A DNA stretch of 64,000 nucleotides from contig JAKLFY010000015.1 in NCBI GenBank assembly GCA_022710935.1, forward strand, positions 1 to 64,000. Direction: 5' to 3'. Of this stretch, positions 1-64,000 are shown piece after piece (the first letter of the stretch is position 1; each line of letters begins with the position of its first letter). The notes under the pieces were generated by a model. That model was not told where the DNA came from. It saw only the letters and a list, made by a program, of their open reading frames with translations, and searched no databases. This DNA is from Verrucomicrobiota bacterium. GTDB taxonomy: Bacteria; Verrucomicrobiota; Verrucomicrobiia; Limisphaerales; J093. The position numbers were made by a program, and so were the translations under genes.

Positions 1-126
1 GGGACAGACGCTCGCTGAATAGGGACCGGTGCTGCGGCTTGGTTTCCTTTCTCTCCGCGCCTCTGCGCCTTGGCGTCTTTGCGTTTTGTCCCTATTGAAT
101 CACTACGGCTTAGCTTGACACCTATT

Positions 127-471
127 GGCACGCGGCCTACAACATCGATCCCTGTCCCGCTGTGTAGGCCGGGTCCCCCGACCCGGCGCCTGCACCGTTG
201 GCTGTCTTCGCGCCGCGTGGGGGCACGCGGCCTACAACATCGATCCCTGTCCCGCTGTGTAGGCCGGGTCCCCCGACCCGGCGCCTGCACCGTTGGCTGT
301 CTTCGCGCCGCGTGGGGGCACGCGGCCTACAACATCGATCCCTGTCCCGCTGTGTAGCCGGGTCCCCCGACCCGGCGCCTGCACCGTTGGCTGTCTTCGC
401 GCCGCGTGGGGGCACGCGGCCTACAACATCGATGCCTGTCCCGTTGTAGGCCGGGTCCCCCCACCCGGCGC
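127..471. repeat. 95-bp tandem repeat array
   Basis: The string CACGCGGCCTACAACATCGA recurs at 129, 224 and 319, and with one substitution further along at 413. The period is therefore 95, 95 and 94 bp, with about 3.7 units. Each unit holds two short GC-rich palindromic pieces, GGCCGGGTCCCCCGACCCGG and CGCCGCGTGGGGGCACGCGG. These resemble the interspersed repeats at 6.6, 21.1, 23.1 and 34.2 kb, so the array looks like a local amplification of that family. The first 127 bases carry no gene; a 9-bp inverted repeat (AATAGGGAC at 18-26, GTCCCTATT at 88-96) flanks a pyrimidine-rich stretch. Confidence 0.9.
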
Positions 472-648
472 TCTGAACATGGCCAGAATCAGAATTACCT
501 CAGCCAAGAACCGACTTGCCGGCCTCGAGCCCCGCAAATAACAATCCGCGAACAGTCCAGATCCAAGTCGCCCATCCACCCGATCGGTCGGGAACGAAGC
601 CAGATCTGACAGAATGAAACACCGCCCGAGCAGGGTCAGTCAGCATCC

Positions 649-1560
649 ATGAACGCTAAACAACTCGACCGACCGCTGGTCATCGGTCTCGGAGAAGTCC
701 TGTGGGATCTGCTCCCCGCAGGCCGGCAGCTCGGCGGCGCACCGGCCAACTTCGCTTACCACGCACATGCTCTCGGAGCGGAGGCGCTGGTCGTATCGCG
801 TGTGGGCAACGACGCGCTGGGACGCGAAATCCTGCATCGGCTCGAGGGTCTCGGCCTGCGCATCGACGGAATCGGCACCGACCCTTCGGCCCCCACAGGG
901 ACGGTCAGCGTCGCCCTCGATCGGCACGGCACACCGACCTTCACCATCCACGAGGGAGTCGCCTGGGACTTCGTCGAGGCCCGCCCCGAGATCCTCGAAC
1001 AAGCCGCCCGCGCCAATGCAGTCTGCTTCGGCACCCTGGCCCAGCGCACCGCAGCCGGGCGGGCCGCCATCCGGACCGTCCTGCACGCCGCGCCGCCTTC
1101 GGCCCTGCGCATCTTCGATGTCAATCTGCGCCAGCATTTCTGGACCCCGGACGTCATCGAGACTTCGCTTCACCTGGCCGATGTGCTCAAACTCAATGAC
1201 ACGGAATTGCCCGTCGTTGCCAGACTCTTTGGTGCGAACGGCGACGAGGCCGCCCAGGTGCGTGCGTTGGCGGCGCGATTCGAACTCGAAGCCGTGGCGC
1301 TCACCAAAGGCGCACAGGGCAGCGCGCTCCTGGTTGGCGACACACTCGTCCGCCGCCCCGGCTCGAAACTCGAGATCGCCGACACCGTGGGCGCAGGCGA
1401 CAGTTACACCGCGGCACTCACCCTCGGGCTCCTCACGCATCTGGATCCGCACCGGATTCTCGAATCCGCCCACCGCCTTGCCGATTATGTCTGCACCCAG
1501 CCCGGCGCAATGCCGCCCATTCCGCCCGGATGGCGCGCTGCCCCGGTCAGCCCCCCTTAA
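649..1560 (+). CDS. PfkB-family carbohydrate kinase, fructokinase-like
   Basis: This 303-residue protein is a ribokinase/PfkB-fold sugar kinase that transfers the ATP gamma-phosphate to a sugar hydroxyl, probably fructose or a related hexose. The N-terminal IGLGEVLWDLLP and LGGAPANFA match the first PfkB signature (substrate-binding glycines). The C-terminal DTVGAGDSYTAAL is the second signature, with the catalytic base Asp at about residue 251 and the anion-hole GAG. Length is normal for the family. ATG at 649 lies directly before the conserved start of the fold. It stands alone on its strand between the tandem repeats and a non-coding stretch. Substrate specificity is inferred only. Confidence 0.9.
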   Translation: MNAKQLDRPLVIGLGEVLWDLLPAGRQLGGAPANFAYHAHALGAEALVVSRVGNDALGREILHRLEGLGLRIDGIGTDPSAPTGTVSVALDRHGTPTFTIHEGVAWDFVEARPEILEQAARANAVCFGTLAQRTAAGRAAIRTVLHAAPPSALRIFDVNLRQHFWTPDVIETSLHLADVLKLNDTELPVVARLFGANGDEAAQVRALAARFELEAVALTKGAQGSALLVGDTLVRRPGSKLEIADTVGAGDSYTAALTLGLLTHLDPHRILESAHRLADYVCTQPGAMPPIPPGWRAAPVSPP

Positions 1561-1895
1561 CTCCGGCAGAAGCGGCGAGTTCTGAGAGGCACGGGCTGCC
1601 AGCCCGGATCGTCCCTAAGGCCTCGCTGAGTTTCATGTCCGGGCTGTGGCAGAACCGCGCCCGGATCGAACTTGAACCTGCCAGATGCCAGCCCCGGAGG
1701 AGGCCCGACGCTGCGCCTCCCCCGGCAGAGCTGAAGCGCTTCGCGCCATTCCATCCGCACAGAAACCGGCTTCCGAATAAAAACAGAGTATTTAATCATT
1801 TGCATTATACTAACAAATGTGAAAAAATGCATCGTACGATGCGGGACAGGTCTTCCCGCCCTGCAACGGACAGAGACATCAAATGAAAAACGCCA
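1561..1895 (+). promoter_or_regulatory. AT-rich leader with hairpin and 14-bp palindrome
   Basis: No gene is seen here. Against a GC-rich background, 1771-1830 is strikingly AT-rich. It contains an inverted repeat CATTTG (1797-1802)/CAAATG (1814-1819), a TATACT hexamer at 1806-1811 inside that loop that could be a -10 box (no good -35 box is visible), and a perfect palindrome GCATCGTACGATGC at 1829-1842. A promoter and operator for the downstream protease gene is an inference. Confidence 0.3.
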
Positions 1896-3737
1896 ATGAA
1901 AACAAACATGCAGACCAAACTTGGGCGGCTTGTGCGTTCGTGCCTCGCGGGTGCGAGCGTTCTCGCCTGCCTTCACACCAATGCGGATGTGGCCGTCCTC
2001 GAACTGGAGCGGTCCCTCGATGCCAAGACCTGGGAAAAGGTGGCGCTCGATCCGACACTTCTGACGACGACTGGCGGGCTGCTGCAGAACACGCATGATC
2101 CACAGGCGTTCTATCGCCTCAGAATCAACGACGGCCAGCAAGCCGGCTTTGTCACGGCTCTGCCTCTGGGGCAGGCACCGGCCCTGGCGGTGAACATTGC
2201 CGAACAGTTCCTCCGCGACCTCCTGATCGAGGACGATGAGAGTGAAGGCGGGGATCCCGAGAATGCCTGGATCGACGCCAGGCTTGGCCCCGTCTGCTAT
2301 CCGGTCTACGATCCGGCCTTCGAGGACGGAAAGGCCCCGGCCTACATCGAGTTCAAGGTCCTAAGGGCCCAGGGCGCCTCCGTGGATCCCAAAGACCCTT
2401 TTGGGATGAGTCCGCCCGACACCGCGAACGACGACTGCGATTTCGGCCATCTCCTGGTGTCTTTGACCACGGGTGATTTTCCCGTGCCGAGCTTCTCACA
2501 AAGCGGCGCGACGCCGGTGGAACGTCTGTTGCGGACGGCGCGAACCAGTGGCCCGATCAAGCCCTTGCGTTTCGACGACGGCCTGCTGGCGGCCGAAGAC
2601 AGCCAAGGCGCGCTCGTCGGCAGCATCGGCAACGAACCGTTCTTTTTGGACCCGAAAGTCCTCGATATCTCGGGCAAGGAATTCGAAGGGCTGGACAATG
2701 AGAACGGAACGCAGGATGACGGTGCGCCGGAGTTTCCGGCTCGGAGGTATCAGTCTTACCGCGAGTTCAAGGCGGACTTCGCGCAGAACCCGCTCTACAT
2801 CGAACTGAGGCGGTTGCGAGCCGAACTGGCCGCGCAGGAATGGGAAGCGGCGCTTGGCAAGGAACCGGAGGTCCTCAAGGTGCCGCTGAAAGAACGGCAA
2901 CTGGTTCTTCCCAATCAGCGCATCCGAGCGGCCGCTCTGGCGGATCCGACCATCGCGGTCGTCGAACTGCCAACGAGCGGAGTGGGTCTCTGGATCACAG
3001 GGCAGCGCGATGGCGGGACGACGCTCGAAGTCACCTATGACAACGGCAGCAAACAGACGTTCCTGCTGCTTGTTGGAACGGGTCCGGGACAAGGCGCCGG
3101 CCTCAACCTCGCCACCAGCGGCTGGACTTCCTGGAAGTACTGGTACGCGGGCAATTGGAGCGACCAGCGGCGTTACAAGCAGTTCTCGAACGACCCGCAG
3201 ATGTGCCCGGGTGGCGCCAGCGGCTGCGGCCCCGCGGCATGGGCCATGCTCTACGGTTGGTGGGACCGCAAAGGATCGCCTCGATTGATCAAGAGCACAG
3301 GACTGGCCGACGCCCCGCTGACAAACGACGACAGCGTGCGCGACTGCAATCGGTACGTCTTCAACCAGGTCGGGCCATTCTGTGTGAACGGCCAGGCGGC
3401 CACCATGCCGTGGAACATGAAACTGGGCTACAAGTGGGCCCAGCATCGGGGCGCGGGGCGCGATATCACCTGGACCTGGGGCGTCCCTTACTTGAGTCCG
3501 GGCTCACGCAACAAAGCCGTCAACTCGATCAAAGCCGGACGCCCCTCGATTGTGGGCCTCGGCTTCTATTGGCATTACCCTCTGGCCTACGGCTACAAGG
3601 TGCGCGAGTACCGAAGCCTCGGCATCACGTGGAACACCCAGCGCTATTTCAAGTGCAACATGGGCTGGGGCGGAAGCGAGCCGCAGTGGCACAACGCGTC
3701 AAGCACCTGGTTCGGAACCCATGGCCGCTACTGGTAG
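1896..3737 (+). CDS. Secreted papain-fold cysteine peptidase (C10/C39-like)
   Basis: A 613-residue exported protein. The N-terminus has a basic stretch, a hydrophobic segment and VLAC at the end of the signal, so it may be a lipoprotein or a signal-peptidase I substrate. The last about 200 residues look like a papain-fold peptidase: SGCGPAAWAMLYGWWD contains the candidate nucleophile Cys444, a His in YWHYPLAYGY (about 560) is the candidate base, and CNMGWGG (Asn about 588) matches the N-x-GWGG block of streptopain/C39-like enzymes. The first 400 residues are not recognised and may be a prodomain or adhesion region. ATG at 1896 or 1908 could be the start. A secreted subtilase follows on the same strand, suggesting an extracellular proteolysis locus. 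The family assignment rests on these motifs. Confidence 0.65.
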   Translation: MKTNMQTKLGRLVRSCLAGASVLACLHTNADVAVLELERSLDAKTWEKVALDPTLLTTTGGLLQNTHDPQAFYRLRINDGQQAGFVTALPLGQAPALAVNIAEQFLRDLLIEDDESEGGDPENAWIDARLGPVCYPVYDPAFEDGKAPAYIEFKVLRAQGASVDPKDPFGMSPPDTANDDCDFGHLLVSLTTGDFPVPSFSQSGATPVERLLRTARTSGPIKPLRFDDGLLAAEDSQGALVGSIGNEPFFLDPKVLDISGKEFEGLDNENGTQDDGAPEFPARRYQSYREFKADFAQNPLYIELRRLRAELAAQEWEAALGKEPEVLKVPLKERQLVLPNQRIRAAALADPTIAVVELPTSGVGLWITGQRDGGTTLEVTYDNGSKQTFLLLVGTGPGQGAGLNLATSGWTSWKYWYAGNWSDQRRYKQFSNDPQMCPGGASGCGPAAWAMLYGWWDRKGSPRLIKSTGLADAPLTNDDSVRDCNRYVFNQVGPFCVNGQAATMPWNMKLGYKWAQHRGAGRDITWTWGVPYLSPGSRNKAVNSIKAGRPSIVGLGFYWHYPLAYGYKVREYRSLGITWNTQRYFKCNMGWGGSEPQWHNASSTWFGTHGRYW

Positions 3738-3858
3738 CCCGCAAGGCTCCACGTCTTGAAGTCTTCGGCCTCGCAGTGGCCACGGCTTTATGAAACATGC
3801 GTGCTGGCCGCCTCCGGGCGATGCCCGCCACGGCACCCGATCCTGAAACACGGGCAGC

Positions 3859-6585
3859 ATGACCCGACCTGACATCACACCACGCCGGAGAGTCTGGCGT
3901 GGTGTATTGTTGAGTTCACTGCTGCTGGCCGTCTGCGAGGGCGGCCTGGTCCTCCTGGCCCTGCTCGGCCAGCATGACCCCCTGTCGGAGGGACGAGATC
4001 CGCGGGTCCCAGGATCGAGACAGCCCCAGTTATCAATCGGAGCCTCTCCCCCGGCGGCGGCATCCGGACTCGAAGAGCGCAGGCCCAAAGAGAGCCCCCG
4101 GGCCGCGGATCACAACGCACATCCACCCCCTGCCCCAACCAGCCCGGGATTGCGGTTCAACGGACACATGCTCGGATTCGATCCGGACGCCGCCGCGGCT
4201 TTGGCTCGCCGCCAGCAACTCCTGGACAACCGAGACAACGAGATTGTCTTGCTGGGTCTGACCGCGAAGACCGAGTCGACAGTTCGGAGTGATCTCGAGG
4301 CGCGGGGCGTGGACTTGCTCGATTACGTGCCGGACAACGGCTGGATCGCCCGGGTGCATTCGAATCGCGAGGCTTCGCCCCTGCCAGGCATCTTCTGCGT
4401 TCAGCCCCTGACCCCGTCCCTGCGCGTTCACGCCGGGCTGCACGCACTCGCGTCGCGCGACGCCGACGTCCCGGTCTATGTCCATGCCGTGCGCGATCGG
4501 CCGGTCACGGACATCGCCGCCACCTTGGCAGCAGCCGGTTTCGAATCGCTCGCCCGGCTCTCCGCAGGAGATCGCGCGCATCTGGCCGGCACGGTCGCGG
4601 CCCGTCGGTTGCCTGAATTCCTTCGTCTGGCCTCGACACATCGCGACGTGCAATGGATCGAACCCGGCGGCCGGGCGCGCCTGGCGAACGACAGCGCCCG
4701 TCGCATCACGCAGAGCGGACACTCCCTGGGGACGATCCCTTTCCACGACCGTGGCCTATACGGCGCCGACCAGGTGATTGCCATCTGCGACACGGGCCTG
4801 GACATCGACTCGTGTTACTTTCGCGATGCCCGGGCAACCTGGCCCGCCGTCAATTCTCTCGAAGGGACCGCCACGGACTGGACGGCGCGAAAGGTGATCG
4901 CGGTCAACTTCCTCGATCCCGCCGACGATCCCGACAATCCGCTTGCGTGGGACAATTACGGTCACGGGACTGCCGTGGCCGGGTGCGCGGCGGGTTCCAC
5001 CCTCGACGCGCCTTGGGACATCTGGGCGGACAACGGCATGGCCCCAGGCGCCCGCCTGATCATTCAGGATGCGGGATTCGACGCGGAGAACGCCTGTGCC
5101 GACCTCCCGGGATTGGGATGCCCGGTGACGAACTTCTATCCGGTCTTGCAGCAGGCGGTGGCTCAAGGCGCCTCCATTCACAACAACAGTTGGGGCGATC
5201 AGGAACAAAGCCTGATCCAGAACATCTATTCGCAAGTGTGTCGTGAACTCGACCTCGTCACCTGGTCCAACAAGCATTTCCTCGTCGTCTGCGCGGCCGG
5301 AAACAACGCTCTTGACGACACGGTGGGGAGTCCTTCGACGGCGAAGAACGGCCTGAGCGTCGCGGCGTCCATGTCCGGTTCGAACCAGGAGCGCGTCGCG
5401 GGCTTTTCGAGCCGCGGCTGGGCGAGCGATGGGCGCTACAAGCCCGATCTGACTGCCCCGGGACAGGATCTCCGGACAGCCGCCAGTGACGGCGACACAA
5501 CCACGCAGAACTGTTACCGCACCACCCGATCCGGCACCAGTTTTTCCACCCCGATCGTGGCCGGTCTTGCGGCACTCGCACGGGACTATTTTGCGCAGGG
5601 ATTCCACCCGACTGGAAATCCGGTGACGGCGGACCGCCGACCCGACCTGAGCGCGGCTCTCGTGAAAGCGGTCCTGATCAACGCCGCGGTGCCGATGTCG
5701 GACGCCGTCGGGTCACCCCCTGCACGGGATCAAGGCTGGGGCCGGGTCAACCTGTCGCGAACCCTGCCGCTGCATCCCAACACCTTCGCACTGCTCGCCG
5801 TCGATCAGTCCCCGGGCTTTGCCGAAACCCCGGCATTTCCATACCGCAAGTATCTGCGCCTGACCTCGACCGACCAGCCGATGAGAATCACTCTCGTATG
5901 GACTGACTACCCGGCCACTCCCGGAGCGGACCGACATCTGGTCAACGATCTGGATCTGCGCATGCGCACCCCCCGCCACTCTTTCAAAGGCAATCATCTT
6001 GTGGACGGGCAATCGGCGCCTGGCGGCGCTTTCGACCGGCTCAACAACGTCGAGCAGATCCACTGGATGCCCGACAGAACCGGCGTGGTCGAGATCAGTG
6101 TCTGGGCACAGCGGATCGTTGTTGGCCCACAGGATTTCGCACTGGTCATCACAGGCCCTTTCGAGGAAATCTCGACGCTGACGGACAGAGACGAGGACGG
6201 TCTGCCCGACTACTGGGAACGATGGCATTTCGACGGTCTGGAGCCTTTGCCCGGCAACGACGATGACGCCGATGGGATTGCGAATCGGGACGAGATGGCT
6301 GCCGGCACCGACCCCAACGACCCCCATTCCCAGGCGCGCCTCGAGTTCGTCAGCCTCGATGAGGGCACCGCCACCCTCGAAATGAACGTCAGTGAAGCGC
6401 TGCAATACACTCTGGAACGTGCGGCCGGTCCCTCGCCTCTCACAGCCTGGTTGCCCGCCTCCGCGCCGGTGCTTGTTGGGGAGCCCGTGGGTGAGACCAG
6501 GATGCGGTTCACAGACCGTCCTCCGGCGCAAGATGAGGTCTCTGCCCAACACTATTACCGCGTCCGCATCATGGCCCCTCCCTGA
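3859..6585 (+). CDS. Subtilisin-like (S8) secreted serine protease
   Basis: A 908-residue S8 peptidase. The N-terminus has a long hydrophobic segment (about residues 15-37) that should direct export or anchor the protein. The catalytic triad is visible: Asp in ICDTGLDID (about 311), His in NYGHGTAVAG (about 369) and Ser in SGTSFSTPIVAG (about 561). The oxyanion Asn lies in VVCAAGNNA. A beta-rich P-like region follows. Near the C-terminus, DRDEDGLPDYWE and DDDADGIANRDE form thrombospondin-type-3-like Ca-binding repeats, followed by a beta tail. The roughly 250 residues before the catalytic domain may serve as an inhibitor prodomain. It lies 121 bp after the cysteine peptidase and may be cotranscribed with it. 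Confidence 0.9.
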   Translation: MTRPDITPRRRVWRGVLLSSLLLAVCEGGLVLLALLGQHDPLSEGRDPRVPGSRQPQLSIGASPPAAASGLEERRPKESPRAADHNAHPPPAPTSPGLRFNGHMLGFDPDAAAALARRQQLLDNRDNEIVLLGLTAKTESTVRSDLEARGVDLLDYVPDNGWIARVHSNREASPLPGIFCVQPLTPSLRVHAGLHALASRDADVPVYVHAVRDRPVTDIAATLAAAGFESLARLSAGDRAHLAGTVAARRLPEFLRLASTHRDVQWIEPGGRARLANDSARRITQSGHSLGTIPFHDRGLYGADQVIAICDTGLDIDSCYFRDARATWPAVNSLEGTATDWTARKVIAVNFLDPADDPDNPLAWDNYGHGTAVAGCAAGSTLDAPWDIWADNGMAPGARLIIQDAGFDAENACADLPGLGCPVTNFYPVLQQAVAQGASIHNNSWGDQEQSLIQNIYSQVCRELDLVTWSNKHFLVVCAAGNNALDDTVGSPSTAKNGLSVAASMSGSNQERVAGFSSRGWASDGRYKPDLTAPGQDLRTAASDGDTTTQNCYRTTRSGTSFSTPIVAGLAALARDYFAQGFHPTGNPVTADRRPDLSAALVKAVLINAAVPMSDAVGSPPARDQGWGRVNLSRTLPLHPNTFALLAVDQSPGFAETPAFPYRKYLRLTSTDQPMRITLVWTDYPATPGADRHLVNDLDLRMRTPRHSFKGNHLVDGQSAPGGAFDRLNNVEQIHWMPDRTGVVEISVWAQRIVVGPQDFALVITGPFEEISTLTDRDEDGLPDYWERWHFDGLEPLPGNDDDADGIANRDEMAAGTDPNDPHSQARLEFVSLDEGTATLEMNVSEALQYTLERAAGPSPLTAWLPASAPVLVGEPVGETRMRFTDRPPAQDEVSAQHYYRVRIMAPP

Positions 6586-6642
6586 GCAGATCACACCGCC
6601 ACCATCGGATCGTCACCGCCGTCGCCGCCGCGGGACCCTGAC

Positions 6643-6782
6643 CAGTGCATCGGGTTGTTGTCGGTGTTCTGTCGCCCGGTGAGGGCACCGGGCCACAACG
6701 GATGGAGATTGCCGGCGCAGGCCGCGTGCCCCCACACGGCGAATGCTCGATTCCCACCGACAACCTCCAGATGCGCCGGACC
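6643..6782 (+). repeat. Interspersed palindromic repeat, copy A
   Basis: This non-coding spacer contains TGTCGGTGTTCTGTCGCCCG, then GTGAGGGCACCGGGCC, then a GCAGGCCGCGTGCCCCCACA-type segment, and ends TTCCCACCGACAACCTCCAG. The TGTCGGTG near the left end and CACCGACA near the right end are complementary, so the whole unit can fold on itself. Copies in similar order lie at 21066-21208 and, inverted, at 23024-23162; a shorter relative is at 34165-34280. Confidence 0.85.
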
Positions 6783-6840
6783 TTGACGTTCTTGCATGTG
6801 CACTCTTGCCGCCAGCCTGCAAACCTGCCATCACTTCGAA

Positions 6841-7683
6841 ATGAACACAGTGCCGCGCATCCCCCAAATCCGCCCCAATCGCACCTTGACGCATCCGCGC
6901 CCTTGGACCGCCATGGCCTTGGCCGTCCTGGTCGGCCTCCCGATCTGCGCCCCGCGCGCGGCCGACCCGCCGCCCGGCGAGCGCTGGATCACCCTCTTCA
7001 ACGGCAAAGACCTCGACGGCTGGCGCGTCAAAATCAGAGGCTTCGATCTGGGGGACAACCATCTGAACACCTTCCGCGTCGAGAACGGTGTCCTGCGAGT
7101 CGCCTACGATCAGTACGACAAATTCGACAACAAGTTCGGACACCTCTTCTACAAGGAGAAGTTCTCGCACTATCGAATCCGTGCCGAGTATCGCTTTGTC
7201 GGCAACCAGACGCCGGGCGGACCGAGCTGGGCGTTCCGGAACAGCGGCTTGATGCTCCATTGCCCGGCGCCCGAGACCATGCGCAAGGACCAGGACTTTC
7301 CCGTGTCGATTGAGGTGCAGCTCCTGGGCGGCGACGGCGTGGCGAAACGGTCGACGGCCAATCTCTGCACACCGGGAACGCACGTGGTCATGAATGGCCG
7401 GCTGGTCACCCAACACTGCAACGATTCACGCTCTCAGACCTATCACGGCGACCAATGGGTCACCGTCGAGGTCGAGGTCCGCGGCCATGACACCATCAAG
7501 CACTTCGTCAACGGCGAGTTGGTGATGCAATACGAGAAGCCCCAGTTGGACGAAGGCGACGCGGATGCGAAGCGACTGATCAAGGATGGCGACAAGGCAT
7601 TGCGCGAAGGGTGGATCGCCCTCCAGGCCGAGAGCCATCCCGTCGAGTTCCGCAAGGTCGAGTTGCTCGTCCTGGAACCGTAG
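6841..7683 (+). CDS. DUF1080 / 3-keto-disaccharide hydrolase domain protein
   Basis: A 280-residue exported protein of the DUF1080 family, which includes 3-keto-disaccharide hydrolases with a concanavalin-like beta-jelly-roll. The hallmark ITLFNGKDLDGW follows the signal region; GGPSWAFRNSGLML and SIEVQLLGGDG are the family core, and ESHPVEFRKVELLVLEP is the typical C-terminal strand. A positively charged N-terminus and MALAVLVGLPICAPRAA look like a signal peptide. ATG at 6841 gives a proper n-region; ATG at 6796 or 6913 is possible. Such proteins act on sugars or oxidised disaccharides in the periplasm, so this one may feed the sugar kinase upstream, which is an inference. Confidence 0.85.
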   Translation: MNTVPRIPQIRPNRTLTHPRPWTAMALAVLVGLPICAPRAADPPPGERWITLFNGKDLDGWRVKIRGFDLGDNHLNTFRVENGVLRVAYDQYDKFDNKFGHLFYKEKFSHYRIRAEYRFVGNQTPGGPSWAFRNSGLMLHCPAPETMRKDQDFPVSIEVQLLGGDGVAKRSTANLCTPGTHVVMNGRLVTQHCNDSRSQTYHGDQWVTVEVEVRGHDTIKHFVNGELVMQYEKPQLDEGDADAKRLIKDGDKALREGWIALQAESHPVEFRKVELLVLEP

Positions 7684-7794
7684 CACTCGCCTCCAGAACA
7701 GCTCAGGTGCACATTATGGCCGCGGCATTGCCGTGCTTGGCAATATCGCTGGTGGCCGGAAGACCATCCTCACCGAAGCACGCTAATCCGTGTT

Positions 7795-9408
7795 TCATCC
7801 GAGGCTCGTGCAATGATCGCCTTGATCGTTCATTGCTGACTGAGGGGTCCGCGGCATACGCGACAAAGACCCCCGACCCCGTCCGTCTACCCCACATGTT
7901 GCCGACGGCAGCCGCACAACAAACTCGCTCCCATCCCCTGCCCGGCTCGAGACCGCGATGCTGCCCCCATGCGCCGCCACGATCGCCCGCGAAATGGCCA
8001 GTCCCAATCCCGTCCCTCCGGACGCGTGCGTCCGCGCTCTGTCGCCTCGGTAAAACCGGTCGAAGATGTGTTCAAGATCGGCCTCGGCAACGCCGATGCC
8101 CGTGTCCGCCACGGACAGGAATGCCGCGCCGCTTTCGGCGCCGCTGCGAACCCGGATGGCGCCATGTTGGCGGTTGAACCGGATGGCATTGCTCAGAAGG
8201 TTCATGGCCACCTGGCCGATGCTCTCGGGATCGGCGTTGGCCTCCGCGCGCGTCAGGCTGCATTCGATGGCGATGCCACGTTCGCTGGCCAGAGGCCGTA
8301 CGCGTTCGACCGCCGTTCGAGCCGTTTCCGCAAGGTCGCAGAGCTGACGTTCGAAAACCTCCTGCCCGGCGTCGAGCCGCGCCAGTTGCAAAAGTTGCTC
8401 GGTCAGGCGGCGCATGCGTTGGGCGGTCTCGAGACACGTATCGAGCGTCGCCCGGTATTCGCCCGCTTCGCGCGGGCGGGCCAGCGTCGCCTGAGCCTCG
8501 GCGATGAGAACGGCAATCGGGGTGCGCAGCTCGTGCGAGGCATCGGCAACGAATTGCTGCTGCGTCGCGAACGCTGCCTCGAGCCGGGCGAACGTCGAGT
8601 TCAGCACCGTCGCCAGGCGCCCCAGTTCGCTGTCCGTCTCGGCGATGTCGATGCGCTCGGCCAGGTTGCCGGCCGAGATCCGGCTGGCCGCGGCACCGAT
8701 CGCCTCGACCGGACGGAGCGCGCGGCCGGCCAGCAGCCACCCGCCCCAGAGCCCCACCATCAACACTGCTCCTCCCGCCAGAACCAACAACCCAGCCAGC
8801 CGCCCAATCGCATCGAGATCGGCCCGAATCGATCGGCCCGCAAGGACACACTCGCCCAACTCCGTGAAATGATACGCCTCGCGCCTCACGCCGCGCGTGC
8901 GCGTGCGGATCCGGACGTCGCCATCCGCTCGATCGGGCAAAGCCAGCTCCGGAGGCGCATTGGTCGACCGCGTCAGCAAGCCGCCGCTTCGCGACCAGAT
9001 CGCATAGTAGAAATCGCCCGGTTCGACCGAACTGAACAGGCTCGAGGACTTGGCGGACAACTGCACATCGCGCGGCTCGAACGGATTCTCCGGCGGCAGA
9101 CGCGGCCCTCGATCCTCCTGCAGCCGCCGCGGTGGCGGCCCGAAGCCCTGTCCGAATTCCATTCGCCGCCCCGGGTCGAATCCCGGCTCGGGCTCGATCG
9201 GAGGCGGCCCGGGAGGCGGGCGCAATGGGAATGAACTCCTCACATCCTCGCTGAGCATCGCCACACGGCGCCCGAGGTCCTCGTCGATCTCCCCGAACCG
9301 CTGGGTTCGATGCAGCTTGTACGCAGTGGCGCCGAACCCGGTCAGAATGCACACCAGGAGGAACGCCTGCCACAACTGCATCCGCCAACGTATGGACTTC
9401 ACCAGCAT
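7795..9408 (-). CDS. Two-component sensor histidine kinase
   Basis: A 537-residue membrane sensor kinase. An N-terminal membrane segment (LWQAFLLVCILTGFGATAY) is followed by a proline/arginine-rich sensor region, a second membrane segment (LAGLLVLAGGAVLMVGLWGG) and a HAMP linker. HisKA has the phospho-acceptor His about 292 in DASHELRTPIAV. The HATPase has NLLSNAIRFN (N box), DTGIGV (G1) and GGTGLGLAIS (G2). The last about 35 residues go beyond the usual end and show no domain. It lies 9 bp after the response regulator stop; GAGG four bases before the ATG is a good ribosome site. It should phosphorylate the adjacent regulator. The signal is unknown. Confidence 0.95.
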   Translation of the reverse strand: MLVKSIRWRMQLWQAFLLVCILTGFGATAYKLHRTQRFGEIDEDLGRRVAMLSEDVRSSFPLRPPPGPPPIEPEPGFDPGRRMEFGQGFGPPPRRLQEDRGPRLPPENPFEPRDVQLSAKSSSLFSSVEPGDFYYAIWSRSGGLLTRSTNAPPELALPDRADGDVRIRTRTRGVRREAYHFTELGECVLAGRSIRADLDAIGRLAGLLVLAGGAVLMVGLWGGWLLAGRALRPVEAIGAAASRISAGNLAERIDIAETDSELGRLATVLNSTFARLEAAFATQQQFVADASHELRTPIAVLIAEAQATLARPREAGEYRATLDTCLETAQRMRRLTEQLLQLARLDAGQEVFERQLCDLAETARTAVERVRPLASERGIAIECSLTRAEANADPESIGQVAMNLLSNAIRFNRQHGAIRVRSGAESGAAFLSVADTGIGVAEADLEHIFDRFYRGDRARTHASGGTGLGLAISRAIVAAHGGSIAVSSRAGDGSEFVVRLPSATCGVDGRGRGSLSRMPRTPQSAMNDQGDHCTSLG

Positions 9409-9417
9409 GATGCCTCG

Positions 9418-10071
9418 TCAGGTTTCGATGCAGTAGCCGTGGCCGCGGCGCGTCGCGATCAAGTCCGCCCCGAGCTTCTTGCGAATGCCGAACACATGAA
9501 CGTCGACCAGGTTGGACAGGGTGTCATCGCTCTCGTCCATCAGATGCTCATAGAGCGCCGTGCGGGTCACCACCTCGCCGCGGTGATAGGCCAGATACTC
9601 GAGGATGGCATACTCGCGGGCCGTCAGCCACACCGGTTGTCCCGCCCGCGTCACGGCGCGCGATTTGACATCGATGACGATGTCGCGGATCTCGAGCCGC
9701 GGCCACGGTTTGCCTGCCCCCCGGCGGATCAGCGCCCGCACCCGCGCGAGCAATTCGCTCAGGTCAAACGGCTTCACAAGGTAATCGTCCGCCCCCGTGT
9801 CCAGCCCGCGCACCCGGTCGCGAGCAGCATCCCGCGCCGTCAGCATCAGCACCGGCGTCGGCTTGCGCCGCCGCAACCTCTCCAAGACCTGCCACCCGTC
9901 CATCCCCGGCAGCATCACATCGAGCACAATCGCGTCGTAATCGTAGCTCTCCGCCTTGAACAGACCGTCATCGCCCGCAGCCGCCGTATCCACCGCGTAG
10001 CCTTCCTCGCGCAGCGCCTTCGCCAGGCTGCGCAGCAGATGAGGCTCGTCTTCGACCACAAGGATTCGCAT
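9418..10071 (-). CDS. OmpR/PhoB-family response regulator
   Basis: A 217-residue regulator. The receiver domain starts MRILVVEDEPHLL, with phospho-acceptor Asp51 in IVLDVMLPGMDG, Thr in LMLTARD and Lys in DDYLVKPFDL. The C-terminal winged helix (about residues 125-217) contains LTAREYAILEYLAYHRGEVVT and VDVHVFGIRKKLGADLI, typical of OmpR/PhoB DNA-binding domains. It is first in the operon with the kinase, transcribed away from the CotH operon. The intervening region carries direct repeats at 11-bp spacing, the normal site geometry for this family, so autoregulation and control of the CotH operon are plausible inferences. Confidence 0.95.
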   Translation of the reverse strand: MRILVVEDEPHLLRSLAKALREEGYAVDTAAAGDDGLFKAESYDYDAIVLDVMLPGMDGWQVLERLRRRKPTPVLMLTARDAARDRVRGLDTGADDYLVKPFDLSELLARVRALIRRGAGKPWPRLEIRDIVIDVKSRAVTRAGQPVWLTAREYAILEYLAYHRGEVVTRTALYEHLMDESDDTLSNLVDVHVFGIRKKLGADLIATRRGHGYCIET

Positions 10072-10157
10072 GCTCGATCGGCGGATTCCTCGGAACGCAG
10101 GAAAAGCACTCCCACGCGTCCGTTCCGTTCCATCGAGGGGTATTCTGCCAGAGACCA

Positions 10158-10198
10158 GATTAATTTGCGATTAAGAATCCTCTTAATCGAGGCTTAAT
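10158..10198. promoter_or_regulatory. Candidate regulator operator: paired 11-bp direct repeats
   Basis: GATTAA occurs at 10158 and 10169, and CTTAAT at 10182 and 10193. Each pair is spaced exactly 11 bp and the two pairs face each other. OmpR/PhoB-class regulators bind as head-to-tail dimers to half-sites 10-11 bp apart, so this fits a site for the adjacent regulator. It lies between its start (10071) and the CotH start (10228). The AT-rich core contrasts with the surrounding GC-rich DNA. Confidence 0.55.
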
Positions 10199-10227
10199 GC
10201 TCTCTCTGGTAAAGTCGCGGCGCATTT

Positions 10228-12129
10228 GTGAAACGGCACGTGTTCCATATCGAACTGTTCCTGGTGGCCGCGACCTCTGTTCTTGGCTTGTTCCTTGTGC
10301 TTCGGACGCCAGGCAGTTCCTCTCCGACCAACCGTGTCCCGCCCGGCGCACGAGCCGACATGCCGCCGTTCGCTGGCGGCCCCGGCGGCCCGGAATTCGG
10401 ACCGTTCGAATTCGGCGGTCCAGGCGAACCTGGTTTTGGCGGGCCCGGTCCGAGCGGCCCGGATGGCCCGGGCCCGGGCGAGTTTCCTCCGGGCGGATTC
10501 ATGGGTGGTGGGCCGATGCCAGGCGGACCGATGCCAGGCGGGCCTCCTGGCGGCCCCGGACGCTCGGCCACCCCAGGAATTGGCGTGGTCAAGGAATTCG
10601 ACCTGAATGCTGATGGATGGCTCAACCTCGACGAGCGCAAGGCTGCCCGAGAGTCTCTCTCCCAACAACGTGGCAACCGGCGCTTCGGCGGTCCAGGAGG
10701 TCGTGGCGGTCGTCGCGGCGGCTTCGGCGGCTCCAACACAGACCAGGCGTCCGCCCCGACCGCCCTTCGGCTCGCACCATCCGATGTGCAGTCGTTTCCG
10801 GATGCGCCCCTCTACGATTTGAACGTGTTTCGGACGCTCTTTCTCGAGTTCGAGGCCAGCGATTGGGAGAAGGAACTCGAGGAATTTCACGACGTCGCCA
10901 TCGATGTTCCGGCAAAGCTCACGGTCGACGGACGCTCCTATCCCGAGGTGGGCGTCCGTTTTCGTGGAATGTCTTCTTATTTCATGGTCGGGTCCGGTCA
11001 GAAACGGTCGTTGAACCTCGACATGGATTATGTCCACTCGCAACAACGCCTTTACGGCTGCCGAACGCTGAACCTGCTCAATTCGCACGAGGACCCCACT
11101 TTCCTGCGCACGGTCCTGTTCTGCCACATCGCCCGGCACTACCTCCCCTGCGCCCAGGCCAACCTCGTCCGCCTCGTCATTAACGGCGAGGACTGGGGCG
11201 TCTACGTCAATTACCAGCAGTTCAATCAGGAATTCGTTCAGGAGTGGTTCCACACCTCGAAGGGCGCGCGTTGGAACGTGCCGGGCGGGCCTGGGGGAAA
11301 CGCCAACCTCTCGTATTTGGGCGATGACGTTTCGCCCTACCAACGCATGTACGAGATCAAATCCAGAAACGACCCCAAGTCATGGGTTGGTCTGATCCTT
11401 CTCTGCCAGACTCTGGATCAGTCCACCCCGGATCGGCTGGCCACCGCCCTCGAACCATTGCTCGATATCGATGGCGCGCTCAAGTTCCTCGCGCTCGACA
11501 ACGTGTTCGCCAACAACGACGGCTACTGGATCCGCAGCAGTGACTACAATCTCTACCAGGATCCCGAAGGCCAATTCCATATCATCCCGTATGACGTCAA
11601 CGAGACATTCAGCACGGGCGGCGGACCCGGCGGACCCGGCGGACCCGGCGGTTTCCGAGGCCCTGGAGGCCCGGGCGGCATGGGCGGGATGCGCCGGTCA
11701 GGCGGTCGTGGCGGATTTGGGCCCGGCATGGGATTTGGGGGGGGATTCGGGCCGGGCGGACCGCAGGGTGGCGGTGTGGAGCTCGACCCACTGGTCATTG
11801 CCTCCAACTCGAACAAGACACTGGCCTATCGGCTGCTCGCTGTTCCGGAACTGCGCCGGCGCTATCTGGGACACGTCCGCGCCATAGCTGAACAATGGCT
11901 CGATTGGAACACGCTCGGTCCGGTGGCAACGCAATGCCACTCGATGATTGCCGAGGCGGTGGCGGCTGACACCCGGAAGCTCGATTCGACTGAGGCTTTC
12001 CAAAGTGGGCTCGAAGGCGCCGGGACGGCTCAAACGGAATCTCGAGGGGAGCGTTCAGGCGGCAGCCTGAAAGCCTTCGTGGAAGGACGGCGAGCCTACC
12101 TCCTCAACCAACCTCAACCGTCAAACTGA
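10228..12129 (+). CDS. CotH-family secreted protein kinase with EF-hand
   Basis: A 633-residue protein with a GTG start. An N-terminal signal or anchor (HIELFLVAATSVLGLFLVL) is followed by a Gly/Pro-rich low-complexity region (about residues 45-120) and an EF-hand-like loop, DLNADGWLNLDE. The CotH kinase-fold domain (about residues 200-480) has RFRGMSSYFM, the basic patch QKRSLNLDMD, LLNSHEDPTFLRT and the late acidic block DNVFANNDGYW with PYDVNETF. A second GGPGGPGG low-complexity stretch interrupts the domain near residues 465-520. CotH proteins are atypical kinases that phosphorylate surface proteins. DUF4956 and VTC genes follow at 23 and 6 bp, forming one operon. A partner in polyphosphate-linked surface modification is an inference. 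Confidence 0.85.
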   Translation: MKRHVFHIELFLVAATSVLGLFLVLRTPGSSSPTNRVPPGARADMPPFAGGPGGPEFGPFEFGGPGEPGFGGPGPSGPDGPGPGEFPPGGFMGGGPMPGGPMPGGPPGGPGRSATPGIGVVKEFDLNADGWLNLDERKAARESLSQQRGNRRFGGPGGRGGRRGGFGGSNTDQASAPTALRLAPSDVQSFPDAPLYDLNVFRTLFLEFEASDWEKELEEFHDVAIDVPAKLTVDGRSYPEVGVRFRGMSSYFMVGSGQKRSLNLDMDYVHSQQRLYGCRTLNLLNSHEDPTFLRTVLFCHIARHYLPCAQANLVRLVINGEDWGVYVNYQQFNQEFVQEWFHTSKGARWNVPGGPGGNANLSYLGDDVSPYQRMYEIKSRNDPKSWVGLILLCQTLDQSTPDRLATALEPLLDIDGALKFLALDNVFANNDGYWIRSSDYNLYQDPEGQFHIIPYDVNETFSTGGGPGGPGGPGGFRGPGGPGGMGGMRRSGGRGGFGPGMGFGGGFGPGGPQGGGVELDPLVIASNSNKTLAYRLLAVPELRRRYLGHVRAIAEQWLDWNTLGPVATQCHSMIAEAVAADTRKLDSTEAFQSGLEGAGTAQTESRGERSGGSLKAFVEGRRAYLLNQPQPSN

Positions 12130-12152
12130 ACCCCTCACTTCCCCCACTCCAC

Positions 12153-12839
12153 ATGCAACTGCCTGCCTCGATTCGCGAACTGTTCCTGAACCCGACCGCC
12201 ACTGCCTCCCTTCCCGGATTCGCCCTGAGCCTCTGTCTTGCAGCCGTCCTCGGGATGTTCCTCGGACAAGCCTACGTCCATTTCGGCCAATCCCTCTCGA
12301 ACCGCCGGCTTTTTGCCCGGAACTTCGTTCTGCTGGCGGTCACGACCACCCTGATCATCAGCATTGTCAAGTCGTCGCTCGCGCTCTCCTTGGGCCTGGT
12401 CGGGGCGCTCTCGATTGTCCGGTTTCGCGCCGCGATCAAAGAACCCGAAGAACTCGCCTTTCTCTTCCTGGCCATTAGCATCGGCTTGGGATTGGGTGCC
12501 GGCCAGGCCCTGGTCACCATCGTCGCCCTCGTCATCATCCTGGGTCTGATCGCCCTCCGCAGCCTGGTCCGCCGCAAGCCCGATCAGCCCAATTCCTTCC
12601 TCACCGTCACCAGCCCGTCTCCGGCAAAGCTCGGCCCCCAACAAATCCTTGGCGCCCTGGCCAAGGCCGGCGCCCAGGCGCAACTCAAGCGGTTCGATGA
12701 AACCCCCGACCGCATCGAGGCGGCGTTCGTCGTCGATTTCCAGGACGCCAGCCGGCTCGAGTCCTTCGCCGCCCAGGTCCGCAACCTCAATCCCCAGGTG
12801 CAAGTCAGTTGCCTGGACGACCGCGGGTTGGCCGCTTGA
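12153..12839 (+). CDS. DUF4956 membrane protein
   Basis: A 228-residue protein with about four transmembrane helices in the first 140 residues (PGFALSLCLAAVLGMFLG, FVLLAVTTTLIISIV, LALSLGLVGALSIVRFRAAI, ALVTIVALVIILGLIAL). The block GALSIVRFRAAIKEPEELAFLF, here cited by its ends only, is the DUF4956 hallmark: SIVRFR and KEPEELA. A soluble alpha/beta domain follows. No biochemical activity is established for the family; it is repeatedly found beside VTC-domain and CotH genes. The position between those two here supports a membrane component of the same process. Confidence 0.85.
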   Translation: MQLPASIRELFLNPTATASLPGFALSLCLAAVLGMFLGQAYVHFGQSLSNRRLFARNFVLLAVTTTLIISIVKSSLALSLGLVGALSIVRFRAAIKEPEELAFLFLAISIGLGLGAGQALVTIVALVIILGLIALRSLVRRKPDQPNSFLTVTSPSPAKLGPQQILGALAKAGAQAQLKRFDETPDRIEAAFVVDFQDASRLESFAAQVRNLNPQVQVSCLDDRGLAA

Positions 12840-12845
12840 ACCGGG

Positions 12846-13541
12846 ATGAACGCTCCCCTGCCCCGGCCCCGTTACGAGCGCAAATTCGTTGCCGCGGGAT
12901 TGTCCCTCGCCGAGACGCTGGCCTTGGTACGGCAGCATCCCGCCCTGTTCCGAGTCGCCTACCCCGCGCGCCAGGTGAACAATCTCTACCTCGACTCGCC
13001 TGCCATGCGGGACTACCTCGATCACGTCCACGGCGCCGCTCACCGGCTCAAGACCCGGATCCGCTGGTACGGGCGCGAACACGGCCGGATTCCCCTTCCC
13101 GTTCTCGAACGCAAACTCAAGTTCGGACATGTCGGCGGCAAAGAATCCCACCCATTGCCGGAGATCACGCTCGATGGCACCGTGCCGATGGAGACACTCG
13201 ATGCCGCCATAGGTGGCGCTGCGCTCCCGCCGCTCCTGCGCGCCTCATTGCGCCATCTTCAACCTGTGCTGATCAACCGCTACGAACGCCACTATTTCTT
13301 GAGCGCCGATGGTCGCTTCCGCCTGACCGTCGACACGAACCTTCTCTTCCTCGGAGTCCGGCCGTCTGCGGGATGCGTCGCAGCCCTGCCTCTCGGAGAT
13401 CGGTCGCCTGTCATCGAACTGAAGTACGGCCCCGACCACGCCGCAGCCGCCGCCACAATCGGCAACGCCATCCCCTTCCGCATGGTCCGGTTCTCGAAGT
13501 ACGTCCTGGGCATCGAACGCTGGCTGGCCCTCCAGAATTAG
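12846..13541 (+). CDS. VTC-domain polyphosphate polymerase-like protein
   Basis: A 231-residue VTC-domain protein. The opening PRYERKFVA is the conserved basic strand of the triphosphate-tunnel fold; RQVNNLYLDSP, KTRIRWYG and LERKLKFG supply the alternating Arg/Lys residues expected to line the tunnel, and VIELKYGP near residue 195 gives a conserved Glu-Lys strand. The yeast homologue Vtc4 makes polyphosphate from ATP. It begins 6 bp after the DUF4956 stop, so the two are almost certainly cotranslated. Polymerase activity is inferred from family membership. Palindromic repeats start right at its stop codon. Confidence 0.85.
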   Translation: MNAPLPRPRYERKFVAAGLSLAETLALVRQHPALFRVAYPARQVNNLYLDSPAMRDYLDHVHGAAHRLKTRIRWYGREHGRIPLPVLERKLKFGHVGGKESHPLPEITLDGTVPMETLDAAIGGAALPPLLRASLRHLQPVLINRYERHYFLSADGRFRLTVDTNLLFLGVRPSAGCVAALPLGDRSPVIELKYGPDHAAAAATIGNAIPFRMVRFSKYVLGIERWLALQN

Positions 13542-13695
13542 CGAGGCTCTGTCTCAGACCGACACAGCGGATTGCCAGATCGTTTGGGGTGGGCCCTCGC
13601 TATCGTCACTGGCAGGCGACGCCTCGCTAACCCGGAAATCTCACCAGTGGGGCGGTCGCGGTATTCCTGACGGTCCGTGGGTGAGATTTCCGGGT
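13538..13695. repeat. Two adjoining inverted-repeat elements
   Basis: TTAGCGAGGC (13538-13547) pairs with GCCTCGCTAA (13621-13630). Directly after it, ACCCGGAAATCTCAC (13630-13644) pairs perfectly with GTGAGATTTCCGGGT (13681-13695). The first arm overlaps the VTC stop codon, so the pair may form the 3' end structure of that transcript. The segment CTCAGACCGAC.CAGCG at 13553 recurs after the nitrilase gene at about 14994. Confidence 0.8.
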
Positions 13696-14103
13696 CTGTG
13701 AAACCCGCGCCCAGCAAGGAGAATTGGCTCATCGGTTCAGCAGCGCCGGGACGCGCCCCAGCCGCTTGGGTGACGCGGGCACGCGGACACAGTGTGGTCG
13801 AGATTGGGTCCTTCGGTTTGGGGCGCGGGTTTCTGATGAGCCCGCATTTCAGGTCAGATGTGAAGGTGACCGGTCAGATGACGTCAAAAGTTGGTGAGAA
13901 ATGCGGGCTAAGAGGCGCCGCTGCGCGGCGCCAAAACTTGACTCATTTGGTCCAGATTTTGAAAAGGAAGTCGCTCGAGTCCGCACATTTACACCCCGAC
14001 GGTGCACCGGGCGGTCAGACTTCGCAAGACGACTGCCATGCGGGCTGGAAATGACGTTCGTTTTGCTGTTCACGGCCTTGCCAGTTTGCGTCATGCTGGC
14101 CCC
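13696..14103. repeat. Gene-free spacer with stacked palindromes
   Basis: No gene is supported. AGCCCGCATTTC (13839-13850) pairs with GAAATGCGGGCT (13898-13909). A tight hairpin, GGCGCCGC (13914-13921)/GCGGCGCC (13925-13932), follows. Bases 13982-14047 are an inverted copy of an element also found at 58059-58124; GCGAAGTCTGACCGCC, GTGCACCG and CGGGGTGT are shared. Confidence 0.7.
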
Positions 14104-14964
14104 GTGACTGCGCCTCGATCTCTCCAGGTTTCCTGTGTACAACTGCACTGGGCCAAGCCGCTGGCCCGCAACCTCGATCGCACGCTCCACTATATCCGGC
14201 TTGCGGCAGCCGAAGGCAGCCGGGTCGTGCTGTTTCCAGAAACCAGCCTCACTGGCTACTACTTCCCCGATCTGATGCAACTCGATCCGCGCGACGTGCA
14301 GGCCGCCCTCGACCGCACCTGCCAGGCCGCCGCCCAAGCCGGCCTGTGGGTCATTGTCGGCACAGCGCGCCGGACGCCGGATCGCCTGCTCAACCTCGCC
14401 CACGTCATCTCGCCTCAAGGCGACATCGTGCATGAGTATGCCAAGGTCCATTTGGCCGGGCGCGACGAGCACACGTACTGCCGCGGCGGCGACAAGCTCT
14501 CGCTCTTCGAGATCGACGGCATCCGCTGCACGCTGGCGATCTGCCGCGACGGACGGCATCCGGAAGTCTATCGCCTGCCGGCCATGCTCGGGGCGCAAAT
14601 CCTCTTCCATCCCTCGTGCAGTTCGGACGAGATCGAGGCCGTGATCTGGAAACGGACGTCGGGACGCGCGCAGCAGCCGGTGGGCCCAAACAGCCGGATG
14701 TTCCACTGCGTGGCCAACACCATCGGCCAATCGCCCGACGGCCGGCAGACCTCGAGCGGCCAGTCGTTCATCCGCGAGCCCAATGGCATGCCGCTGGCCG
14801 AGGCCGGCTGGTACGGGGAGGAGATGATCACCGCCGTGCTCGATCTCGACCGCGCCAGCCGCAGTTACGCGCTCGACAGCCTGAACGATCCGCCCTTCCT
14901 CAAGCCCTACTGGCAGAAGATGCTCGAAGCCGTCGAGGCCCGCGCCAACCTCAAGCCAGAGTAG
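14104..14964 (+). CDS. Carbon-nitrogen hydrolase (nitrilase superfamily)
   Basis: A 286-residue amidohydrolase of the nitrilase superfamily, which cleaves amides or nitriles by a Cys thiol-ester mechanism. The Glu-Lys-Cys triad is visible: Glu46 in FPETSLTGY, Lys114 in HEYAKVHLAG and Cys147 in LAICRDGRHPE. GTG at 14104 places LQVSCVQLHW at the expected N-terminus; the frame is open upstream, with ATG at 14038 and 14002. RHPEVYR after the Cys resembles other bacterial predicted amidohydrolases, but the substrate cannot be named. The gene has no functional neighbour. Confidence 0.88.
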   Translation: MTAPRSLQVSCVQLHWAKPLARNLDRTLHYIRLAAAEGSRVVLFPETSLTGYYFPDLMQLDPRDVQAALDRTCQAAAQAGLWVIVGTARRTPDRLLNLAHVISPQGDIVHEYAKVHLAGRDEHTYCRGGDKLSLFEIDGIRCTLAICRDGRHPEVYRLPAMLGAQILFHPSCSSDEIEAVIWKRTSGRAQQPVGPNSRMFHCVANTIGQSPDGRQTSSGQSFIREPNGMPLAEAGWYGEEMITAVLDLDRASRSYALDSLNDPPFLKPYWQKMLEAVEARANLKPE

Positions 14965-15441
14965 CAGCGCCCAACCAAACCCCTGGCAAGGCTCTCAGAC
15001 CGACGCAGCGTGTCACCAGATCCACGCATTGCAGCCATGCCGCGTTTCAAAACAAATCGCAGAATGAACTCCGCCCCAGGTGCCCGAGGTATCTTGCGGC
15101 CAACTGTTGGATCGGCTTGGGCGGGCCGATGTCCAATCGTGGCCGATGTCCAATCGTCTCAGCGCCGTTCCTGTGCCAGATATTTCGGCGCGACGGCTTC
15201 CAACTCCGCAGCAATCTGTTCCAGGGGCGCGGAGAAGCGGATTTGTTTGCCGAGGCTGATGGCGATCGGCGCGGTGATTGAGGCCGCGATCAGCCTCCCG
15301 CCCCTCGATCAGGCACGCTGCCGTCCGCGGATGGTCCCAAGACACCGGGCGCAAAAACTCCTGCACTTCGCTCTTGCCCCTTTGCTCTCTGCCGCCTTAG
15401 TCTTCTGCCCACGCATTCCCAAGCAAGAACAACAGCACATC
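14965..15441. other. Spacer; possible decayed minus-strand coding remnant
   Basis: No complete gene is supported. The open frame ahead of the next gene is open here too, but it lacks protein-like composition before 15442. On the minus strand, roughly 15285 down to 15161, the sequence reads IAISLGKQIRFSAPLEQIA and continues plausibly to a stop; a neighbouring frame reads plausibly above it. This could be a frameshifted relic. Evidence is weak. GATGTCCAATCGT-type repeats occur near 15129-15160. Confidence 0.25.
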
Positions 15442-18400
15442 ATGGAACGACTTATGAAGCGTCTATCGATTGCGACGGTGGCCGCCACGGCCTTTGTGGC
15501 GGCGTCTCTCACCGTTGGAGCCAAAGACATCATCGTCACGACGACGAACAGTGATTCTCCGCCCGCAGGGCAGACATCGCTCAAGCAAGCCATCAGCCAA
15601 CTGGCGGCCGGCGACACCATCAAGTTCAACATCCCGGGGACCGGACCGCACATCCTGGTCACGCCGATGGGCGGGTATCCGCTGATCACGGCGAACGACG
15701 TCACGATCGACGGCTACACGCAGCCGGACTCGAAGCCCAACAGCAACGGCATTCTGGGCGGCAACAACGCGGTCATACAGATCGTGCTCGATTCGACGAG
15801 CGAGGAGACTCAGCCAAGCGTCGATCCCGAGAAACCCGAACTGCTCGTTCGGCGTTCGACGCGCCTGCCCTACTCGGGGTATGGCGACAGCGAGAACGCC
15901 ATCGTCGGCGTCCTTGGCGGCGACAACTTTAAGATCCGCGGCATCAGCTTCATCGGCCGCCACACCGCCGGGAGCGACGAGGATCCCGCGCTCTATGCGA
16001 TCGCTCTGCTCAACGAAGCCAAGAATGCCAAGGTCCAGGGGTGCTGGTTCGGCCTGACCCCGGGCGATCCCTATCTCCAGGAGAACCTCAAGCCCGTCAC
16101 CGACGCCGTGGCCGCCTTCCGGTGGCGCGATGGGGGTGACGTCTACTCGGAGGGGCTGATCGTCGGCACCGACGGCGACAAGGTGAACGACCTCCAGGAG
16201 TTCAACGTCATCCTCGGCTGCCACATCGCCCTCGCGCTCGAAGCCCCGAATGTGCGCGTGTCCGGCAACTATGTGAACGTCTTTCCGGACGGGATGACCT
16301 TCGTGGACGTGGATGCTGTCAGCGCCAGCCTCGAGATGGTTGGCCGCACGGGCAACGACGCCAGTGTCGAGTTCTTCGAAAACGGGCGAGTCACCGACAA
16401 CACGGTCATCGGCACCAACGGCGACGGCAACAGCGACGGCAACGAGCGCAATATCGTGGCCCACGCGGTCTATGACCACGACATCGAGTTCTACAGCAAC
16501 GCCACGAACGTCGTCGTGGCCGGCAATTACTTCGGCGTGGCCGTCGATGGAACCACGGCCCAGAAGGCGTTAACGTTCAGAACGCCCAATTTCATCAGTC
16601 TCCCCGGCACGGCCCAGGTGCGCATCGGCTCGAACGGCGACGGCAAAAGCGACGACATCGAGGGGAATGTGATCGTTGGGGTTCCGGGGACTCTATTCGT
16701 CGAAGCCGGCGCCACGGTGCCCATCACTGCGCGTCGCAACAAGATGTCCGGTAACTATTTCAGCGCATTCCCGTTCTTCAGTGGCGAGAATGGGCGCACC
16801 TATGAGGATTACTACGCCAACGCCATTCTGGATCCTTGGACGTCCGGCGTGGTGCCTGCGATCGACGCCGTGACCGATGGCATCATGACAGGCACCCTGC
16901 CGCCGCCCAAACTCGATGCCGGCTACACCAAGCACGTGGTCGACATCTACGTCGTCGATCCCGTGGCCGAAGCGATGGTTTTGACCCACCCCGGCACCTA
17001 CGTCGGCTCGTTTGTCGACAACGGGCTCAATGACAAAAACCCGGCTGCCAACGCGTTCAACGTCGATCTGCGCGCGATGCCGATCAAACCCGGCGTCAAC
17101 ATCGCACTGGCGGTCACCTACACCGGCGACGCCACCGGAACCTCGGGCACCAATTCCCTCACCGCCCCGCTCTCATACTCGGCCCTCGCCAACATGCCGA
17201 TCCTCACCCCGGGCAGCATCGAGTCCGTGGGCCTCTCGCGCATCGTTCCGGACACGCCGATCATCGTGCCGAACTACGACAAGCTGGGCAACTGGGAGCC
17301 ATACGCCAGCGTCTTGGGCAACTCGACCTTCCTGATCGAAGGCAATACGTTCGCGGATGGGACGACCGACAAACAACGTTTCGTGGTCGCCCTTCAACCG
17401 GTCGACGGCAAAGCGGGCAAGATGGTCGAGGGCTTCTACACGGACGCCGGACAGCCGTTCAAAGATGCCATCAACGCCTCGCGGCAAAACGGCAACCCGG
17501 GCCGCGTCGCGGGCGACAAGCGCCCCGGCGCACAGAACTACATCGTCGGCGGCGAGGCCTCGCCGCACGCGCTCGACCCTGCGCTGTTCAACACCGACAA
17601 CCGCTGGACTGGCGGGATGGACCGCGGGGTTGACGGTCGTTATGGCTGCGTGCAGGTCTTCTCGCTCGATACGGCGTCATTGACCCCCACTCCGCTGACC
17701 AAGGCGATTGACGCCAACCTGGGGCGCCTCGCCTCGGGAACACCGGGCACTGTGCCTGAAATCAGCCGTTTCGGCGGCGATGTGGTCGGCCTGGACAACG
17801 GCAACTTCGTCGTGGTGATTGACGACCGTTCCAACCTGATCGCGCCCTTCCGCGCGCCCACGGCGGTCATCATCCAGCCCGACGGCACGGTGGTGAAGGA
17901 GACCTTCCAGATCGGGACCGAAAGCGATCAGATCTGGGCCAACGTCGCCGCCATCAAGGGCGGGTTCGCCGCCCGGTTCAAAGGCGTCATTTACGTCTAC
18001 AACAACGCCGGCACCCTCCAAACCACGATCCCTCAGTCGTCGTCCGGAGCCAGCTTTGACACCGGCCGCGGCGACGGCACACGGCTCGCCGGGCACATCA
18101 ATTCGCCGTATGTCTACCTGCTCGGCAAAGCCACCGACGCCCAGGTCGTCAAGCTCGCCGCCTGGGATACCCGCGATCCGCAGCGCGTCACCACCTTCGA
18201 CGTGAGCGAACCGGCCTTCGCAGGCAGCTTCGACCGCGTGAATGTCGCCGTCGATGCCTTGAACCGCGTCACCGTGGGCTGGACCGCGCTGCCTGAGGGA
18301 TACGAAGCCAATCAGGTCGCCGCCCGCGTGCTGGCCCTCAACGAGGAGACCATGACCATCACGCCGCTGACGCCGAGCTTCTTCCCCTTCATCAACGTGG

Positions 18401-18810
18401 CCACCACCGGCGGCATCCGCACCTATCAGATGACCATCGCCATGACGACCCGGCAGATCTGCGTGGCCGCCAAGGGCGAGATCAACCTCGACAACAAGCC
18501 CGCCGAAGGCGCCTTCATCAATCCCGACACCGGCCTTCCGCTGAGCGAAATCAACTTCTACACCGTGTTCACGCACCCGGCGCCGGCCGATGACCCCACG
18601 CCGCCCGTGAGCAGTGAGGCGCCGACCCTCACGATTGCCCAGGGAGCCGCTGCCGGAACCCTGACCATCGGCTGGGCACCCGCCGCCGCGGGATTCAGCC
18701 TCTACTCAACCCCGTCGCTCGCGGCGCCCACATGGACGCTGGTTGGCACGCAGAATCCGACGACCGTGACAGTCGGCCCCGGCAACCAGTTCTTCCAGTT
18801 GCGCAAGTGA
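15442..18810 (+). CDS. Large secreted parallel-beta/propeller-type protein
   Basis: A 1122-residue exported protein. A signal peptide (MKRLSIATVAATAFVAASLT, then VGA) starts at 15442 or 15454. The first half has polymorphic-membrane/beta-helix-like repeats: DTIKFNIPG, NDVTIDGYTQP, NAKVQGCWFG and repeated VSGNYV, VAGNYFGV and MSGNYFSA strands with GTNGDGNSDGNERNI turns. The second half is probably a beta-propeller or Ig region and is not recognised. The C-terminus, LTIGWAPAAAGFSLYSTPSL to FFQLRK, is a tail also seen at the cut end of the last gene in the window. The role is likely extracellular, on a surface or polysaccharide. No enzyme motif is visible. Confidence 0.75.
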   Translation: MERLMKRLSIATVAATAFVAASLTVGAKDIIVTTTNSDSPPAGQTSLKQAISQLAAGDTIKFNIPGTGPHILVTPMGGYPLITANDVTIDGYTQPDSKPNSNGILGGNNAVIQIVLDSTSEETQPSVDPEKPELLVRRSTRLPYSGYGDSENAIVGVLGGDNFKIRGISFIGRHTAGSDEDPALYAIALLNEAKNAKVQGCWFGLTPGDPYLQENLKPVTDAVAAFRWRDGGDVYSEGLIVGTDGDKVNDLQEFNVILGCHIALALEAPNVRVSGNYVNVFPDGMTFVDVDAVSASLEMVGRTGNDASVEFFENGRVTDNTVIGTNGDGNSDGNERNIVAHAVYDHDIEFYSNATNVVVAGNYFGVAVDGTTAQKALTFRTPNFISLPGTAQVRIGSNGDGKSDDIEGNVIVGVPGTLFVEAGATVPITARRNKMSGNYFSAFPFFSGENGRTYEDYYANAILDPWTSGVVPAIDAVTDGIMTGTLPPPKLDAGYTKHVVDIYVVDPVAEAMVLTHPGTYVGSFVDNGLNDKNPAANAFNVDLRAMPIKPGVNIALAVTYTGDATGTSGTNSLTAPLSYSALANMPILTPGSIESVGLSRIVPDTPIIVPNYDKLGNWEPYASVLGNSTFLIEGNTFADGTTDKQRFVVALQPVDGKAGKMVEGFYTDAGQPFKDAINASRQNGNPGRVAGDKRPGAQNYIVGGEASPHALDPALFNTDNRWTGGMDRGVDGRYGCVQVFSLDTASLTPTPLTKAIDANLGRLASGTPGTVPEISRFGGDVVGLDNGNFVVVIDDRSNLIAPFRAPTAVIIQPDGTVVKETFQIGTESDQIWANVAAIKGGFAARFKGVIYVYNNAGTLQTTIPQSSSGASFDTGRGDGTRLAGHINSPYVYLLGKATDAQVVKLAAWDTRDPQRVTTFDVSEPAFAGSFDRVNVAVDALNRVTVGWTALPEGYEANQVAARVLALNEETMTITPLTPSFFPFINVATTGGIRTYQMTIAMTTRQICVAAKGEINLDNKPAEGAFINPDTGLPLSEINFYTVFTHPAPADDPTPPVSSEAPTLTIAQGAAAGTLTIGWAPAAAGFSLYSTPSLAAPTWTLVGTQNPTTVTVGPGNQFFQLRK

Positions 18811-18920
18811 CGCCACCGCGCGCCGCGGAGTCGTCGCGACTCTTCCATCGCGCAACTGAATCAGACGCGCGCCCGGGCGGTAGCCGCCCGGGCGCTCGAG
18901 TTTGGACTTCATCGCACACC

Positions 18921-19841
18921 TCAGCGCATCACAAGCGCCGCGGCGCCGATCATGCCGGCCGCGTTGCCAAGTTGCGCCCGCACGATCTCGACGGCCTGCG
19001 GCGTGAATTGCGTCGCTCCCCGCAGGCGCGCATTCATGGCTGCGGCAAACAGGTCGAAATGCTCTTCCGCAACGCCCCCGCCCAGAATCAGGCGCCGCGG
19101 CAGAAAGGTGTGAAAGATCGTCCACGCCCCTGCCGCGGCGGCAGCAAGCGCGCGATCCACGATCGCCTGCGCGCCGGGTTTCCCGTTCCGCGCCGCGGCG
19201 AGCACCGCCGGCGCGTCCGCAAAGCCTTCCGCCTGGCCAGAGGCGCCGATCGCCGTGCCCGACGCGAGGGATTCAAGACAGCCGCGGCAGCCGCAATAGC
19301 ATGGCGGACCGTCGCCTGAGACAATCAGGTGCCCGAGCTCGGGATGTTCGCCGTTTGCACCGCGGTAGATCTCACCGCGCACGATCGCCGCCCCGCCGAC
19401 ACCCGTGCCGAGCGTGAGCATCACAATCGGATCGAATCCCCGCCCGGCCCCGGCGAAACACTCGCCCATCGCCGCGGCATCCGCGTCGTTCTCGAGTCGC
19501 ACGCGCACACCAAACCGGGCCTGCAACGGCGTCACGATGTCGCACTTGTCCCATCCCGCCAGCGTATAGGGGTTGTTAATCAACCCCCGAGCCGGATCGA
19601 GCGGCCCGGCGCACCCGATGCCCAGTCCGGCCAGATCGCGCACCCGAGCCCCGGCCTGACCGCACAACGCCTCGATGGCATCCCCCAGCCTCGTAACCGC
19701 CATGCCGAACCCGGCCTCGGCTTGCGTCGGGAGAACGGCCCGCGCGCGGACGACTCCGGAACCATCGACGATTCCCACCGCCATCTTCGTGCCGCCAATG
19801 TCAATCCCGATTGCCGTTTCCCTCGCGCCCTCTGCACTCAT
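18921..19841 (-). CDS. ROK-family sugar kinase (glucokinase-like)
   Basis: A 306-residue ROK protein. GIDIGGTKMAVGIVD is the N-terminal phosphate-binding loop, ENDADAAAMGE carries the catalytic Asp, LTLGTGVGGA is the second phosphate loop, and the zinc site HPELGHL with CYCGCRGCLES is complete. No DNA-binding N-terminal domain is present, so it is a kinase rather than a repressor. ATG at 19841 overlaps the TGA of the upstream glycosyltransferase by 4 bases (ATGA), indicating translational coupling. Glucose or another hexose is the likely substrate. Confidence 0.9.
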   Translation of the reverse strand: MSAEGARETAIGIDIGGTKMAVGIVDGSGVVRARAVLPTQAEAGFGMAVTRLGDAIEALCGQAGARVRDLAGLGIGCAGPLDPARGLINNPYTLAGWDKCDIVTPLQARFGVRVRLENDADAAAMGECFAGAGRGFDPIVMLTLGTGVGGAAIVRGEIYRGANGEHPELGHLIVSGDGPPCYCGCRGCLESLASGTAIGASGQAEGFADAPAVLAAARNGKPGAQAIVDRALAAAAAGAWTIFHTFLPRRLILGGGVAEEHFDLFAAAMNARLRGATQFTPQAVEIVRAQLGNAAGMIGAAALVMR

Positions 19842-20998
19842 AAAGTCGTATCGGAAAGCATCTCCTCGAAAAAGGCGGCGTATTGCCGCGCCAGGTCGTC
19901 CCAACTGAACCGCCGGGCGAAGGCCTTGGCCGCTCGCCCCAGCGCGCTGCGCCGGGCTTCGTTCGTCACCAGATCGAGCACCGCTTCGCCAAAGGCCCGG
20001 GTGTCGAATGCAGGCACTTTCACACAGCAATCCCCGGGGATATCGCTTAACTCGGGGATATCGAACACCACCACCGGCACGGCGTGACAGAACGCCTCGA
20101 GCAGGACCAGCGGCGAGGCCTCGTACCGCGACGGCATGACCATCAGGAAAGACTGCCGAAGCAACTCGCTCTTCGCCGCATCATCGACCTTCCCCAGGAG
20201 GCGGACCTTGCCGCCCAGGCCGAGCGACGCGATGCGCCGGCGCAATTGCTCTTCCTGACGGGCGGGGCCGGCCCCGGCGATCAGGATCGGCGGCCCGAGG
20301 CGGGGCGCGATGGCCGCGAGTGCCTGGATCCAGAGATCCAGTCCTTTCTGTCCGATATCGATCCGCCCGAGAAAGAGCAGGTGCCTCTCATCGCGGCGGA
20401 CAGGCAGGTCGATCAGGGCGGGGCTCACGCCGTTGGGAATGACGACCGTCCGGAGGCGGGGGTTGGCGCGCGTCACGACGCCGCGCAAATGGGTCGAGAG
20501 GACGATTGCGTGGCGATAGGTGCGCAGGCCCAACCGCTCGATCGCGGCGAAGGGCAGCCCGTACTTGCGGGTCATCCCCACACCGGCCAGGACCTGCGTC
20601 AGGGCCGCAACCGGCTTGCGGGTGAACCACGGGAGGCACGCCGTCGAGAATGGAGGCGTCAGGCTCTCGACCCAAAGGTCATAATCGCCGTGGGCCGCCC
20701 GCCACGGAAGGCACAACTGAAAGAGAATCTGTCCCAAGTAAGGGCCGGCCCGGCGCAAGCCGATCGGCTCGTAGGCAACACCGTCCACGATCCGGGCGCA
20801 ATTGCCGGGGAATTGGCCCGTCACAACCCGGACGTCGTAGGATGATGTCAAACGGCGCGCGATCTCGTGGATCGCCCGGGCACCGCCGCCGCCGTAATAG
20901 GGATTGCCCACCGAGTCGTAGTTTGAAAACACGACCCGGCGCATCCGACCGGCGGGCGGGCTGTCCGAATTCACGGGGCGTTCTCTGGCGTGCGGCAT
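19838..20998 (-). CDS. GT4-type glycosyltransferase
   Basis: A GT-B glycosyltransferase of about 386 residues. The N-terminal GNPYYGGGGARAIHEIARRL is the acceptor-side glycine loop; VVIPNGV, LLFLGRIDIGQKGLDLWIQA and ILIAGAGP are typical GT4 strands; PSRYEASPLVLLEAFCHAVP is the nucleotide-sugar E-x7-E motif. The start is uncertain: GTG at 21019 or 20974, ATG at 20998, or ATG at 20944, where the conserved fold (MRRVVFSN) begins. It is coupled to the ROK kinase. Donor and acceptor are unknown; glycan or exopolysaccharide assembly is plausible. Confidence 0.88.
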   Translation of the reverse strand: MPHARERPVNSDSPPAGRMRRVVFSNYDSVGNPYYGGGGARAIHEIARRLTSSYDVRVVTGQFPGNCARIVDGVAYEPIGLRRAGPYLGQILFQLCLPWRAAHGDYDLWVESLTPPFSTACLPWFTRKPVAALTQVLAGVGMTRKYGLPFAAIERLGLRTYRHAIVLSTHLRGVVTRANPRLRTVVIPNGVSPALIDLPVRRDERHLLFLGRIDIGQKGLDLWIQALAAIAPRLGPPILIAGAGPARQEEQLRRRIASLGLGGKVRLLGKVDDAAKSELLRQSFLMVMPSRYEASPLVLLEAFCHAVPVVVFDIPELSDIPGDCCVKVPAFDTRAFGEAVLDLVTNEARRSALGRAAKAFARRFSWDDLARQYAAFFEEMLSDTTL

Positions 20999-21065
20999 CG
21001 GCGCCGCCCATCGTCGCACAGACGCGCAAAACGTAAAGCCGGCAGAATCCTCGACCGGTCAAACG

Positions 21066-21208
21066 CGGTGCATCTGGTTGTTGTCGGTGTTCAGTCGCCC
21101 GGTGAGGGCACCGGGCCTACACCGGAGGGAGACTCCCGCTGTAGGCCGCGTGCCCCCACGCGGCGCAACCTCCATTCCCACCGACAACCTCCAGATGCAC
21201 TGGGTGAA
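21066..21208 (+). repeat. Interspersed palindromic repeat, copy B
   Basis: The order of segments matches copy A: TGCATCTGGTTGTTGTCGGT, CGCCCGGTGAGGGCACCGGG, GTAGGCCGCGTGCCCCCACG and TTCCCACCGACAACCTCCAG. The ends TTGTCGGTG and CACCGACAA are complementary. It separates the minus-strand glycosyltransferase from the plus-strand kinase. Confidence 0.88.
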
Positions 21209-21277
21209 ACGTGGTGGCGCCAAAAGGCGGAACTTGGCACAAAGATTGCCTTGAGGCATAGTGTCGGCGCATCCGGC

Positions 21278-22141
21278 ATGTTTGGCTTTGGCAACAGACA
21301 CAACGACGACGACGGCGGGCATCGGCAACCCGGTCCGCTGGGTCCGTATTTCCTGCACGAACTGATCAACAGCGGCGGCATGGCCGACATCTGGCTGGCC
21401 CAGGATCAGAATCAGCAGACGTGCGCCATTCGGTGTCTGCACTCGAATCACCGGCACAACTTCACGGCGCGACGCCGCTTCGTTCGCGGGTGTGAGATCC
21501 TCTCACAGATCCACAATCATGAGTTTGTCATTGGTTATCGCAGCCACGGCAAGTACGACGGCTGCCTCTACCTGGCCATGGAGTACGTCGAGGGCGCCAA
21601 CCTCAAGCTCCTGATGGCCCAGAGCGATCCCGTCCTGCAGGAATACATCGGGAACATCCTGATCGACATGGCCATCGCGCTCGAACACGTGCACGAGAGC
21701 CGCTACATGCATCTGGATTTCAAACCCGAAAACGTCCTGCTCACCCGCAACGGAAGCGTCCGGCTCATCGACTTCGACCTGGCCCTTCCACGCCCGGAAC
21801 ATCCCAAGAAACTCGCCAAGAACCCCGGCACCCCCGCCTACATGTCGCCCGAGCAACTCCTGCGCGAACCGGTCGACCATCGGGCCGACATCTTCGCGTT
21901 CGGCGTTGCGGCGTACGAACTCCTGACGTTTCAGAAACCGTTCCCCGGCGATTCGCCCGACGAGGTCCTGCGCCGGCAACTGGACCGGAGCATCGACTTC
22001 ACACCGCCCCGTGCCTTGAATCCCGACATCCCGGTGGTCGCCGAGCGCACGATTCTGCGCTGCCTCGAACGCGAGCCGGACAAACGCTACCCGTTCATGA
22101 GCGTCGTGGTGCGCGATCTGCAGAGCGCTCTCTACGTTTAG
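21278..22141 (+). CDS. Ser/Thr protein kinase-like, beta-3 lysine replaced by Arg
   Basis: A 287-residue cytosolic Hanks-type kinase domain with no membrane anchor. The glycine loop is INSGGMADIWLA. In the beta-3 strand, CAIRCLH has Arg52 where VAIK kinases have the ATP-anchoring Lys. The catalytic loop is HLDFKPENVLL (Asp147, with Leu for the usual Arg), the metal site is IDFDLA (Asp165, DFD for DFG), and the APE motif is YMSPEQ. DIFAFGVAAYELLT and RCLEREPDKRYP complete the C-lobe. It may be weakly active, use an alternative Lys, or be a pseudokinase. Its stop codon overlaps that of the convergent LarE gene. Confidence 0.88.
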   Translation: MFGFGNRHNDDDGGHRQPGPLGPYFLHELINSGGMADIWLAQDQNQQTCAIRCLHSNHRHNFTARRRFVRGCEILSQIHNHEFVIGYRSHGKYDGCLYLAMEYVEGANLKLLMAQSDPVLQEYIGNILIDMAIALEHVHESRYMHLDFKPENVLLTRNGSVRLIDFDLALPRPEHPKKLAKNPGTPAYMSPEQLLREPVDHRADIFAFGVAAYELLTFQKPFPGDSPDEVLRRQLDRSIDFTPPRALNPDIPVVAERTILRCLEREPDKRYPFMSVVVRDLQSALYV

Positions 22142-22968
22142 ACTTCGTTGAGGCTGCCGCGCCGATAGCCTTCGAGATCCAGGGTGACGTGGACGTAACC
22201 GAGAGCCCGCAGTGCCTGCGCCACCCGGGTGTGGAGGCCGCCCGACACAAGACGCCCCAATTCGCCGGGCCCAAGCTCGATGCGCGCCATCTGCCGCACC
22301 GAACCGCCGTTCGCATCCTTCCACTCATGGTGCCGCACCCGGATGTCGTGGAAGTTCAGATTCCGCAGCACAGCCTCCGCCTCCTCGATCATCCGCAGTT
22401 TGCCCGGCGAAAGAGCCTCCCCGTAAGGGACCCGCGAACTCAAGCAGGCCATCTCCGGTTTGTCCGCCGTGGGCAAACCGAACTGAGCCGACAACGCCCG
22501 AATGTCGGCCTTGGTCAATCCTGCGTCCTTGAGTGGCGCCCGCACACCGAGTTCGCCGGCTGCGCGAACCCCCGGACGATGGTCGCCGACGTCGCTGGCA
22601 TTCTCGCCATAGGCGACCACCGCAAGCCCTTCCCGCCTGGCCAATTCACACAACTCGCCCATGACAAGCTGTTTGCAGAAATAGCAGCGCTGACGCGAGT
22701 TGGCCAGGTAGTCCGAATTCGCGAATTCGGCGGTCTGCACCACCCGGACCGGAATGTCCAGCCGCGCCGCCAGCGCCAGCGCTTCATCGAGGTCGCGCCT
22801 CGGCAGACTCGGAGAATCGCAAATCGCCGCAAGAAGCGAGTCGCCCAGCACCTGCCGCGCCACGTATGCCAGAAGGACCGAGTCGACTCCGCCGGAGTAG
22901 GCGACCAGGCACGAGCCATAGCCGCGCAGCACCGCCCGGAGCCCTTCGAGTTTTTCGTTCAGAGCCAT
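22138..22968 (-). CDS. larE: ATP-dependent sacrificial sulfur transferase LarE
   Basis: A 276-residue PP-loop protein. YSGGVDSVLLAYVA is the adenylation loop and CYFCKQLVMGEL, YGENASDVGDHRPG and ACLSSRVPYGE are LarE-specific blocks. LarE adenylates the pincer nucleotide precursor and transfers sulfur during synthesis of the nickel-pincer cofactor of lactate racemase. Characterised LarE proteins donate sulfur from a Cys in the active site (Cys176 in Lactobacillus); the Cys in MACLSSR is the likely equivalent. No larA, larB or larC is nearby, so the cofactor partners must be elsewhere. ATG at 22968 gives MALNEKLEGLRAVL; the longer open frame runs through a repeat and is rejected. Confidence 0.9.
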   Translation of the reverse strand: MALNEKLEGLRAVLRGYGSCLVAYSGGVDSVLLAYVARQVLGDSLLAAICDSPSLPRRDLDEALALAARLDIPVRVVQTAEFANSDYLANSRQRCYFCKQLVMGELCELARREGLAVVAYGENASDVGDHRPGVRAAGELGVRAPLKDAGLTKADIRALSAQFGLPTADKPEMACLSSRVPYGEALSPGKLRMIEEAEAVLRNLNFHDIRVRHHEWKDANGGSVRQMARIELGPGELGRLVSGGLHTRVAQALRALGYVHVTLDLEGYRRGSLNEV

Positions 22969-23023
22969 GGGCGCCAAAGTGGCACGCCTCCAGCCAGTTG
23001 TCGAGGACCCGACGCGCCCCGGG

Positions 23024-23162
23024 CAGAGCATCCCGAGGTTGTCGGTGGGAATCAGGTTTGCGCCGCGTGGGGGCACGCGGCCTGCAGCGGGAGTCTCCAT
23101 CCGTTGTAGGCCCGGTGCCCTCACCGGGCGACAGAACACCGACAGCAACCAGATCCACTGGG
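23024..23162 (-). repeat. Interspersed palindromic repeat, copy C (inverted)
   Basis: This is the reverse complement of the copy A/B layout: it starts GAGGTTGTCGGTGGGAATCA, continues with CGCCGCGTGGGGGCACGCGG and CCCGGTGCCCTCACCGGGCG, and ends CACCGACAGCAACCAGATCC. It lies between larE and the large CotH gene, so copies B and C bracket the kinase-larE pair in opposite orientation. Confidence 0.88.
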
Positions 23163-23280
23163 CCCCGGCGCCGACGCAACGCCCGGCAACCCACGCCTCA
23201 CAATCAGCACGCCTGAGAATCCGTCCCGCGCGCGATCCTTGGCTTGCGGCTTGCTGTGGATTACTCTCATCGAGCGCGTG

Positions 23281-26200
23281 ATGAACATCCTCCTCAGCCG
23301 CATGAATCGACCGGTCTCGACCGCTCCGTCCTCGAAGGACAGGCGCCGCACCCCCCACGCTGTTGTCCGAGCCCGCAAACCTGTCTGCCTGTCCGGGCAC
23401 GGGGTTTCCGCGCCGGCCAGGCTCCGGGCAACGCCGCTCCTGCTGCTGGCCCTGTGTCTGTGGTGGAATGGCGCCATCGCGCTGCGGGCAGGCGTGGTCT
23501 TCGGGGAGGACGCTGAGTTCCTCTATTTCAAGGGGTTCGACGAGGCTTCGAAGCCCGACTCGACGGCCTGGCGGTCGATTGGTTTTAACGACAGCGCCTG
23601 GCTGATTGGGCGCGGCCCGTTCTACTACGAAGACTCGAGCGGTTTCACGGGCAACACCCCGCTGACCGACATGCGGGGCAGTTACAGTTGCATCTACCTG
23701 CGCAAGACATTCACCGTCACATCTCCGGCCGCGGTCTCCGAAATGACGTTCACAATCCAGGCAGACGATGGCTGCGTCCTGTGGCTGAATGGAACAGAGA
23801 TCGGACGGGTGAACATGCCCGACGGCGAACCGTCATTCAAGGGCGTGTCTCTTCCCGCGGCGGGCGAGCCCAACGTGGCCAGCTTCACCGTCACAGACGC
23901 CCCCACCCTATTGAAAGCCGGCGCCAACGTCGTCGCCGTCCAGGCGTTCAACTCCGGCCTCAGCAACAGCTCCGACTTCCTCATCGCCGTCGCCTGCACG
24001 AGCACTCTTGATACGACGATCCCGACATTGGCCGAGATCGCCCCCGCCCCGGGCGCCACCGTCCGGGCGCTCTCCCTCATCGAGGTCTCCTTCAGCGAGA
24101 ACGTCACTGGGGTCGATGCGAGCGATCTGATCATCAACGGCGCGCCCGCCGCGTCGCTCACCGCCTATTCCCCCCGCGATTACGCCTTCAGCTTCGCGGA
24201 GCCCCCGGCAGGACCGGTCACCGTGACGTGGGCCCCGAACACCGGAATCGGCGACCTCGCAATCCCGCCCAACCTGTTCCATGGAGAAGGCTGGGACTAC
24301 ATTGTCGATCCGACCGTTCCCGCGGCGAACATCATCATTTCCGAGTTCCTTGCCGACAATGAGAACGGAATTCGAGACGATTTCGGCGATCGATCAGACT
24401 GGATCGAGCTGCTGAATCGGGGCGGCGAGGCGGCAAGCCTGCTCGGCTGGTCGCTGACCGACGAGCAGGGCAATCCAGCGAAGTGGCGATTCCCGGACAT
24501 CACGATCGGACCCAACAGCTACCTCTTGGTCTGGGCGTCCGGTCGGGCCCTGGCCAATCCTCTGGCAGCGTTGCACACGAACTTTCGCCTCTCGACCGAG
24601 AGTGATTACCTCGGACTGGCCGACCCCGAAGGCCGGATCGTGTCCGAGTTCGCCCCGGTCTATCCCCCGCAGCGGAAGGACATTTCGTTTGGACGCGACC
24701 GGACGAGTCCGGAGCTCACGGGCTATTTCAGCACGCCGACCCCGGGGGCGGGCAATACGTTGACGGGGCCGGGCTTTGCGCCGGATCCGGTCTTCTCCAT
24801 CAAGGGGGGCGTCTATGCCGCGTCCAGCCTGGCGCTGAGCATGAGCGCGCCCTCGGGCACGATTCGCTACACGCTCGACGGCTCGACGCCCTCGGGATCC
24901 TCGACGGCGTACACCGCGCCGATCAACATCAGCGCAAGCACCATCGTCCAGGCCCGGGTCTTCCAGGCCGGTTTGCTGCCGAGCACGATCGTCGTGGAGA
25001 CCTACAACATGGCCGGAACCGGGGTGGCGAACTTCAGTTCGGACCTGCCGCTGCTGATCATCAACACCGCGGGCCGGGGCATCTCTCAAGACTCCCGCGT
25101 GCCGGCCTTCGTCACCGCGATCGACACGCACCGCGGGCGGGCGGCACTTCAGGCGCCACCGAGTTTTCAGGGCAAGGCCCAGGTCGAAATCCGCGGACAA
25201 TCCTCGGCCGGTTTTCCAAAGAAGGCCTACAACGTCGAACTCAACGACGCCGTCGGCAACGACCTCGAAGTGCCCCTGCTGGGCCTGCCCCAGGAATCGG
25301 ACTGGGTGCTTTACGCTCCGTACACCGACAAACCCTTCCTCCAGAACTTCCTCGCCTTCGAATTGCACGAGAAGATGGGCCACTACGCCCCGCGCCGGCG
25401 GTTCGTCGAGGTCTTCGTCGACACCTCGGGCGGGCGGCTCGAATACCCGCGCGACTACGCGGGCATCTACATTCTGCTCGAGAAGATCAAGGTGGACGCC
25501 AGCCGGGTCGATATCGCCCGCCTGACTCCACAGCACAACGCCGAACCCGAGATCACCGGCGGCTACATCGTCAAGAAGGACAAAGACAGCCCGGGTGACC
25601 TCAATTTCAGCACGTCGGGTGGAGGGGGGTTCGGCGGCCAGGCCCTCAAGCACCATGAGCCGAAGCCGCGCGAGATCACACTCCCCCAGAGAAACTGGAT
25701 TCGGGACTACCTGAATCAGTTCGAGCGGGCGATGTACGCGGCCAACTGGCTGGGCGCCACCGGCACCAACCACTATTCGCACTACATCGACGTCGATTCG
25801 TTCGTGGACAACCACTGGATCGTCGAGTTCGCCAAGCAGATCGACGGCTATCGCCTCAGCAATTACATGAGCAAGGATCGGGGCGGCAAGCTCCGCATGG
25901 ACCCGATCTGGGATTGGAACCTGAGCTTCGGCAACGCCGATTACCTCGAAGGCTGGCTCACCAACGGCTGGTATTACACCCAGCTCGACGCCAACGCACA
26001 CATCTGGCTGCGACGCCTGATGTGCGGCACCACATCCCCGTCCGGAACTACCGGCGATCCCGATTTCAACCAGAGAATCGCCGACCGCTGGAGCGTGCTC
26101 CGCACCAATCTCTTCGCCTCCTCGAATGTCCTCGCCCGCATCGACGCATTGGCCGCGTCGCTCAACGAAGCCCAGGTCCGCGACTTCCAGAAATGGCCGC

Positions 26201-29200
26201 GTCTGGGCACTTACATCTGGCCCAACCCTTCCATGTACGTCACCCCCACCACGTACGCCGGCATCATTGCCAACCTCAAGTCCTGGGTCCACGGACGCTA
26301 CCACTGGATCGATACCCAATTCCTCAAAGCGCCCGAACTGAGCCGCGGCGACTGCGCCGTCTCACCCGGTTTCGTCCTCACCGCCTCCGGCCCAGCCGGG
26401 ACCATCTACTACACCTTGGACGGTTCCGACCCGCGGGCCAAGGGAGGCGGCATCGCAGCCGGGGCGAGGACGTACGCGTCCGGCATCCCGATCCAGGCCA
26501 ACAGCCGCGTGGTGGCCCGCGTGCGCAGCGGCAACCGATGGAGCGGCCCGACCGCCGCCACCTTCCTGGTCGAGACTCCTCCGCTCGTGATCACCGAACT
26601 CATGTACGCCCCCGTCGCTCCCGATCCGGAAAACGGCGACGAGCCGGGCGATCTCGAATACGTCGAACTGAAGAACATCGGCACCGCGCCCCTGGACTTG
26701 CGCGGCTTCGAGTTCACCCAGGGCATCCAGTTCTCGTTCTCGACCGGCCAGGTCGCCTCCCTCGCCCCGGGGCAAACGGTCCTGGTGGTGAAGAACGCCG
26801 CCGCATTCGCCCGCCGCTACCCCGATGTTCCCAATGTCGCCGGCGAATACCAGGGTTCCCTGGCCAACGATGGCGAGCGGGTGCGCCTGGTCGGTCCCGT
26901 GCTCGAAGAGTTGCACGACTTCCGGTATGAACCCGATTGGCATCCGGCCACCGATGGACTCGGATTCGCGCTGGTCGTCGCGGACGAACACCAGCCGCGT
27001 TCGGCCTGGACCCGACGCGAAGGCTGGCGCGTCGGCACTGCCTTCCTTGGCACCCCTGGACAGCTCGATCCCGACGCGCCCGACATCCCCGCCGTGCTCG
27101 TCAACGAAGCGCTCACCCGCGCCCAATCCCCGCTGCTGCGATCGATCGAGCTGCTGAATCCGACGAGCGCGGCGGTCGACCTGGGCGGCTGGTTCTTGTC
27201 GGACGACCCGGATACACCCAAATACCGAATCCCTTCGCCCACCCTGATTCCGACCGGCGGCTTCCTCGTTTTCACCGAGCGCGACTTCAATCCCAACCCC
27301 GGCTTGCCCCCGAGCTTCAATCTCGGCGCTGGCGGCGACGATGTGTACCTGTTCTCCGCCGACGCCACTGGCCGGCTCACCGGCTACCGGCACGGCTTCG
27401 AGTTCGGCCCGGCCCTCGAAGGGGTGGCGTTCGGACGCCACGTCACCAGCGACGGACTCGAACACTTCGTCGCCCAAACGATCTGCACTCTGGGCAACCC
27501 CAATAGCCCCCCGCGCGTCGGACCGGTCGTTATCAGCGAGATCATGTACCATCCGCCCGATGTCGTGGCCAACAACGCCGCCTGGGACAACACCGAGCAC
27601 GAGTTCATCGAGCTCTGCAACCTGACCGCGTCGGCCGTTGCCATCCACGATCCCAACGCACCCACAAACACCTGGCGGTTGCAGGGCGCCGTCCAATACG
27701 CCTTCCCGCCAAATGAATCCCTTGCCCCTCGAGAACGCATCCTGGTCGTCGGTTTCGATCCGTCGCTCTCCGCTCCAGCCGCCGAGTTTCGGACCCGCTA
27801 CAACCTCGACTCCGGCACACGCCTCTTTGGTCCGTACCAGGACCAGTTGCCCAACGGCAACTCGAGTGTCGAGTTGCTCCAGGCCGATGGCCAGCGCGAA
27901 TCCGACACCGAGTATGTGGCGAGATTCGTCCTGGCAGATCGGGTCGCCTACCGCGATGCGTCGCCTTGGCCCGAGGCGGCCGATGGACTCGGCTTCTCGC
28001 TCCAACGACTCGCCGAGACCGAATACGGAAGCGATCCGGCCAATTGGACGGCAGCAGCCCCATCGCCCGGCGAGGCCCATGTCGCCGCCCCGCCGCCCGT
28101 CATCACCCGCCAACCGCTGAGCCAAACCGGGACTGCCGGAATGCAGGTCACCCTCGATGTCGAGGCAAGCGGCTCCGGTCCCCTGTCGTTCCAATGGCGG
28201 CTGAATGGCAGGAACCTCGCTGGCGCACAGGCGAACTCCCTGACTCTGACGAACCTCCAGGCCTCGCACGCAGGCGAGTATCGGGTCGTGGTGTCGAGTG
28301 CCGCGGCCGCCGTCGTCAGTCAGCCCGCCACAATTCGCGTGGTGGAGCCCCCGGCCCTGCTCGCATCACCCCAATCGATCGAGGTCCTCGCCGGGCAGCC
28401 CATCGAGTTGTCCGTCGTCGCAGTCAGCACGTCACCCTTGAGTTACCAGTGGCGGCGCGACGGCGCCCTCCTCGAGGGCGCTGCAAGGTCCACGCTTTCC
28501 TTCCCCTCGGCCGAGGCCCGCGACACCGGAGACTACGAAGTCATTGTTCAGAATGACACGGACACCGCCGTCAGCGCGGTCGCCAGTGTGCGCGTCGTCG
28601 GCCATCCCGTCATCGTCCGCCAACCGTGGAGCGCCACCGTGATCGCTGGAGGCACCATGACGCTGGGCATCGAGGTCAATCCCCAGGCTTCATTGCCCAT
28701 CCGTTACCGCTGGATCCGCAACGGCGTCGCCGTGCTCGAACGCGCACTCGCGTCGCACTCCGACTTCCTGACCTTGACCAATGTGCGGGCCGCCGATGCC
28801 GGCACGTACTGGGTGACCGTGAAGAACCCCGGCGCCCTCGCCTCGGGCGTCACCAGCGAAGAAGCAACGGTCCAGGTTGTCATCGCCGCCGATGCCGACC
28901 GCGACGGCCTCCCCGACGCTTTCGAAACCCGCTACAGCCTGAATCCGAACGACCCGGCGGACGCCGCCGCTGACAGCGACGGGGATGGCGCATCCAACCA
29001 GGACGAATACCTGGCGGGCACTGACCCGCTCGATCCCGACAGCGTGCTCAGGATCTTGAGCATCGCCGCGCTCGACGGCGTCTCCGTGACTTTCCAGGGT
29101 GTAGCCAATCGCCACTACGCCGTCCAATACCGCGATCAGATCACGCCCGATTCCTGGCAAACCCTCGCCCTGATCCCCGCCGTTTCGGGTCTCTCGACCG

Positions 29201-29291
29201 CCCAGCGGTTGATCGAACTGCGTGATCCATTCGGCACAACGCCAGACCTGCGCCTCTACCGCATCGGAACCCCGGGTCTGTCCGAACCTCG

Positions 29292-29295
<4 letters not shown>
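23281..29295 (+). CDS. Giant secreted CotH / lamin-tail / Ig-domain protein
   Basis: A 2004-residue exported protein. Domains in order, positions approximate: signal helix 45-65; galactose-binding-like jelly roll 80-240 (IYLRKTFTV, LWLNGTEIG); Big-type domain 245-340 (IEVSFSENVTGVDASDL); lamin-tail domain 350-480 (IIISEFLADNENGIRDDFGD); chitobiase-C-like strand domain 505-580 (GTIRYTLDGSTPSGSS); CotH kinase domain 585-1015 (IRGQSSAGFPKKAYNVEL, DWNLSFGNADYLEGW); second GTIYYTLDGSDP domain; three further lamin-tail domains 1100-1600 (LVITELMYAP, VVISEIMYHP); three Ig I-set-like repeats 1605-1870 (QWRLNGRNLAGAQ, YQWRRDGALLEGA); Ca-binding DADRDGLPDAFE and DSDGDGASNQDE near 1880-1915. ATG at 23281 is one of several possible starts. 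A role in surface adhesion plus protein phosphorylation is inferred. Confidence 0.88.
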
Positions 29296-31886
<2,591 letters not shown>

Positions 31887-32042
31887 GGTGCCGTCCTTAT
31901 GCCAGCGCGCAACGCCGGGGTAAAGCCTCGATGCCATGTCGTCATTGTCTTTTACGCGCGCCCGGGCCACACTCCGCCCGCACGTAACCTTCTCGAGGCT
32001 GGCGGCTCTGCGTAGAGCGACGAGTGCCGAGATGGGAACTGT

Positions 32043-32096
32043 ACCTGAACTTGAATCTGAATCCGAATCCAAATCAAGACCTGAACCTGGAACTGA
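32043..32096 (+). repeat. Degenerate hexamer microsatellite before thioredoxin gene
   Basis: Between the divergent phosphoesterase and thioredoxin genes, seven successive hexamers read CTGAAC, TTGAAT, CTGAAT, CCGAAT, CCAAAT, CAAGAC, CTGAAC from 32045, followed by CTGGAAC. The tract ends four bases before the ATG at 32100 and thus covers the leader. Variation in copy number could alter spacing or leader structure; that is speculation. Confidence 0.7.
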
Positions 32097-32099
32097 TCT

Positions 32100-32429
32100 A
32101 TGACCAACATGACCGAAGTCTCCTCCGCACAATTCCCGAACGAAGTCCTCAAGTCCACCGTGCCTGTCATGGTTGATTTCTATGCGCCGTGGTGCGGCCC
32201 CTGCAAGATGATCGCGCCGCTCCTGGACACCGTCGCTGGCGAGTTCGCCGGGCGCGTCAAGGTGGTCAAGGTGAACGTGGACGATGCGAGCGATCTCGCC
32301 AACCAATTCCACATCACCAGCGTCCCCACCCTCATGATCTTCAAGAACGGCGAAGTCTCCGACACCATGGTCGGCGCCCCCTCCGCCGCCGCTCTTCGCA
32401 GCAAATTCGAAAGCGCAATCGCCGGTTGA
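32100..32429 (+). CDS. trxA: Thioredoxin
   Basis: A 109-residue thioredoxin. It has the classical WCGPC active site (Trp31, Cys32, Cys35), the buried Asp in MVDFYAP, and the cis-Pro loop SVPTLMIFKNGE. No signal peptide is seen, so it is a cytoplasmic general disulfide reductase. ATG at 32109 is an alternative start. Its TGA overlaps the ATG of the next gene (TGATG), so the TPR protein is translationally coupled. Confidence 0.95.
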   Translation: MTNMTEVSSAQFPNEVLKSTVPVMVDFYAPWCGPCKMIAPLLDTVAGEFAGRVKVVKVNVDDASDLANQFHITSVPTLMIFKNGEVSDTMVGAPSAAALRSKFESAIAG

Positions 32430-33244
32430 TGAGCAGGGCGCGCAAAGACGCAGGGCGCAGGAACCCGCCGCGGAAGCCGTCTGGCAAAGTCGGACTGGCC
32501 GTGGCGGGAGCCCTCATTCTGCTCTTGGCCGGGCTGGCCTGGTATGGCGCGACCCGCCGCTCTCCAGGCCCCTCGGGCGACGCCGATCCAACCCGCTCCC
32601 GCGCTCACCCCCCCGCTCCCGGCTCAGGCGCCAACTCGACAGTGCCGGGACCGGAGGGGGGCGCCGGGGCGGAAGCAGCCAACCTGGTGACCCGGGGCAA
32701 TGAGTTGCTTCGCCAAGGCCAATTCGCCGAGGCCGCCAAGGTTTACGAGGAGGCCAGGCGCCTGACACCCCAGGATGAGGATGTCCACTACAACCTGGGA
32801 ATCGCATTCGCCCGCTTGGGCCGCCAGGACGAGGCCGTTGCATCCTACCGCCGCGCCCTCGAGCTTTTCCCCCAATACGCCGAGGCGCACAACAACCTCG
32901 GCATCCTTCTCCATCGGATGGGCAAGCTCGACGAGGCCTTCGAGCATTTCCGCGCCGCGATTAAGGCCGTGCCCGATTACGCCTCCGCCCACAACAACCT
33001 CGGCAACGCGCTCCGTCAGCGGGGTCTCGCGGCCGAGGCGACCGACGCATTTCTCAAGGCCTCGCAGATCGACACCAACTACTGGCAGGCCCGCTTCAAC
33101 CTCGCCAACTCCTACGTCGCTCTCGATCGGCTGGATGACGCCATCGCCGAATACGAAGCCGTCCTGCGCATCGAGCCCGATTTCGCCCCCGCCCAACAGG
33201 CGCTCGAACAGACGCGCCTGAAGAGGGAATCGCACAGCCCGTAA
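32429..33244 (+). CDS. Membrane-anchored TPR protein
   Basis: A 271-residue protein. A basic N-terminus and a membrane segment (VGLAVAGALILLLAGLAWYG, about residues 21-40) are followed by a Pro/Gly/Ser linker. About five tetratricopeptide repeats then cover residues 85-260, with the typical G-Y/F-A-P spacing: LRQGQFAEAAKVYEEARRL, ARLGRQDEAVASYRRALEL, HRMGKLDEAFEHFRAAIKA, LRQRGLAAEATDAFLKAS and VALDRLDDAIAEYEAVLRI. TPRs mediate protein-protein contacts. Coupling to thioredoxin suggests a role near redox or envelope assembly, but no partner can be named. Confidence 0.85.
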   Translation: MSRARKDAGRRNPPRKPSGKVGLAVAGALILLLAGLAWYGATRRSPGPSGDADPTRSRAHPPAPGSGANSTVPGPEGGAGAEAANLVTRGNELLRQGQFAEAAKVYEEARRLTPQDEDVHYNLGIAFARLGRQDEAVASYRRALELFPQYAEAHNNLGILLHRMGKLDEAFEHFRAAIKAVPDYASAHNNLGNALRQRGLAAEATDAFLKASQIDTNYWQARFNLANSYVALDRLDDAIAEYEAVLRIEPDFAPAQQALEQTRLKRESHSP

Positions 33245-33263
33245 CTCCGGACCGTTTCCGGGC

Positions 33264-33998
33264 TCACGCGCCAGGAACCGGCAGCCGCGCGCAGACGCAG
33301 TCGCGCGAGGGCTCACACGGCAGCAGACTCCGCTCGACCAGCGCAGGCAAGCCGCGGTCGAGTTCCGCCGCGAGCGATGAACAATCTCCGGACGAAAGCC
33401 TCAACGGCGTCGCCGCCGCATCCAGAAACCCGCCCAAGGTCCGGCCCCCATAGTGCAGCAGCCCCTGACGCATGGGGATCGAGTAGACGGACAGCAGGAC
33501 ACCGTAAACCAGCGGGTGCCACGCCGAGGCCCGCCCCGCCCCCACCCCCTCCCAGTACCGGCGGACCAACCGCACGTCGTGGAGAGGCAGCAACCGCCGC
33601 AACTGCGCGCGACCCACAGCCCGGCTCGCCGCGGCAAAACGGCTCAGCCGGGCGTCCTCCCCCAATTGCCGATCCAGACGCAGGAGTTCGCGAACCTCGT
33701 TCCGGTCGGCATGCCAACGCGCCCGCTGGATCGCCGTCAACTCGACCGGACCGAGTACACGGGCCTGGTACTCGACCAGAAACGACCGCAGCGACGCCGT
33801 GTCCGTGACATGCGCCTCGGCGAGCCCCGCGAGAACGGCGCGCACAGCGCGAAGCCCGGGCCGACCGAGCCTCGCCACCAATGCCCGCGGGTCGCCCGGC
33901 ATGGCCGGGCGAGTCTCGATCACGGATGGTCGAATCTCGAGCACGCGCTTCACTCCAATCTCCCGGCTTGGCAGCCTCGTGCTCCAGACCGGCGACAA
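33264..33998 (-). CDS. UreF-like urease accessory protein homologue (tentative)
   Basis: A 244-residue helical protein. Its second half resembles UreF: AHVTDTASLRSFLVEYQARV, ELLRLDRQLGEDARLSRFAAAS with RAVGRAQLRRL, then a WHPLVYGVLLSVYSIP segment and LRLSSGDCSSLAAEL, where UreF has the conserved G-x-A-L and PLGQ-type helices. UreF assists nickel insertion into urease together with UreG/UreH. No other urease gene is in view. The assignment rests on pattern similarity only; an unrelated helical protein is possible. ATG at 33902 is an alternative start. Confidence 0.45.
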   Translation of the reverse strand: MSPVWSTRLPSREIGVKRVLEIRPSVIETRPAMPGDPRALVARLGRPGLRAVRAVLAGLAEAHVTDTASLRSFLVEYQARVLGPVELTAIQRARWHADRNEVRELLRLDRQLGEDARLSRFAAASRAVGRAQLRRLLPLHDVRLVRRYWEGVGAGRASAWHPLVYGVLLSVYSIPMRQGLLHYGGRTLGGFLDAAATPLRLSSGDCSSLAAELDRGLPALVERSLLPCEPSRDCVCARLPVPGA

Positions 33999-34164
33999 AG
34001 TAGCCCGACCCTACTGACACCCACGCCGCCGTGCCAACTGGAAAAGAACAACGACAATGGTCCGCGGCCCTTCGACAAACGCATCGGCAGACTACCTGAA
34101 CACTGTCAGACCCACTCGTAATCGTAATCCTTTCGCATGATGTCTACAAAAGGGGCAGACAACG

Positions 34165-34280
34165 ATGTTGCAGGCCGCGTGCCCACACGCGGCGCAAGTC
34201 CAGTCGCCCGGTGAGGGCACCGGGCCTACAACGAATGGCGACCCCGCTGTAGGCCGCGTGCCCACACGCGGCGCAATTCG
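34165..34280 (+). repeat. Interspersed palindromic repeat, copy D (variant)
   Basis: GCAGGCCGCGTGCCCACACG with CGGCGCAA occurs at about 34170 and again (GTAGGCCGCGTGCCCACACG) at about 34250. Between them is CAGTCGCCCGGTGAGGGCAC, giving a two-module variant of the family that lacks the TGTCGGTG ends. The spacer 33999-34417 has no gene and leads into smc. Confidence 0.8.
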
Positions 34281-34417
34281 CCCGAATCCGCCCCCAAATC
34301 GGTGACGGGAGTCGAAACCGGGCATCCCTATTAGTTGTACGGCCAACAAGACTCTCCCACATTATCTTGTGGTTTCAGCTTTACACCCGGGGTCCTTTTC
34401 CGGTATTTGGTCCAGCG

Positions 34418-37400
34418 ATGTACCTGAAGACACTGTCTGCCTTCGGTTTTAAGTCGTTTGCCGAGAAGACGTCTCTGGCTTTCCAGCCCGGACTCACCGC
34501 GATTGTGGGCCCAAACGGCTGCGGCAAGTCCAATATTGCGGATGCCATTCGCTGGGTGTTGGGCGAGCAGTCGGCCAAGGCCCTGCGCGGCGGGGAGATG
34601 ACCGATGTGATCTTCAACGGCACGGACGGTCGCAAGCCGCTCGGGTTGGCGGAGGTGTCGCTGACGCTCGGGGGGGTGGACGAGGAACATTTGAAAGCGG
34701 CGGGCGTTGAGCTGGCGTACGACGAAGTGACGGTGACCCGCCGGGTGTTTCGCAATGCCGGAAGCGAGTACTTCATCAACAAGACACCATGCCGCCTCAA
34801 GGACATCCAGCAACTGTTCGCCGGCACGGGCATGGGGCGCGCCAGTTACAGCATCATGGCGCAGGGGAACATCACGCAGATCCTCTCGAGCCGGCCCGAG
34901 GATCGCCGTCTGGTCTTCGAGGAGGCGGCAGGCATTACGCGCTTCAAGGCCCAGAAGCGGGAGGCGATACGCAAGCTCGAGGGGACGGAGCAGAATCTGC
35001 TGCGCGTGGCGGATCTGATCCGCGAGGTGAAGCGACAGATCATCTCCCTCCAGCGCCAGGCCGGCAAGGCCCGGCGCTACAAGCAGTACATGGCCGAATT
35101 GCAGCATCTCGACACCCAACTGGCCCGCCATCAATACGACGTGTCCCAACTCGAAATCGAGCAGGGGCGCGAGCGCATCGAGACTCTCCGCGGCGAGATC
35201 GAGACGTGCAGCGGCGAGGTGGTGCGCGGCGAGGATGAGGTGTCGCAATTGCGCGAGCGGCTGGCGGAGCTCGAACACGCGATCTCGTCGAGCCAACAGC
35301 GCGGGCTCGAATTGAAGGCCGAGGCGGAGCGGCACGAGCATCGGATTCAGTACAACGAGGAGCGCCTGCGCGAGCTGGCGGCCCGAAATGAAAAGGCGTT
35401 GGCGGACATCGCGGAGGCGGAGGAGCGAAAGCTCGCGGCGGAGCGGGCCCTGGAGGAGACGGCGGAGCGCCTCGAGTCGGCGGAGGCGAAGCTGGAGGAT
35501 GCGCGGCGCCAGCTCGAAGCCCGGCGCGAGGGGCTCAAGGCGATCGAGGATGAGGTGCGGCTCAAGCAGGAGGCGATGCGCCAGGCCCAGAGCGATGTCT
35601 TCGATGCCGCCCAGCAACTGACCCGCGTGCGCAACGCGATCAACACCCTCGATCTGCAAAAACAGGGCAACGTCATCCGCATCGAAAAGCTCTCCGCGGA
35701 GAAGATCCAGCTCGAAGAGGAGCGCGCCCGGCTCGCCCAGCGCCTCGAAGAGTTCGCGCGCGAATCGGAAGCCGAACAGGTCACGCTCCAGACACGCCGA
35801 TCGAGCTGCCAGGAGCGCCAGGAACGCCTGCGCACGGTCCAGCGCGAGATCGGGCAGGCGGGGCTCGAACTCGATCAACTGCAGCGCCGGCAGGCCGAGA
35901 TCCACTCGCGCCTCAACGTCCTCCAACAGCTCGAATCCAGCCGCGAAGGCTTCGGCGCCGGCGCGCTCGCCGCGTTGAAGGACACCCAGCAGGTGCTCGG
36001 CTCCCTGGCCGATCGCATCCGCGTCCCCGACGAATACGTTCCGGCCATCGAGGCCGCCTTGGGATCCCAGTTGCAGATCGTGCTGACGCACCCGCCCGAC
36101 GCCGCGCGGCAGATCCTGGACGACTTGAGCGCCCATCAGAAAGGACGCGCCAGCATCGCGTCGCTCGATCTTGCGACCGCCCGGCGCGAGACGCCGCGCG
36201 GCGCCACGGGCGTCTCCGTCGCCGCCGAGACTTCTCCAGACGCAGCGGCCTGTCCTCGATCGGACAATCCGCTCGAAACGCTCGGGTGCGTCGCCGCGCT
36301 CGGCGTGGTGGAAGGCGATGCGGCGGTGCTCCCGCTGCTCGAAAGCCTCCTCGGACGGACCCAGGTCGCGCCCGATCTCGAGGCCGCGACGACCGCCTGG
36401 CGCGCCTGCGGCGGACACTTCGATTTCGTCACGCGCGCCGGCGATCTGCTCAATCGGCACGGTGTGTTCACGGGCGGTTCGAGCAACGGTTCGAGCAAAG
36501 GCCCGTCCTCGATCCTGGGTCGGAAGAATCAGATCGCCGAACTCGAGCGGTCGCTGGCGGAGATCCACGAGCGCGTGAACGACTCGAGCCGCCGCAAAGG
36601 GACGCTGCTGAGCGAGCAGACCGCGTTGCAGGCGACCCTGCAGCAGGCGCAGTCGGAATTGCAGGCCCAGGAGGTCGCCATCGCCACGCGCCAGGGCGAG
36701 TTCAAGGCGCTGCAAAACGCCCAACGCGTCCTCGAACAAAAGGTCGACACCGTCGTCTTCGAGATCCAAACCCTGGCCAGCCAGGAGCGCGAAGGCAGCG
36801 AACGCCGCGCCAGCCTGTCGGCGCAGGTGGGCGAACTCGAAGCGCGCGACGACGAGGCGCAGCGCCGGTTGACCGAACTCACGGGCGCGCTCGAAGACCT
36901 CCGCGCCCGGCGCGACCAACTCAATGCCGCCGTCACCGAGGCGAAGGTGGCGGCCGCCACCGAGGAGCAGCTCGCCGCCTCGTTCCGCCAACAGCAGGGC
37001 CCGCTCGAACAGCGGATCCGCGAACTCGCCCACCTGGTCGAACAGCGCCGGCAGGAAATCGCCCAGGTGCTCGACCGCCGCGGCCAGGCCCAGATCGAAA
37101 TCGAGGACTCCCGCGGACGCATCGGCGCGGTCCAGCATGAGCGCGACCAGTTGGCCCTGCGGACGGCCGACCTGCTGGCCCAGCGCGACGCCCAGGCGGA
37201 CGACATCGCCACGCGCGAAGAGGCCCTGCGCAACAGCCGCCGCCGCCTCACCGAGCAGCAGGAACTGCGCAGCGCGGCCGAGGTGGACCTGGCCCAGAAA
37301 GAGATGGGCCTGCGCAACATCGTCGAGCGCATCCAGCAGCGCTACCAGGTCAACCTCGCCGACGTCCGCAGCGAGTGCATCACCATCACCTATGCCGCCG

Positions 37401-38239
37401 AAGGACCCGCCCGGGTCGAGACCTTGACCCCCGAGCAAATGGCGGCCGCGGGCGTCTCGACGGACTGGAACGCCGTGGCCGACCAGGTCGCCGCCCTCCA
37501 GGCGAAGATCGACGAGATGGGGCCGGTGAACCTGGTTGCGATCGAGGAGTACGAGGAGACCGAGCAACGCCATCAATTCCTGAGTTCGCAGCACGACGAC
37601 CTGGTCAAGGCCAAGGAACAGCTCGTCGAGGTCATCAACCGCGTCAACACCCAGACCCGCCAGATGTTCACGGAGACCTTCCACAACATCCGCGACAACT
37701 TCCGCTCGATCTTCGTCGAGATCTTCGGGGGCGGCGCGGCGGACCTGAACCTGGTGGACGAGGGGGACGTTCTCGAGAGCGGGATCGAGATCATGGCGCG
37801 TCCGCCCGGCAAACAGTTGCGGAGCATCTCGCTGCTCTCAGGCGGCGAACAGACCATGACGGCCGTGGCGCTGCTCTTCGCCATCTACCAGGTCCGACCG
37901 AGCCCGTTCTGCGTCCTGGACGAACTGGACGCGCCTCTGGACGAATCGAACATCAACCGTTTCATCCGGGTGCTCCAGCGCTTCCTGGCCCACTCCCAGT
38001 TCATCGTGATTACCCACAACAAGCGCACGATCGGCATGGCCGATGTCCTCTACGGCATCACCATGCAGGAACAGGGCGTCAGCAAGATCGTCAGCGTCAA
38101 GTTCCACAAGACCGACACGCCCATGACCGGACGCGCCGCCGCCTCAATCGAAACCCCCATCGATGGCCCGTCGATCGGCGTCGAGGAGGACCTCGAGACC
38201 GGACGCGAGGAAACGCTCGAAGTGTCCGTCGCCGAGTAG
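34418..38239 (+). CDS. smc: Chromosome segregation protein SMC
   Basis: A 1273-residue SMC ATPase, the core of the chromosome-organising condensin. The N-terminal head starts MYLKTLSAFGFKSFAEKT, with Walker A GPNGCGKSN at 31-39. Long coiled coils run to the hinge at about 500-690, which has a poorly conserved insert, and then back to the C-terminal head. The ABC signature LLSGGEQTMTAVALL is near 1140 (Ser1141) and the Walker B/D-loop CVLDELDAPLDESN follows. The final about 50 residues are a variable extension. Long minus-strand open frames here are shadows of the alanine/glutamate-rich coiled coils. No scpA or scpB is adjacent. ATG at 34418 precedes the conserved start. Confidence 0.97.
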   Translation: MYLKTLSAFGFKSFAEKTSLAFQPGLTAIVGPNGCGKSNIADAIRWVLGEQSAKALRGGEMTDVIFNGTDGRKPLGLAEVSLTLGGVDEEHLKAAGVELAYDEVTVTRRVFRNAGSEYFINKTPCRLKDIQQLFAGTGMGRASYSIMAQGNITQILSSRPEDRRLVFEEAAGITRFKAQKREAIRKLEGTEQNLLRVADLIREVKRQIISLQRQAGKARRYKQYMAELQHLDTQLARHQYDVSQLEIEQGRERIETLRGEIETCSGEVVRGEDEVSQLRERLAELEHAISSSQQRGLELKAEAERHEHRIQYNEERLRELAARNEKALADIAEAEERKLAAERALEETAERLESAEAKLEDARRQLEARREGLKAIEDEVRLKQEAMRQAQSDVFDAAQQLTRVRNAINTLDLQKQGNVIRIEKLSAEKIQLEEERARLAQRLEEFARESEAEQVTLQTRRSSCQERQERLRTVQREIGQAGLELDQLQRRQAEIHSRLNVLQQLESSREGFGAGALAALKDTQQVLGSLADRIRVPDEYVPAIEAALGSQLQIVLTHPPDAARQILDDLSAHQKGRASIASLDLATARRETPRGATGVSVAAETSPDAAACPRSDNPLETLGCVAALGVVEGDAAVLPLLESLLGRTQVAPDLEAATTAWRACGGHFDFVTRAGDLLNRHGVFTGGSSNGSSKGPSSILGRKNQIAELERSLAEIHERVNDSSRRKGTLLSEQTALQATLQQAQSELQAQEVAIATRQGEFKALQNAQRVLEQKVDTVVFEIQTLASQEREGSERRASLSAQVGELEARDDEAQRRLTELTGALEDLRARRDQLNAAVTEAKVAAATEEQLAASFRQQQGPLEQRIRELAHLVEQRRQEIAQVLDRRGQAQIEIEDSRGRIGAVQHERDQLALRTADLLAQRDAQADDIATREEALRNSRRRLTEQQELRSAAEVDLAQKEMGLRNIVERIQQRYQVNLADVRSECITITYAAEGPARVETLTPEQMAAAGVSTDWNAVADQVAALQAKIDEMGPVNLVAIEEYEETEQRHQFLSSQHDDLVKAKEQLVEVINRVNTQTRQMFTETFHNIRDNFRSIFVEIFGGGAADLNLVDEGDVLESGIEIMARPPGKQLRSISLLSGGEQTMTAVALLFAIYQVRPSPFCVLDELDAPLDESNINRFIRVLQRFLAHSQFIVITHNKRTIGMADVLYGITMQEQGVSKIVSVKFHKTDTPMTGRAAASIETPIDGPSIGVEEDLETGREETLEVSVAE

Positions 38240-38266
38240 CAGAAGCGCACCCGCCCGCACCGCCGC

Positions 38267-39958
38267 ATGACCGGACCGGCCCTGACTGCAATCCTCCTGG
38301 CGGGCTGCCTCCTTGCCCAGGCCTGCGCCGCCCCCCTCGCCCATGCCGCCGGATCCCGCGGCGCCGTGGCAACCGGAGCGCCCGAAGCCACGGAAGCGGC
38401 CCTGCAAACCATGCAGCGCGGCGGCAATGCCATCGATGCCGCCATCGCCGCAGCACTCATGCTCGGCGTCGTCGACGGCCACAACTCGGGCCTGGGCGGC
38501 GGCTGTTTCCTGCTCATCCACCTGGCTGACGGCTCCCTCGTCGCCATCGACGGACGCGAGACCGCGCCCGCGAGCGCCACCGAGACAATGTACCTGCGCG
38601 ACGGCAAGGCCGCCCCCGAGTTGAGCCGGACGGGCCCCCTGGCGGCAGGCGTGCCGGGAGCGCTGGCGGCCTACGAATTCGCCGCCCAACACTACGGCCG
38701 CCGCCCTCTGCGCGAGCACTTCGAGACCGCGGCGCGCGTCGCCGATGAAGGCTTCGTGGTAAACGCCCGGTATGCCGCCGTGCTCAAGGACAACATCGAG
38801 ACTCTCGCCCGCTTCCCTGCCACCTGCGCGGTTCTGTTGCGCCCCGACGGCTCGCCCTGGCAGCCGGGCGACCGGCTGCGGCAGCGCGACCTGGCGCGCA
38901 GTTATCGCGCGCTGGCCGACGCCGGATCGCGATGGTTCTATCGCGGACGCTTCGCGCAGGCCACGGCCCGCTCGATGCGCCGGGAAGGAGGTCTGCTGAC
39001 CGAGCGCGACTTCGCGCGCTACAGGATCAAGCTGCGCCAGCCAATCCGCACCACCTACCGGGACTGCGAGATTGTCGGGTTCCCTCCGCCCAGCTCCGGG
39101 GGCGTCCACGTCGCGCAAGTCCTCAATATGATCGAGGGCTTCGACCTCCGAAGCATGAATGCGGGATCGGCCGACTCCGTGCATCTGCTGGCCGAGGCGC
39201 TCAAACGGGCCTTCGCCGACCGGGCGCATTGGCTTGGAGATCCTGACTTCGCATCCGTTCCGCTCGGCCTGGTGTCGAAGGACTACGCGCGGCTCCTCGC
39301 GCGCGACCTGCAACTCGACGCCGCGACACCCGTGGTCCGACACGGCGAGGCGCAGGCCGTCTCCCCGGGCGCGTTCGGCCGCCACACAACGCATTTCTCG
39401 ACAGCCGATGCCGCGGGCAACTGGGTCGCCTGCACCGCCACTCTCAACACCTCCTTCGGATCCAAGCTCATGGTGCCCGGCACGGGCATTGTGCTCAACA
39501 ACCAGATGGACGACTTCTCCGCCCAGCCAGGCGCAACCAACTACTTCGGGTTGCCCGGCGCCTCGGCCAATGCGGTGGCGCCCGGAAAACGACCGCTCTC
39601 GAGCATGAGCCCCACAATCGTGCTCAAGAATGGACGGCCAGTCCTGGCCGTGGGGGCATCGGGCGGCCCGGCCATCATCAGCCAGACCTTGCTCGCGCTG
39701 GTCAATACGATCGATTTCGAAATGGATCTCGAGACCGCTCTGCGGCAACCGCGGTTCCATCACCAGTGGCAGCCCGACCAACTGCGAGTCGAGCGGGGCG
39801 TACCGCCCGAGGTGCGCCTCGAACTCGAACGGCGCGGACACGCCGTCGTCGAGACCCGATCACTGTCGTCGACCCAGGCCGTCGCCGCCGAACCCGACGC
39901 CGGCGATCTGGTCGCCGTCTCCGATCCCCGATCCGGAGGCCGCGCGGGAGCGTGGTAG
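38267..39958 (+). CDS. ggt: Gamma-glutamyltransferase
   Basis: A 563-residue Ntn-hydrolase that cleaves and transfers the gamma-glutamyl group of glutathione and related peptides. The N-terminus (LTAILLAGCLLAQACA) has a possible lipobox (LLAGC), so it is exported, perhaps lipidated. GGNAIDAAIAAALMLGVVD and HNSGLGGGCFLL are family blocks; the autoprocessing nucleophile is Thr374 in HTTHFSTADAAGN; SSMSPTIVLKNG and GASGGPAIISQ form the substrate-side loops. It starts 27 bp after smc. Length matches the family. Confidence 0.95.
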   Translation: MTGPALTAILLAGCLLAQACAAPLAHAAGSRGAVATGAPEATEAALQTMQRGGNAIDAAIAAALMLGVVDGHNSGLGGGCFLLIHLADGSLVAIDGRETAPASATETMYLRDGKAAPELSRTGPLAAGVPGALAAYEFAAQHYGRRPLREHFETAARVADEGFVVNARYAAVLKDNIETLARFPATCAVLLRPDGSPWQPGDRLRQRDLARSYRALADAGSRWFYRGRFAQATARSMRREGGLLTERDFARYRIKLRQPIRTTYRDCEIVGFPPPSSGGVHVAQVLNMIEGFDLRSMNAGSADSVHLLAEALKRAFADRAHWLGDPDFASVPLGLVSKDYARLLARDLQLDAATPVVRHGEAQAVSPGAFGRHTTHFSTADAAGNWVACTATLNTSFGSKLMVPGTGIVLNNQMDDFSAQPGATNYFGLPGASANAVAPGKRPLSSMSPTIVLKNGRPVLAVGASGGPAIISQTLLALVNTIDFEMDLETALRQPRFHHQWQPDQLRVERGVPPEVRLELERRGHAVVETRSLSSTQAVAAEPDAGDLVAVSDPRSGGRAGAW

Positions 39959-40018
39959 ACGCCGCTCCCTGAGCAACTGCCACGCATCAAGCCGGCTGCA
40001 AGCCGGCGCTCCGGCTAC

Positions 40019-40042
40019 CGACGCACCGACGCACCGACGCAC
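40019..40042 (+). repeat. Three tandem 8-bp repeats
   Basis: CGACGCAC is repeated three times without interruption, right after AAGCCGGCTGCAAGCCGGCG. It is a small repeat in the spacer between ggt and the cytochrome gene. Confidence 0.8.
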
Positions 40043-40099
40043 CGGCTTCGCGCCAATTGGGCTTGGCAGACCAGCGGCGCCCGATGACAATGCCGCGTG

Positions 40100-43000
40100 A
40101 TGCACACACCACAGGTCCTGGCGCGACTCTCTATCCTCGCTGGCATGACCGCGATTGCGCAGGTCGCACCCGAACCCGGCGCGCCCAACTCCGCCGCAAG
40201 CACCCCTCCCCTCCTCGCTCACTGGCGCCTGGACGAAACAAGCGGCGGTGTCTGCGTCGATGACAGCGCCCAGGGACATACGGTCCGGATCGAACTGGGC
40301 GCCGGCGCCGCCTGCGCGCACGCCCCGGGCCTCTTCGACGCCGCCGTGCGCCTTTCCGGACAGCATCGGCTGCGGGTCGCGGGCGCATTCGAGGTCGGCC
40401 ATCTCCGCCAGATCACGCTCAGCGCATGGGTGAGACCGACCGCATTCGAGCGCTACAGCGAGATCTTCCGCAAAGAGGATGGCGACAACCGGATCCTGTT
40501 CTCGTTTCAGGAACACGGCCATGTCTTGTCGCTCGGTCTCAACGCGGGGGGATATGTCGAGTGCGACGGATCCATCGATCCCGAGCGCGTCCTCGACGGG
40601 CGCTGGCATCACTGCGCGGCGACGTTCGACGGACGCTCGATGCGCGTCTACTTCGACGGACACCCGATCTGTGCGATCGAGCGTTCGGGCACGCTGACCG
40701 CCGGCGGGCCGGCTGCGGCGTGCCTCGCCTCGATGGACGGCTCCGAGTGTTTCCAGGGCGGTCTGGACGACGTGCGCATCTACGGGGAGGCCCTGCCGTC
40801 CGCCGGGATCCAGGCGCTGTTCCAGGGCGGGCTCCCGGCGCTCGAACGGCTCGGCCGCCAACTCGAAGAGCGGTTGGCCGGCCTTTTTGCCCCAGGCGCG
40901 TCGTTCGCGGAGACCATCGCCGCCACCCGCGCGCGGCTTGCCAGCCTCGACTCCAATCTCGATGACGAAACCGCAGGGGCGCTTGTCCGGCGGATCAACG
41001 AACGCCACCCGGAGGAGGCGTCCGAGTTCAGCGGCCTGCGGGTGATGAGCGTGGCGGATCTCCTGCAGACTCGGGATAGAGGCTCGATGGCCCGCGCCGG
41101 CGGGCGGTTGATCGAGTTGCTGACCGAATACAAGCCGTTGACTGAGCAACAATGGCGCCGCCAAACACCCGACGCCTTGCGCGCCTGGAAAGAGATCGAG
41201 GTGATCGAACGAAGATTGGCGGACCTCGACGCCCAGGGGGACGCGGCGCTGCTCTCTCCGGCCTGGATCGAGCTGCTCATCGAGGCCGGGCGCCGCATCC
41301 AGTTCCGTCCCGAAGTGCAGGAGGCCGTAGCCCCGTACGTCCGCCCTACCACGCCCGAAACCCGCTCTCTGACGGAGGCCGAGGCGCGCGCCGCCCTCGA
41401 ACGGGACTGGCTGCACCAGGTCGATCAGCAGCCCACGCGGGAACGCATTCTCCAGGAAATCGACTGGACCCGCCGGCTCGCCAGACGCGTCAGGACCGTT
41501 GCCGGGCCGGCGCTCGGAGAATTGTCCGATCTCGAAGGCCGGGCCAGGGCGCTGACGGCCCCCGATCGCGCCCTCTACTTCGCCGTCCGCGAGGTCAAGC
41601 GCCGCATCATGTTCAGCAACCCGGTTGTTGACTTTGACCGCGTTCTTTTCGTGGACATGCCCTTCCCCCAGGGAAGCGAATGGCAGCATGAGACGCGGCA
41701 TCGTCTCGGCTACATGGCGGTTCCGGGCGGGCGCTTGATGGTGCTCGAAGGCCTCGGGCCCGCGGGCCGGCTGCGACAGCTCATGCCGCAGGCGCCTCTG
41801 CACGGGGCGTTTTGGCGTCCGGATCTCTCCTGGGACGCCACCCGGGTGCTGTTCTGCTTCAAGCCGCACAACGAAAAATCGTTTCACGTGTACGAAATCG
41901 GCATCGACGGCTCCGGGCTGCGCCAGATCACGGACGGGCTGTATGATGACCTGGACCCGATCTATCTTGCCGACGACCGGCGCATCGTGTTCACGACGAC
42001 GCGCGGTCACACCTATGTCCGCTGCATGCCGCCCACCAGCGCGTTCGTCCTGGCACGCTGCGATCTGGACGGCGGCGACATGTACCTGATCTCGGCCAAC
42101 AACGAACCCGATTACCTCCCGTCGATGCTCGACGATGGCCGGCTCGTCTACACCCGCTGGGAATACACCGACAAACCCCTCTGGCGCGCCCAGAAGCTCT
42201 GGACCGTTCATCCCGACGGCACGCAGGCGAGCACGCTGTGGGGCAACCAAAGCGTCTGGCCGGACCTGGTCAAAGACGCGCGCGGCATTCCCGGCAGCGC
42301 GCGTGTCATGTTCACCGGCAGCGCACATCACGACTGGTTCGCCGGCTCGATCGGCATCGTCGACCCGAATGCCGGACTGAATTTCCCGGATGGCCTCACC
42401 AAAGTCACAGCGGATGTCCCCTGGCCGGAATGCGGCAACGGACCCGTCGACCCCATCGAGTCGCCAGACTACCACCCGGCCGGCAACTACGCCGCCTACT
42501 ATGCTCCCTGCCCGCTCGGCGAACGCGACTTCATCGTGTCCGCCAACCGCGCCGGCAAGTTCGTGCTCTACCTGATGGACGTCGACGGCAATCGCGAGCT
42601 GATCCATGAGGGAACGCATCACGTTCTCCACGCCCTCCCGCTCAAGCCCAGGCCCCGTCCGCCGATCCTCGAGGACGCGGTGGCGTGGCCGGTCGCCGGC
42701 CCAGGCCCGCGCACTCAGCAGCCGGGCGTGCTCTATAGCCGCGACGTGTTCCAGGGTGCGCCCGACGAACTGCGCGGCAAGGTCAAGTTCCTGCGCGTCC
42801 TCAGCATCGACCACAAGACATACACCTATTGGCATAAGCGCCCCTACATCTCGACCGGCCCCGTGGTGTCGGGCGTCCAGTCCGATGGCGTCAAACGCGT
42901 CCTGGGCACCGTGCCCGTCGAAGAGGACGGCGCCGTGATGTTCGAGGCCCCCTCGGGCATCCCCCTGCACTTCCAGCTCCTGGATGCCGACCAGCGCGCG

Positions 43001-43678
43001 CTGCACACCATGCGCAGCTTCGCCAACCTCATGCCCGGCGAAAACCGCGGCTGCCTCGGCTGCCACGAACGACACAGCCGCGCCCCCTCCGCCACAACCG
43101 CCTATCGGCGTCCGCCCAGGCTCCAGACGATCACGCCGCCGCCCTGGACCGACACCACCGTCAGCTACGCGCGCTATGTCCGGCCCGTTCTGGACCGCTA
43201 TTGCATCGAGTGCCACGCAGGCGACGGCGAGGGGCGGAAGACCCTCGACCTGAGCCCGCGTCCGGGCTTCCTGGACTTCGACGAACCATACTGGATCCTC
43301 ACCGGGCGCCCGAGCTGGGGCGCGCCCTACAACCCGCCCCAGCCCGCCCCGCCCGGGTGGGGCATCGCCGACATGTTGATGGTCGAGGCCTTTGGAACGA
43401 CCGACCCCGAAGGCTACCGCACGCCCGCGCCGATGTCCGGGCTCTCGAGCCGAAGCCGGCTCATCGATCTGGCCTCGAACGGACGCCACAACGGCGTCCA
43501 GGTCGATCCCGTCAGCCTGCTGCGCCTCATCGTCTGGGTCGATGCCATCTGCCCCTACCGCGGCGATGAGGAAATCCGTCAGATCCCCGATCCCGAGTTC
43601 CAGGGCGTCGATTGGCTGGCCGTGCGTCCAAGGATTCAGACCGCCCCGCACATCGCGCGGCCCGGTCCGGTCCATTGA
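40100..43678 (+). CDS. LamG plus hydrazine-synthase-alpha-like di-haem cytochrome
   Basis: A 1192-residue exported protein. A weak signal (LARLSILAGMTAIAQVA) precedes a LamG/concanavalin domain (about 35-235: HWRLDETSG, LSAWVRPT, WHHCAATFDG, DDVRIYGEAL). A helical stretch follows, then a propeller region (about 520-960) like the middle domain of the hydrazine synthase alpha subunit (FKPHNEKSFHVYEIGIDGSG, IYLADDRRIVFTTTRG). Two CxxCH haem motifs follow: CLGCH at 985-989 and CIECH at 1035-1039. Homologues are widespread in planctomycetes and verrucomicrobia outside anammox, so hydrazine synthesis is not implied. An extracellular redox or carbohydrate-linked role is likely. ATG 40100 follows an overlapping GTG at 40097. 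Confidence 0.85.
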   Translation: MHTPQVLARLSILAGMTAIAQVAPEPGAPNSAASTPPLLAHWRLDETSGGVCVDDSAQGHTVRIELGAGAACAHAPGLFDAAVRLSGQHRLRVAGAFEVGHLRQITLSAWVRPTAFERYSEIFRKEDGDNRILFSFQEHGHVLSLGLNAGGYVECDGSIDPERVLDGRWHHCAATFDGRSMRVYFDGHPICAIERSGTLTAGGPAAACLASMDGSECFQGGLDDVRIYGEALPSAGIQALFQGGLPALERLGRQLEERLAGLFAPGASFAETIAATRARLASLDSNLDDETAGALVRRINERHPEEASEFSGLRVMSVADLLQTRDRGSMARAGGRLIELLTEYKPLTEQQWRRQTPDALRAWKEIEVIERRLADLDAQGDAALLSPAWIELLIEAGRRIQFRPEVQEAVAPYVRPTTPETRSLTEAEARAALERDWLHQVDQQPTRERILQEIDWTRRLARRVRTVAGPALGELSDLEGRARALTAPDRALYFAVREVKRRIMFSNPVVDFDRVLFVDMPFPQGSEWQHETRHRLGYMAVPGGRLMVLEGLGPAGRLRQLMPQAPLHGAFWRPDLSWDATRVLFCFKPHNEKSFHVYEIGIDGSGLRQITDGLYDDLDPIYLADDRRIVFTTTRGHTYVRCMPPTSAFVLARCDLDGGDMYLISANNEPDYLPSMLDDGRLVYTRWEYTDKPLWRAQKLWTVHPDGTQASTLWGNQSVWPDLVKDARGIPGSARVMFTGSAHHDWFAGSIGIVDPNAGLNFPDGLTKVTADVPWPECGNGPVDPIESPDYHPAGNYAAYYAPCPLGERDFIVSANRAGKFVLYLMDVDGNRELIHEGTHHVLHALPLKPRPRPPILEDAVAWPVAGPGPRTQQPGVLYSRDVFQGAPDELRGKVKFLRVLSIDHKTYTYWHKRPYISTGPVVSGVQSDGVKRVLGTVPVEEDGAVMFEAPSGIPLHFQLLDADQRALHTMRSFANLMPGENRGCLGCHERHSRAPSATTAYRRPPRLQTITPPPWTDTTVSYARYVRPVLDRYCIECHAGDGEGRKTLDLSPRPGFLDFDEPYWILTGRPSWGAPYNPPQPAPPGWGIADMLMVEAFGTTDPEGYRTPAPMSGLSSRSRLIDLASNGRHNGVQVDPVSLLRLIVWVDAICPYRGDEEIRQIPDPEFQGVDWLAVRPRIQTAPHIARPGPVH

Positions 43679-43736
43679 GCGGCCGGGGCCGCTATTAGGA
43701 TTGCTCTGGGGCAAGACGACGGTAGCATCCGGCGCC

Positions 43737-46700
43737 GTGCAAGACCGCAGCCGATTGTTGCTCCGCGTGGCGATGCTGTGCCTGTTGCTCTCGGGCATGG
43801 CGGGTCTGGTTTACGAGATTGTCTGGACCCGGTACCTCGCCCTCTTCCTGGGCCACACCAGCTATGCCGTCATCGCCGTTCTCGTCGCTTTCATGGGCGG
43901 CCTGGCCCTGGGCAACCTCTGGATCGGCGCCTGGGCCGACCGCACCCGGCGTCCGCTCGCCACCTACGCCTGGCTCGAAATTGCGATCGGCGTGTACGCC
44001 CTGATCTTCCCAATCTACTACCAGCTCTGTTACAGCGGCTTCCTCGGCCTGGCCCGTTCGCTCGATCCGGGCTCCGCCGGGCTCCTGGCGCTCAAGTTTC
44101 TCTTCAGCCTCCTGGCCATTCTCATCCCAACCGTGCTGATGGGGGGAACGCTGCCCCTGCTCACACGGCTCTTGACGCGCTCCCTGGGCGAGATGCGCGA
44201 GAAGGTCGCCGCCCTCTACTTCATCAACAGCGCAGGCGGCGTCATCGGCATCTGGCTGGCCGACTTCTGGTGGATCGGAGCGATCGGCCTCCCGGCAACT
44301 GTCATGGTCGGCGCCGTCCTCAACCTCGCCGTCGGCGGCCTGGCCCTGTTCGTCAGCGGCTACATCAAGGAAGGGCAAGCCGACCAAGCCGAGGCCACGA
44401 CTCGTGTCGCCGACGCGCCGAGACCGGAGGCCGAGCCGGAAAGCTACGGACCCGCCGAGCTGCGCCTTGCGATCCTGGGCATCGGCCTTTCGGGCTTCGT
44501 CGCCATGCTGTATCAGGTGGCCTGGACACGCCTGCTGGCCCTGGCCATGGGTTCGAGCACGCACGCGTTCTCCCTCATGCTCATCACCTTCATCACCGGG
44601 CTGACTGTGGGGGCGTGGATTGTCTATCGCTGGCGGTCGCTGCGGCGGTCCCTGGCGGCGTTTGCCTGGGCCGAGCTGGCGCTGGCTCTCACGGTCGGCC
44701 TCTCCCTGTTCTTCTACGAATTCCTCCCCTACTGGTTTGGCCGCCTGGCCGACCTGCTGGCCCGGCGGCCCGAGGCCTACAGCCTCTACCACGGTCTGCA
44801 GGGACTGCTCTGCTTCGCCGTCATGTTCGTGCCGACGGTCTGTCTGGGCATGACTCTGCCCCTGGTTACGCGCGCCGCCACGCCCTCGCTCGAACGCGCA
44901 GGGCGCACCGTCGGACGCGTCTTTGCCGTCAACACGGTCGGGACCGTTCTGGGCGCGGCCCTGACCGGGCTGGTGTTGATGCCGCGTCTGGGCCTGGCTG
45001 GCACGTTCGTGCTCGGGGTGGCTGTGAACCTGCTGATCGGCCTGGTCATTCTTGTCCGAGTCGAACGCGGCGCAAAACGCCTGATCGCGATCGGGACATC
45101 CGGCCTCTTCCTCGTCCTGCTGGCCGCCTCCACGCCGTTCCTGGCCCGCTATTGGCAAAACGCCCTCACGCTCGGTGTGTTCCGACCCCGCGGGCTCGCC
45201 ACCAACTGGCGCGATTACCACAGGGGCCTCCAGGAGGGGAAACCGCTGTTCTATCGCGACGGCGCCGGCGCCACCGTCAGCGTCCATACGGGCGAGAACC
45301 CGGAGACGGACTTGTACCTCAAGGTCAACGCCAAGACCGACGCCAGCACGCTCGGGGACATGACGACCCAACTGCTGGCGGGGCACCTGCCGCTTCTGCT
45401 CCACCCCGAATCGACCAATGTGCTCGTGATCGGCCTGGGCAGCGGCGTGACGGCGGGGGCGATCACCGCCCATTCGAGCGTCCAGACGATCGATGTGGTC
45501 GAGATCTCGCCCGAAGTGGTCGAGGCCTCGAGGCTCTTCAACCCCTACAACCGCGATGTCCTGCGCGACCCGCGCGTGCGGTTGGTCATCGACGACGCCA
45601 AGTCCTACCTCCTGCTCAATCAGCGACGCTACCAAACGATCATCAGCGAACCGTCCAACCCATGGATGGCGGGCGTGGCAGGGGTGTTCACACTCGAATT
45701 CTACGAGGAGTGCCGCGCCCACCTCGACCCCGGCGGCGTCATGGTCCAGTGGGTCCAACTCTACGAATTCAGCGACGCCGGACTCGAAACCGTCGTCGCC
45801 ACGTTCAGCCAGGTCTTCCCCCACGTCAGCATCTGGCACACCGACGCCGCGGACATCCTGCTCATCGGCACCGTGGAACCGCGTTCGAGCGACCTGGCCG
45901 CCTTTGCGGCGCGGCTCGACGAACCGACGGTCAAGGCCGATCTCGAACGCATCAAACTCACCAACCTGCCGCTGCTGCTTTCGCACGAGCTGATTTCATC
46001 CGCCCACGGCGCCCTGCTCCCGCCCATCGAAACACGCATCCACAGCGACTACTACCCGACGCTCGAATACCTGGCCCAACGCGATTTCTTCGTCCGCCAG
46101 GGCGCAAGCCGGTTCCGGCAAATCGACGAGAATTTCTCGCGCCGCCCGACCACGCTGCTGGGCGACTACCTCCGCGCCAATGCGCTCACGTCGGCGGACT
46201 TCGAAGCCTTCGCCAATACCTATCTCGAAAGCGGCAAACCGTTCCTCGATATCATCACGTCCGTGCTCCTGCGCTGGCAACAGCAGTACCCCGAAGCCTG
46301 GGAACCGCTCGAAGTCGCCTCCCGCTTCGTGTTCGTCAACGCCCCGGGCGAACTGGATGTCCTCCGGCTCGCCCCCCGCCGGAATGGGCTCATCGACAGG
46401 GCCCGCGTGAAGCCCGATCTCCTGCGGCAGTACGGCCTGGCCCTGATGCGCACCTACAGCGAACAACGCTCCGCGTTCTACGCCCCGCCGACCGAGGAGC
46501 TGACCGCCATCCTCGATCGCCTCATCGAGCTCGATCCCGACAACCAGCGCGTCTACCAGGTCTACCTGGCCGAGCTGGCCTGGGACCGCGGCGATGACGA
46601 CCTCTGCCTCGATTACGGACGCCGCGCCCTCACAGCCGATCTGCCTCGCGGCTCCGCGAAGTTCAAGCTCGATCCTGTGGCGCCTCTGCGCGCCGTGGCC

Positions 46701-46880
46701 CGCCTGGCCGATGCCATGCGCCGCCGCGGCGAACTCGCCCAGGCGGTGGAACTCTGCGAGACCGCGGTGCGCGGAGGCTATCTCACGGACAGCGCACGGG
46801 CTGGCGCATTGATTTTTGAAGTGACCCAACGCCGCGTCCAGGCCGAGCTGAACCAACTGTCGGCTCGTCCCGCACCCTAG
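43737..46880 (+). CDS. Fused MFS-like transporter / spermidine synthase
   Basis: About 1047 residues from GTG 43737; the frame is open upstream but overlaps the previous gene. Two blocks of transmembrane helices (about 1-210 and 245-470) form an MFS-like membrane domain: SGMAGLVYEIVWTRYLALFL and SGFVAMLYQVAWTRLLALAM are duplicated halves. A class I SAM-binding spermidine synthase-like domain follows: VIGLGSGVTAGAI near 564-576, IDVVEISPEVVEAS and IISEPSNPWMAG. The C-terminal about 250 residues are helical, TPR-like. The polyamine substrate is unproven in this family. It starts 58 bp after the cytochrome gene. Confidence 0.88.
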   Translation: MQDRSRLLLRVAMLCLLLSGMAGLVYEIVWTRYLALFLGHTSYAVIAVLVAFMGGLALGNLWIGAWADRTRRPLATYAWLEIAIGVYALIFPIYYQLCYSGFLGLARSLDPGSAGLLALKFLFSLLAILIPTVLMGGTLPLLTRLLTRSLGEMREKVAALYFINSAGGVIGIWLADFWWIGAIGLPATVMVGAVLNLAVGGLALFVSGYIKEGQADQAEATTRVADAPRPEAEPESYGPAELRLAILGIGLSGFVAMLYQVAWTRLLALAMGSSTHAFSLMLITFITGLTVGAWIVYRWRSLRRSLAAFAWAELALALTVGLSLFFYEFLPYWFGRLADLLARRPEAYSLYHGLQGLLCFAVMFVPTVCLGMTLPLVTRAATPSLERAGRTVGRVFAVNTVGTVLGAALTGLVLMPRLGLAGTFVLGVAVNLLIGLVILVRVERGAKRLIAIGTSGLFLVLLAASTPFLARYWQNALTLGVFRPRGLATNWRDYHRGLQEGKPLFYRDGAGATVSVHTGENPETDLYLKVNAKTDASTLGDMTTQLLAGHLPLLLHPESTNVLVIGLGSGVTAGAITAHSSVQTIDVVEISPEVVEASRLFNPYNRDVLRDPRVRLVIDDAKSYLLLNQRRYQTIISEPSNPWMAGVAGVFTLEFYEECRAHLDPGGVMVQWVQLYEFSDAGLETVVATFSQVFPHVSIWHTDAADILLIGTVEPRSSDLAAFAARLDEPTVKADLERIKLTNLPLLLSHELISSAHGALLPPIETRIHSDYYPTLEYLAQRDFFVRQGASRFRQIDENFSRRPTTLLGDYLRANALTSADFEAFANTYLESGKPFLDIITSVLLRWQQQYPEAWEPLEVASRFVFVNAPGELDVLRLAPRRNGLIDRARVKPDLLRQYGLALMRTYSEQRSAFYAPPTEELTAILDRLIELDPDNQRVYQVYLAELAWDRGDDDLCLDYGRRALTADLPRGSAKFKLDPVAPLRAVARLADAMRRRGELAQAVELCETAVRGGYLTDSARAGALIFEVTQRRVQAELNQLSARPAP

Positions 46881-46947
46881 CCCGCATTTCTCACCACTCC
46901 GGCTGCTTGTTGTGTTTGGCTTGATCCACCATCGCCGGCGCAACCGC

Positions 46948-49900
46948 ATGCGCCCCTGGATTGCATACGCCACCCGCGCCCGGCGGGCGGCGCCCGCGAT
47001 CCTCGTCGCGCTCTGCCTCCGCATTCTGCCAGGCTGGGTCTGCTCCGCTGAAGTGCCGCGCGAATCCGATTGGCGCATCTACAAGGCCGCCGATGGGCTC
47101 ACGGAGTCAATCACCACCGCAATCACCGTGACGCCCCGCGGCAATCTCTGGGTCAAACACGGCGAGGTCGACGCCGTAAGCTTCCTCGATGGCTATGCCA
47201 TCCGCCATATCCCCGCCCCCGGCGAACGCAACTACCGCATCTATGAAAGCCGCGCCGGGCGAATCTGGTCTGTCTATGCCGACGGCCTGATGGAATTCGC
47301 CAACGACGAGTGGATCCGACATCCGATCCCCGAGATCCGGCTCGAAGGCGAAGCCAACCTGGCCCGCTCGCTTCGCCAAGTCCCGCTCCTGCCCGCCGAA
47401 CAGGATCGCGTCCTCATCCTCCTGCCCGATCGCCTCGCCGAGTACCGGGCCACGGCTCGCGAGCTGCAGGTCCTGCGCTGGGCCCGGGACACCCGCCTGG
47501 GCCGGTTCATCGACATGCTGCCCACACAGGACGGCGCGGTCTGGATCACCGGCACAGCCGGCGCCGCGAGACTGCCGGGACCGCTCCGCCAACTCCGCGC
47601 CCAGACCCCCTGGGCCGAGCACCTGCTCCCCCCCGCCTGGCCCATCCGGGATGTCCAGCGCCCGTTCGAAGACGATGCCGGCGGCATCACGGCCCTGGGC
47701 GAATCCACAGCCCTCGCCCGACGCGTCCTGGTGCATTTCGACGGCACAAACTGGCTGTGGCGGGCGTTCCCTGAAGGAAGCCTCCGCTACGCCTGGCGCG
47801 ATCTCGAGCCCGGACACTTCTGGGGCCTGACCATCAACTCCCTGGTCCGACTCAGCGTGGACACCGACGCCATCGAGCGGATCGATCTTCCGCCCAACCA
47901 GTACTACGACGCCGCCGTCCAGCCCCGAGGCGTGTTCTGGCTCGCCACCCTCGATGGCCTGATGCGCTATGCCCCGCCCGCGTGGCGCGTCCCGCCCGCC
48001 GCCGCCGCGTTCGATTCGATCGTCCACGCCGGCATCGAGGACAGCCAGGGGCGCCTCTGGTTCGCCACCGGTTCGGGTCTGCTCCTCAACCGGGACGGCC
48101 AATGGCAGCAGCACGCCTGGCCAGAAGGCTTCGAACCCCTCTTCCGCGCGCGTGACGGCCTGTTCCTGGTCGGTGACAACCAGATCGCCATCGGCGTGGC
48201 CGAGCAACTCTGGATCTTCACACCCGACACGTCCGCGATGACGCCCATCGAGCATCCGTCCGGACGCCGCATCCGCAAGGTCCTGCGCCAATGGTCCAAC
48301 TCGACTCTCTGCCTCCAGACCGCCGAGCCGGACGCCCCCCAGACCGCATATCAGTTCGAACTCTTCGACGGACACAGTTTCCGCGAATGGACCGATGCGC
48401 CCACCCCAGTCGACCTCGGGAGCGAGCTCTTCTTTCTCGCCGTGGCCCAGAACGGCGATCTGTGGCTGGGCGGCAGCACCGGCGCCGCCTTCTGGCGCGA
48501 CGGACGCTGGCAGCGGTTCACGTCCGCCGACGGCTACGCCGCCGAGGGCGCGCTCTGCTGGACGGAGCTGGGCGACGGGCGCATCTGGTGCGCCGGCCTG
48601 GGCCGGATCGTCGAGTTCGATGGCAAGGTCTGGACCACCGTGCTGAGCAGCCTCGACCGCGTCAACGCCATGATCCGCGCCCGCGACGGCACGGTCTGGG
48701 TCGCCACCGCCAGCAGCCTCTATCGGCAGTACAAGGAAAGCTGGGCCTGGTTGAGCCAGGATGATGGCCTGCCCGCCGATGCCTGCTTCACCCTGCTCGA
48801 AGACCGTTCGAGCCTCCTCTGGGTCGGAACTTCGCGCGGCATCGTCCAGTACTCCCCGCGCGCCGACATCGACCCGCCCCGAACTCTCTCGGTTGGCATC
48901 GAGCACTCGGGCAATGGACGCCCCGACAGCACCATCGAGGTCCAGGTCCGGGGCCGCGACCGATGGCAGCAAACGCCCGACGACCGCCTCCTCTTCTCCC
49001 ACAGGCTCAATGGAGGAAACTGGTCGCCGTTCGCTTCCAGACCCATGTTCGCCCTCCGGAACGTGCCGCCGGGCAAACACCGGCTCGAAGTGCGAACCCT
49101 GGACCGGAACTGGAATTTCGAGCCCAAGCCCTTTCTCGCCGAGTTCCAGGTCGTCGTGCCCTGGTACCGGGAAGGGCGGATTCTCTTCGCCGTGGGTGTC
49201 GGGGCCGCCGTGGCGCTGTTCTTCGCCGCGCTCGCCGTCAACCGTCACCTCCAGCTCCGCCGCAGCTATGCCGAGGTGGAACTTAAGGTGGCGGAACGAA
49301 CACGCGAACTCGAACAGGCCACCCAGGCCCTCGTCCATAGCCAAAAAATGAACGCCCTGGGCACCCTCGCCGCCGGGATCGCCCATGACTTCAACAACAT
49401 CCTCTCGATCATTCGCGGCTCCGCCCAGATCATCGAGGTCAACCTCGACGACCGCGACAAGGTCCTCACCCGCGTCGACCGCATCAAGACCATGGTCGAT
49501 CAGGCCACCGGCATCGTCCGCGCCATGCTCGGATTCGGACGCGTCGGCGATACCGGCCTCCACGCCTGCAAGCCCGCCGAGGTCATCGATCAAACCATCC
49601 GCCTTCTCGGCGACCGCCTCCGCCGCACCGTCCGCATCGAACGCTCCGTCGCCTCGGACCTGCCCCCCATCCGGGCCGCGCGCGACCTGACCCAACAGAT
49701 CCTCGTCAACCTGATCCTCAACGCCTCAGACGCCCTCCCGCCCGGCGGCGAAATCCGCATCCGCGCCCGGCGGTTGGACACGCTCCCCCACAATCCCATC
49801 CTGCCACCCCAACCCGCCTCCGGCTACGTGGCGATCAGCGTCGAGGATAATGGCCAGGGGATTCCAGGCGACGTCCTGCCCCGGATCTTCGAGCCGTTCT

Positions 49901-50076
49901 TCACCACCAAGGCCTTTTCATCCCGCCGTGGCACGGGCCTGGGACTCTACATGGTCTACGAGTTCGCCAAGGAAATGGGGCACGGCCTGATCGTCACTTC
50001 CGAATCCGGACGCGGCAGCCAGTTCACCATCATCGCCCCGATCGCGGACAATCCCGACGCCAAGCCCGCTCCGTAG
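46948..50076 (+). CDS. Hybrid-type sensor: regulator propeller, Y_Y_Y, histidine kinase
   Basis: A 1042-residue membrane sensor. A signal ([17 protein letters not shown]) is followed by two seven-bladed regulator propellers (about 40-640) with repeats such as [41 protein letters not shown] and [17 protein letters not shown]-type Ig domain ([26 protein letters not shown]) precedes one membrane helix (about 742-762) and a short coiled coil. HisKA has His813 in [14 protein letters not shown]; the HATPase has [17 protein letters not shown] and [11 protein letters not shown]. No receiver domain or adjacent regulator is present. In Bacteroidetes such sensors detect oligosaccharides; here the ligand is unknown. 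ATG 46948 is preferred over GTG 46912. Confidence 0.9.
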
Positions 50077-50321
50077 GTCACGATGGCCCGCCCTCCCATC
50101 CGTGGCCGCTTCTCTTTATCCGTGTCCATCCGGGGCATCGGCTGCAACTCCGTCGCGCCGGAGAACACGCCGGCCAGGCCCGGGGACCAGGCACGGAATA
50201 GCCAGGGCCAATTCATGAGGTGGCGCCGCCGAAGCGCCCATGCCGCTCACTGCGAGTTGAGTTCCCGCCCCCGATCGCGTACAGTCAGCCGGAAATCAGA
50301 CCACAAAACCGACCACTGCAT

Positions 50322-50894
50322 ATGAGCTCTAACCCGACCTCCCCTGCCGGTGCGCCGCCCATCAACGCAACTGCCGCATCCAGCCCCGCCGCCCCGGAGC
50401 TGGCCCTCGAACTCAGGCAGATCCTCGTGCCGCTCGATTTCTCGGCGCACGCGATGAAGGCCCTCCGTTATGCAGCCGGATTTGCCCGGCTGTTCGGCGC
50501 CAAGATCATTCTGCTGCACGTCACCGAGCCGATCGTCTATCCGTCCGATTTCGGTTACGTCCCGCTTCCCCCGAACACCCTCGAAGAGAATTTCCAGCGC
50601 GATGCGCGGGATCGTCTCGAGGCCGTGGCTGCCGACCAAGCCAAGGCCGGTGTGACCTGTGAGGTCGCCCTGCGCCTGGGCAAACCGTACCATGAAATCG
50701 CCGCCGCCGCCCGCGAGCACGAGGTCGATCTGGTCGTGATCACCACTCACGGCTACGCCGGCCTGACCCATGTCCTCCTGGGCAGCACCGCCGAACGGGT
50801 CGTCCGCCACGCCCCCTGCCCCGTCCTGGTCGTGCGCGATCAGGAAACCGAGTCCGCCCCCGCCAACGCCGAGAATGCCCCGGCGGCTGCATAG
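50322..50894 (+). CDS. Universal stress protein, ATP-binding type
   Basis: A 190-residue UspA-fold protein. RQILVPLDFSAHAMKALRYA is the first strand and helix; LVVITTHGYAGL begins the ATP-binding G-2x-G-9x-G(S/T) motif, which continues THVLLGSTAERVV; APCPVLVVRD is the last strand. The first about 30 residues (Ala/Pro-rich) precede the fold. Such proteins bind ATP and help survival under stress or starvation. ATG 50322 follows a spacer of 245 bp in which no gene is seen. Confidence 0.93.
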   Translation: MSSNPTSPAGAPPINATAASSPAAPELALELRQILVPLDFSAHAMKALRYAAGFARLFGAKIILLHVTEPIVYPSDFGYVPLPPNTLEENFQRDARDRLEAVAADQAKAGVTCEVALRLGKPYHEIAAAAREHEVDLVVITTHGYAGLTHVLLGSTAERVVRHAPCPVLVVRDQETESAPANAENAPAAA

Positions 50895-50921
50895 GAGAAA
50901 ATTTTAGCGGGCAGAGCGAGT

Positions 50922-50940
50922 TGTCTCGAAATGAGATGTC
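50922..50940 (+). repeat. Possible left end of transposon-like element
   Basis: TGTCTCGA at 50922 is followed closely by GAGATGTC at 50933. The same two blocks, in the same order, occur inside the inverted-repeat arm at 52454 (TGTCTCGA) and 52472 (GAGATGTC), and reversed near 52509-52555. It may be the partner end of the element carrying the AAA ATPase. Two 8-mers are modest evidence. Confidence 0.35.
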
Positions 50941-51016
50941 AGATGTCACAAAACGCGGACAACACAAATCGCTCGCCCTTCCGTCAGGGGGCTCGCGAAT
51001 GTTATTGAATCCGGCG

Positions 51017-52357
51017 TCAGCCGGCGGCAATCAGCGCGGCATCTTCAACCCCACGCTGTGCCGGTTGTTTAAGTCGGCCTAATGACTCCACAGGCCGGAA
51101 ATCTGTTCTGTCGGGCGCTTCAAGGACCGGCTTTTCAGTGTCCATGAAACGGCTTTGCACCGGGCTTGCAGGCGCCATTCTTCCGCCCTTCCGGGCGGTT
51201 CTGCGATTGCTCGAAACGGGTTCATCAAGGGCGTTGGCCAAGGCGCTGTCCGACGGAATGACGCTCTGTTTCATCGCGTTCGCCACGTCTTCGTCAAGCA
51301 CGCCGGACCGCCCGGCGCGCGAGGCCAGGTAACGCGCCCGCTTGGCGATGGCGTCGATCGAGGCCAAATGCCGGGCCGAACTCTCGGCGTAGGCCGCCAA
51401 CCCGCGGGCCACTTTGGCCGTGGCCTCCGGCAGCGCGGCTTTCGCCACGGCCAGCAGGTCATCCCATTCGAGACGTTCGGGCAGCCGTTCGACGTGCCCT
51501 ATGCGACCAAGGAATTGCTCCGAACTCCATCCCGTGGCGCGTTCAACGTGCTTTTGCGAGTGGTAGAACTGCGGCGTTGTCACCAAGGAAAGAGCAACCT
51601 CGAAATTGACGAGTTCAACCAGAAGCCAGTTGACCCGATCCGGCTTTGACGTAGGCCGGTTGCTCTGTTGCCAGCAATAGTGTGCTTCGTCCAAGACCAA
51701 GGCCAGGTCGCCGCCGTGCAGCGTCTGCTCGATCCGCTCTTCAAGCTCCCAGGACTTCGAATTGAGGTTCACCGGGACGCCCAGAGCCAAAGCAATGGCG
51801 CGGAAGAAAGACTTGCGGTCAGTTGTGGGCGGAACCTGGACATACCGGGCCATGCCAGCCTGACGCCGGACCCACTCTTTGACGGCAAAGGTCTTGCCAG
51901 TCCGAGCCGGACCGTCCGCCAGGACCATGCACCGGGCTTGCAGGCCATAATCGAGCGCCTCCCAGACGCGCCTTGAGACTTCGGTTTCAACGAAGCGCTG
52001 GCTCTTGCGCTCGATCCAGGCGGCGCGCAATTCGCGCAATGAAGGAACCAGGGACGGGAAGAACCGTGGGCGATAGGATTCAACAGGCCGGGCCGGATCC
52101 AGGCAGAGGGTTGCCAAAATCTCCGGCAACTTCTCCAGCTCTTGCTGGCAGGCGTCAAGGAAGTCCCCTGCATCGTATGCTGGCCGCCGGCGATCCCGGC
52201 CCGGTTCACCTCTTGCGCCTCGCCCACCAGGCCGCCGACCAGGCCCCCGCCGCCGGACGGATCCGGCCCGGACCAGGTCGGGCGGAATGACTGCTCGCAG
52301 ATTAAGAGTTACTGATTGACCCGGATGGCCGGCAGGCGGCTTGAAAACGCCTTGCAA
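51017..52357 (-). CDS. AAA ATPase of transposition type (TniB/MuB-like)
   Basis: The open frame is 446 residues. The ATPase core has Walker A LADGPARTGKT (Lys155) and Walker B LALVLDEAHYC, then VNWLLVELVNFEVALSLVTTPQF (sensor-like Thr-Thr) and an arginine-rich C-terminal helical part. Residues 1-70 are Gly/Arg-rich and unlike the rest, and another frame there reads GGLVGGLVGEAQEVNRAG, so the true start may lie inside or a frameshift may exist near 52200. AAA ATPases of this kind choose targets for DDE transposases. No transposase is adjacent. Inverted repeats that look like transposon ends lie just upstream. Base composition resembles the flanks. Confidence 0.65.
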   Translation of the reverse strand: MQGVFKPPAGHPGQSVTLNLRAVIPPDLVRAGSVRRRGPGRRPGGRGARGEPGRDRRRPAYDAGDFLDACQQELEKLPEILATLCLDPARPVESYRPRFFPSLVPSLRELRAAWIERKSQRFVETEVSRRVWEALDYGLQARCMVLADGPARTGKTFAVKEWVRRQAGMARYVQVPPTTDRKSFFRAIALALGVPVNLNSKSWELEERIEQTLHGGDLALVLDEAHYCWQQSNRPTSKPDRVNWLLVELVNFEVALSLVTTPQFYHSQKHVERATGWSSEQFLGRIGHVERLPERLEWDDLLAVAKAALPEATAKVARGLAAYAESSARHLASIDAIAKRARYLASRAGRSGVLDEDVANAMKQSVIPSDSALANALDEPVSSNRRTARKGGRMAPASPVQSRFMDTEKPVLEAPDRTDFRPVESLGRLKQPAQRGVEDAALIAAG

Positions 52358-52438
52358 CTGGCTTGCCGGCGGAGTTCACGCTGCCCTCGCCAGACGTTGC
52401 GGCAACCGTTTTTCAGGTTCACACTTCACACCTCCTTT

Positions 52439-52569
52439 GAGTGTAATCCCATCTGTCTCGATTTTGACCCTGAGATGTCCAATCCTTGAAACGCAAGGAC
52501 TTGCATTTGGACATCTCGACCTCCGAATCGAGACAGGTCCTCCGAATCGAGACAGATGGGATTACACTC
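52439..52569. repeat. 131-bp element with perfect 25-bp inverted ends
   Basis: Arms at 52439-52463 (starting GAGTGTAATCCC) and 52545-52569 (ending GGGATTACACTC) are perfectly complementary over 25 bp. An inner pair, GAGATGTCC (52472-52480)/GGACATCTC (52509-52517), extends the symmetry. CTCCGAATCGAGACAG is directly repeated at 52521 and 52540, a 19-bp period. TGT...ACA termini plus subterminal repeats are typical of ends recognised by TnsB/MuA/TniA-type transposases. No target duplication is evident. Confidence 0.8.
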
Positions 52570-52711
52570 CCCCTTTCGTGCCACTGGTGGCGAGCCCGCG
52601 CAAGCTGTTCAGAATGAAGCTATTCCCACCAGACGCCAGCAACCGTTACCAAACGCCACGTTTTGCCCTTCGGGACAATTGGCTCTGCCTTGTGCAAAAT
52701 GGAATGGGGAT

Positions 52712-52798
52712 TGGTGCCGGCGGAGGGGGTCGAACCCACACACTCTTTCGAGTACCAGATTTTGAGTCTAGCGCGTCTGCCGATTCCGCCACGCCGGC
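52712..52798 (-). tRNA. tRNA-Leu (anticodon CAA)
   Basis: The minus strand reads a complete leucine tRNA of 87 nt including an encoded CCA (52712-52714 on the plus strand as TGG). The acceptor stem is GCCGGCG/CGCCGGC with discriminator A. The anticodon loop is CTCAAAA (anticodon CAA) on a stem with G-U pairs, and the long variable arm ACTC-GAAA-GAGT is the class II feature expected of Leu. The T-loop is TTCGACC; its stem has one U-U mismatch (52724 against 52738). An integrase relic begins about 30 bp from the 5' end. Confidence 0.95.
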
Positions 52799-52826
52799 TA
52801 CCATTGATTACCAACGCTTTGCAAAC

Positions 52827-53204
52827 GTGTCCCGCACCTTGGTTCCTTGCTCTACACGCCCATTTCGCGTCTCGCATCTCAAGGTGCCGGACCTTCTGCA
52901 GTACGTCGGCAGCGGGAGTTATTATGCCCGCATCAAACTCCACGGCAAGACCATTCGCCGGAGCCTTGAAGTGCACAAATGCCAGGGAGCACTCACACGA
53001 GCGTGTGCGAAGCTCGGCATTGCTCGCATCACCCACCACGACCTGCGCCACCTTTTTGCCACTCGGTGTATCGAATCTGGCGTGGACATTCCAACGGTCG
53101 CGCGCTGGCTGGGGCACAAGGACGGCGGCGCGCTCGCGATGAAGGTCTATGGCCACCTCCGCAACCAGCACAGCCAGGAGATGGCGAAGAAGGTGAAGTT
53201 CTGA
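52827..53204 (+). pseudogene. Tyrosine recombinase (phage-type integrase) with internal deletion
   Basis: About 125 residues in one frame. The first part, KVPDLLQYVGSGSYYARIKL with HGKTIRRSLE, is an arm-binding-type N-terminus. It joins directly, at KCQGALTRAC, to the end of the catalytic domain: HHDLRHLFATRC (the H-x-x-R box), WLGHKDGG (the His) and MKVYGHLR (the nucleophile Tyr). The core-binding domain and the first catalytic Arg box are missing, about 200 residues compared with a full integrase. The fusion is in frame but should be inactive. No ATG is present; GTG 52827 is a nominal start. Confidence 0.8.
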
Positions 53205-53872
53205 GGTAGAGCCACGATCTCCGGAATCGTTGCTCGTGGTTTCGCCCTATTGGCCACCGGACGGACTGGAAGGGACAATACCCCGTTTCGCACGGACTTG
53301 ATCGCCGCGGGGCCTCGGACCCAACTGCACTCTGATTGACCCACGACCCGCTACCGGGTGACAAAACACGGTGACAACGAGCCGCCGGGAACAAGGTGTT
53401 GATCATGTTCGTGGCTCTGCTTTGCCCGACGCTACACGACTCGGAGATGCGACTGGCGTCCATGCCAGCCGGAATGTCCATCCAACAGTCACTGTCTGAC
53501 CCGGATGATCAGGCGCGGGCCGCAGCCGGCTCGGGGGTGTGCTTCAAATCCCGGCTTGCCTTGCCCCCCGAGCCGGCTGCCCCACCGGCCCGCGCGGGTT
53601 TTGACCACCATCTCCTTGGCGCCGTGGGGTATCGTTTTTCATCGGGTTTCCCCTGGTTTGGGCCAGGCCACCGGAGCTGGAGTTGCGCTACCCCGGCAGT
53701 GTGATTGCGCTTCAGCGTCTCCAAGTGCCTGTAATCACATTGCGCGTGAACTCCTGCTGAGCCGCGTCCAGCCAGTTTGCGGCTCACAGTCTTGAACGCA
53801 AACCGGGTGCCGGTTCCAACAATTCCCTCCCGTTGTAGTGGATGACTGATCGGGGTAACGCGAAACTCCGGC
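53205..53872. other. Gene-free spacer with a long GC-rich hairpin
   Basis: No gene is supported. GCAGCCGGCTCGGGGG (53522-53537) pairs perfectly with CCCCCGAGCCGGCTGC (53565-53580), and GCGCGGGCC (53513-53521) with GGCCCGCGC (53587-53595) outside it, giving an extended stem with one bulge. GGTTTTGACC follows it, so on the plus strand it could act as a weak terminator. The rest shows no recognisable element. Confidence 0.7.
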
Positions 53873-54037
53873 GTGACAAACGCGAGAATCCGAATCCGCG
53901 AGGATTTTCCCAACGAACCACTCTGCCCGCACTGCGGGAAGGAAATCCGGGAGATGGGTGAACTGCTTCACGGCATCCACCCTCGCCCGATACGTCTTGT
54001 CCACCTGTCACACCACCTGCGCAAGTCGCATCCCTAA
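53873..54037 (+). CDS. Small zinc-ribbon-like ORF (candidate)
   Basis: A 54-codon frame from GTG (open back to 53846): it contains IREDFPNEPLCPHCGKEIRE and ends in a basic HHLRKSHP tail. CPHC is half of a zinc ribbon; only one CxxC is present, with several His residues that could complete a site. Its TAA overlaps an ATG (TAATG) of the next open frame. The protein-like composition favours a real or recently decayed gene, but the family is unknown. Confidence 0.35.
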   Translation: MTNARIRIREDFPNEPLCPHCGKEIREMGELLHGIHPRPIRLVHLSHHLRKSHP

Positions 54038-54249
54038 TGGCGAAAACGCGTGTCAAGTGCAGCACGCCCGCCCGCGACAACGCCCGAGATCCAGCGAATC
54101 GGGTTGCGTTCGAGTTGGCTCCGCTCCCCAAACCAGCTCGCCAAAGCGCAGCCTTCAGGATAGCCACAGATCGCCGCGAGTTCAGTTCGTTTCGGCGCAT
54201 TGTGCTTGTACGAAACTCCCGGTGTGTCCAGATTGTTGTCCAAGAAGCC

Positions 54250-54885
54250 ATGCGAATTCCTCCCCTTCGACAGCGAAGGCAATGGGCCCTTTGGGGCGTA
54301 GTCCCTGTCGTTGTTTGCTTGTCGCGCCTGCATGCGACTGGTCCGGCTGGGGCCAGTCCAGAACAGGTGCAAGCGAGGGCGATCTACCTTCCGCTTTACG
54401 CGGCGGATCAAACGACGCTGGCGGCGGTGGTTCGCGTGGCAGTCGCTCGCAAGGACTATCAGCGCCGTGGCTTTTACCGCATCGGCTTGTTGCCGGTGCT
54501 GGTGCTTGAGGATGTTACAATTGAAGTTAGCCGGGAGAGGGAGTTCCAGCAGGTCCTCGTTCTCTTCGAGGAGCAGCTTCGCAGGCTGGGTCGCGGCCAG
54601 ACGATCGAATTGAGGCGAACCGTTTTCAGGTTTTTGGACGAAGCGCAACCTCGCCTCCGTGCAGACAGTGGACGCCTTCAGCCCGACGGCCAATGGCGAC
54701 TCCAAGGCAACGTTCAGTTCACGGCGGGGAAAGAGTGTATCCGGGCCGTGCGCGCGTGGCTGACCCCTGTGGGACCCGAGGCGGGTTTGCTGCGGCTGCA
54801 AACGGCGGAGGGCGTGCAGGTCGAGAACCTGTTTTCCTGCCAGTGCCGCACCACCAACCATCTATCGGTCGAGGGAACCCCATGA
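54250..54885 (+). CDS. Hypothetical secreted protein
   Basis: A 211-residue protein. ATG 54250 gives a basic N-terminus and a hydrophobic stretch (WALWGVVPVVVCLSRLHATG) that could be a signal; an upstream ATG at 54037 adds a sequence that does not look protein-like. The mature part is mixed alpha/beta with RGFYRIGLLPVLVLEDVTIE and a C-terminal strand region ending in FSCQCRTTNHLSV. I do not recognise a family. Its TGA overlaps the ATG of the next gene (ATGA), so it was the first gene of a coupled pair whose second gene is broken by an IS. Confidence 0.6.
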   Translation: MRIPPLRQRRQWALWGVVPVVVCLSRLHATGPAGASPEQVQARAIYLPLYAADQTTLAAVVRVAVARKDYQRRGFYRIGLLPVLVLEDVTIEVSREREFQQVLVLFEEQLRRLGRGQTIELRRTVFRFLDEAQPRLRADSGRLQPDGQWRLQGNVQFTAGKECIRAVRAWLTPVGPEAGLLRLQTAEGVQVENLFSCQCRTTNHLSVEGTP

Positions 54886-54990
54886 AGACCTTAGTCCGTG
54901 CTGCAGTGCTGTACTCAACCCTGGGCCTTGCGGTCAATGCCCAGAGCATTCCCGAACTGGTCGCTCAGGGCCGTGGTCTCCTGTCCGGCA
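54882..54990 (+). pseudogene. 5' fragment of a secreted-protein gene cut by an IS
   Basis: ATG 54882 overlaps the previous stop. It reads MKTLVRAAVLYSTLGLAVNA with the signal-like end AVNAQ, then SIPELVAQGRGLLS. At about 54985-54990 the sequence becomes the reverse strand of a transposase, so only about 35 codons survive. No continuation is recognised beyond the IS. The product cannot be named. Confidence 0.6.
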
Positions 54991-55940
54991 CCCGTTCCCA
55001 CCAGATAGGTCGCCTTGCGCTGACGCAAGAACTCCAGGTTCTCTTCGCTGACGATCCCCCGATCCATCACCCAGATGCGCTGGGCCTGCCCGTATTTGTC
55101 CTCCATGAGCTTGACGATCTCTTCGAGGGTGGTCACGTCATTGCGATTGCCCGCGAAGACCTCGTAGGCTATGGGCAGACCCTCGGGCGTGACCACCAAG
55201 CCGATGCACACCTGTTTGCAGTCCGGCCGCGAATCCCGGCTGTAGCCCCGGGCCGCCTTCTTGTTGCGCTGGGCCAATCCTTCGAAGTAGGTGCTGGTCA
55301 CGTCGTAGAGCAGAAACTCGAACCCAACGCCGAACCAATCCCGATACTTCTCCAGCAGGTGTTGGCAGATCGCATCCTTGTGCGGCAAAAGCGCGTCCAG
55401 AGCCCGGTAGAGCCGGGCATCGTTGATCTGCGCCAGCGAAACGGCCAACAAATCCTCCAGGGCGCTGTCCGCGTACCAGGTCTCGGCGATCGACAACTCG
55501 CTCTCCTGGGCGCAGAACCGACCCAGGGTCAAGATGCAGCCCATCAAATCCCACCCCACCTCCTCCTGCCCGGGGGGCATCAAGCCCCGCAACAAGGTGT
55601 GCAAGCCCAACCGTCGCCACAGCGCCAGGCCCAGGTACACCCGGCCAAACTGGCGCATCCGTTCCACCCGTACCCCGTTGAGGTCGACCTGGCGCCAGAG
55701 CGGTCGCGGGGTTGGCGGTGGCCGCTGGCCCAACTCCAACTGGGTCTCAGGCACCTTCCCCTCCAGCATCGCGTCCAGATCGTGCCACCCCCGCCCGGCT
55801 TGGACCGTCGACTCATCGAGTTTGCCCAGGTGAGCCACGATCTCCTGCCGTGGCCCCTTGCCCGTGCGCACGGTCTTGACCAGTGTCCAGTAATCGTAGG
55901 CGGCCGCGCCGGCTTGCTTGCGGTGGCGTCGCAGAAACAT
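54915..55940 (-). mobile_element. IS1634-type transposase, 3'-truncated
   Basis: The frame codes 341 residues; the first about 318 are transposase: YDYWTLVKTVRTGKGPRQEI and VAHLGKLDE at the N-terminus, WDLMGCILTLGRFC, then the DDE core region FLLYDVTSTYFEG (first Asp), LPIAYEVFAGNRND and IWVMDRGIVSEENLEFLR (second Asp). IS1634/IS4-group enzymes are about 500-600 residues and end with a third catalytic Glu, so the C-terminal third is missing. The last about 23 residues (QETTALSDQFGN and on) come from the interrupted host gene read backwards. Terminal repeats could not be identified. Confidence 0.85.
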
Positions 55941-56136
55941 GCCGGGAGATTACTCCGGCAAACCCGCGCCCAGGAAGGGGCTCTTCTGCACTACACGCAC
56001 TGTCGGGGGTTGCCAGACTCTCCTATCAACCACTTACAGAGAATCCGGCCCCCCAAACACCCAAAAAACCCAAAACCGGCCTGAGGGTTGACGAACTCGG
56101 GTTAACGGGCGGCCGCTCCGGCCGGGAACTGGCGTG

Positions 56137-56844
56137 TCAGAGTCTCTTCAACTGCTCGAACCGGGCGATGCGCGCCTGGATGTCGCGCACGATGCCACGA
56201 AGTTCCTGCAGGTCGCTCTCGATGAGGTGAGACTGCAAGCGTTGGAACAACGGTTCAACATCGCACCGGTAGCGCTGAACGAGGCTAGTGATGTCTGCCT
56301 CGCAAACGGTCACGCGGTCAATCTGGCCCTGCCGATAAAGGGACGGCAGCGCGTAGAGTTTCAGCAGCACCAGGCCCCCCGGCGTCGCGGTCGGAACGTC
56401 CAGTTCGGCAAAACGATGCGCGGCGCCAAAGCACTGCTGGACCTCGGCGAACAGGGCGTTGGCGGTCAACAACACGTCCACGCGCACGCTGCGGAAACGG
56501 GCTTTGATGAAGAACCCGTTTTGCTCGTCGAGCGTGAAATCGGGGAGTTGCTTGAGCGAGGGCAGCGACATCAGGAGGTCAATGTCCTCGGTGTTTCGAC
56601 CTTCGACGTAGCGCAGCATGGCAATGCCCCCGACAAGCAGGTACGGAATCTGTCGTTGTCTCAGGAGCGTGAACAGTTCGAGCACGTCGCCGTCGGTGGG
56701 AGGAACGCTCTGGGGCTGGCTTGATTTGGCCTCCTGATCCGGAAGGGACGCTCCTCCCCAAGCGTCCGGTCCAAACAGTACGGCGTTGCGGACGATTTCC
56801 GCAATCCGCCGGAGACTCGCGCCTGGAGCAAGCGTCACGTTCAT
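56137..56844 (-). CDS. AbiEii-like nucleotidyltransferase-fold protein
   Basis: A 235-residue protein. YLLVGGIAMLRYVEGRNTED followed by IDLLMSLPSL is the nucleotidyltransferase G-G ... D-x-D motif with an Arg between, as in AbiEii/DUF6036-type proteins, which are often toxin partners. A beta sheet with VRVDVLLTANALF carries the third carboxylate candidate. The C-terminus is helical with a basic end (RDIQARIARFEQLKRL). ATG 56844 is chosen; the upstream extension to 56940 is not protein-like. No antitoxin or HEPN partner is next to it, so defence or toxin function is inferred only from the fold and the mobile context. Confidence 0.6.
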   Translation of the reverse strand: MNVTLAPGASLRRIAEIVRNAVLFGPDAWGGASLPDQEAKSSQPQSVPPTDGDVLELFTLLRQRQIPYLLVGGIAMLRYVEGRNTEDIDLLMSLPSLKQLPDFTLDEQNGFFIKARFRSVRVDVLLTANALFAEVQQCFGAAHRFAELDVPTATPGGLVLLKLYALPSLYRQGQIDRVTVCEADITSLVQRYRCDVEPLFQRLQSHLIESDLQELRGIVRDIQARIARFEQLKRL

Positions 56845-57490
56845 AGGAACCGGGCGAATTCTCGCATACTTCGGAAGACAAAGGAACGGCGAAGTTTTGG
56901 CCCAAGGTGGGCTTGGGTGTGAACGGCGGTCGAAGGGCATGGGACAACTTCAGGTCCTGATGCCATCCATGAGTATCACAAGCATGGCCACCTGGAGAAG
57001 GTATATGAGAACGCCCTCGCACACCTCTGCACCGTCGGGGTGTAGTGCAATCCCCCCCAATCTGCGCAGCTCGCGACGAATCTCAGAGGGCCGATCCCGC
57101 CGCGTTTCCGCTTGAAACACCCCACCCGCACGAACACACTCCCACCATACGAAAAGGCAAATGCCTATTCCACGCCTTGACCATTGACCGGGCAACGCGG
57201 ATTCGCGGTCCGATGAAGCGCATTGTCTCGTGCACGTGGCATCCCGAGGCCATCCCACGGCCCAAGCAATTCGATCAAGGGACTCGATGAAGACACGCCC
57301 TGCTGCCGCCCGAACGCCAGGCATCGGTCGCACGGATCAGGATGCCAAAGGAAACCGGCGGTTGTCTCCTCGACATGGCCGAAGCCGGGGAACTGACGGG
57401 GCGGACCTCCACTCGGAGCGCCGGCCTGGTGCTGCGTTGCATGACTTACGGAGCCCTGGTCCCGGAACGTTGGCCCACACACTCTGACGC
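56845..57490. other. Spacer without supported gene
   Basis: Several short frames are open but none resembles a protein family. GCACCGTCGGGGTGT near 57027 is a third occurrence of the core found at 14010 and 58080. The rest shows nothing I recognise. Confidence 0.5.
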
Positions 57491-58006
57491 ATGAGAGAAC
57501 TGATCTTCTTGACGCTCGCGAACCATCTTCCGCGCATGAAGTTGTGCGATCGGATCCGCTTCGTCTTCTATCGCCTGGCGGGCGTGAAGATCAAAGGCCG
57601 ATGCACCATCTGGGGACCGCTCACAATCCGGCCCATTGGCGGGGCCCGGAACATCGAAATCGGCGCCGGCACCTTCATGAACACCGAGACCCGATTCGGC
57701 GTGCCCAAGGACAAGGTCATCATTGGGGAGCGGGTCCAGGTTGGCCCGCGCGTCATGTTCGAGACTGTGAATCACGGCCTGACGTACGTCCCGGGAAAAG
57801 GCCGGGGCGGAGGCACCAAAACCATCGTGATCGAAGATGAGGTCTGGATCGGCGCGGGCGTCATCGTCACTCAGGGTGTCACCATCGGACGCGGCGCAGT
57901 CGTCGCCGCCGGCGCGGTTGTCACCCAGGATGTCGCACCCCGCACGATTGTCGGCGGCGTTCCCGCCAAACTGATTCGGCCGATTGAAGACGGCACAAAC
58001 GCCTAG
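57491..58006 (+). CDS. Left-handed beta-helix (hexapeptide) acyltransferase
   Basis: A 171-residue protein. After an N-terminal helix ([17 protein letters not shown]), hexapeptide turns run from about residue 45: [52 protein letters not shown], each with the [LIV]-G-x4 pattern. VNHGLTYVP has the His expected as catalytic base in maltose/galactoside-type O-acetyltransferases, and [10 protein letters not shown] is the characteristic C-terminal loop. It should acetylate a sugar or cell-envelope component with acetyl-CoA. It is the only apparently intact metabolic gene in this decayed zone. Confidence 0.9.
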
Positions 58007-58124
58007 CCCGGTCATTTCACACGCTTCGCGAGGAACCATAACCGGGCTAGCAGTTCTCTCGCGAAGTCTGACCGCCGTGTGCACCGACGGGGTGTGAAAC
58101 ATGCGGGTTAGCCCGGCTACTTCG
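58002..58124 (+). repeat. Palindromic repeat, second family
   Basis: CTTCGCGAG (58024-58032) pairs with CTCGCGAAG (58060-58068). GCGAAGTCTGACCGCC, GTGCACCG and CGGGGTGT within 58059-58124 match the inverted copy at 13982-14047. It starts at the acyltransferase stop codon, as a 3' element. Confidence 0.65.
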
Positions 58125-58220
58125 GAGGCATCACCGAGATGCACTCCATCGCCACCCGCACCCGCAGTCGCGGGAGCGTCCTCTCCCATTGGATAGAAGA
58201 CGGAGCTGAATGGCAGCCCG

Positions 58221-58520
58221 TCAGGGAACCGTGTGGGTGCTGTCTTTGTCCTGTGAGGACAGGAAGGACCGGATCTCGCGCTCCGTCTCATTCGGTCTGT
58301 CGTTCCGGATGACGTGTCCGGCGCCGTCGATGTGGACCGGCCTCCCATTGGGCAGAAGCGCGGCGATTTCGATGTGCTTCTTGCGGCTGTCGGGATCCGC
58401 GTCAGCCTTGAGCACCAAGGTCGGAACCCGCAACCTCGGATAGATCACGCCCGCGTCGCCAAAGCCGTCACCGTCGAGGATGCAGGTTCGAACGAGCCCG
58501 AAGTGTGCTGGGGGGCAGGG
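58221..58520 (-). pseudogene. 3' remnant of an alpha/beta hydrolase
   Basis: About 99 codons read continuously on the minus strand: ILDGDGFGDAGVIYPRLRVP, TLVLKADADPDSRKKHIEIA and HIDGAGHVIRNDRPNETERE. This is the C-terminal third of an alpha/beta hydrolase: the strand with the acid residue (KADAD) and the catalytic His in GAGH. The N-terminal part with the nucleophile Ser is absent; a TAG at 58521-58523 precedes the remnant. The remaining ATG at 58446-58448 could express a 75-residue fragment but not an enzyme. Confidence 0.75.
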
Positions 58521-58614
58521 CTATTGAACCGCTGCGCTGAGGTTCTTATCAATTGACAGAGCATCGGCAGATTCGTCAGGCTTCGACCCGATCACGGTGT
58601 CAATCCTCAACGCC

Positions 58615-61600
58615 ATGAAGGCTCGCCGACTCCTCACACTCGCACTGTTTCTCTATCTTGCTCCATCCGTCGCGGTTGCAGCCGTCAAGACCTGGACCGG
58701 CCAGTCGGGCGGGCGCTGGAGCACGGCGTCCAACTGGTCGCCGGCCGGGGCGCCGGCGGACAAGGACGCGCTGAGCTTTCCCCTGTTGCCGGCGGGGCGC
58801 GTCAAGGCGATGACCAATGACCTCGCGGGGCGGACGTTCCAGGACCTGACCTTCACGATCAACGGCTACACGCTGCGCGGCGAGGCCCTGGCGCTCACCG
58901 CAGGCATCCACGCCAACCAGCCTAACCTGGGCAACACGATCGAGACGCCGGTCACCCTCAGCGGCCACCAGACCTTCAACGTCTCAAGCGCGTCGGGCAC
59001 CCTCCTGCTCTCGGGCGACATCAATCTCAACCGGGCCAATCTCGCCATCGATGGCCGCGGCAACCTGAATGCCAGCGGCGTGATCCGGAACCGCGGCAGC
59101 GTGGTGCTGACCGGGGACAATACCGTGACCTTTTTCGGCGCCCACTCGAATCAACTCGAAGGAACGGTCTGGGTGCAGAGCGGCACACTGATCCTCAACA
59201 AGGTGTCGGGCGGCGTGGGGCAGATCGCGGTGCCGGGCGACCTGATTGTCGGTTCGAGCGGGGCAGCCAGCGTGCGACTGGTCGAGAGCGGCCAGATCGC
59301 AGCCGGCTCCGCGGTGACGATCTACCAGGATTGTCTCCTGGACCTCGACGGCCAGACCAACACGGTGGGAAGTCTCCGGTTTGTCGGGGGCGGCACGGTG
59401 CAGACCGGGACGGGCCGGCTGGTTCTGGGCGGCGATGTGGCGGTCGAGGGCTTGGGTGAGGCGGCGGTGATTGCGGGGAATCTCCACCTGGGCAACAGCG
59501 ATCGAGTCTTCACCGTTGGTGAGGTGGCGACCGGGGTGGACCTGAACGTCACGGCAACGGTCAGCGCAGGCACCAGCGGCGCGCCGCTCTACATCGGACG
59601 GGGCTTCACCAAGGCTGGGCTCGGAACGATGCGTCTGGCCGGGGCCAACACCTACGCCGGAGCGACCGATATCGACGAAGGCGCGCTGGCGATCGGCCAC
59701 GGCCAGGCCCTTGGAGCCGGCGGCGGACTGCTGGCCGGCACCCGCGTCAATGCCAACGGCCAACTCCGACTCGACGGAGTGCAAGTGCCCGATGAGCCGC
59801 TGATGCTGAGCCGCGCGGCATCGAGCGGCCACGCTTTGGCCAGCTCGGGCGACTCGACCTGGGGCGGCACGGTCACCCTCAACACCGACAGCCGGTTGTC
59901 GAGCAGCGGGACGCTGGTCCTGTCCAACCGCGTCAGCGGCGCGGGCGGGCTGCTGCTCGATGGCAACAGGTTCGAGTTTGCGGGCGCCGAGGCCAACATC
60001 TACGCCGGGACGACATGGGTCGATTGCGCGTTGGTGCGGCTGAACCACAGCGTGCTCCACAACAATGCCATCCCCGGCAACCTGGTCGTCGGCGCGAACT
60101 CGCCCGATGCGTCGAACATCGTGCAGTACGCCCTCAGCCAGCAGATTGCCGATACGGCCCGGGTGACGCTACACCTGCGCAGCGTGCTCGATCTCAATGG
60201 CCGGGCGGATTGGATTGGCGAACTCGAGTTCGTGGGCGGGATCGCACCGCAGCACGGACATGTGAAGAGCGGGGCTGGTTTCCTCGGCGTGTCGAATCAG
60301 GTCGCCGCCGCCGAGTTTGCGGTAGGGAGCATCGCGGGGAACCTGAAACTGGCCGCGCCCACGTTCTTCGCCGTGAACACCAACGGCAGCGTGCTGGTGC
60401 CAGCCATGATCCAGGAAGGCGGCTTGACCCTGCGCGGGGGAGGCAACCTCAACTTGCAAGGGATCAATACCTTTGCCGGCCCGGTCGTCGTCGAGCACGG
60501 CCTGCTGTTTGCCGACGGCAATTTTGCGCTGGGCGCCATCACCGGAAACACAACCGTGCAGCCCGGCGGCACGCTGAACCTGCAGCCGTCGGTGACCAGC
60601 CTTAACGAGCCGCTGACGCTCGGCGGGAGCGGCGTGCAGGACACCGGGGCGCTCCAGGCCTACGGGGATATCACCTTGCCCAATGCCATCACGCTCGCCA
60701 GCGACACGGTCGTCTTCGTCGAGACCGACCGCACACTCGAGATCACCGGAGCGATCGGCGGCGCGGGCAGTCTGACCAAGACCGGCACTGGAACGTTGGC
60801 CCTGACCGGCAGCGCCACCAACACACTCGACGGGGATGTCTACGTGGGCGCGGGGCGGCTCGAGATGAACCGGGCCAGCGGCAACAGCATCCCCCGGCGC
60901 CTAATCGTTGGCGGCTCCGGCGCCGAGGCCGAGGCCGTGCACCTCGCCAATTCCGAGGTGGACTTTGTCACCGTGCGCCGCCAGGGCCGCTGGAATCTCA
61001 ACGGTTTCAACGACAGCATCTCCGACCTCGTGCTGGTCGATGGCGGCCGCGTCAGCGCGCCCCCGCCCGGCCGCCTGAACCTGGTGGACGGCGCCAACCT
61101 CACCGTGCAGTTCGGCCTGGGCGTCACCGGAACCGCCGCACTCGAAGGCGTCCTGCTGCTGGGCGGCGTCCACACGTTCAGCGTCGCCGACCAGTTCGCA
61201 CCCTTAAGCGATCCGGTCGATTTCGTGCTCTCCGCCCGGGTGCAGGGCGATGGTTCGATTCTCAAGACCGGTTCGGGCGAGATGAGTCTGACCGAATCCA
61301 ATTCCTTCACCGGCAACCTCTCGATCCAGGGCGGCCAGGTGCGCGTCGGACACAACGACGCCCTCGGCACGGGTGTGGGCGGCACGCTGGTGCTGAACAA
61401 CGGCGGGCTGGTGCTCGAACCGGGCATCGGCATCGCCCACGAAGCCCTCACGCTCGACAGCGCCGCGCGCCCCGAATTCCCGGCATTGTGGGCGGCGGGG
61501 GACACCAACTACTGGACCGGCCCGGTCGGCTTGAAGAGCGCCGCCCGGGTGGGTGTGGCCACCAACAGCCTGCTGTACCTCTCGGGCCAGATCGCCGGCG

Positions 61601-64000
61601 CGGGCGATCTGATCTTCGAGGGCCCAGGCAAGGTCATTCTGTCGGGCGCGGCGCCCAACACCTACACCGGAACCACGTGGTTCAAGGGGGGCGACGCCGA
61701 GTGCCGGAAGACCGCCGCCCACGGGGCCATTCCGGGACCGCTCGTTGTGGGTGACTCCGACACGAACGCCCAGGTGTATGTCGAATTGACGCTCACCAAC
61801 CTGCCCCAGATCAACGCCCTCGCGCCGGTGGTGCTGCACAAGCTGGGCATGCTCAGACCTAAGGGCGATGGCGAAGAGACTCTCGGCTCGCTCGCGGGCG
61901 AAGGTCTCATTCTATTCGGAATAGAAACCAACGCCACGGCCCTGCTCATTGGCGGCAACAACGCATCGACAACGTTCAACGGACATCTCAGCAGCTTCAA
62001 CCGCGGTTTGCGCCTTGCCAAACGCGGCTCGGGACAACTGACGCTCGGGGATGAGGCGTACCTGGCTCTGCAGCAGGAGAACGTGTGGACAGTCGAAGCC
62101 GGCACCCTGTGCGTCAATGGCCGGATGTCTTACGGCGACCTGCGCGTTCTGCCCGGCGCCACTCTCTCCGGCTCTGGCGAACTGCCGTCGGTCACCGTCT
62201 CGGGCGGCCGGCTCGCTCCGGGCGATGGACCGGGGGGGCGGACGGGCCTCCTGACCTTCGGAAACCTGGCGCTGGAATCCAACGCCGTGGTGGCCTTGGA
62301 CATCCAGGGCCCGGACGACCCTGCGCTGCGCGACTGCATGGTCATCGAGAGCTGGCTGGGCGGTGACGGCGAAATGACCATCACGAACTGCACGCTCGAG
62401 ATCGCGCTCGATGCGGTCCCGGCGGAAGGCGTTCCCCTGCTCATTGCCTATGTCGATCACGGCGACCCCCTCCGCATCCAGGGACACTTCGCGGGCCTCC
62501 CGGAGGGATCGGTGCTGTCTGTGCCGCCCTTCTCGCTCCGGGTCAACTACAACGCTCAGCCGGACTCCGATGACCAGCAGGTCACGCTGACGCTGGTGAA
62601 TCCGCCGCTCGCAAGCGGTACCGCCCAGGTCGTCGGCAACAACGTCGTTCCTGGCAGGATCAACCCCTTCGAATGCGATGCCCTCTTCATCCCATTCACG
62701 AACACCCTCGCCATTCCGTTGACCGGAATCCGCGCGGTGCTCTCGTCGCCCTCGATCGGCCTCCTGGTCACCCAACCGGAGTCGTTCTACCCCGACATCC
62801 CCCCCGGCGGTGTGGGCGTGAACCTGACTCCGTTCCAGATGAGCACCTTCAAGTCCCTCCAGAATGGGGCGGACATCGAGGTCACATTCACCACTCCCGA
62901 CGCCCCGTCTTTCTCGGCCAGCGTCCATGTCGACGTTGGCAGCCCCGGCCCCACGTACCGATTCGACAATCCCGCGTCCCACACCATCCCGGGCCGAACG
63001 ACCGTCGATGTGCCAGTCGATGCGGACAGTTTCTACGGCACGATCGATTCCGTCCAGGCGTCGCTCCACCTTACCCATCCGAACATCGGCGACCTCGAGC
63101 TCGCTCTCGTGGCCCATGATGGCCGAACTGTCCTGCTCAGCCGCGCCCTGGGCGGCACCAACGATGCCTACGGCGCGGCCTGCGCCGACCGCATGCGAAC
63201 CACGTTCACCGACACCGCGCGCACCCCGATCGGGAAAGCCGCGCCGCCGTTCGCCGGAGCGTACCGTCCGATCGAGCCTCTCGCGGCCTTTGCGGGCAAG
63301 GACTATACGGCGTCGTCCGACGATCCCTGGCGGCTGCGCATCGCCAACCGCGGCCATTTGCCCGCCCAGCTCGAGTGCTGGTCGCTGTCTCTGACCCAAC
63401 TCCGGAGCACCAACGGATCCGGCGGATGCCTCACCTGCATCGAGCCCATCCTGGCAACCCTCACCACCAATCACCCGGTCCACCTGGGCCAACTCGACAC
63501 CGACGGCCCGACCTCCTGCGCGCGGCCCAACACCTGCCGCATCGAGTGGACGCGCACCGAAATCGTCGACGACGAAACCTGGCCCTTCGTCGAGGTGACC
63601 AACACCATGTACTACCAAACACACGCCTTCACCAATACCGGCCCCGCCACGTGCGTCAGCGCCGCCATCTCCAGGTTGTTGTCCTCGTGGCCCGTGCTGC
63701 ATGCCGCCGCCTATCTCGATGCCTTCAACCCGGACGCGCCCTGTGAGAACTACCTGGGTGACGTTGGTCAGCCGGCGGGAGCATGGCCCAGGTCCTTCTC
63801 GTTCGACGTGCCGCTCGGCGCCCAGTTCATCATCGTTGTCAGCATGTCGACGGAAAACCGCTCCCCCGTCGATTACCAACTCCTTGTCACCGGCGGCGAC
63901 TGCCCGCCACCAGACCTGGCCATCACCCCGGATGCGGCACCGGGCAAAGTGGCGGTTTCGTGGAGCACGGCGGCGGCGGGGTACCAGCTCGAAACCTCGC
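58615..64000 (+). CDS. Autotransporter-associated-strand protein with P-domain, partial
   Basis: One uninterrupted frame of at least 1795 codons runs past the window end. The signal peptide is MKARRLLTLALFLYLAPSVA. A KTWTGQSGGRWSTASNWSPAG opening (dockerin-free, autotransporter-type) and many repeats such as GTMRLAGANTYAGATDIDEG, GNLNLQGINTFAGPVVV and GTLALTGSATNTLDGDVYVG are autotransporter-associated beta strands predicted to form a long parallel beta-helix to about residue 1250. LVAHDGRTVLLSR and DPWRLRIANRGH near 1500-1600 belong to a proprotein-convertase P-domain. A final TPDAAPGKVAVSWSTAAAGY repeats the tail of the gene at 15442, so the end is probably near. It is a surface or secreted protein; no outer-membrane barrel is seen yet. 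Confidence 0.85.
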   Translation, partial: MKARRLLTLALFLYLAPSVAVAAVKTWTGQSGGRWSTASNWSPAGAPADKDALSFPLLPAGRVKAMTNDLAGRTFQDLTFTINGYTLRGEALALTAGIHANQPNLGNTIETPVTLSGHQTFNVSSASGTLLLSGDINLNRANLAIDGRGNLNASGVIRNRGSVVLTGDNTVTFFGAHSNQLEGTVWVQSGTLILNKVSGGVGQIAVPGDLIVGSSGAASVRLVESGQIAAGSAVTIYQDCLLDLDGQTNTVGSLRFVGGGTVQTGTGRLVLGGDVAVEGLGEAAVIAGNLHLGNSDRVFTVGEVATGVDLNVTATVSAGTSGAPLYIGRGFTKAGLGTMRLAGANTYAGATDIDEGALAIGHGQALGAGGGLLAGTRVNANGQLRLDGVQVPDEPLMLSRAASSGHALASSGDSTWGGTVTLNTDSRLSSSGTLVLSNRVSGAGGLLLDGNRFEFAGAEANIYAGTTWVDCALVRLNHSVLHNNAIPGNLVVGANSPDASNIVQYALSQQIADTARVTLHLRSVLDLNGRADWIGELEFVGGIAPQHGHVKSGAGFLGVSNQVAAAEFAVGSIAGNLKLAAPTFFAVNTNGSVLVPAMIQEGGLTLRGGGNLNLQGINTFAGPVVVEHGLLFADGNFALGAITGNTTVQPGGTLNLQPSVTSLNEPLTLGGSGVQDTGALQAYGDITLPNAITLASDTVVFVETDRTLEITGAIGGAGSLTKTGTGTLALTGSATNTLDGDVYVGAGRLEMNRASGNSIPRRLIVGGSGAEAEAVHLANSEVDFVTVRRQGRWNLNGFNDSISDLVLVDGGRVSAPPPGRLNLVDGANLTVQFGLGVTGTAALEGVLLLGGVHTFSVADQFAPLSDPVDFVLSARVQGDGSILKTGSGEMSLTESNSFTGNLSIQGGQVRVGHNDALGTGVGGTLVLNNGGLVLEPGIGIAHEALTLDSAARPEFPALWAAGDTNYWTGPVGLKSAARVGVATNSLLYLSGQIAGAGDLIFEGPGKVILSGAAPNTYTGTTWFKGGDAECRKTAAHGAIPGPLVVGDSDTNAQVYVELTLTNLPQINALAPVVLHKLGMLRPKGDGEETLGSLAGEGLILFGIETNATALLIGGNNASTTFNGHLSSFNRGLRLAKRGSGQLTLGDEAYLALQQENVWTVEAGTLCVNGRMSYGDLRVLPGATLSGSGELPSVTVSGGRLAPGDGPGGRTGLLTFGNLALESNAVVALDIQGPDDPALRDCMVIESWLGGDGEMTITNCTLEIALDAVPAEGVPLLIAYVDHGDPLRIQGHFAGLPEGSVLSVPPFSLRVNYNAQPDSDDQQVTLTLVNPPLASGTAQVVGNNVVPGRINPFECDALFIPFTNTLAIPLTGIRAVLSSPSIGLLVTQPESFYPDIPPGGVGVNLTPFQMSTFKSLQNGADIEVTFTTPDAPSFSASVHVDVGSPGPTYRFDNPASHTIPGRTTVDVPVDADSFYGTIDSVQASLHLTHPNIGDLELALVAHDGRTVLLSRALGGTNDAYGAACADRMRTTFTDTARTPIGKAAPPFAGAYRPIEPLAAFAGKDYTASSDDPWRLRIANRGHLPAQLECWSLSLTQLRSTNGSGGCLTCIEPILATLTTNHPVHLGQLDTDGPTSCARPNTCRIEWTRTEIVDDETWPFVEVTNTMYYQTHAFTNTGPATCVSAAISRLLSSWPVLHAAAYLDAFNPDAPCENYLGDVGQPAGAWPRSFSFDVPLGAQFIIVVSMSTENRSPVDYQLLVTGGDCPPPDLAITPDAAPGKVAVSWSTAAAGYQLETS

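Follow-up and report, generated by a model that had tools for sequence, protein, structure and literature searches.

The intergenic region between a response regulator gene and a CotH gene in a Verrucomicrobiota contig is very probably a divergent promoter pair through which a PmrA-like two-component system controls both itself and CotH: the regulator would activate its own operon and the CotH operon. This reading comes from sequence analysis of the window (a 64,000-nucleotide stretch, contig JAKLFY010000015.1, positions 1 to 64,000) and of related genomes. The features are given below; the + positions of the −10 elements take the final base of the box as their reference.

7795..9408, minus strand: sensor histidine kinase, HAMP-HisKA-HATPase_c (Pfam domains)
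9418..10071, minus strand: 217-aa response regulator of the OmpR/PhoB family (Response_reg and Trans_reg_C of Pfam, both above gathering)
10142..10150, minus strand: putative extended −10 for the regulator gene, TGG-CAGAAT (past the box, TG is at +9/+10, A at +13 and T at +17)
10159..10175, minus strand: regulator-facing box, CTTAAT-CGCAA-ATTAAT, tandem half-sites with an 11-bp period (read directly)
10182..10198, plus strand: CotH-facing box, CTTAAT-CGAGG-CTTAAT (read directly)
10207..10215, plus strand: putative extended −10 for CotH, TGG-TAAAGT (spaced as on the regulator side)
10228..12129, plus strand: CotH kinase-family protein with an N-terminal hydrophobic stretch (Pfam CotH, 126.7 bits)
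12153..12839, plus strand: DUF4956 protein (Pfam), 23 nt past CotH
12846..13541, plus strand: VTC-domain (polyphosphate polymerase-like) protein (Pfam), 6 nt past DUF4956

The regulator scored 108.1 and 73.7 bits with the two Pfam models, and thus has the receiver and winged-helix Trans_reg_C domains of the OmpR/PhoB family. A kinase match was found after the regulator in 30/30 orthologous loci, and the two genes probably share one operon. The DUF4956 and VTC genes are probably co-transcribed with CotH. Since the regulator ORF starts at 10071 on the minus strand and CotH at 10228 on the plus strand, the intergenic region is 156 bp long, as the first-pass annotation had it. The sensor region of the kinase (7795-9408) is proline-rich, and an alignment of 26 orthologues showed the conserved motifs WSRxG...STNxP and REAYHFTxxGxCVLxGRSI. 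In the CotH protein there are long repeats rich in Gly and Pro, as well as an EF-hand-like stretch, DLNADGWLNLDE (10380-10730, 11629-11760), the latter spotted by eye and with no Pfam report. Several box genes in other genomes do score as EF-hand proteins.

Re-reading of the letters placed GATTAA at 10158-10163 and 10169-10174 and CTTAAT at 10182-10187 and 10193-10198, exactly as first reported, including the 11-bp spacing. The half-sites had been described as facing pairs; instead, the boxes are divergent and stand back to back, 6 bp apart, each aimed at its own gene. The spacing of the TTAA core across the four half-sites is 11, 12, and 11 bp, and the direct half-sites with an 11-bp period at 10158-10198 correspond to an operator of the OmpR/PhoB family. 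The published PmrA box, as given in the available part of PMC3973317, consists of CTTAAG or CTTAAT, a 5-bp spacer, and NTTAAT, and both window boxes have this form.

The window is 65% GC and contains only 22 TTAA in total, four of which fall within these 41 bp. No second cluster of four TTAA inside 40 bp was found in the 64-kb window, and 20,000 random placements of 22 TTAA never produced one. CTTAAT-N5-CTTAAT was found once, against an expectation of 0.00 from dinucleotide shuffles of the window. In the 7.5-Mb genome from which the window comes, CTTAAT-N6-TTAAT had two matches, both in the 10158-10198 region (reversed control: 1). A search of the same genome for the box plus −10 with up to two mismatches also returned two matches, both in this intergenic region and one per direction (reversed control: 4).

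The regulator-facing box is conserved at orthologous regulators. It was found with no more than one mismatch within 200 bp upstream of 27 of the 30 orthologues with at least 74% identity, while in the other three no box was found within one mismatch. By identity class, the box was present in 17/17 orthologues at 78% or above, 10/13 at 74-78%, 9/32 at 70-74%, 4/27 at 66-70%, and 1/11 below that; these counts omit one of the 101 orthologues, L217, with 137 bp upstream. In the congener G012 the regulator-facing box is identical to that of the window. Paralogous regulators with 46-52% identity had the box upstream in 0/13 cases. Within 200 bp upstream of the 101 orthologues, 64 pairs of TTAA were at spacing 11, and no other spacing between 4 and 40 had more than seven.

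The box also co-occurs with the regulator at the genome level. In 14 genomes of the family, exact CTTAAT-N5-YTTAAT had 12 matches, all in the seven genomes that have a regulator of at least 80% identity (reversed control: 2), and none in the seven genomes without one. Across the 245 genomes of the order that were searched, exact CTTAAT-N5-CTTAAT was found 80 times in 50 genomes. Of these 80 boxes, 53 fell in the 30 genomes whose regulator reaches at least 74% identity (control: 0), 14 in the 57 that have none but more distant regulators (control: 9), and 13 in the 158 regulator-negative genomes (control: 28). More distant orthologues often carry CTTCAT-N5-CTTAAG or CTTCAT-N5-CTTCAT at a similar place. 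A wider scan covered at least 80 regulator loci, mostly distant, and in the 260 bp upstream of 15 of them no CTTAAT-N5-CTTAAT was found; one of these 15, L005 (70%, Verrucomicrobiales), has the variant CTTCAT-N5-CTTAAG. Distant regulators, mostly at 62-74% identity (L225, L201, L231, and others), were seen with CTTMAT-N5-CTTAAGG and with S-N replacing F-S/G in the recognition helix.

Each box is followed by a putative extended −10 element at a fixed distance. T9, G10, A13, and T17 are common to both window promoters, and the gap between box and −10 hexamer is 11 nt in both. The box pattern was found in 88 of the 101 orthologue upstream regions, and the 87 with full 50-nt context were used for comparison. 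In regulator promoters whose second half-site ends in T, A13 and T17 were each present in 39/41; in those ending in G, they were present in 43/46 and 44/46, respectively. CotH-facing boxes had A13 and T17 together in 15/16 cases, against a background of 4.2%. Sequence evidence assigns each box to a promoter of its own. The recurrence of the box at both orthologous regulators and CotH genes, with a −10 at this spacing, supports the earlier assignment of the head-to-tail 11-bp half-sites to a PhoB/OmpR regulator.

In both promoters the box occupies about −40 to −24, and the window sequence has no separate −35 element, with no −35-like hexamer at the correct distance. The region from −40 to −24 is that bound by PhoB- and PmrA-type activators, and tandem-box activators take the place of the −35 there. 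On sequence, the replacement of the −35 by the box and the fixed distance to the −10 are those of a class II activator promoter. Activation is the likelier sense, because the box lies at about −40 to −24 and a separate −35 is missing.

Among 58 box promoters, the start codon lies 7 nt past the last −10 base in 11 and 8 nt in two. The loci with such a short distance are L090, L116, L118, L136, L170, L193, L198, L207, L277, L292, and L300. The start codon is here at the expected transcription start, and therefore these mRNAs are probably leaderless. CotH of the window has its GTG start 13 nt past the −10 (10216-10228), which would leave a leader of about 6 nt.

The 41-bp layout as a whole was much less conserved than the single boxes. 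It had been proposed to recur upstream of orthologous regulator/CotH pairs; it did so in one congener, G012, and not in other genera (2/14 family genomes, including the window's own). As a family-wide unit the layout was rejected, as a search with up to three mismatches in the 14 family genomes returned only the own genome and one congener. Counted on the alignment, the 156-bp gap differs between the window and G012 at 23 positions; two of these are inside the 41 bp, and the spacer of the CotH box holds both. Of the 30 close orthologues, 18 had an opposite second box within 400 bp, always beyond the first and pointing away from the regulator. The gap between the two boxes, computed by hand, is 6 bp in the two congeners and 22-211 bp in the other 16 orthologues. 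This indicates that outside the genus the plan of two boxes is kept without the tight symmetry.

We then have, for the 30 genomes with a close regulator, 60 box plus −10 sites in 28 genomes (reversed control: 0), with no such site found in the other two. Eighteen sites face the regulator, and 18 have a CotH match starting within 1 kb downstream. Another nine have CotH within 5 kb downstream on the same strand, and in six of these nine VTC and DUF4956 matches precede CotH. Eleven sites precede other recurring families (dioxygenase-like, PSCyt1 cytochrome, and secretin-N), whose labels came from queries taken at box loci and are therefore not independent evidence. Four sites had no recognisable target. 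The target labels cover 59/60 sites, the sixtieth being the window's own, so that the sites before CotH are 17 + 1. One CotH query was from the window and four were from box loci; the Pfam CotH domain was confirmed in three of these four, and the fourth (L292) rests on similarity to the CotH of the window.

The box was also found at CotH genes unlinked to the regulator, for example at G003:C14, G013:C125, and G001:C24. The CotH homologues of the regulator-negative family genomes G004, G006, G007, and G008 had no box within two mismatches. The CotH copies L153 and L154 (G013:C52 and G001:C11) had no box either; they belong to carrier genomes, which argues against a simple rule. At L116 (G003:C14:9515-10744), the CotH match has two in-frame TGA, yet the box and the −10 are intact. 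At L278:3248-3286 (G161:C325), a tandem CTTAATCCTGG array with 11-bp steps and more than two half-sites lies upstream of a PSCyt1-like cytochrome gene.

The idea that one regulator serves two directions is therefore largely right, with boxes recurring at both the regulator and CotH; its exact 41-bp layout is confined to the genus. The mechanism we propose is that the phosphorylated regulator (9418-10071) would bind as two dimers, each head-to-tail on one CTTAAT-N5-NTTAAT box, in place of the −35 and beside the extended −10 of the respective promoter. The leftward dimer would activate the regulator/kinase operon, giving positive feedback, and the rightward dimer would activate the CotH-DUF4956-VTC operon, with its predicted secreted CotH kinase. 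Sequence comparison shows the conservation of the boxes, their orientation, their placement with respect to the −10, and their co-occurrence with the regulator. From it we infer binding by the neighbouring regulator, activation over repression, the transcription start sites, and co-transcription.

A broader reading, to which we give an even chance, is that of an order-wide Verrucomicrobiota regulon. In it, the PmrA-type box with its extended −10 at a fixed place would turn on operons for surface CotH kinases, VTC, and DUF4956 proteins, as well as some other families (dioxygenase-like, PSCyt1 cytochrome, secretin-N, and EF-hand proteins), many of them through leaderless mRNAs. In the genus of the window this regulon would have shrunk to the present divergent promoter, with four half-sites on one DNA face coupling feedback and output.

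Of the other explanations, a chance cluster of AT-rich half-sites is negligible in probability. AT content is commonly higher in intergenic DNA than in genes, which would favour such a cluster; however, about zero were expected, the cluster is unique in the genome, and the box is kept in orthologues. It is also very improbable that another OmpR-family regulator of the genome binds the boxes. OmpR-family paralogues at 46-52% identity are present in these genomes, but the box tracks the neighbouring regulator (53 versus a control of 0 in close carriers, 13 versus 28 in non-carriers) and stands at the neighbour's own promoter and at none of 13 paralogue promoters.

Repression of one or both promoters by the regulator from these same boxes is unlikely, if less so. 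PmrA-family members can repress some of their targets, as PmrA does with pmrD in S. enterica (available part of PMC2565834). The box adjoins the −10 as well and could block the polymerase. Against this, the box sits at about −40 to −24, a fixed 11 nt from the −10, where activators replace the −35; no −35-like hexamer is found at the correct distance, and a repressor needs no fixed distance. Somewhat less improbable, and still doubtful, is that the 41-bp layout acts as one unit, either with two dimers binding cooperatively to the 11-12-11 half-sites and coupling the promoters, or as a hairpin. In favour of this, all four TTAA cores are almost in phase on the helix, and the two congeners have the same half-sites in a gap that otherwise drifts. 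But the gap of 22-211 bp in the 16 further close orthologues with both boxes means that coupling by close packing is not required, and if real, it would be a feature at the genus level. Two separate activator sites, each serving its own promoter, are the reading we prefer.

Comparison with PmrA was extended to the regulator protein. Against the PmrA (BasR) equivalog NF007928, its second-best NCBIfam model, the regulator scored 212.1 bits, below the cut-off of 330; its best model was TIGR01387 (CzcR/CopR), with 227.9 bits, below the curated cut-off of 279.2. The best NCBIfam model of the kinase was TIGR01386 (CzcS/CopS), with 262.9 bits, below the cut-off of 292.55. According to the available part of PMC4660055, the KpPmrA-DNA structure has N188, N196, and R210 contacting bases and T187, V192, and H195 making hydrophobic contacts. 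The aligned residues of the regulator are N187, G195, and R209, so that two of the three base contacts are kept, and S186, V191, and F194. The changes of N196 to G195 and of H195 to F194 indicate that specificity is not copied residue for residue. Judged by sequence, the window boxes would work like a PmrA/PhoB operator, and the protein is no PmrA equivalog. PmrA (BasR) systems themselves are marked by DNA binding that depends on phosphorylation and by a response to Fe3+/polymyxin.

Residue 194 was compared with the end of the second half-site: F goes with T and S with G (36/2 versus 0/42; Fisher 1e-20 on raw counts). A tree-based count, with a tree that took in 100 of the 101 orthologues, left three independent pairs, two changing the same way, none the opposite way, and one without difference, and significance was lost. 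With only these three pairs, the covariation of helix and half-site was dropped as proof of binding and is suggestive only.

CotH kinases partnered by VTC and DUF4956 occur widely, and outside spores little is understood of them. Their link to one kinase/regulator pair with a recognisable promoter would make a regulon readable from sequence across a bacterial order, and the kinase would offer a route to seeking the signal. It would also mean that a PmrA-type operator serves a different output in a distant phylum. What may be new is that CotH operons of a whole order are tied to a PmrA-like system, together with the evidence for one box per promoter. Boxes of this type are familiar from PmrA/PhoB regulators, but it seems that none has yet been described as serving CotH genes of this order; in the open-licence literature we found no description of a CotH regulon with a PmrA-type box, and nothing on a BasR-polymerase complex.

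Pho box promoters, which are served by PhoB, have 11-bp head-to-tail repeats that stand in for the −35, with a constant distance to the −10. The present promoters resemble them in these repeats and in this fixed distance and differ in the half-site, which is of the CTGTCAT type for PhoB and CTTAAT here. The CzcR/CopR-CzcS/CopS heavy-metal family supplied the best NCBIfam models for both proteins, both below cut-off; unlike in those systems, the neighbours here are CotH, DUF4956, and VTC. The grouping of CotH, a polyphosphate polymerase, and DUF4956 is known as an accessory cassette beside the Pel clusters of streptococci and clostridia (available part of PMC7112168). It has the same three gene families as found here, but the available part of that source describes no OmpR-type regulator or box for it, whereas here the operon lies opposite a two-component system.

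The closest likeness is to the PmrA (BasR) box of enterobacteria, for example at pbgP of K. pneumoniae (available parts of PMC3973317 and PMC4660055), which shares the first half-site CTTAAT or CTTAAG, the 5-bp spacer, and the second half-site NTTAAT. As with PmrA in the available part of PMC4660055, the regulator is of the OmpR/PhoB family, has N and R at two base-contacting positions, and is predicted to bind as a head-to-tail dimer. Unlike PmrA, it falls below the equivalog cut-off and differs at two contact residues; its putative target is CotH-DUF4956-VTC, whereas those of PmrA are lipid A modification genes, and here two boxes stand back to back.
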